25,066 nucleotides of DNA from a virus, in IMG/VR virus record IMGVR_UViG_3300026519_000262, positions 1 through 25,066 of that record; one strand, given 5' to 3'. Within the stretch, counting starts at the first letter, position 1; the number at the start of each line of letters is the position of its first letter. The translations under genes and the position numbers were made by a program. The notes below the pieces were generated by a model, which saw nothing but the letters and a program-made list of their open reading frames with translations, ran no database searches and was not told the DNA's origin. Positions 1 to 25,066 of the stretch are shown piece after piece.

Positions 1-376
1 GTCCTATTGGGCACGATGGCTTTCGATGCCGATCAAGTGATCGGTGCCGGACAAGATAACTTCGTTCTTACCTATGATAATGCCACCGGCACTATCGGAT
101 TGGAAGTTGCCGCAGGTGGCGGCGGTGGACTTGCTGATATAGTAGACGATATAACCCCACAACTTGGCGGTGCATTGGATGTCAATGGCAATGCCATTGT
201 TTCATTAGCAAATGCTAATATTAACATAACACCTAATGGTACCGGAAATGTCCTATTGGGCACGATGGCTTTCGATGCCGATCAAGTGATCGGTGCCGGA
301 CAAGATAACTTCGTTCTTACCTATGATAATGCCACCGGCACTATCGGATTGGAAGTTGCCGCAGGTGGCGGCGGTG
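1..376 (+). repeat. Exact 127-nt direct repeat (1-127 and 250-376) in tail fibre gene
   Basis: Bases 1-127 and 250-376 are identical, with a period of 249 nt (83 codons), so the reading frame is kept. The first copy probably extends upstream of the window. The identity at synonymous positions points to a recent duplication or gene conversion of a fibre module. Confidence 0.9.
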
Positions 377-1461
377 CATCCCCCCCTACTATTAATACAC
401 AAACCACCGATTATACTTTATTATTAACTGATGCAAATGATTATATTAGATTTAATAGTAATAATGATACTACATTAACCGTTCCTTTAAATGCAACAGC
501 TGCATTTGCGATTGGAGATAGCATTGAAATTGCAACGATTGGTGGTGGTGTAACTACAATTACTGCGGCACCCGGAGTGATTCTTAATTTCCCTCATCTT
601 ACATATGACCGAATGCACCGTGGTCGATCACGAATATTAAAAGTAGGAACGGATGAATGGGATATAATTGGTGCAGATTTATATGAACCTGGTGATATTC
701 GCAATTACAAATTTACCGCAGAATATTTGGTGGATGATGATAACTTAAATGATATTGCATTTAGTACGGATGGTACTAGAATGTTTGTTATTGGGCAATC
801 ACAGGATAGAGTAGTTGAATATACCCTATCAGTTGGTTTTGACTTAACCAGTACGGTTACCCCTACGGGCGCTACATTAAATACTATTGAACTCGCACCG
901 GAAGCACTATCATTTTCTAATGATGGGCAAAGTCTTTATATAGTGGGGAATAATAGTGATTTGATTCGACAATATACCCTTTCTACCGGTTTTGATTTAT
1001 CAACGGTATCCGGCGTGGTATTCACATTCGGAACAATCGCAAACCCTCGCGGTTTATATGTGACAAATGATGGATTAGATATGTATGTTACGGATGATAG
1101 TGTTGACACTGTAAGAAGATATACAATGAGCGTTGCCCACCAAGTCGATACCGCAACCCTTATAACTACATATAGCTTAGGTATAGCTGGCCCGACCTCA
1201 CCTTCGGGTGTCTGGATGTCTGATGATGGTTTGCGAATGTATATATCAAATACTTCAGCGAGCGGCCCGGAAGTTGTAAAATTGACACTAACCACCCCCC
1301 GTGATCTGAGTACCGCTATTGTATCTGATGTTATTGATCAAGTTCGGTCAGACACAGGGTTTATGGAAGGTATTGCACTACCGTCGAACGAGTCCAAATT
1401 CTTTCTTATGTATAGGGATTCAGGACGTAATGCGGTGATTGAATATTCATTAATGCAATAA
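1..1461 (+). CDS. Tail fibre protein with C-terminal beta-propeller, 5'-truncated by window edge
   Basis: The reading frame is open from the first base, so the protein starts upstream of the window; the internal TTG and ATG are not its true start. The N-terminal visible part holds two copies of a fibre module (LLGTMAFDADQVIGAGQD..., Gly-rich end) that are identical at DNA level. The middle (DANDYIRFNSNNDTTLTVP) resembles structural fibre linker domains. The C-terminal half has several blade-like repeats of the form FSxDGxxMFVxGxxxDxVxxYTLSxxFDLST, as in YVTN/NHL-like propellers on phage fibres. Likely a virion receptor-binding or distal tail-fibre protein. Its stop is followed closely by a glycosyltransferase gene. 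Function is inferred from repeat architecture only. Confidence 0.75.
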   Translation, partial: VLLGTMAFDADQVIGAGQDNFVLTYDNATGTIGLEVAAGGGGGLADIVDDITPQLGGALDVNGNAIVSLANANINITPNGTGNVLLGTMAFDADQVIGAGQDNFVLTYDNATGTIGLEVAAGGGGASPPTINTQTTDYTLLLTDANDYIRFNSNNDTTLTVPLNATAAFAIGDSIEIATIGGGVTTITAAPGVILNFPHLTYDRMHRGRSRILKVGTDEWDIIGADLYEPGDIRNYKFTAEYLVDDDNLNDIAFSTDGTRMFVIGQSQDRVVEYTLSVGFDLTSTVTPTGATLNTIELAPEALSFSNDGQSLYIVGNNSDLIRQYTLSTGFDLSTVSGVVFTFGTIANPRGLYVTNDGLDMYVTDDSVDTVRRYTMSVAHQVDTATLITTYSLGIAGPTSPSGVWMSDDGLRMYISNTSASGPEVVKLTLTTPRDLSTAIVSDVIDQVRSDTGFMEGIALPSNESKFFLMYRDSGRNAVIEYSLMQ

Positions 1462-1465
1462 TATT

Positions 1466-2272
1466 ATGAAAACCCTAATATACCAAGTCAAAGTCGGAAC
1501 GGTTCCACCATTTTACGACATATGCATAGAATCCGTGGCTCGCTATTGTAAAATACATAATATAACGCATATTGTTCAAACTGAACCGAAATTAAAAATA
1601 AGACCATTGAACTCACAGCGTAGCATTCAAGCGGTAGAACGCCTTGGATACCTGCCCATTTTCGAAAAAGAAGTAGCATTTGAATATCTTGATGAATACG
1701 ATGCAACTTGCATCATAGATGCAGATATCTATATTCGTGATAATTCACCTAATATTTTTGATCAATTGGACAATGACACAGTGTTTGCCGGGGTTTTAGA
1801 AAAAGATATGCCGCTCACCACACAATATATTAATAAAATTAAAGCATATAGTACTGGACAATATTCCAACGTTGCTAATCGTAATTGGGGGCATACCCCA
1901 ACATTTGGGTATGAATTTTATAATATGGGACTTATGCTATTTTCAAATAAAATAAAAAGGTATTTGAATGGTCAAACCCCAAAGGAGTTTATTCAGCGGT
2001 CCGAATTTGAAAAATATGTAAATGGTTATGGTAATTTTAAATGGAGTACGGATCAAACACTTTTGAATGTATGGGTTCGTGATTCTGGAATGCAATTAAA
2101 AAACTTAAATTGGAAATGGAATGCATTGTTTAAGGGGGTTCGGGATGAGGTATTATCAGAATCCTACTTTATACATTTCTTCTTATCTAATGTTTTACCA
2201 CAGAAGGGACAAGAAATTCCTAAAATAATAAACGACCTTTCACGCGCTAATAATATCAGAGGTCACGGATAA
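1466..2272 (+). CDS. GT-A type glycosyltransferase-like protein
   Basis: A 268-aa protein with features of a GT-A fold nucleotide-sugar transferase: N-terminal beta strand MKTLIYQVKVG, and near residue 88 a CIIDADIYIRD segment whose DAD matches the metal-binding DxD motif. Later come a FYNMGLMLFSN segment and a STDQTLLNVW segment, typical of family-8-like enzymes and phage/capsular transferases. It probably moves a sugar onto a phage virion glycan or a host surface polysaccharide. The start lies 4 nt after the fibre stop with no clear Shine-Dalgarno, suggesting translational coupling. It is directly followed by a second, unrelated glycosyltransferase. Exact donor and acceptor are unknown. Confidence 0.65.
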   Translation: MKTLIYQVKVGTVPPFYDICIESVARYCKIHNITHIVQTEPKLKIRPLNSQRSIQAVERLGYLPIFEKEVAFEYLDEYDATCIIDADIYIRDNSPNIFDQLDNDTVFAGVLEKDMPLTTQYINKIKAYSTGQYSNVANRNWGHTPTFGYEFYNMGLMLFSNKIKRYLNGQTPKEFIQRSEFEKYVNGYGNFKWSTDQTLLNVWVRDSGMQLKNLNWKWNALFKGVRDEVLSESYFIHFFLSNVLPQKGQEIPKIINDLSRANNIRGHG

Positions 2273-2971
2273 TTGAAATCATTTGTAATAACACTTAAGA
2301 ATCATGAATATTCCAATGTAGTTGCTAATCGATGTATTGCTAGTGGCGAACAATATAATATAGTGATCGAAAAGTTCAATGCAATTCATAAGAATAATGC
2401 ATACGCAACAATGGAGTCATATGGATTAAACTGGTCATGGGCTAAAAACAACACACAGCGTGTGAAATGTCCTAACACTAATCTCACACAATTTCCATAT
2501 ACCACTAGTGATTTACGAACTAAAATTGGTTGTTCAATGTCACATTATTTATTATGGCGGAAATGCGTAGAACTAGATGAACCTATTCTTATTCTTGAGC
2601 ATGATGCCGTTTTTTTAAGACCGTTACCAGATATTACGTTCAACGGAATTTGTCAAATTAATAATCCCGAAAATGCCACCCGTAATGGGAAATGGTGGGC
2701 TAAGCAAATGATAACTAGAAATATAAATGGTACACATGAAAAGACATGGGCATCTACTGCTAATAACCGTGATATACCGGATGGATTGGCAGGAAATAGT
2801 GCGTATTTGATCAAACCATGGGCGGCACAAGAGTGCATAGATAAGTTCCATACGCTAGGGGTTTGGCCGAATGATGCAACAATATGTAAACAACTGTTTC
2901 CATATTTAGAAGAATATTATCCATTTATAACAAAGGTAATACAAACACATTCAACTACTATTGATGATTAA
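2273..2971 (+). CDS. GT25-like glycosyltransferase
   Basis: A 232-aa protein resembling family 25 (LPS biosynthesis) glycosyltransferases: N-terminal SFVITLKNHEYSNVVANRC, a central LRTKIGCSMSHYLLWRKC block where GT25 proteins carry G(C/V)xxSH, then EPILILEHDAVFLRPLP with the acidic ExD-type pocket, and an AGNSAYLIKPWAAQECI block. I start it at TTG immediately after the previous stop because an AGAGG Shine-Dalgarno lies about 10 nt upstream and the family N-terminus begins there. Two further genes here (4778 and 6193) share the SxxH, EHDA and xxPxGA blocks, so these are paralogues or parallel acquisitions. Substrate unknown; virion or host-envelope glycosylation is inferred. Confidence 0.7.
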   Translation: MKSFVITLKNHEYSNVVANRCIASGEQYNIVIEKFNAIHKNNAYATMESYGLNWSWAKNNTQRVKCPNTNLTQFPYTTSDLRTKIGCSMSHYLLWRKCVELDEPILILEHDAVFLRPLPDITFNGICQINNPENATRNGKWWAKQMITRNINGTHEKTWASTANNRDIPDGLAGNSAYLIKPWAAQECIDKFHTLGVWPNDATICKQLFPYLEEYYPFITKVIQTHSTTIDD

Positions 2972-2987
2972 AGTGGTTGCTAGTGTT

Positions 2988-3005
2988 CGGCACTTTGGAT
3001 AAATA
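2988..3005 (+). promoter_or_regulatory. Late-type promoter, extended GATAAATA box
   Basis: CGGCACTTTGGATAAATA matches the recurring motif CGGCAACTTGGATAAATA. The core resembles the T4 late box TATAAATA. It lies between a gene stop and a 26-codon ORF with a strong Shine-Dalgarno, at a suitable distance for a short leader. Promoter function is inferred from recurrence and position. Confidence 0.6.
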
Positions 3006-3033
3006 CGTTGAATACAAAAAAAGGAGAAAAAGC

Positions 3034-3114
3034 ATGACATGTTTAATTATAACAGCTGTAATAGCCGCGATACTATATTTAATTTTTAAAGAAAAAGACA
3101 TTTGGCCACAGTAA
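3034..3114 (+). CDS. 26-residue single-TM micropeptide
   Basis: A 26-codon ORF starting MTCLIITAVIAAILYLIF and ending in a charged tail KEKDIWPQ. The hydrophobic stretch is long enough for one transmembrane helix. It has an AAGGAG Shine-Dalgarno 7-8 nt before ATG and a late-type promoter ending 28 nt upstream. It is followed immediately by the dispersed hairpin and another late promoter, so it sits in its own small transcription unit. Function is unknown; a small lysis or membrane-modulating peptide is one possibility. No other frame explains this stretch. Confidence 0.5.
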   Translation: MTCLIITAVIAAILYLIFKEKDIWPQ

Positions 3115-3120
3115 AACATC

Positions 3121-3164
3121 TTGAAGCGCCCACTTCCAAATCAGCGGACTGAAGTCGGAAGTGG
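3121..3164 (+). repeat. Dispersed hairpin (TTGAAGCG + CCACTTCC/GGAAGTGG), promoter-fused copy
   Basis: TTGAAGCG precedes CCACTTCC (3130-3137), which pairs with GGAAGTGG (3157-3164); an inner TCAG/CTGA stem sits in the loop. The right arm runs directly into TATTT and the late-type promoter. There is no U-tract, so this is not a classical rho-independent terminator. It separates the micropeptide gene from the next fibre gene. Confidence 0.75.
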
Positions 3165-3169
3165 TATTT

Positions 3170-3187
3170 CGGCAACTTGGATAAATA
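3170..3187 (+). promoter_or_regulatory. Late-type promoter fused to hairpin
   Basis: CGGCAACTTGGATAAATA is the full form of the recurrent motif, starting 5 nt after the hairpin. It is followed by a leader of about 80 nt before the fibre gene at 3274, whose start has an AAGGA Shine-Dalgarno. Confidence 0.65.
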
Positions 3188-3273
3188 GTTCTTTTTAGTG
3201 CAAAGGTTGCTAATAGTGATTGTGGTTGGGTGACATTACGACCGCAGAATGAATATAAGGAATGTGAACAATA

Positions 3274-4542
3274 ATGACAACACCTACCCGTGGACCTGTA
3301 ATTGACTTAACATTGAGTGATATATGTACTTTTCAAAACGTTGACTGTACTGATATACAAAATAATGATATATTGGTATGGGATTCAACAGCATTGGATG
3401 GCGCAGGCGCATTTATACCACTATCAGTATTTGCACCACCCGTAGTATGTGGTGGTTCCGGTATATGGACAGAAAACACATTGTTCACTACCGATACCGG
3501 ACTGCCTTGGAACCGTGTTGTAGCCATTAGTGGTGATACTTTTGTTACAGGTAATGGTAATGCGGATGGTAATGCTGCGTTTACGCACGGTGAAGTACAA
3601 GTATATAGATACGATGGTGCCACATGGGCACTTGAACAGAATATTTTTGCAGGTGGAGGAGGGGCGGTTACCGTTCCGGGGAATTTTGGATCAGGGGTTG
3701 GACTAAGCAGTGATACAAATAATTTAATAATTAGTAATTCTGGTGTTTCTACAACCGCAATAGAAGTGTATTTACGCACCGGTAGTGCATGGGCACTTAC
3801 CAATACGTTAACTATATCTAATGTAACAACCAATAACGATATGGTGGATTCTTCACTTTCTTTATCAAACGATGACAATACGTTTGCTATTGGTACCCCA
3901 CGTGTTAGTGGTTCTTTTTCAAATGAGGGCCAAGTGGCTATTTTTACGAAAACGGGTGGCACATGGTCGGAACAGACAATAATTACAGCCCCTGCCCCTA
4001 CTACTAATGGACAGTTCGGAAGCGAAGTGTATATAAAGGATAATGACTTATTAATTAATGAAGCTGGAAAAAACGAAGTACATCACTATACGTGGTCGGG
4101 TAGTATATGGAATTTAAGTCAAACCATTTCAGGTATATCAACTAACTTCGCGCCTAATCAAATAGATATTAATGATAATTATTTAGCATTGGGCAGCACC
4201 GGTAGTAATGAAGTACATATTTTTATCCGTGAAAATATGGGAAGTCCTTGGATTATACAACAAATAATATCCGGTTCTGGTGGATTCGGGACCAGTGTAG
4301 CGTTCCATAATGGAGTATTGCCACAGCTTTACATAGGTGCCAATTCAAACACAATTGGAACGAGTACGAGACGTGGTACCGTATCTGTTTGGAATAGGAC
4401 GGGGACAACATGGTCAGAAACACAAATATTCCAAGGCAGTGCGGCGAACCCGGATAGTGGTTTTGGTTGGGGGATTGCGGTAGACTGTTCTAATTTAGCA
4501 ATTATTGATCAACGTAATGATGCGTACATATATACCGATTAA
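3274..4542 (+). CDS. FG-GAP/beta-propeller-like tail fibre or receptor-binding protein
   Basis: A 422-aa protein with a short N-terminal domain (DLTLSDICTF...NDILVWDSTA, like virion attachment segments), then five to six repeats of about 55-60 residues of the form FGSxVxLSxDxNxLIIxNxxxxxxxxEVYxRxGxxWxLxxTL, typical of FG-GAP/integrin-like propellers. It has no enzyme motifs. It is likely displayed on the virion, probably in the tail-fibre or adhesin network, as the second propeller protein in this region. It has a late-type promoter and hairpin upstream and another set downstream, so it is a monocistronic late unit. Assignment rests on repeat pattern and context. Confidence 0.65.
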   Translation: MTTPTRGPVIDLTLSDICTFQNVDCTDIQNNDILVWDSTALDGAGAFIPLSVFAPPVVCGGSGIWTENTLFTTDTGLPWNRVVAISGDTFVTGNGNADGNAAFTHGEVQVYRYDGATWALEQNIFAGGGGAVTVPGNFGSGVGLSSDTNNLIISNSGVSTTAIEVYLRTGSAWALTNTLTISNVTTNNDMVDSSLSLSNDDNTFAIGTPRVSGSFSNEGQVAIFTKTGGTWSEQTIITAPAPTTNGQFGSEVYIKDNDLLINEAGKNEVHHYTWSGSIWNLSQTISGISTNFAPNQIDINDNYLALGSTGSNEVHIFIRENMGSPWIIQQIISGSGGFGTSVAFHNGVLPQLYIGANSNTIGTSTRRGTVSVWNRTGTTWSETQIFQGSAANPDSGFGWGIAVDCSNLAIIDQRNDAYIYTD

Positions 4543-4562
4543 CCATTATAATTACATTTTTA

Positions 4563-4597
4563 ATTTGGAAGTGGTCTTCCGGGAACTTGGATAATTA
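4563..4597 (+). promoter_or_regulatory. Half-hairpin plus late-type promoter
   Basis: ATTTGGAAGTGG (right arm of the dispersed hairpin, left arm missing) is followed by CTTC and CGGGAACTTGGATAATTA, a variant of the late-type motif with one change in the last four bases. Probably a decayed cassette; activity uncertain. Confidence 0.45.
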
Positions 4598-4672
4598 ACG
4601 ATGGTGAACTATGTAGATGACAACTGGATCGATCACGACGGTTGCTAACCATTGCGTTAAATACAACAAAAA

Positions 4673-4701
4673 TTGACAAACTGCGACGGGTCATGTTACA
4701 T
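4673..4701 (+). promoter_or_regulatory. Possible sigma70 promoter
   Basis: A TTGACA box is followed after 17 nt by TTACAT (4 of 6 matches to TATAAT). It lies upstream of the glycosyltransferase gene at 4778 and of a second, late-type box. If real, it would allow expression early as well as late. The -10 is weak, so confidence is low. Confidence 0.3.
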
Positions 4702-4738
4702 TTAATAGTTGAAACGTGTCTTTGTATGCGCAAATAAA

Positions 4739-4746
4739 TATAAATA
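4739..4746 (+). promoter_or_regulatory. T4-consensus late box TATAAATA
   Basis: A perfect TATAAATA octamer sits about 30 nt before the ATG of the glycosyltransferase at 4778. It lacks the CGGCAACTT extension seen at the other late boxes. In an AT-rich region chance occurrence is possible. Confidence 0.45.
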
Positions 4747-4777
4747 TGTTATATGAAAAGCGAATTAATTTATCGGA

Positions 4778-5470
4778 ATGAAGGCATTTATAATTTATAT
4801 TCCCAACGTGCAATCAATCGAATATGCGCGCTCGGCAAAACAATCGTTTTTAGAATTTACTGGATGGTCACCAGAATTATTTCTTGGCATAACACCAGAA
4901 ACATTATCCGTGGTGGAATCACAATATAATATTAAAACCAAGCTGCATTCACGTGCCACTGATTTTTATAACAATAACTACGCGACGTACATCACTAAAA
5001 AATGTTGTTCATTAAACCATTATAGATTATTTAAAAAATGTGTTATGCTAAATGAACCAATTGCAATAATTGAGCACGATGCGCATTGTATTGGTGATTG
5101 GCAATATGAAGTTTTTGATGATATCCTTGTTATGAATATTTGCTCAGCGTTAACACAAGCAACACTATTGCCAATTGTCAACATGAATAAATGTCCTACT
5201 ATTCCGGGAATAAATAATATAAATATTAATGGACTTAGTTATCGACATGATCCAGATATAAACGGTGCGCATATGATGCCAGGCACAGCATCATATGCAG
5301 TAACACCACAAGGTGCGAAAAAAATGATAGATGTGTATGAAAAAATAGGTTGGGAGCAAAGCGATTTTATAATTAACACCGCTTATGTCACTATTCAGAC
5401 TATTGTTCCAGAATTATTTACGTTTAAATTACCTAATTTATCAATGTCGCATGGTATTTCGTCAATTTAG
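4778..5470 (+). CDS. GT25-like glycosyltransferase
   Basis: A 230-aa protein opening MKAFIIYIPNVQSIEYARSA, with a central KKCCSLNHYRLFKKCVML block, EPIAIIEHDAHCIGDW holding the acidic pocket, and PGTASYAVTPQGAKKMID. The same blocks occur in the same order in the neighbours at 2273 and 6193, so all three are GT25-like. It likely adds a sugar to a surface polymer or virion protein. The gene is followed 16 nt later by a SAM methyltransferase with its own Shine-Dalgarno, suggesting one transcript that glycosylates and then methylates a glycan. That pathway reading is inference. Confidence 0.65.
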   Translation: MKAFIIYIPNVQSIEYARSAKQSFLEFTGWSPELFLGITPETLSVVESQYNIKTKLHSRATDFYNNNYATYITKKCCSLNHYRLFKKCVMLNEPIAIIEHDAHCIGDWQYEVFDDILVMNICSALTQATLLPIVNMNKCPTIPGINNININGLSYRHDPDINGAHMMPGTASYAVTPQGAKKMIDVYEKIGWEQSDFIINTAYVTIQTIVPELFTFKLPNLSMSHGISSI

Positions 5471-5486
5471 ATAAAGGAAATCGAAT

Positions 5487-6056
5487 ATGATGTTTGGTAG
5501 CAATGTCGGAAGTAATGAAACGTGGAAACGTATTCCAAATAATTCGGTTGGGGTTGAATTAGGGGTATGGAAAGGCGAAAGTAGTGTTAAATTTTTAAAA
5601 CGTGCGAAGCATTTACATTTAGTTGATCCATGGTCTGTTGTAGCATATGAGAATTCGGATGAATTTGGTGATTATTCAGACTATTTAGCCCGGTATTCTA
5701 AAATAGTGGGATCACAAAATCCTGATGACTTTCAACGTTACTATGACAATATTGCACAAATGGTTACCCAACAGTTCAAAGATAACCCGGTTTCCATACA
5801 TCGTCAAACAACAGATCAATTTTTTATGACGTTTACTGAAACTGTTGATTGGGTATACGTAGATGCGCTTCATAGTTTTGACGGCTGTTTATCCGATTTG
5901 CGCAATTCATTAAAGATTATTAAAAAAGGTGGTTCAATATTTGGGGATGATTATGGGAATAAGCCGGGGGTAGTGGCAGCGGTAGATGCATTTATTCTTG
6001 AAACCGGCTTGAAATTAGATAATTTTTATACAACCCAATTTGAGATAAAAGTATAA
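5487..6056 (+). CDS. Class I SAM-dependent methyltransferase (Methyltransf_24-like)
   Basis: A 189-aa Rossmann-fold protein: motif I is VGVELGVWKGESS (about residues 22-34), followed by HLHLVDPWS, an acidic residue after strand 2 that would hold the SAM ribose. VDWVYVDALHSFDGCLSDL supplies the DALH motif, and IIKKGGSIFGDDYG the late beta-strand block. These are hallmarks of Methyltransf_24/TylF-like small-molecule or sugar O-methyltransferases. AAAGGA precedes the ATG. It lies between two GT25-like genes, so a sugar or glycan substrate is the simplest inference. Confidence 0.7.
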   Translation: MMFGSNVGSNETWKRIPNNSVGVELGVWKGESSVKFLKRAKHLHLVDPWSVVAYENSDEFGDYSDYLARYSKIVGSQNPDDFQRYYDNIAQMVTQQFKDNPVSIHRQTTDQFFMTFTETVDWVYVDALHSFDGCLSDLRNSLKIIKKGGSIFGDDYGNKPGVVAAVDAFILETGLKLDNFYTTQFEIKV

Positions 6057-6084
6057 TATAATGTTATCCTAAATTGCCGGAATA

Positions 6085-6118
6085 CCACTTCCAAATTAAG
6101 TTACTGTTTTGGTGGTGG
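6085..6118. repeat. Dispersed hairpin, chimeric-arm copy with degenerate minus-facing promoter
   Basis: CCACTTCCAAA (left) faces TTTGGTGGTGG (right); the stem keeps all but one pair with one wobble. The left flank, read on the minus strand, is GGTATTCCGGCAATTTAGGATAAC, a decayed late-type promoter tail; the right flank is TCGTTTCAA. It fills the gap between the methyltransferase and the next glycosyltransferase. The right arm resembles the copy at 21375-21409 and the left arm the common type. Confidence 0.6.
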
Positions 6119-6192
6119 TCGTTTCAATGATTAGCACCTGACGAAAGATCAAGCAAATGACAAGACCATTTGCTTGTAGGAGACAGACCCAC

Positions 6193-6846
6193 ATGAAAGC
6201 ATATATTGTAACATTATTTAATCTTCCTGAATCGATTAAGTTTGCGGAACGGTGTAAACGGTCGGCAGCAGTATTTGACATTGATGCTGAATTATACCCA
6301 GCTGTATGGCGTGATATCGCACAAGCTGAAGCAATTAAAGAGAATCTAACGGTTTCCAATTTTGATACGAGCTTTTCAAATATTGATTCCGTTATTGGCA
6401 ACTTTATAACACAATATCGAATATGGAGAACAATTGCGGTGTCTTCCAATCCCGGCATTGTGCTAGAACACGATGCATTATTTTTTGCTAAATTACCAGA
6501 CTTAGAAAATAAAGGCGATATTATCAATCTTGGTAGACCAAGCTATGGCGCATACAATGCAAAACAGTCTCCCGGCGTATATCCAATGTTTTCTAAAACT
6601 GGCGGATATATTCCAGGTGCTCATTGTTATTACCTAACACCCAATGGCGCTAATCAATTGATATCCTTTGCTAAAATACATGGTATAGCACCATGTGATT
6701 TATTTTTAAATCGACGCAATTTCCCGAATATCAAAGAAATATATCCTTGGATAGCGGAAGCGGATGATGAATTCACAACAATTCAACACGAAAAAGGCTG
6801 TACTGCAAAGCATAATTATAATTCAAACTATATAATATTGAAATGA
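6193..6846 (+). CDS. GT25-like glycosyltransferase
   Basis: A 217-aa protein when started at MKAYIVTLFNLPES, chosen because a TAGGAG Shine-Dalgarno lies 10-15 nt upstream and the start aligns with the two other GT25-like proteins; an earlier in-frame ATG 36 nt upstream has no ribosome site. Blocks: NFITQYRIWRTIA (usual SxxH position reads TQYR), GIVLEHDALFFAKLP (acidic pocket), PGAHCYYLTPNGANQLI, then NRRNFPNIKEIYPWI. Loss of the His in the first block sets it apart from its paralogues. Its stop overlaps the ATG of the next gene (ATGA), so the pair is translationally coupled. Confidence 0.65.
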   Translation: MKAYIVTLFNLPESIKFAERCKRSAAVFDIDAELYPAVWRDIAQAEAIKENLTVSNFDTSFSNIDSVIGNFITQYRIWRTIAVSSNPGIVLEHDALFFAKLPDLENKGDIINLGRPSYGAYNAKQSPGVYPMFSKTGGYIPGAHCYYLTPNGANQLISFAKIHGIAPCDLFLNRRNFPNIKEIYPWIAEADDEFTTIQHEKGCTAKHNYNSNYIILK

Positions 6847-7505
6847 ATCCAAATGACTATGACAAAACCGCGTATATTGTAGGTGGTGGTTCATCACTTA
6901 TCGGCTTTGATTGGAAGATATTAGATGATCCTACTAAGTTTGTTGTGGCTATTAACAGTAGTCATTTAGTATTGCCCAATTGTAATTTGATTTACCTAAC
7001 TGACCCACCGTACATTGAATCAAATTTAACAACATTAACTAACCATTCGGCCCCTGTTTGGCAAGGGGTATTGAATATGAATGTTCCTCCAAAGCTTCCT
7101 GTTGTGGATAAGCAAATACATTTAGTCGCAGCCAACGGATTCATAGATGACCCAGATCCATATAAAGTAGCACACGGGTCTAATAGTACGTTCGCATGTT
7201 TACAGCTTCTTGTGAAACTTGGTTGGACAACTATATATCTATTAGGCATAGATATGAAATGGGGGACATGTGGTGATAAAAATACGTCACACTGGCATTC
7301 CGATTTACACCCCCACAGTAACATTGATTCCGAAATTGTTTACCGAACAATGCTTGCTAACTATAACACAATCAAACAGCCGCTATTAGATCGTGGAATA
7401 ACGGTAATAAATGTAAACACAGAAAATGGTACAATGCTTAAAGTGTTCCCCATACAGTCATTAGAGTCTACGTTCGGAATTACTAATATAAATAGTAGTC
7501 GATGA
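6843..7505 (+). CDS. DUF115-like Rossmann/GT-like protein (IVGGGSSL motif)
   Basis: A 220-aa protein with TAYIVGGGSSLIGFDW at the N-terminus, a glycine-rich nucleotide-binding loop shared by DUF115/MptE-like and sialyltransferase-like proteins of phages and surface-glycan loci. Further blocks are FVVAINSSH, LIYLTDPPYIE, VAHGSNSTFACLQLLVKLGW and IYLLGIDMKWG, matching that family's conserved GxNS and GxD segments. Likely a transferase acting on a nucleotide-activated sugar or a motility/surface modification. It overlaps the previous GT gene by 4 nt (ATGA) and is the last gene of the plus-strand run, ending at a hairpin shared with convergent genes. Confidence 0.6.
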   Translation: MNPNDYDKTAYIVGGGSSLIGFDWKILDDPTKFVVAINSSHLVLPNCNLIYLTDPPYIESNLTTLTNHSAPVWQGVLNMNVPPKLPVVDKQIHLVAANGFIDDPDPYKVAHGSNSTFACLQLLVKLGWTTIYLLGIDMKWGTCGDKNTSHWHSDLHPHSNIDSEIVYRTMLANYNTIKQPLLDRGITVINVNTENGTMLKVFPIQSLESTFGITNINSSR

Positions 7506-7509
7506 CAAC

Positions 7510-7544
7510 TTGAAGCGAGCTGAATTTGGAAGTGGTCGCTTCAA
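7510..7544. repeat. Dispersed hairpin, short arm variant at convergent junction
   Basis: TTGAAGCGA (7510-7518) pairs perfectly with TCGCTTCAA (7536-7544); the loop retains GCTGAATTTGGAAGTGG, i.e. the right arm of the common hairpin whose left arm was deleted. It lies where a plus gene and a minus gene converge, a place for a bidirectional terminator, but has no U-tract. Confidence 0.65.
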
Positions 7545-7804
7545 ACCCCGTGCATTGCGCGTTCATATCGCTTATGTAAGTCGTCCGGTCCATCAACCAA
7601 GTCAAAATATTCAAGATATCCGCGTAATGAAATAAATCCACCCTGTTCGGTAGTAATACATGGTTGACCGCGATAAAACGTAGGAAGAACGGTATAGTGG
7701 TTGCCTTTTTTTGTCCAAGTATTACCTGTAATATGACTAACTAAATCCTTGGTACCAATGAGTACATCGCCCGGCTTAAGCATATTTACATAGTTATTTT
7801 CCAT
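7541..7804 (-). CDS. Small phage protein, SH3-like barrel candidate
   Basis: An 87-aa protein with LKPGDVLIGTKDLVSHI, KKGNHYTVLPT, and GGFISLRGYLEYFDLV, a pattern of short beta strands, and a C-terminal helix HKRYERAMHGV. The order resembles its neighbour at 8084-8330 (IGSKLKATKEL, ADKVYIINFG, WHVDDDMLRDWFIV, IARYSYAMGV), so the two look like diverged paralogues. The start overlaps the end of the upstream gene by 11 nt and has a GGA before ATG. Function unknown. Last gene of a three-gene early operon. Confidence 0.6.
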   Translation of the reverse strand: MENNYVNMLKPGDVLIGTKDLVSHITGNTWTKKGNHYTVLPTFYRGQPCITTEQGGFISLRGYLEYFDLVDGPDDLHKRYERAMHGV

Positions 7805-8084
7805 TATCTTTTCCAGTGTTGGGTGGGATTACAGTTATATCATAATAAGTATATTGTATTTGTTCATAATTTACTTGTAATTTGCCACAAATCGTATATA
7901 TTCCGGGTTCAAACCCTATTTCTTTTTCTAACATTAGACCATCAATCCACGTAGTGATGCCTATTTGTTGAATATCATTGAGAACCACATTTGTTTTTAA
8001 CTTACTGGCAACATCTTCTTCGTTTATAGTTAACAATGCTATGCCAGTAATACCAATTACAAAATTTAGACTAAAAATTACCAT
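7794..8084 (-). CDS. Small protein with N-terminal membrane anchor
   Basis: A 96-aa protein whose first 20 residues (VIFSLNFVIGITGIALLTI) form a signal anchor or TM helix, followed by an exported-type domain with a single Cys (YTICGKLQVNYEQIQYTYYD). Its ATG overlaps the preceding gene's stop (TAATG), so translation is coupled. Probably inserted in the inner membrane with the bulk in the periplasm. No family recognised. A similar size and layout (short TM then beta-rich domain) is seen in the gene at 23680-24120. Confidence 0.55.
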   Translation of the reverse strand: MVIFSLNFVIGITGIALLTINEEDVASKLKTNVVLNDIQQIGITTWIDGLMLEKEIGFEPGIYTICGKLQVNYEQIQYTYYDITVIPPNTGKDNGK

Positions 8085-8330
8085 TATTCCATAACCCCCA
8101 TCGCATACGAATACCGGGCAATGATGTTTTCATCGGACGCGGGTACAATAAACCAATCTCTAAGCATATCATCATCAACATGCCAAGCCGTGCCCAAATT
8201 ATCAATAATCATCTTCCCAGTTACATCACCAAAATTAATAATATATACCTTATCGGCAGTAAATGATACTTGATTAGTGAGTTCAAGTTCCTTAGTTGCT
8301 TTTAGTTTACTTCCAATTTTATATTCCATG
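8084..8330 (-). CDS. Small early phage protein, SH3-like barrel candidate
   Basis: An 81-aa protein started at MEYKIGSKLK, since AGAGGA lies 8 nt upstream and the more distal ATG at 8353 falls inside the promoter -10 box. The body is beta-rich (KVYIINFGDVTGKMIIDNLG) with a C-terminal helix IARYSYAMGVME like that of the 7541 gene. It is the first gene of an operon of three overlapping small genes. The strong sigma70 promoter immediately upstream points to early expression, typical of host-takeover or accessory proteins. Function unknown. Confidence 0.6.
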
Positions 8331-8352
8331 TGAATTCCTCTATGATGGAACA

Positions 8353-8381
8353 ATAATATGAAATATTACGGGAGATGTCAA
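8353..8381 (-). promoter_or_regulatory. Sigma70 early promoter for small-gene operon
   Basis: On the minus strand TTGACA (8381-8376) and TATTAT (8358-8353) are separated by exactly 17 nt, 6/6 and 5/6 matches to consensus. It drives the operon starting at 8330. The -35 box lies inside the 140-nt element shared with the window's right end. Confidence 0.8.
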
Positions 8382-8513
8382 TGCAGCAACGAACATTCTC
8401 CGCTTGGGAAGTCAAGCGCTGGTAGTAGGAGTCTGTGGAAACACAGAAGACACAATGGGTGACCATTGTGCGAATCCACTTCCAAATCAAAGATTTGGAA
8501 GTGGTCGCTTCAA
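8374..8513 (+). ncRNA. Structured RNA element, copy 1 (four hairpins, two GNRA loops)
   Basis: A 140-nt segment with a near-identical inverted copy at the right end of the window (4 differences, at 8395, 8421, 8424 and 8426, none in the four helices). Hairpin 1: CGCTTG/CAAGCG (8401-8418, loop GGAAGT), bracketed by CTCC/GGAG. Hairpin 2: TCTGTG/CACAGA (8432-8447) with a GAAA tetraloop. Hairpin 3: CACAATGG/CCATTGTG (8451-8470) with a GTGA tetraloop. Hairpin 4: CCACTTCCAAATC/GATTTGGAAGTGG (8476-8504, loop AAA), extended by GCGA/TCGC. GNRA loops occur only if the plus strand is the RNA. A rho-independent terminator follows 6 nt later. No own promoter is evident, and no known RNA family was recognised. 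Confidence 0.6.
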
Positions 8514-8518
8514 CCATT

Positions 8519-8546
8519 AAAAAAGGCCCAACATTTGGGCCTTTTT
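8519..8546. terminator. Bidirectional rho-independent terminator
   Basis: GGCCCAA/TTGGGCC stem with a CAT loop, flanked by an A-run on the left and five Ts on the right, so it works in both directions. It ends the minus-strand 151-aa gene and would also set the 3' end of a plus-strand RNA from the adjacent structured element. Confidence 0.9.
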
Positions 8547-8565
8547 CGTTAAGTTGCTGATTTAA

Positions 8566-9021
8566 TTAGCTATCAGCCCCCTTCTTGGGTGCTTTTGTTT
8601 TAGGTGTGGATGTTTTAGCTACACTTTCAACAACAACATTGTTTAACTCCATTGATTTCATTTCTGATTCATTTGTGGTATTCACGCTGCCTGTGCCCAC
8701 GCTACCCAATCGTGGATTCATAATAACACCACGATCCGAAATGACTTTTACTAATTGATGGAAGTATTCAAGTGCATTCATTCCATTGTTAAGTGTTACT
8801 TGGCTCATCAAGTCCCATAATTCAAATGATTCCGCATTTCGACTATACAGAATTTTACTTAAGCGCGATTTATCAATTGAGTCCAAATGCGAAATTTCTA
8901 AATAATAAGTATTTCCAAATTCATCTTCTTTGAATACCGCACATTCATATAAAACACCATCATTTTTCAAATCAATCCATTTTACATGTGGGACTTGGCT
9001 TTCCCTCTTTGCTATAGACAT
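8566..9021 (-). CDS. Unknown 151-aa phage protein with basic low-complexity tail
   Basis: The N-terminal 110 residues look globular (VPHVKWIDLKNDGVLYECAV, NTYYLEISHLDSIDKSRLSK, ELWDLMSQVTLNNGMNALEYFHQLVKVI) and are followed by MNPRLGSVGTG and a Ser/Thr/Lys/Pro-rich tail ending KTKAPKKGADS. Such tails are common in DNA-binding or virion-assembly proteins. AAGGAGC lies 8 nt before ATG, and a bidirectional terminator follows the stop, so it is a single-gene unit. I cannot assign a family. Confidence 0.6.
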   Translation of the reverse strand: MSIAKRESQVPHVKWIDLKNDGVLYECAVFKEDEFGNTYYLEISHLDSIDKSRLSKILYSRNAESFELWDLMSQVTLNNGMNALEYFHQLVKVISDRGVIMNPRLGSVGTGSVNTTNESEMKSMELNNVVVESVAKTSTPKTKAPKKGADS

Positions 9022-9057
9022 ATTTAACGCTCCTTGTAATAGTTCGTTTCCTATATC

Positions 9058-9065
9058 TATTTAGT
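9058..9065 (-). promoter_or_regulatory. Possible late-type box before 151-aa gene
   Basis: Read on the minus strand, ACTAAATA shares the last six bases of TATAAATA and lies about 37 nt before the ATG. No extension motif and no sigma70 boxes are present. Weak candidate. Confidence 0.3.
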
Positions 9066-9111
9066 CATGTTTTTGTGGTGTGAGACTTTTTTGGAATGAT
9101 TAGTTAATATA

Positions 9112-9864
9112 TTAGGTACATATGGGCGGAGAACCTTCCATTGGTGGCGATCCTGGTTGTGTGTTACAGCTTTCCGGTGCATTTATCGTGTCAAATGCAA
9201 CCCAACAAGCACCGTTCCAATATCGTGTTTCATTAATTTCAAATATACTACCATCATTCAGCGGATCACCATCATCTTCACTTTGACGTATATGTGTTAG
9301 TGTAAAGAACGGTCCTGTCCGAATTAAATCTAATTCCATTTGTGATGGTGCCGTATTTATCCCTCCCCCACCACTAAGGAACACAGGTGTTTTAAATTCT
9401 AATAATGCTGGCCCATCATTGATTATCGTACCAAATGTGGTGGGGGTATCAATAGGTGGCATTACCACTAATGAGGCAGCACCGTTTAGTATTGAACGCA
9501 ATTCAGCTATTCCATTTACAATCGCACCACCCGCCACACAAATAGGTGGGCTTCCGGGTGGCTCGATTATTTGTGTCACTGAATATGAATTATAAAGAAT
9601 ACCATCGTTGAAAACATCTAGACGGGTAGCAACTACGTCACATACACTATCCGAACCAGAAATATAATCACGTAATACCATTGGGTTCCCTGCGACAACT
9701 GGAACCTGCCAAGTATTAGTAAGTGAAATTAAATTACTGGTTGCACCCGTTCCTATGCTACGAAAAAGCGTACCACCTATTAACGCGCGGGCACGAACAG
9801 CATTGGCTGCGGGCATGGTACAACCTATGCTCCCTGGTATAAAATTAGGTGTACATAATGCCAT
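9112..9864 (-). CDS. Virion-like protein coupled to PAAR gene
   Basis: A 250-aa protein beginning MALCTPNFIPGSIGCTMPAA. Beta-rich, Gly/Pro-rich, with Cys residues near both ends and repeated GSPP(I/M) motifs (PPGSPPICV in the middle, PPMEGSPPICT at the C-terminus). A TRYWNGACWVAFDT segment near residue 215 resembles small fibre modules that describe 'content plus W'. The ATG lies 5 nt after the PAAR stop, with no separate Shine-Dalgarno, so it is translationally coupled. A spike- or baseplate-associated virion protein is the best guess; no family recognised. Confidence 0.5.
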   Translation of the reverse strand: MALCTPNFIPGSIGCTMPAANAVRARALIGGTLFRSIGTGATSNLISLTNTWQVPVVAGNPMVLRDYISGSDSVCDVVATRLDVFNDGILYNSYSVTQIIEPPGSPPICVAGGAIVNGIAELRSILNGAASLVVMPPIDTPTTFGTIINDGPALLEFKTPVFLSGGGGINTAPSQMELDLIRTGPFFTLTHIRQSEDDGDPLNDGSIFEINETRYWNGACWVAFDTINAPESCNTQPGSPPMEGSPPICT

Positions 9865-9869
9865 ATTGG

Positions 9870-10178
9870 TTATCCGGCAAACACGTTGCCAGAGCCCGTG
9901 GTAATGACGGCGGAATGCTGGTCACTATGCGGTGGGTCGCTATGTGGTGCGGTTGCATCGTTTACCCTACTAATTGGCAAATTATTAACAAATACACTGC
10001 CACTTCCCGTTACAATTACAGTAGGTGGATAAAAGTTATGACCGGGTAACGTGTGACCCGCTGTTAGGCTAGTTATCGTACTCACGGGTAAATTATTTAC
10101 AAATACATCCCCACTGCCGGTGACAATGGTATCGGTATCCGACAGTTTGTCGGTTATTCGTGCAACAGGTAATGTCAT
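9870..10178 (-). CDS. PAAR-like tail spike tip protein
   Basis: A 102-aa protein with PAAR-type organisation: MTLPVARITDKLSDTDTIVT, then repeats GSGDVFVNNLPVSTI, GSGSVFVNNLPISRVND and GSGNVFAG, with His residues (AGHTLPGH, PHSDPPHSDQH) that in PAAR proteins bind a metal at the cone tip. PAAR proteins cap the gp5/VgrG spike of contractile tails (T4 gp5.4). The third repeat stops right after NVFAG without the usual NGxPxxR continuation, so the C-terminus may be shortened, or this repeat closes the cone. It is coupled to a downstream virion-like gene. Confidence 0.85.
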   Translation of the reverse strand: MTLPVARITDKLSDTDTIVTGSGDVFVNNLPVSTITSLTAGHTLPGHNFYPPTVIVTGSGSVFVNNLPISRVNDATAPHSDPPHSDQHSAVITTGSGNVFAG

Positions 10179-10199
10179 TATTGTTCCGTTGTTAAAATA

Positions 10200-10230
10200 G
10201 TAACAAAATGCAACAAGTGTTTTTTGTTAC
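10200..10230. repeat. AT-rich hairpin upstream of PAAR gene
   Basis: GTAACAAAA and TTTTGTTAC form a 9-bp stem around a 13-nt loop, some 20 nt before the PAAR start on the minus strand. Read on the plus strand it would end in a T-rich arm, but it is not a clear terminator. Role unknown. Confidence 0.4.
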
Positions 10231-10420
10231 TGGTTATTCACAATGTCAACGAGCTTGCCAAGATGATCCTTGGACTAACGGCTCTCTTTTGTGCATTTTT
10301 GGTCGCCCTGCAACGCATGGCGACCATACTCTTTTAAATTATTTGCTGCATAAAAATCACAATCTATATTAACACCACAATCACAACTATACAACTGTTG
10401 ATAACTGTTGGCACCCGATT

Positions 10421-10428
10421 TATTTATA
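10421..10428 (-). promoter_or_regulatory. TATAAATA late box facing PAAR operon
   Basis: The minus strand reads TATAAATA here, 2 nt from an identical box on the plus strand in an AT palindrome. It would drive the PAAR and virion-like genes through a leader of about 240 nt that crosses the TnpB fragment. Confidence 0.45.
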
Positions 10429-10430
10429 TA

Positions 10431-10438
10431 TATAAATA
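10431..10438 (+). promoter_or_regulatory. TATAAATA late box for two-TM protein
   Basis: A perfect T4-type late octamer about 47 nt before the ATG of the membrane protein gene. It is part of the AT palindrome with the minus-facing box. Confidence 0.5.
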
Positions 10439-10484
10439 TATATATAGGTTATTAGCCATAGTTTATTAAACATAGGGAATACCA

Positions 10485-10802
10485 ATGGAAATCGATAATA
10501 TTAGACAAAAATATCTTACCGTATTCGAAGCGATTGATGGAATGCGCTTAATCCCCCGTATTTTAGTTGGACTATATGCTTATTTAGTATATAAAACGGT
10601 TGCGTGGTATATGAAACTTGAGCCAAAGATGATAGAAAATTGTATTTCTGCCAATATATCGGACTGCATTGTTATTGCACCTACCGCGCAACACTCGATA
10701 TTACTTTCAACTATTATTGGTGCTGCTGCCGCCGTTTTTGGTCTGTATACCGCTACAGGTAGAAAATGGAACGGCTTCACCCCATGGTCTAAGGAAAAAT
10801 AA
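10485..10802 (+). CDS. Two-TM membrane protein, possible holin-like
   Basis: A 105-aa protein with two predicted TM helices: IPRILVGLYAYLVYKTVAWY (about 23-42) and ILLSTIIGAAAAVFGLYTAT (about 75-94), joined by a loop with two Cys (NCISANISDCIV), and a positive C-terminus (GRKWNG...WSKEK). Size, two helices and a small-residue-rich second helix fit holins or other small phage membrane proteins, but no endolysin lies adjacent, so this is only a suggestion. It has a late TATAAATA box and ends 3 nt before the convergent RNase H gene. Confidence 0.55.
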   Translation: MEIDNIRQKYLTVFEAIDGMRLIPRILVGLYAYLVYKTVAWYMKLEPKMIENCISANISDCIVIAPTAQHSILLSTIIGAAAAVFGLYTATGRKWNGFTPWSKEK

Positions 10803-10805
10803 TAG

Positions 10806-11720
10806 TTAACTACTCAACATTTTAGCAAAGGTTTCTATATTGTTGGTGAGCTTTTTCATTTTATATTTACCTAAGAATTGCAAAAATTCAAAGAACGAGT
10901 AGGTTCCAGGATTATTCATTTCGGTGGTAATAGTATCCTTAATTAGCTTACGAATATGCGTTGGTTGCTTACTAAGGTCCATTAATAACTCATTTTCCTT
11001 AAGTATGTCTTTCACCTTAATAGTTACCCCTCGGTGATCGGTAAACTCCTCTTGTTTGATATTAACCAATTCTATCGGATCATTCCATGCTTTTAAAATT
11101 CTGGTTTTCCGAATTCGTGGATATGCGGACTGTACATTGTCGCCAGCATCACCACGAAATATTTTTTCAAACATGAATAATTCAGCACTATTATTCCATT
11201 CCGATAATGTTCGATTTTCACCTTTAGCCGGTTCAACCAATTTTACATTTGGTAATCCAAGTAATTGAATAAAGTCCTTATCCGTACTAATAATCGTTAT
11301 ATGATTATCCTTGCTTGCATACTGTTGGCAAAATCCACCAATAAGATCATCCGCTTCCAAACCATCCGCTGCTAAACATACTACGGATGTGTACCGTGTC
11401 ATTATTTCTTCAAACGTAGATAAATGTTCTTTAAAGCGATCATATTTCTCCATCTCACGGATGCTCATATTTTTTCTACGTTGGGCTTTGTATATTTTAC
11501 CTGATATACATTCCTTACTCTCTGTATATTTTACCCTCCAGTTAGAACGATCAAACGCCATTATTATTTTATCTGGATTATATTTGTTATAATATTTTTG
11601 TAACGTAAGTAGTGATTGATGAAGTGCTAATCCGGCAATGGTAACATCATCTTCCGACTTATTTGCATAAAATGTTCGAAATAGTAAATTTGAAATATCA
11701 AAACACAAATAGTTGCTCAT
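10806..11720 (-). CDS. rnh: T4-type RNase H / 5'-3' flap exonuclease
   Basis: A 304-aa protein (T4 RNase H is 305 aa) of the FEN-1 family, which removes RNA primers from lagging-strand fragments. Seen acidic and basic motifs: CFDISNLLF (D8), IIMAFDRSNWR (D57, R58), a conserved arch-like region TESKECISGKIYKAQRRK (67-83), DGLEADDLIG (E122, D124, D125), ISTDKDF (D147, D149) and FRGDAGDNV (D191, D194). These are the expected two-metal ligands. It lies last in an operon with the sliding clamp and an unknown acidic protein. It ends without a clear terminator, back-to-back with the two-TM gene. Confidence 0.93.
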   Translation of the reverse strand: MSNYLCFDISNLLFRTFYANKSEDDVTIAGLALHQSLLTLQKYYNKYNPDKIIMAFDRSNWRVKYTESKECISGKIYKAQRRKNMSIREMEKYDRFKEHLSTFEEIMTRYTSVVCLAADGLEADDLIGGFCQQYASKDNHITIISTDKDFIQLLGLPNVKLVEPAKGENRTLSEWNNSAELFMFEKIFRGDAGDNVQSAYPRIRKTRILKAWNDPIELVNIKQEEFTDHRGVTIKVKDILKENELLMDLSKQPTHIRKLIKDTITTEMNNPGTYSFFEFLQFLGKYKMKKLTNNIETFAKMLSS

Positions 11721-11748
11721 CCTAACACCCCGTTGTTATTTTTTATAG

Positions 11749-12231
11749 TTACTCATACTCACTAGCACTAGGATCACCTTGCGATTCAGTCATCTCCTTC
11801 AACAGCATTGTTACATATTGCTGCACGATTTGATCATCATCCGCTCCTGTAATTCCAATTGATTTCAACCAAACAATATAAGCATCATTCCATTCCATCC
11901 GCAATCGTTGGCCCTTTTCGGTATCACGAACATCACCAACAAAGTCCACCCAAGGTTCGGATGATGCTAACATTCGATCAACATACGCTTGATAGTCAAT
12001 GTCTTCCATTTCTTGGCGGATTTCAATTTCTTTTTTCTTCAGTATTTTTTCTTCTTTGATTTCCTCTATTATTTCTTTGGTCACCTGTTTTTTAACGTCC
12101 GCTATCATTTCTGGTGTTAATATCCCGTTTTTTGTTAATGTAGATTCAACTTGGTTTATTTCCTCGGAAACTATCACATCTTCTATAGCAGACGTTTCGT
12201 CATTTTTTATAACTGGTTTTTTATTGGTCAT
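11749..12231 (-). CDS. Unknown acidic helical protein in replication operon
   Basis: A 160-aa protein with a long charged coiled-coil-like helix (VKKQVTKEIIEEIKEEKI...EIEIRQEM, about 48-75), then DYQAYVDRMLASSEPWVDFVGD and a C-terminal helical domain (WNDAYIVWLKSIGITGADDD, QQYVTMLLKEM) ending in an acidic tail. It lies between the clamp and RNase H genes, each 13-28 nt away, with a TAGGA Shine-Dalgarno. By position it could be a late-transcription or replication accessory factor that works with the clamp, but I see no known motif, including no aromatic C-terminal clamp-binding peptide. Function unknown. Confidence 0.65.
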   Translation of the reverse strand: MTNKKPVIKNDETSAIEDVIVSEEINQVESTLTKNGILTPEMIADVKKQVTKEIIEEIKEEKILKKKEIEIRQEMEDIDYQAYVDRMLASSEPWVDFVGDVRDTEKGQRLRMEWNDAYIVWLKSIGITGADDDQIVQQYVTMLLKEMTESQGDPSASEYE

Positions 12232-12244
12232 TTTAAATTCCTAC

Positions 12245-12940
12245 TTAAACTTGCGGCAATACAAAGGTATCAAGGCCATTAATGTTGATTTTGAGAATCC
12301 CCTTCCCACCAATTTCAAAATATCCATTTGGGTTTTGCTTGAATAGTGCCAAAATGGTTTTTATTGGATAACTGTGATTAAAGGTTGCGGGTGCGGCATC
12401 GTCTAAACGATCAAAGTCGGCGGCAAATTCATGCGTAAACACATCGCTACTGATATCGGTTAATGAAAACTGCACGCCATCACCTCCAGAAAACGCAATA
12501 ATATCGGAACCCATTGCGCCAGCGCCTTCTTGCATTAATGATACCGCTTCTTGATTCAATTGAATGCGATAAATCAGGTCATCATTGATTTGTTTTGGTG
12601 CGTGAATAGTATCAGGATTTGCACAACGATAATCAACCTTAGTGCCATTACAGCGTAGGATGATAGAACGAACATATTCATCTTCGGAGGCGATGGCATC
12701 CAAAGAAAAATCATCTTTCTCTTTAACTACTTTAAGACGCGATAACAAGACACCAATACGATTTAAACCAATCGACCCAAACGGCATTTCCAATGTGTTT
12801 TGTTGATAAATTACCACGGTGCGATCATCATCAATAGCTCTAATAGTGCCATCTTCGATTATGATATTATCAATGTTGATACTTTTTCCTGTTGTAATAA
12901 CCGTTTCTAAAAATTGAACTTCTTCTGCCGACAGTTTCAT
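12245..12940 (-). CDS. 45: DNA polymerase sliding clamp, gp45-like
   Basis: A 231-aa protein (T4 gp45 is 228 aa) when started at MKLSAEEVQFLETVITTGKS. This start has AAGGAGA 7 nt upstream; the upstream ATG at 12994 overlaps the -35 promoter box. Typical gp45 traits are the N-terminal helix and INIDNIIIEDG strand, a central IRLxx..., and a C-terminal FNHSYPIKTILALFKQNPNG followed by YFEIGGKGILKININGLDTF. The clamp tethers the polymerase and, in T4, activates late transcription at GATA-type boxes together with gp33 and gp55. Its own strong early promoter lies just upstream. Confidence 0.85.
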   Translation of the reverse strand: MKLSAEEVQFLETVITTGKSINIDNIIIEDGTIRAIDDDRTVVIYQQNTLEMPFGSIGLNRIGVLLSRLKVVKEKDDFSLDAIASEDEYVRSIILRCNGTKVDYRCANPDTIHAPKQINDDLIYRIQLNQEAVSLMQEGAGAMGSDIIAFSGGDGVQFSLTDISSDVFTHEFAADFDRLDDAAPATFNHSYPIKTILALFKQNPNGYFEIGGKGILKININGLDTFVLPQV

Positions 12941-12965
12941 ACTGTTCTCCTTATTGTTATTCGTT

Positions 12966-12994
12966 ATTATATTAAAAGTCGAAAATGCTGTCAA
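12966..12994 (-). promoter_or_regulatory. Perfect sigma70 promoter for sliding clamp
   Basis: TTGACA (12994-12989) and TATAAT (12971-12966) on the minus strand with 17-nt spacing, both perfect consensus. It overlaps the 3' end of the DUF488 gene and would start transcription of clamp, acidic protein and RNase H independently of the polymerase transcript. Confidence 0.85.
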
Positions 12995-13388
12995 CTAATT
13001 TATGTTGTTTCTCTTCATTTTTTTCATCTTGTGTTTTCCATTCCAAAACAACTACACCGGTATGCCGTTCAATCCACTCGGCAAGAATCCGTCGATGACA
13101 AAAGGCACCAGGTGGTTCATAGCATAACAATATTGTACCATCTTCTATCACATCCACTAATGCGTGTGGGCTTACGTTTCTGGCCTTTAAAACGTCTAAA
13201 TAATCACGGGTATATTTACGTTGATTATAGTTTGCTGAACTTTTCTTTATTTTACCAACCATATCTGTTTTTGGCGCAAGATATTTAAACCATTTACCAT
13301 CATACCATTCCGGGACAGATAGGCTTATTGCAATTGCCTTTTTATTATTACTATGACGTGCAAAGTTAGATGTGTATATTTTTTTCAT
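12972..13388 (-). CDS. DUF488 family protein with clamp-binding-like C-terminus
   Basis: A 138-aa protein of the DUF488 family: TSNFARHSNNKKAIAISLSV, YLAPKTDMVG, the central LLCYEPPGAFCHRRILAEWI (the diagnostic CYE...CHR motif, two Cys and a His that may bind metal or act as nucleophiles) and a final strand VVVLEW. Family function is not settled. The C-terminal tail is KLVDSIFDF, an aromatic FxF ending much like the clamp-binding tail of RB69/T4-type polymerase (SLFDMFDF). It lies between the polymerase and clamp genes, 3 nt after the polymerase stop. That it docks on the clamp is inference. Confidence 0.75.
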   Translation of the reverse strand: MKKIYTSNFARHSNNKKAIAISLSVPEWYDGKWFKYLAPKTDMVGKIKKSSANYNQRKYTRDYLDVLKARNVSPHALVDVIEDGTILLCYEPPGAFCHRRILAEWIERHTGVVVLEWKTQDEKNEEKQHKLVDSIFDF

Positions 13389-13391
13389 TTT

Positions 13392-16300
13392 TTAAAAGCC
13401 TAATAGTGAGTCGTCTGACATACTTTGTTTAGATGGTACTGTTTTATCAATAGCTTTAATAATGTTGCTTAATGGTTTATCTACCAATCGTTCAATATGC
13501 ATTTTTCGATTTATGTTGAAATTATCAAAAAACCATTGCGGAACCTGCTGTATATCCGTTGGTAATGCAATGCTTTTAAATTTACCAATCATAGTTTGTA
13601 AGTAAAAAACCTTAATTTTCATCCCCGATGTTATTTTCATGCTTTCTTTATCACCATACAAGTCAAGACATTTGTTATAATGAATTGCTGCGGCCACATG
13701 ACCCGGAATAGATATTTTATTATTAGGATCTTGATTATTAAATGTGTGCGTGTACTGTTCAAGCTTTGTGATACCTTTGGGTAATCCTATCAGCAATACA
13801 TCGGACGTATTATATAATAATTCCTTATATTCAACGATATCAGCCGCTAACTCTTCCCAAGTTGCCCCTTTAAGATATTGTTCTATGAACGTTGTTAATT
13901 TTTTAGATATGTGTTTCGGTAGTGTAGTTTTTTTTAATTCAACGCCCATTATTTTTAATTTATCACACAAAAACCCGTCATTATCAACTACCCGTAAAAC
14001 ATATCGTTTTTTATCAATGAAAATTCCTTTAGATGTTATATTTTCCCTAGCTGTAGATATATTAATGGCAAAATCGTCACCGCATAAAAAGGTATCACGC
14101 ATAAACGCTGGGAAAGATTTATCAACTTCGGTGGCAACAGTATCCGCAATTACGGTGGCTTGTTCTTGTGTTTTACCATGCGTAGTGAAGTAACTTGAAT
14201 CTGTATTATGTACCAATACGCTGTTTGCAAAAAACATATGGGTATTACCTACTTCAATATCATATACATAATCATCATATTCAATTTCTTCAATTTTATG
14301 GGTACCATGTGTAATAGCGAAATCGTATGCGCTATCGCTACCTGTCAAGTGTATTAAACTATTCGTCCCGTCTTCAAGCGCTTGTGGTTTTATTTCAAAT
14401 AAAACACTTTCGCCATCACTACGTTGCTCGGTATTTTTATATCCAATTAAAGAATGATCTTCGGTAACGTCAACGTAGATCGTATTGGTGAGCCAAACCC
14501 TGAACATTTTTTTAGTTGTTTTATGCCGCATGACATACAGTACATCATCGAATATTGTTTTATTTTGGGATTCATCATAGGTTAATGTCTTCATATTTGT
14601 AGGAAAATAATATTCTTTTCCGTTGCTATGTTGCTCATCCACTGTTTTAAACATTTGTGATATTTTACATTCACCACCGTTTTCAAGAATAAGTGTTGAA
14701 TCGCTGGCAACACTGTCACCATAAATCACTGACCATTTCTTTGAATATCCAATATGGGTTTTATCGTTTTTATCAAGCCGCGATGCATCGGGTAGTGTAT
14801 ATTCACCATCTAATAATTCTGTCACCTTTGCACATTGGTGCAGCAATATAGCGCGGCTGGTAGCGGTGGTACTTTCACCTAACCGTTTATCATAAAATCT
14901 AAAATATGCATTTAATAAACTACCATAGTAACTGTTAAGTTTTATTTTATAAATGTATTGTGTTTTATCATAATATAATGCCTGTGCCTTGTCGTTTGCC
15001 TCAAGACATTTTTGCTTTAGCTCTTGAAAGTGTTGTCGCTTGTCGTACCAGTCATTTAATATTGCTGGCATTATTCCTTGTTTATTTTGTGAAAATACGG
15101 TACCGAAACCTGAAATCGCCCAACCCTTCTCCTTAAGAATAGACTTCCAGTCGGATGCTTCTACTTTATGTATATCACCCGATTCCAACTTTAATGATAA
15201 TATTTTAGAACTATTGTCGTTTATCGCATCGAACGCTTCTTCTTCTTCTAAAAATTGACCAACGATTGTTTCAGGACTAAGATTAAGTGAACGGATAACA
15301 GAAGGATACAATGACTTTATATCAATAGAACCTATCCAGTCATGTTCACCAATTTGTGGAATTAGAACAAATGCACCCTTTGCTTTACTCGTTGTATCAG
15401 GTGGTGTCACATCATTAACAATAATACCGTTCATTTCATGGTGACAATAATTTACGGTTGCTAAATCCGCCAGTTTAATTGTACCAGTCACATGCTGGAA
15501 CAACCCGGTGGACATATGTACCATTTGATTCGCAATATCAATATAACCTAATCGTTCTTCAAACCCCTTCAAAATTTCAGTATCCCGCAAGTTATATCGC
15601 ATAAACATTATGAAATCAGTATGGTACAAATGTGCTAATGACCCTACATATTCAAGTTTAGATAACGTTGATTCACCGGTTTCCTTATCTATTAATATTT
15701 CATCAGCAATTGCCTCTAGCTTAAAGGATGGGCGTTCGGTAACTTCGTATTTTTTGAATATTTTTAAATAATCCGCAGCAATTCTACCATAAATGTCAAC
15801 TACTGTTTGTTCCTCGTTGAAACTATTTAATTCTGTCTTAAAACGTGGGGAACGGGAATCGGGAAAACTTAAACGATTTAAAAAGCGTTTGCCCATTCGT
15901 TCTAATCGTTTGGCGGTGTAGGGGTCATCAAATCCATGACTATTCCAGCCACTAATGACATCGGAATCTTCAATTTCATCTAAAAAATGCTTTAATAATT
16001 CGGATTCATCCACACATATATTGACTTCAACCGTGCAATCAGTGGGTAATGGTGCTTTTTTGGCAAGTTCTTCCAATAATTCCGCACCATCTATTGGCCC
16101 ATCATAGTTCGGGGGTGGAACAGAATATAAGACCATTCTATTTTCCCAGTTATTGTATAGTGCCAAAGAATTGATAGGTGCGTATGGGTCATCAATAGAT
16201 GCATATCCACGTTCTAAATCATAATCGTTTTCTATATCATAGAATGTTATATGTAGCGTTGGAGCGGCAACACCATAATAATGTTCGGATAATATTTTTA

Positions 16301-16553
16301 AATCAGGGGAAATATCAGATTCAAACAAGATTTGTCCGGCGCTAACAGCAGACATCTTCGCGGCGATAAATTCTTTCCCCGTAGCAAAATCATGCCGTTC
16401 AAGCTTATCGCCATATATGCTAGTGTATGTACCATTATCCGATTTAGTATAATAGTAATATGGGGCGCGATAATTAACAATTTGACGTTTACCATCCACA
16501 CGTTCCCACACCAAAACATCATTATTCTTTTTAATTGCACTAATATAACTCAT
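13392..16553 (-). CDS. 43: T4-type family B DNA polymerase with intein, gp43-like
   Basis: A 1053-aa precursor; without the intein it is 883 aa (T4 gp43: 898 aa). Exonuclease: HITFYDIENDYD (D106, E108), SGWNSHGFDDPY (200s), YNLRDTEIL (D324). Polymerase: motif A SIDIKSLYPSVIRS (D411), motif B KIKLNSYYGS (536-545), motif C YGD/TDS split by the intein after D613 (T784 resumes). A KKRY segment follows. The C-terminus DDSLLGF is a clamp-binding-type hydrophobic tail. All catalytic residues are present once spliced. It has its own sigma70 promoter and is followed by DUF488. It replicates the phage genome with the clamp gene downstream. Confidence 0.95.
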   Translation of the reverse strand: MSYISAIKKNNDVLVWERVDGKRQIVNYRAPYYYYTKSDNGTYTSIYGDKLERHDFATGKEFIAAKMSAVSAGQILFESDISPDLKILSEHYYGVAAPTLHITFYDIENDYDLERGYASIDDPYAPINSLALYNNWENRMVLYSVPPPNYDGPIDGAELLEELAKKAPLPTDCTVEVNICVDESELLKHFLDEIEDSDVISGWNSHGFDDPYTAKRLERMGKRFLNRLSFPDSRSPRFKTELNSFNEEQTVVDIYGRIAADYLKIFKKYEVTERPSFKLEAIADEILIDKETGESTLSKLEYVGSLAHLYHTDFIMFMRYNLRDTEILKGFEERLGYIDIANQMVHMSTGLFQHVTGTIKLADLATVNYCHHEMNGIIVNDVTPPDTTSKAKGAFVLIPQIGEHDWIGSIDIKSLYPSVIRSLNLSPETIVGQFLEEEEAFDAINDNSSKILSLKLESGDIHKVEASDWKSILKEKGWAISGFGTVFSQNKQGIMPAILNDWYDKRQHFQELKQKCLEANDKAQALYYDKTQYIYKIKLNSYYGSLLNAYFRFYDKRLGESTTATSRAILLHQCAKVTELLDGEYTLPDASRLDKNDKTHIGYSKKWSVIYGDSVASDSTLILENGGECKISQMFKTVDEQHSNGKEYYFPTNMKTLTYDESQNKTIFDDVLYVMRHKTTKKMFRVWLTNTIYVDVTEDHSLIGYKNTEQRSDGESVLFEIKPQALEDGTNSLIHLTGSDSAYDFAITHGTHKIEEIEYDDYVYDIEVGNTHMFFANSVLVHNTDSSYFTTHGKTQEQATVIADTVATEVDKSFPAFMRDTFLCGDDFAINISTARENITSKGIFIDKKRYVLRVVDNDGFLCDKLKIMGVELKKTTLPKHISKKLTTFIEQYLKGATWEELAADIVEYKELLYNTSDVLLIGLPKGITKLEQYTHTFNNQDPNNKISIPGHVAAAIHYNKCLDLYGDKESMKITSGMKIKVFYLQTMIGKFKSIALPTDIQQVPQWFFDNFNINRKMHIERLVDKPLSNIIKAIDKTVPSKQSMSDDSLLGF
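14205..14714 (-). other. Intein in polymerase motif C (pol-c type site)
   Basis: 170 residues (614-783) inserted between YGD and TDS. It starts with SVASDSTLILENGG (Ser1 as nucleophile), has block B VDVTEDHSLIGY (T697, H700) and ends VYDIEVGNTHMFFANSVLVH plus Asn783, with Thr784 as +1 nucleophile. This matches Hint-domain blocks A, B, F and G. It is too short for a LAGLIDADG or HNH endonuclease, none of whose motifs appear, so it is a mini-intein. The polymerase is inactive until it is spliced because the metal-binding D-T-D motif is interrupted. Confidence 0.93.
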
Positions 16554-16586
16554 TACTTCCTTATTATTATTATTATTATTTAATCC

Positions 16587-16615
16587 ATGGTATCGCTTCG
16601 CGCTTTACATGTCAA
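16587..16615 (-). promoter_or_regulatory. Sigma70 promoter for DNA polymerase
   Basis: TTGACA (16615-16610) and TACCAT (16592-16587; 4/6) on the minus strand, 17-nt spacing. The leader then crosses an ATT microsatellite (about 16562-16580) and AAGGAAG just before the polymerase ATG. Confidence 0.65.
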
Positions 16616-16628
16616 GCAATTAAAGCGA

Positions 16629-16662
16629 CCACTTTCAAATAAGTTTGCTGCGTTGAAGGTGG
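16629..16662. repeat. Dispersed hairpin between polymerase and fibre promoters
   Basis: CCACTTTCAA pairs with TTGAAGGTGG, one U-G wobble replacing a mismatch. Left flank AAAGCGA, right flank TATTCCGGCAACTAGGGTAAAA, a degenerate late promoter tail. It separates divergent transcription of polymerase (minus) and fibre (plus). Confidence 0.7.
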
Positions 16663-16719
16663 TATTCCGGCAACTAGGGTAAAAGCAACATTAAAATCAT
16701 TATTGCGCCATTAATTTTT

Positions 16720-16737
16720 CGGCAACTTGAATAAATA
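16720..16737 (+). promoter_or_regulatory. Late-type promoter for fibre gene
   Basis: CGGCAACTTGAATAAATA, one change from the consensus motif, preceded by a T-run. Leader of about 60 nt to the ATG at 16803, which has AAGGAGAGG. Confidence 0.6.
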
Positions 16738-16802
16738 CATCCAGACAATATTTGTAACTATTAAACCGAAGTTACCATAGCATTTATCAAGGAGAGGACA
16801 GC

Positions 16803-18422
16803 ATGATATCACTTCCACCCAAGGGCGACACCGCAAAAAAATTGGGAGCTTATTTTACACCACTACGGGTTTCCGCGCAAGCCGTTCCTAATATGAGTGT
16901 TTTCGTATCTGAAGGTTCATTCTGGACAGCCAATAACGAACATATGGAATATTTTGGTGGAACAAGTCCTACAGTTTCCGCACCCGCCTCCGATGCGAAA
17001 TGGGTGCTAATTACGGTAACAAGTACCGGATTGTTAAATGTAGTGGACGGTATTGCATCAGGAACACCAGTGTTACCACCTGCATCCTCATACACCAACG
17101 AGTTACCTCTGGCCGCGTTGTTTATTGGCGACACTACTACCGCAATTACCGATGCAATGATATTTGATGCCAGACCATTATGGTCAATTCCACCCGACAG
17201 CGTTAGTCAAGCTCAATTGAATAACTTTGCAACAATTACATACGTTGATAATGGTTTAAATTTAAAAGCGGATGTTACCGGCACCGCGAATGCTGATTTT
17301 ACATTAAATGTAGGCGGTTCGTCAATAAACGACAGTGGAATATATATTGACCGTTTTTCTGGCCCGAATGTTGGTATTAGATTTAATGAAACCGTTATGG
17401 TGGGTAGCCCACCCGTATCTACCGCATTGTGGGAATTTACGAATAATGGTACCGATTATTTTCCTCTTGGTGCGAGTACCGGTACATTTTATTCAATCGC
17501 AGCATTGGACGCAGGTGCCTTGGACTCTTTATATTATCAGGAAAATGAATTTGGTGGTATTCCGGGCGCGGGCGTGTTGGACAGTAGATATTTTGAACAG
17601 TCGGTCGCCACCAGTATGTTTGCCCCGACTATGCATACCCATTCGGCGGCTGTTATAACTGACTTGGACGCGGCGCTGAATACTTATATTACCGGCACAA
17701 TGATGCTTAATGATGTGTCCAATGTGTCGGTTGGCGCGCCAGTGTTAAATGATTTAATACAGTTTGATGGTACTAGTTGGAGTAACATTTCAATTGTCAA
17801 CGCGGTTGGCAACGAATATGTTCGTCGTTCAGGAAGTGTTGCAGAAACAATTACTGGCATTAAATCGTTTGCGGATACCACCGCTTTCCAACAAAATGTG
17901 ACTATAGCGGGTGATCTCACTGTAGTGGGTACAAATACTAGTTTGGATGTTACCAACTTAGTAGTAACTGATCAAAATGTCACACTTAATGCTGGATATG
18001 TAGGTGCTACATCCGGAAGTACCGGGTCTGGTATACATATTGACCGAAATGGTATTATTGATCCACAGGCAGTAATCGTATGGGATGACGCAATAGCGGG
18101 TGGACGATGGACGGCTGGTTTGGATGGTACGGAAGAAGTAGTCGCATTGGAAAACGTTACGGCTGCCCAACCATTATATGAACGGGTAGAGCCATTAGCA
18201 GTGGTTGCGGTATATTCATTGACATTTGGCGTACCGGCACCAGCTGTGGGCTCGGCTGGTATTCAGGTGTTTGTGAATGGCATTAAGCAAGTTGAAGGTG
18301 CTACTAAGGCATTTACCGTTGACTTTAGTAATCCAGCCCAGGTTGTTGTTACGTTTAATGCCGGTTCTGAACCCGCAATTGCAGACGATGTGGAATTTTA
18401 TGGTTTTGGAACAATTGGATAA
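16803..18422 (+). CDS. Large tail fibre protein with repeated structural modules
   Basis: A 539-aa protein starting MISLPPKGDTAKKLGAYFTP with an AAGGAG site. It has an N-terminal module that reads like a virion-anchoring domain (VFVSEGSFWTANNEHMEYFG, PLAALFIGDTTTAI), then repeated modules: SQAQLNNFATITYVDNGLNL, LNVGGSSINDSGIYIDRFSG, and a matching VTLNAGYVG..GSGIHIDRNG, each followed by a W-containing strand. LQNVTIAGDLTVVGT-type motifs and ITGIKSFAD are common in T4-like phage fibre proteins. The C-terminal VFVNGIKQVEGATKAF domain is a fibre-tip-like fold. It probably forms long fibres or their connector. Confidence 0.75.
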   Translation: MISLPPKGDTAKKLGAYFTPLRVSAQAVPNMSVFVSEGSFWTANNEHMEYFGGTSPTVSAPASDAKWVLITVTSTGLLNVVDGIASGTPVLPPASSYTNELPLAALFIGDTTTAITDAMIFDARPLWSIPPDSVSQAQLNNFATITYVDNGLNLKADVTGTANADFTLNVGGSSINDSGIYIDRFSGPNVGIRFNETVMVGSPPVSTALWEFTNNGTDYFPLGASTGTFYSIAALDAGALDSLYYQENEFGGIPGAGVLDSRYFEQSVATSMFAPTMHTHSAAVITDLDAALNTYITGTMMLNDVSNVSVGAPVLNDLIQFDGTSWSNISIVNAVGNEYVRRSGSVAETITGIKSFADTTAFQQNVTIAGDLTVVGTNTSLDVTNLVVTDQNVTLNAGYVGATSGSTGSGIHIDRNGIIDPQAVIVWDDAIAGGRWTAGLDGTEEVVALENVTAAQPLYERVEPLAVVAVYSLTFGVPAPAVGSAGIQVFVNGIKQVEGATKAFTVDFSNPAQVVVTFNAGSEPAIADDVEFYGFGTIG

Positions 18423-18453
18423 TTAATTAACATTTTTATAAAAGGAGTGGGAC

Positions 18454-19833
18454 ATGCCACAAGTTAGAGTAACCGCAGAACAATTAAATGTATTAAGTGT
18501 TGCGGATGGAATCGCAGCTGATCCCACCGCTATCGAGGCCATTGCTACTGGTGTTATCGCCGAGCCTGCTGCTGCTGCCATGTTTGATGCCGAATATCTT
18601 CGGTTAGACGGAACGGTATTGATGGAAGGCAATCTTGATCTTGGTACCTTTGATTTGATAACAACAGGAACGGTAGACGGTCGTGCGGTTGGTGCCGATG
18701 GTATTGTTCTTGATGGGCATGTTGGAAACGATGGGATACACCGCGTTATAAATGATAGTGGAACGTTGACCACCGAATTATTTTCTGCCAGTAAAATTAT
18801 TGCGGATTTAGCATTAAAGTCTGATACCGGTCATGTTCATGTCGCTGCTGATGTTACAAGTGGAACTTTTGCAGATGCACGCATAGCCGTTAGTAATGTA
18901 TCTCAACACGTTGCCGCAATTGACCATGACTTGTTGTTGAACTTTGATCCTAATGAACATTTTACGCAAGGCGCAATAAGCATAACAGAAAGTCAGATAT
19001 CCGACTTGCAAAGTTATGCATTGATTGGTCATTCGCATGACTTGGATAATTTGAATAATGTCTCAGTCGCTGCCGCTACTAATGGTCAAGTATTAACGTA
19101 TAATCTGGGGACCACTACATGGGAAGCGGTTAGTCCTGTATCAGGGGTAACAGACCATTTACTTTTAAGTAACATAGGTACTAATTCACATGCGCAAATT
19201 GATACGCATTTAGCGGATGCAACTATTCACCGCGTTATAAATGATAGTGGAACGTTGACCACCGAATTATTTTCTGCCAGTAAAATTATTGCGGATTTAG
19301 CATTAAAGTCTGATACCGGTCATGTTCATGTCGCTGCTGATGTTACAAGTGGAACTTTTGCAGATGCACGCATAGCCGTTAGTAATGTATCTCAACACGT
19401 TGCCGCAATTGACCATGACTTGTTGTTGAACTTTGATCCTAATGAACATTTTACAGAAGGCAGTATTAATCATGCTAATATTGTTGGGATTGGTACTAAT
19501 TCACATGCGCAAATTGATACGCATTTGGCGGATGCAACTATTCACCGCGTTATAAATGATAGTGGAACGTCGGCCACCGAATTATTTTCTGCCAGTAAAA
19601 TTATTGCGGATTTAGCATTAAAAGCGGATTTATTATCACCTACCTTTACCGGTCTGCCCGTCTTACCAACAATCGCGAAGGCTGGCTTGACCCTTGGTTC
19701 TGGTTTGGCGGGTGAACCAATCGGCTCAACTGTATATGTTACCGATGATGCAGCGTCGCCCGTGTTTATAATGGCTTGGGTAGATGGAACCTCGACTTGG
19801 GTGCGTTCGGATACCGGGGTTGCCATCGTATAA
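18454..19833 (+). CDS. Repetitive tail fibre protein
   Basis: A 459-aa protein opening MPQVRVTAEQLNVLSVADGI after AAAGGAG. It is built of repeats: HRVINDSGT(L/S)(T/A)TELFSA and SKIIADLALKSDTGHVHVAA, then DVTSGTFADARIAVSNVSQH, found twice nearly whole and once in part. The modules contain 'HxH' and 'TGHxH' segments that in long tail fibres can bind metal ions. Two of the repeats are identical DNA over 227 nt. The C-terminus (YVTDDAASPVFIMAWVDGTS) resembles fibre-end modules. Follows the first fibre by 31 nt and likely joins it in a late operon. Confidence 0.75.
   Translation: MPQVRVTAEQLNVLSVADGIAADPTAIEAIATGVIAEPAAAAMFDAEYLRLDGTVLMEGNLDLGTFDLITTGTVDGRAVGADGIVLDGHVGNDGIHRVINDSGTLTTELFSASKIIADLALKSDTGHVHVAADVTSGTFADARIAVSNVSQHVAAIDHDLLLNFDPNEHFTQGAISITESQISDLQSYALIGHSHDLDNLNNVSVAAATNGQVLTYNLGTTTWEAVSPVSGVTDHLLLSNIGTNSHAQIDTHLADATIHRVINDSGTLTTELFSASKIIADLALKSDTGHVHVAADVTSGTFADARIAVSNVSQHVAAIDHDLLLNFDPNEHFTEGSINHANIVGIGTNSHAQIDTHLADATIHRVINDSGTSATELFSASKIIADLALKADLLSPTFTGLPVLPTIAKAGLTLGSGLAGEPIGSTVYVTDDAASPVFIMAWVDGTSTWVRSDTGVAIV
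18739..19454 (+). repeat. Exact 227-nt direct repeat (18739-18965, 19228-19454) in fibre gene
   Basis: The two segments are identical over 227 nt, offset 489 nt (163 codons, frame kept). A third, partial copy begins at 19538 with two substitutions, and the intervening TNSHAQIDTHLADATIH segment is also repeated. Identity at synonymous sites suggests recent duplication or conversion. Confidence 0.9.
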
Positions 19834-19834
19834 C

Positions 19835-20407
19835 ATGCCATCGGTTACACTTGAAAAGCTTAAACGTCTAACCAACAACCTGAAAACGGTTGATGGTGAT
19901 TTTGCAGAAGTTGGTGTGGCACGCGGCGGAACGTTCAAACACATCATCCAAGTAGCATTATCATATCAAAAAGCGGCACATGCTTATGATAGTTTTATTG
20001 GCATGAATACACCATCGTCCAATGATGCTGGTCAATATCCAAAGGGGAAGTTCGACGTTGGTGGGGTAGACGGCTTTAATATGATAATGAAGAAATTAGG
20101 GTGCCACCATTCAACATATAAAACATTCTCCGGATATATTCCCGAATGTTTCAACGGGGTTGATGCCCAACAACGGTATTCATTTATATATTTAGATGTA
20201 GATCACTATGACGCAACCAAAATAGCATTACCGTGGTGCTGGGACAGGTTGAATATAGGTGGAATGCTATTATTGGATGACTATTTTATTAACAAAAAGG
20301 CATTGGCATCGTTAGCAATCAACGAATGGTTAGCCACAGTTGTTGACGAATATAATTATATTGAACTGCTGAACACACAACTCGCTATTACTAAAAAAGT
20401 GGGATAG
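19835..20407 (+). CDS. TylF/MycF-like O-methyltransferase
   Basis: A 190-aa protein started at MPSVTLEKLKRLTNNL, 1 nt after the fibre stop, rather than further upstream inside the fibre gene. Motif I is GDFAEVGVARGGTFKHI (SAM-binding), then AHAYDSFIGM, YSFIYLDVDHYDATKIALPW (DVDHYD matches the metal/acceptor motif of TylF enzymes) and NIGGMLLLDDYF. TylF proteins O-methylate sugars in a metal-dependent way. Coupling to a fibre gene suggests a glycan or fibre modification, or it serves host surface change. Confidence 0.75.
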   Translation: MPSVTLEKLKRLTNNLKTVDGDFAEVGVARGGTFKHIIQVALSYQKAAHAYDSFIGMNTPSSNDAGQYPKGKFDVGGVDGFNMIMKKLGCHHSTYKTFSGYIPECFNGVDAQQRYSFIYLDVDHYDATKIALPWCWDRLNIGGMLLLDDYFINKKALASLAINEWLATVVDEYNYIELLNTQLAITKKVG

Positions 20408-20450
20408 CTAACTGTTGCTATTTCGCCAGTGTACCCAAGTTGTAGGAAGA

Positions 20451-20485
20451 CCACTTCCAAATTCAGCATGCTGATTTGGAAGTGG
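20451..20485. repeat. Dispersed hairpin at convergent junction
   Basis: CCACTTCCAAAT, inner CAGC/GCTG and ATTTGGAAGTGG form a long near-perfect stem. Left flank read on minus: GGTCTTCCTACAACTTGGGTAC, a decayed promoter tail; right flank TCGCTTCAC. Lies between converging plus (TylF-like) and minus (DsbA-like) genes. Confidence 0.8.
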
Positions 20486-20527
20486 TCGCTTCACAAATGA
20501 ATTAACTGTCTTGTATACACCGACATA

Positions 20528-20785
20528 TTATTTTCCTTCGATGACGGATTCGTACAATATTTCAAAAGATTCATTTTCAGACTGTAGGTCAGCATATGAA
20601 TGCGAAAACATTGTTCTTGCCATTTTATTAACAAACTTTTTCTTTATCATGAACTTTTCTTCGGCGGCTTCCGCGATTTCCTTCATGTGTTCTTTTTCTG
20701 CTTGAATTCGTTCAAGACTATTTGTCATTTCCACAATCATCATTTTTAATGCCTTGCGTTCTTCCGGGTTTGATGTGACGGACAT
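20528..20785 (-). CDS. DsbA-like dsDNA-binding protein candidate
   Basis: An 85-aa mostly helical protein, MSVTSNPEERKALKMMIVEM with a charged middle EHMKEIAEAAEEKFMIKKKF, VNKMARTMF, and end ESFEILYESVIEGK. T4 DsbA (89 aa) has the same order: helix, KLxIKxxxFNxL block, and C-terminal E-x-x-E-L-Y-(D/E)-x-V-x. T4 DsbA binds double-stranded DNA, notably around late promoters. Identification rests on pattern memory without alignment, hence moderate. AAGGAAG precedes the ATG. Third gene in a small early operon. Confidence 0.5.
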   Translation of the reverse strand: MSVTSNPEERKALKMMIVEMTNSLERIQAEKEHMKEIAEAAEEKFMIKKKFVNKMARTMFSHSYADLQSENESFEILYESVIEGK

Positions 20786-20827
20786 AATATCTTCCTTTTA
20801 TTTTTGTTACGTTTTTGACTACTGGCG

Positions 20828-21091
20828 CTAGTCTGGTAATATTATTTTACGAACAGGACTTTGCGTTGCCGCTTTACTTTTTTCAAATTCTTCGGCAATT
20901 TCATCGTTCCATTCTTCAATTTCAAGCAATATCACTTTTGCCAATTCGTAGTTACCACGGCGTTGGTGCAGAAACGCTAATTCGCGTTTCTGCCCCAATA
21001 CCTGATTGGCGGCTTCAAGGTATGATATTTCATGAATTTCCTGAAGACTATTAATTATTTCTTCTTCAGGAGGTGAAAAATATACAGCCAT
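20828..21091 (-). CDS. Small charged helical protein
   Basis: An 87-aa protein started at MAVYFSPPEEEIINSLQEIH, because its ATG lies 1 nt after the upstream stop (coupling); an earlier in-frame ATG would begin within the upstream gene. Helices VLGQKRELAFLHQRRGNYEL and AKVILLEIEEWNDEIAEEFE make a helical hairpin. Ends in VRKIILPD. No family recognised. Confidence 0.6.
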   Translation of the reverse strand: MAVYFSPPEEEIINSLQEIHEISYLEAANQVLGQKRELAFLHQRRGNYELAKVILLEIEEWNDEIAEEFEKSKAATQSPVRKIILPD

Positions 21092-21092
21092 T

Positions 21093-21278
21093 TTATTCGT
21101 ATGTAATCCAAGTATTACGGAATAACCCACCACCCGGCATTGATGCCAAGCGTGTAATCGTTTTTTCGGAACCTACTGTTCCTTTGCCATTCAGGGCTTT
21201 ACTTGCTGCGCGGGCGGAACGATACACCCGGACATTACCCGAACTCTGATTGGTCGCTACTATTCGTTTTGTTGTCAT
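21093..21278 (-). CDS. 61-aa NUMOD1-like small protein
   Basis: VRVYRSARAASKALNG followed by a (K/T)xI(T)R pattern and a final F-W-T matches the layout of NUMOD1/IENR1 modules (S-x-x-A-A-x-x-L...I-x-R...), DNA-binding helix-turn-helix pieces usually fused to homing endonucleases. Here it stands alone. AGGAGA lies 9 nt before ATG. First gene of the three-gene early operon. Function inferred only from pattern. Confidence 0.5.
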   Translation of the reverse strand: MTTKRIVATNQSSGNVRVYRSARAASKALNGKGTVGSEKTITRLASMPGGGLFRNTWITYE

Positions 21279-21320
21279 TTTACGTCTCCTATTTAATAGA
21301 TGTTTTTATTCAACGAACGA

Positions 21321-21349
21321 ATGATATACCACTAAATAATGAATGTCAA
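21321..21349 (-). promoter_or_regulatory. Sigma70 promoter for small early operon
   Basis: TTGACA (21349-21344) and TATCAT (21326-21321; 5/6) on the minus strand, 17-nt spacing, upstream of the 21278 gene. A late-type box overlaps just upstream. Confidence 0.8.
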
Positions 21350-21351
21350 CT

Positions 21352-21368
21352 AATTTATCCAAGTTACA
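21352..21368 (-). promoter_or_regulatory. Minus-facing late-type promoter
   Basis: Minus strand reads TGTAACTTGGATAAATT next to the hairpin at 21375-21409, matching the recurring motif except at its ends. In tandem with the early promoter for the same operon. Confidence 0.55.
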
Positions 21369-21374
21369 GGAATA

Positions 21375-21409
21375 CCACCACCAAATTCAGCTTGCTGATT
21401 TGGTGGTGA
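21375..21409. repeat. Dispersed hairpin with compensatory changes
   Basis: CACCACCAAAT, inner CAGC/GCTG, and ATTTGGTGGTG pair fully, while the common form is CCACTTCC/GGAAGTGG. Both arms changed TT/AA into CA/TG, so pairing is preserved. Right flank AGCGTTTCAA. Confidence 0.8.
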
Positions 21410-21447
21410 GCGTTTCAACGTTCAATGACGACATATCGTAGTGGTTT

Positions 21448-21465
21448 CGGCAACTTGGATAAATA
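21448..21465 (+). promoter_or_regulatory. Late-type promoter for virion genes
   Basis: CGGCAACTTGGATAAATA, perfect motif, preceded by GTGG (hairpin remnant). Expected start about 6 nt downstream gives a 16-nt leader with GGGGGAG Shine-Dalgarno before ATG 21487. Confidence 0.65.
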
Positions 21466-21486
21466 ATACAATAACAGGGGGAGATC

Positions 21487-21987
21487 ATGGCAAAATATTT
21501 AGATCGGGTAATCAAGGAAATGCAACAATATAGTGATATGGGTATGCCCGATGGTGAAGGCGTTATGGGTATGGGCGATACCTCTAGTCTTGGTATGCGC
21601 GGTAGACGAAGCGATGTGAAACTAAAAGCATACAAACTTAATGATATTCTACAGCGCAGAAATCGCGCAGAAGAAGAAGAATTAGACATGTATTCAATGA
21701 ACAATAAGCCCAATGTTGTTGAATTAAAACAGTTTTTTATGGATACGCCATCACCAACTGATGAAGAAATTGCGGATTATGCTGAACAACACGGTATGGA
21801 CTTGCAAGATATGCGCCAAGCGGTGTATGCCTTAATCCAATCATTGCTTCCTAGCGATGACATGCAAGATATTGATTCCGAAATGGGCAGTGATATGAAT
21901 GGCGATGATGAAATTGCGTTTTCGGTACGAAGCGATACGGGTGAACGCCCTGCTGGTAATGAAATAGATAATACAGAACGCTTTTAA
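21487..21987 (+). CDS. Unknown acidic late protein
   Basis: A 166-aa acidic, Met-rich protein: MAKYLDRVIKEMQQYSDMGM, a Gly/Met-rich linker, a basic VKLKAYKLNDILQRRNRAEE helix, a central TPSPTDEEIADYAEQHGMDL helical hairpin, and a disordered acidic tail ending DTGERPAGNEIDNTERF. It has a strong Shine-Dalgarno and a perfect late promoter, so it is made late, with the next gene's virion-like protein (5 nt apart). A scaffold, chaperone or small virion protein is plausible; no family recognised. Confidence 0.6.
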   Translation: MAKYLDRVIKEMQQYSDMGMPDGEGVMGMGDTSSLGMRGRRSDVKLKAYKLNDILQRRNRAEEEELDMYSMNNKPNVVELKQFFMDTPSPTDEEIADYAEQHGMDLQDMRQAVYALIQSLLPSDDMQDIDSEMGSDMNGDDEIAFSVRSDTGERPAGNEIDNTERF

Positions 21988-21991
21988 TCAA

Positions 21992-23683
21992 ATGAAAGAT
22001 TGCACGGGCCTTAATAGTTCATGTTCAAACACGGTTGGACCGGATCAGGGTCTAAATCGTGATGGAACGGTTCCGAGCACGCCTTCTTCAGGTAATTGCG
22101 CCGAAGGTTCGGGGCTTGATACCAACCCGGATTTTAGGTGTAAACCATTTTCATTAGAAAATAATAAAGGTAACGACTACATTGAAACACTTACCAATGA
22201 GGCGTTAAGTATTGGGGGTACCACGTTAAATGTTTTTAAATTATTAGGTGTGCATGAACAAGGTCAATTAGTTGATTGCGTTGGTCGGGGTGGCGCTCTA
22301 TCAAATGGTGACCTTCCAAACTTCCCTGCCAGCAATGCGTTTAATAAGTTCGTATCGGAATGGCGTTCAATACAACGCGGTGCGGGGGTAGAGGCATCCG
22401 CATATATTGGGTATGACTTTGGAAGTATAAAGACAAATGATAACACACGCGATGCCTATGGTATTGATACCAGCATATATAAGCGAATCGCAACGATTGC
22501 TATCAAGCAATCATCTAATCCAAATCGTAGAATAACACGGGCGAGGATTGAACGTTCAAATGATGGTGTAAAATGGTATGGTGTCGAAGCAATTACATTA
22601 CCAAACGACGATTGTTTAAATACAATCCAATTTAAAGACTCAGTTCCTGCGAGATATTGGAGAATCCGGGCATTAGATTTCAATGGCACCGATACCAATG
22701 ATGTTTGGGCGGTTGCCGCTTTTCAATTATTCCACGATTATGTCGGCACCGATCTGTACAACATACAGGATAAGGTATTACTTGAAAACCGTGATAGAAA
22801 TTACAATCAAGAAGCAATTCCAATAAAAGGCTATTATGAATTAACGGATAACTTAATTGATGTTAGTGGTTTTGGTATAGAATTGCCAAGTTTAGCAATG
22901 TATATCACCGTTAGTTTTGTGGGCACAGTTGCCGCACTTGGCCGACCACCGGTAATTGGTGATATAATCGAAATTCCAGCGGAAGCCCAATTTTCGGGGA
23001 AACTTGAAAAAATATTAAAATGGGTGGAAATCACCGATATTGGTTGGGATACAAGTGGATACACGCCTGGATGGCGACCAACATTGTTGCGTATAGTGGC
23101 ACAACCTGCGTTCGCCACGCAAGAAACACAAGATATATTTGGTGACCTTTCACAAACTTTACCGGATGACGTTGGTAGTGTTGTCGGTGAGGATGGCAAC
23201 AATACCACATATCAGGACTTCTTTGATGTTAGTCAGACCTTAGAGATTGAAGCTAGGGATGCGGTACCTGAACGTGGGGCGGAAGGTTCTAGTGCTATTC
23301 GTGAATTGGAACCTGAGGAAATACAAGCAGCAGCTGAACAAGGAGTGACAACTTTACAAAAAATTGGGTTGAATTCAACCGGGTTGTATGTAGAAGATGC
23401 AATGCCGCCCAATAATGCCGCATTTACGGAAAATGACATTTTCCCCGATAATCCAAATAATGCGGATTATCATAGATTAACATATTCAGGCTTAGCGGAT
23501 GATATTCCAGCACGCCTCTATCGTTATTCAACCGCAAAAGGCCGATGGATATTTTTAGAAACTGATTTGAGGGCACTATACAATACAACAAAAACAACAT
23601 TAAAAGAGTTTATAACTAGCCCCAGTGCGGTTGATAATCAAGAAATTACAAGGAATAGTGAAACACTCGATAAGGATTGTTAA
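21992..23683 (+). CDS. Virion structural protein with discoidin-like domain
   Basis: A 563-aa protein. N-terminal Cys-rich segment (MKDCTGLNSSCSNTVGPDQG, then two more Cys), a region with an F5/8-type-C (discoidin)-like signature (GYDFGS, RIATIAIKQSSNPNRRI, ARIERSNDGVKWYG, PARYWRIRALDFNG; about residues 135-245), a barrel-like middle (GIELPSLAMYITVSFVG, GDIIEIPAEAQFSGKL), and a C-terminal part with ADDIPARLYRYSTAKGRWIF. Discoidin-like domains bind carbohydrates, fitting a baseplate or tail-side protein. Only 4 nt from the preceding gene. The stop overlaps the convergent stop of the next gene. Confidence 0.65.
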   Translation: MKDCTGLNSSCSNTVGPDQGLNRDGTVPSTPSSGNCAEGSGLDTNPDFRCKPFSLENNKGNDYIETLTNEALSIGGTTLNVFKLLGVHEQGQLVDCVGRGGALSNGDLPNFPASNAFNKFVSEWRSIQRGAGVEASAYIGYDFGSIKTNDNTRDAYGIDTSIYKRIATIAIKQSSNPNRRITRARIERSNDGVKWYGVEAITLPNDDCLNTIQFKDSVPARYWRIRALDFNGTDTNDVWAVAAFQLFHDYVGTDLYNIQDKVLLENRDRNYNQEAIPIKGYYELTDNLIDVSGFGIELPSLAMYITVSFVGTVAALGRPPVIGDIIEIPAEAQFSGKLEKILKWVEITDIGWDTSGYTPGWRPTLLRIVAQPAFATQETQDIFGDLSQTLPDDVGSVVGEDGNNTTYQDFFDVSQTLEIEARDAVPERGAEGSSAIRELEPEEIQAAAEQGVTTLQKIGLNSTGLYVEDAMPPNNAAFTENDIFPDNPNNADYHRLTYSGLADDIPARLYRYSTAKGRWIFLETDLRALYNTTKTTLKEFITSPSAVDNQEITRNSETLDKDC

Positions 23684-24120
23684 TTCGGCGCACTACACAC
23701 TTCTGGTGATAAAATAATAGTTGCGATTGTAATGTTATTTTTATCAAGATAGATATATTTAAACTGCATGTTTGAATATATAATATTACGAAGACTCGCT
23801 TTACTGAAACTACATATTTCATTAATCAATATCGGTCGTTCAACATCAATTAATTCCTGTTTGCGTATTTCAAAATATGTTAAACTATTTAATTTCATTG
23901 TAAATATAAGGAAGGGACGGCGGAATGTTACTTTTTCTAAGCTAACAATGTCATTTTTCATTTGGGGCAATCGTTCATTTACAACCGCTAATTTGACATC
24001 AATATTTGTCAAAAAATTACCATCTTGCTCATCCGTCATCTGTTGGAATACAACAAGCATCAGACCGGCTACTATTGTTATTAACAATGCATTAAAATGT
24101 GTTATAAAAAATAATTTCAT
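23680..24120 (-). CDS. Membrane-anchored accessory protein
   Basis: A 146-aa protein with an N-terminal TM helix (FNALLITIVAGLMLVVFQQM, about residues 9-28) and an exported-type domain with two Cys (ICSFSKASL; ending SPEVCSAPN). Similar in layout to the gene at 7794-8084 (short TM then beta-rich soluble part). Its stop codon overlaps the convergent stop of the 563-aa gene by 2 nt. Last of three minus-strand accessory genes. Function unknown. Confidence 0.55.
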   Translation of the reverse strand: MKLFFITHFNALLITIVAGLMLVVFQQMTDEQDGNFLTNIDVKLAVVNERLPQMKNDIVSLEKVTFRRPFLIFTMKLNSLTYFEIRKQELIDVERPILINEICSFSKASLRNIIYSNMQFKYIYLDKNNITIATIILSPEVCSAPN

Positions 24121-24133
24121 ATTTAATTTACTA

Positions 24134-24481
24134 TTAGATATCTATTAAAAATTGCCTAAACATATTATTTGTCTCATCGCTTGGAAAGCGCAATGTCTCC
24201 AATAACTGGGTTGCTTGTATTGGTACAGTATGCTGTTCATTAGTGGCCAGACTATCATGTTTTGTTAATGGATATGATTTAATATCATGTATTACTACTT
24301 TGCCATTTTCATATTCTTCCACTTTCACTAGTTTAAACACGGTAGAAGGTAATGCGCGATACTCTTCACTATGCTCGGTGAGGCGACTAAAGAATAGCAC
24401 AACACCATTAGTTAATTTACCAAGCCAAATACCACCCGCCGCATCATTGAAAATAAAACCACAACACGATATCTTTTTCAT
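24134..24481 (-). CDS. Small accessory protein, unknown
   Basis: A 115-aa protein started at MKKISCCGFIFNDAAGGIWL; ATG codons 4 codons apart (24493 and 24481) are both possible, and GGGG lies 8 nt before the second. Beta-rich (GVVLFFSRL, VFKLVKVEEYENGKVVIHDI) with a helical C-terminus. Cys-Cys near the start. Adjacent genes are also small and AT-rich, as in early accessory regions. No family. Confidence 0.5.
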   Translation of the reverse strand: MKKISCCGFIFNDAAGGIWLGKLTNGVVLFFSRLTEHSEEYRALPSTVFKLVKVEEYENGKVVIHDIKSYPLTKHDSLATNEQHTVPIQATQLLETLRFPSDETNNMFRQFLIDI

Positions 24482-24503
24482 AATAGACCCCATATCTGCT
24501 TCT

Positions 24504-24621
24504 TAGCACGACCTAATCACTGGCGTTGCATGTAAATATTAGTAGTATTAATTCATAATGCAAGTAAATATTATTTTTTTAGCTTAGTCATTGTTAACAT
24601 TACAGAAGTAGGAATTATGTG
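24504..24621. other. Intergenic stretch, nothing recognised
   Basis: AT-rich, about 120 nt upstream of the 24481 gene. I see no consensus promoter, hairpin or ORF with a ribosome site here. Confidence 0.5.
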
Positions 24622-24888
24622 TTATATTTTTTTGAATTTTGGCTTTCGTGCGTTATTACTTCCGGTTGAACCAAAGAATTCATTCCATGGTAGGATATAG
24701 GTTCGTAGTGTTTTAATGTTTTCTAAAATAACAAATGTGTTAGATTTATATACCGGCAATGTACCGGCCACCATTACGTACCGATATGTTTCACCATCAA
24801 CGGAATAAACAAACATTTCATCGATATTTTCATCCTCAAACTGTTCGTCAGTAGTAAACCCGCCGCTTACTTTATTTGTTGTAACCAT
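24622..24888 (-). CDS. Small accessory protein, unknown
   Basis: An 88-aa protein started at MVTTNKVSGGFTTDEQFEDE because GAGG lies 9 nt upstream, while the ATG 15 nt earlier has no ribosome site. EDENIDEMFVYSVDGETYRY, VMVAGTLPVYKSNTFVILEN and a basic end NNARKPKFKKI. Beta-rich, no family. Lies immediately downstream (on the minus strand) of the second structured RNA element, with no promoter of its own visible, so it may be read through. Confidence 0.5.
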   Translation of the reverse strand: MVTTNKVSGGFTTDEQFEDENIDEMFVYSVDGETYRYVMVAGTLPVYKSNTFVILENIKTLRTYILPWNEFFGSTGSNNARKPKFKKI

Positions 24889-24924
24889 TTTATAAAGCCT
24901 CATTCGTGATTGGGTTAAAGTTTA

Positions 24925-25064
24925 TTGAAGCGACCACTTCCAAATCAAAGATTTGGAAGTGGATTCGCACAATGGTCACCCATTGTGTCTTCTGTGTTTC
25001 CACAGACTCCTCCAACGAGCGCTTGACTTCCCAAGCGGAGAATATTCGTTGCTGCATTGACATC
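24925..25064 (-). ncRNA. Structured RNA element, copy 2
   Basis: Inverted copy of the element at 8374-8513, 136 of 140 bases identical; all four hairpins, both tetraloops (GAAA and GTGA on the minus strand) and the bracketing CTCC/GGAG are intact. The four changes lie in linkers and the region between hairpins 1 and 2. It starts, on the plus strand, with TTGAAGCGA and ends with an early promoter -35 box. No terminator like that after copy 1 lies downstream; minus-strand transcription would continue to the 24888 gene. Confidence 0.6.
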
Positions 25065-25066
25065 GC
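25057..25066 (+). promoter_or_regulatory. -35 box of a divergent early promoter, cut by window end
   Basis: TTGACA (25057-25062) on the plus strand is equivalent to the -35 box of the promoter at copy 1. The -10 box would lie just beyond the window, pointing to a plus-strand early operon there. Confidence 0.45.

Follow-up and report, generated by a model that had tools for sequence, protein, structure and literature searches.

The window analyzed here, the whole stretch of viral DNA at its full length of 25,066 nt (IMG/VR record IMGVR_UViG_3300026519_000262, positions 1 to 25,066), contains a 140-nt repeat with the appearance of a structured RNA, and the question is what kind of element it represents and whether it is still in use. 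Comparison of the window with itself confirmed two inverted copies, copy 1 at 8374–8513 on the plus strand and copy 2 at 24925–25064 on the minus strand, with 95% identity. An earlier reading, made without database searches, had counted four differences between them; there are seven in 140 positions. The linker that follows stem 1 and the loop of the final hairpin contain three each, and the 5′ tail contains one; as that reading had stated, none of the seven lies inside a drawn helix. The four hairpins that it described are likewise present, with GAAA and GTGA loops on the one strand only. Folding was far stronger than that of shuffled sequences on both strands (z of −4.85 on the plus strand and −5.25 on the minus strand). 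Because both strands fold well, folding energy is not decisive by itself, and the choice of the RNA strand had to rest on the GNRA loops. The strand so chosen proved to be correct on other grounds, as it is the sense strand of tnpB.

With high confidence, the repeat consists of a tnpB 3′ end joined to the right end (RE) of a transposon of the IS200/IS605 family, one that has spread in a jumbo phage of the T4 superfamily, and it encodes an omegaRNA (reRNA). The sequence-only reading had overlooked that tnpB codons open the repeat and that about ten further intergenic sites of the window carry copies of its last hairpin. In the frame from 8371, the first codons of the repeat read GDVNAATNILRLG, the end of the TnpB RuvC-III motif, and the final RuvC-III codons (DVNAATNIL) occupy 8374–8400 (+), as judged from the translation and from homologous genes. 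The sole similar stretch in 50,697 phage records was an identical run of 26 nt in a gene of Lactobacillus phage Semele that is annotated as a transposase and is TnpB by Pfam. A related phage contig, G001 (IMGVR_UViG_3300026519_000009), was retrieved with the last hairpin as a search pattern, and the tnpB of G001 led to a second, G002 (IMGVR_UViG_3300026519_000016). Each of these contigs has tnpB ORFs that end in the 140 nt, match guided_TnpB (E = 7e-36), and are degraded by internal deletions. No intact tnpB of this family was found in the three contigs, every copy being internally deleted or cut by a contig end. In G002, an open tnpA (Y1_Tnp, E = 1.5e-41) lies between a left end (LE) and the divergently oriented start of a tnpB that is cut off by the contig end, an arrangement that is the IS605 layout. 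The Y1 HUH TnpA with LE and RE hairpins that marks a parent element is therefore present in G002; it is absent from the window itself.

The short tail of tnpB present in the window had no TnpB match when scanned against Pfam and NCBIfam, and the assignment to TnpB therefore rests on the homologous loci. Variation in the 140-nt copies is spread evenly over the codon positions, which argues against their maintenance as protein. Nothing reached the gathering score in a scan of the repeat against Rfam 15. The sequence-only reading had seen no recognized family; the element is nonetheless of a known kind, as the homologous loci and the shared pseudoknot described below identify it as the omegaRNA/reRNA of an IS200/IS605 TnpB. 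Weak Rfam matches (asX2, STnc40, and Phe_leader) fell on the terminator-like hairpin and are not real, and a tRNA search likewise gave nothing real.

The scaffold is ∼113 nt long (8401–8513), compared with 116 nt in ISDra2 of Deinococcus radiodurans, and consists of stem 1, a pseudoknot, two stem-3 hairpins, and the RE hairpin as stem 4. In the structure of the ISDra2 omegaRNA, the loop of stem 1 forms a pseudoknot with guide-proximal bases (PMC10097598), and the ISDra2 reRNA originates from the tnpB 3′ end and RE, with its last ∼16 nt derived from flanking DNA (PMC8612924). The phage element has the same origin and the same succession of parts. Copy 1 is the 3′ end of a 5′-truncated tnpB that runs into RE. 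Its stem 1 (8401–8418, +) pairs 8401–8406 with 8413–8418, and the pseudoknot joins bases 8408–8412 of the stem-1 loop to 8507–8511 (+), just before the guide, both being supported by covariation and by the same layout in ISDra2. The stem-3 region follows at 8433–8470 (+), and RE (8476–8513, +) forms a TnpA-type hairpin, terminating in TCGCTTCAA, that serves as stem 4 directly before the guide. The would-be guides of 16 nt were placed in the flanking DNA by analogy with ISDra2 (PMC8612924), at 8514–8529 (+) for copy 1 and at 24909–24924 (−) for copy 2. Unlike ISDra2, the phage has two consecutive GNRA hairpins as its stem-3 region (loops GAAA at 8438–8441 and GTGA at 8459–8462), the target motif is probably TTTAT and not TTGAT, and the location is a phage genome, in which one copy lacks TnpB. 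The latter is copy 1, an orphan that also has no LE. Copy 2 comprises the same tnpB 3′ end and RE but touches the contig end and, cut there, may belong to a longer tnpB gene.

A homologous 3′ end is carried by tnpB of Thiofilum, Methylobacter, Azomonas, Psychrobacter, and others, mostly 50%–67% identical in the C-terminal part. In an alignment of 28 phage and bacterial sequences, 27 of them distinct, 98.7% of the cells in stem 1 and the pseudoknot were paired, with 89 double changes over the 27 distinct sequences. This pairing was reached by none of 500 shuffles, a count that is not a probability since the aligned sequences are related; controls with slid structures retain the relatedness and yet paired in only 25%–45%. 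The pseudoknot pairs are GACAU:AUGUC in most bacteria, GAAGU:GCUUC in the phage, GGCUU:AAGUC in Psychrobacter, and GACGU:ACGUC in Burkholderia. According to the sequence-only reading, arms that vary without compensation would leave the repeat as DNA only; in the core, stem 1 and the pseudoknot were instead found to covary strongly. Comparison of the six phage copies revealed two compensated pairs in stem 4. Apart from one broken pair, the changes in stems 3a and 3b are all of the G-U type, and the stem-3 hairpins hence gain little support from covariation. Paired columns in these six copies were only slightly less variable than unpaired ones (p = 0.06). The bacterial omegaRNAs (loci L041–L079) have a homologous stem 1 region and share the compensated stem 1 and pseudoknot with the phage, but they differ in the RE hairpin and have no counterpart of the two stem-3 hairpins. 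The two GNRA hairpins, missing from the closest bacterial omegaRNAs, lie outside the conserved core. The identity, the homology, and the conserved structure of the repeat, like the open tnpA in a related contig and the degraded tnpB copies, are established by these observations.

Two of the bacterial tnpB 3′ ends (L050, 1807–1914; L041, 1789–1913) gave a weak sense-strand match to HgcC (RF00062), with 29.7 and 25 bits against a gathering score of 50. This similarity hints that HgcC may itself be a TnpB omegaRNA; no mention of the two together was found among open papers.

In ISDra2, TnpB cleaves the empty donor site beside the motif that TnpA targets (PMC8612924). By analogy, TnpB would bind the scaffold RNA of the phage element, read from the plus strand at 8374 and from the minus strand at 24925, and a guide of ∼16 nt, copied from whatever DNA adjoins the insertion, would lie directly 3′ of the scaffold. 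TnpB loaded with this RNA would then cut the empty donor site, specified by the guide sequence and by the target motif, which in this phage lineage is probably TTTAT, and cutting would help to restore the element after its excision by TnpA. As DNA, the RE hairpin is the single-strand site for TnpA. For the phage omegaRNA, we infer transcription, TnpB loading, and cleavage from the ISDra2 system. Copy 1 has the scaffold and the flank but neither LE nor TnpB, and so would depend on a TnpB provided in trans by another copy or by the host. That this orphan is still used today is somewhat doubtful, with about one chance in three.

There is an even chance that copy 1 is a dead relic, a decaying 3′ fragment of a transposon that is neither transcribed nor used and is either tolerated between genes or kept for the −35 box of its neighbor. 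The lack of LE and TnpB would fit such a relic, as would the neighboring genes, which all run leftward, and a strong sigma-70-like promoter of the leftward gene (8353–8381, −; 11 of 12 consensus bases) that has its −35 box, TTGACA, inside copy 1. Dozens of clearly decaying remnants are also present across the same lineage, and the window has about ten LE/RE remnants. Decay is harder to reconcile with the state of the structure: neither window copy has helix damage, the differences between the two avoid all helices, and the pseudoknot bases are unbroken in both. The best promoter match for copy 1 on the plus strand is weak. Where a rho-independent terminator had been reported to follow copy 1, a hairpin flanked by an A-run before and a T-run after is visible at 8519–8550, but it is symmetrical, may serve the leftward gene 8566–9021 equally well, and was not listed in a terminator scan of the window.

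It is unlikely that the repeat is kept purely as a DNA substrate for TnpA, a mobile element of the ends type with the RNA fold as a by-product. Such a role would agree with the open TnpA in G002 and with the occurrence of the same RE hairpin, together with an LE, in mini-elements of ∼60 nt without any omegaRNA. However, the 140-nt copies also keep parts that the TnpA hairpin does not include, namely stem 1, the pseudoknot, and the stem-3 hairpins, and copy 1, having no LE, is not a complete mobile unit. The weakest alternative, a regulatory or decoy ncRNA invented by the phage with no link to a transposon, as first proposed, would be compatible with a structured GNRA strand and the lack of an Rfam match over threshold but is left with next to no probability by the homology to phage and bacterial tnpB 3′ ends and the shared pseudoknot. 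Nothing was found in support of the proposed regulatory, host-targeting, or decoy function; a structured RNA element in a phage, the broader part of that proposal, was borne out.

As tnpB 3′ end and RE, the repeat belongs with a larger set of transposon ends. LE consists of (TTTAT)CCAAGTTGCCGGAATACCAC and a hairpin, RE of a hairpin and TCGCTTCAA, and the two hairpins share the same arms. Elements of ∼60 nt, bounded by an LE flank and an RE flank at opposite ends, appear to be what a collapse between the hairpins would leave. In the window, these ends-only mini-elements are found at 3121–3187 (−; LE flank, hairpin, and RE flank), 6068–6128 (+), 16620–16681 (−), 20434–20494 (+), and 21358–21418 (+), and remnants with half a hairpin at 4560–4597 (−, LE) and 7514–7544 (+, RE). 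Ends-only derivatives of IS605 are described as PATE or PATE-like in Haloquadratum (PMC3119063) and Halanaerobium (PMC7290912). The mini-elements have both ends and no ORFs, as PATEs and MITEs do; copy 1 has RE without LE and does not belong to this class. An element of Halanaerobium that combines an LE hairpin with the final 58 nt of tnpB and a complete RE (PMC7290912) is the nearest precedent, among open papers, for an orphan tnpB 3′ end. In contrast to the window copies, PATE and PATE-like elements reside in cellular genomes and were not described as guide RNA, and the LE is missing from copy 1.

A fuzzy scan of the 152 kb of the three contigs found 45 LE-type ends, a few of them weak. TTTAT lies immediately 5′ of 26 of the 45, mostly as TATTTAT, which is the reverse complement of the late-promoter-like motif ATAAATA. 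LE ends adjoin this T4-late-promoter-like motif in the window at 2985–3005, 16717–16737, and 21445–21465 and at many sites in G001 and G002, and ATAAATA was observed upstream of 27 of 134 LE-free genes versus 4 on the antisense strand. Late promoters would not be disrupted by an insertion beside them. Targeting of late promoters by LE was considered and rejected: outward genes were abutted at 15 of 39 LEs versus 43 of 141 LE-free intergenic TTTAT sites (p = 0.23). Because the LE-free sites abut outward genes almost as often, no targeting beyond the TTTAT motif is claimed.

A second tnpB family has 3′ ends in the window (10176–10399, −), in G001 (30351–30576), and in G002 (15541–15760). G001 has a TnpB-like ORF of 299 aa (PF07282, HTH_OrfB), and the window and G002 each have a copy of its last ∼220 nt, 91%–93% identical and unaccompanied by the gene. 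These two copies share a stop (CAG to TAG) that is absent from G001, as if they had descended from one noncoding copy. The fold of this 3′ end is not clearly stable (z of −1.64).

The guide of copy 1 had no match in IMG/VR. The 20 nt after copy 2 (TAAACTTTAACCCAATCACG, 24905–24924, −) were matched exactly in eight IMG/VR contigs, seven of which represent one gene context, and a single reversed control 20-mer was matched in none. The matches lie within phage structural genes of two sequence contexts, which look like putative T4-type tail tube genes, and TTTAT was in front of none of the eight. In the three contigs, guide targets showed no excess (12 versus 11 for shuffled guides), and an empty donor site for either guide was found neither there nor in IMG/VR. 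We regard it as quite improbable that the phage keeps dispersed, TnpB-less guide RNAs of two tnpB families that act in trans, each adding a guide derived from its flank, and that, in the boldest form, some of them strike competitor phages. The phage copies resemble the TldR RNA-guided repressors in being a TnpB-derived RNA-guided system carried by phage (PMC13418256) but have no adjacent TldR-like protein and no conserved guide target; on present evidence, they are not a repressor system.

The B-family polymerase of the window is nearest to those of the jumbo phages XacN1, Stenotrophomonas CM1/RAS14, and SCTP-2, and the host genome of the repeat is that of a large T4-like jumbo phage of the T4 superfamily. 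Between YGDS and TDSSYF, the polymerase ORF (13392–16553, −) appears to carry an in-frame insertion of ∼150 aa, a putative intein. No genes outside the elements are common to the window and G001 or G002, and for this reason the three contigs may be pieces of one phage genome. An exact repeat of 127 nt at the contig start (1–127 and 250–376) may reflect the k-mer length of the assembler, and long near-identical repeats lie within tail-fibre-like ORFs at 18685–19629.

TnpB is the ancestor of Cas12. Both omegaRNAs and ends-only derivatives of IS605 are already known; relative to the open papers searched, the new points are the occurrence in a phage, the high number of remnants per length of DNA, the additional hairpins, and the 3′-end orphans of two tnpB families in one phage lineage. 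Covariation across the phage and bacterial sequences of the alignment supports the omegaRNA pseudoknot, in a family that lies below the Rfam 15 threshold. A mystery RNA is converted into a testable statement, namely that a T4-superfamily jumbo phage carries TnpB guide-RNA scaffolds, at least one of them without the nuclease. If expressed, such orphans would show whether TnpB guide RNAs outlive TnpB and function apart from it.
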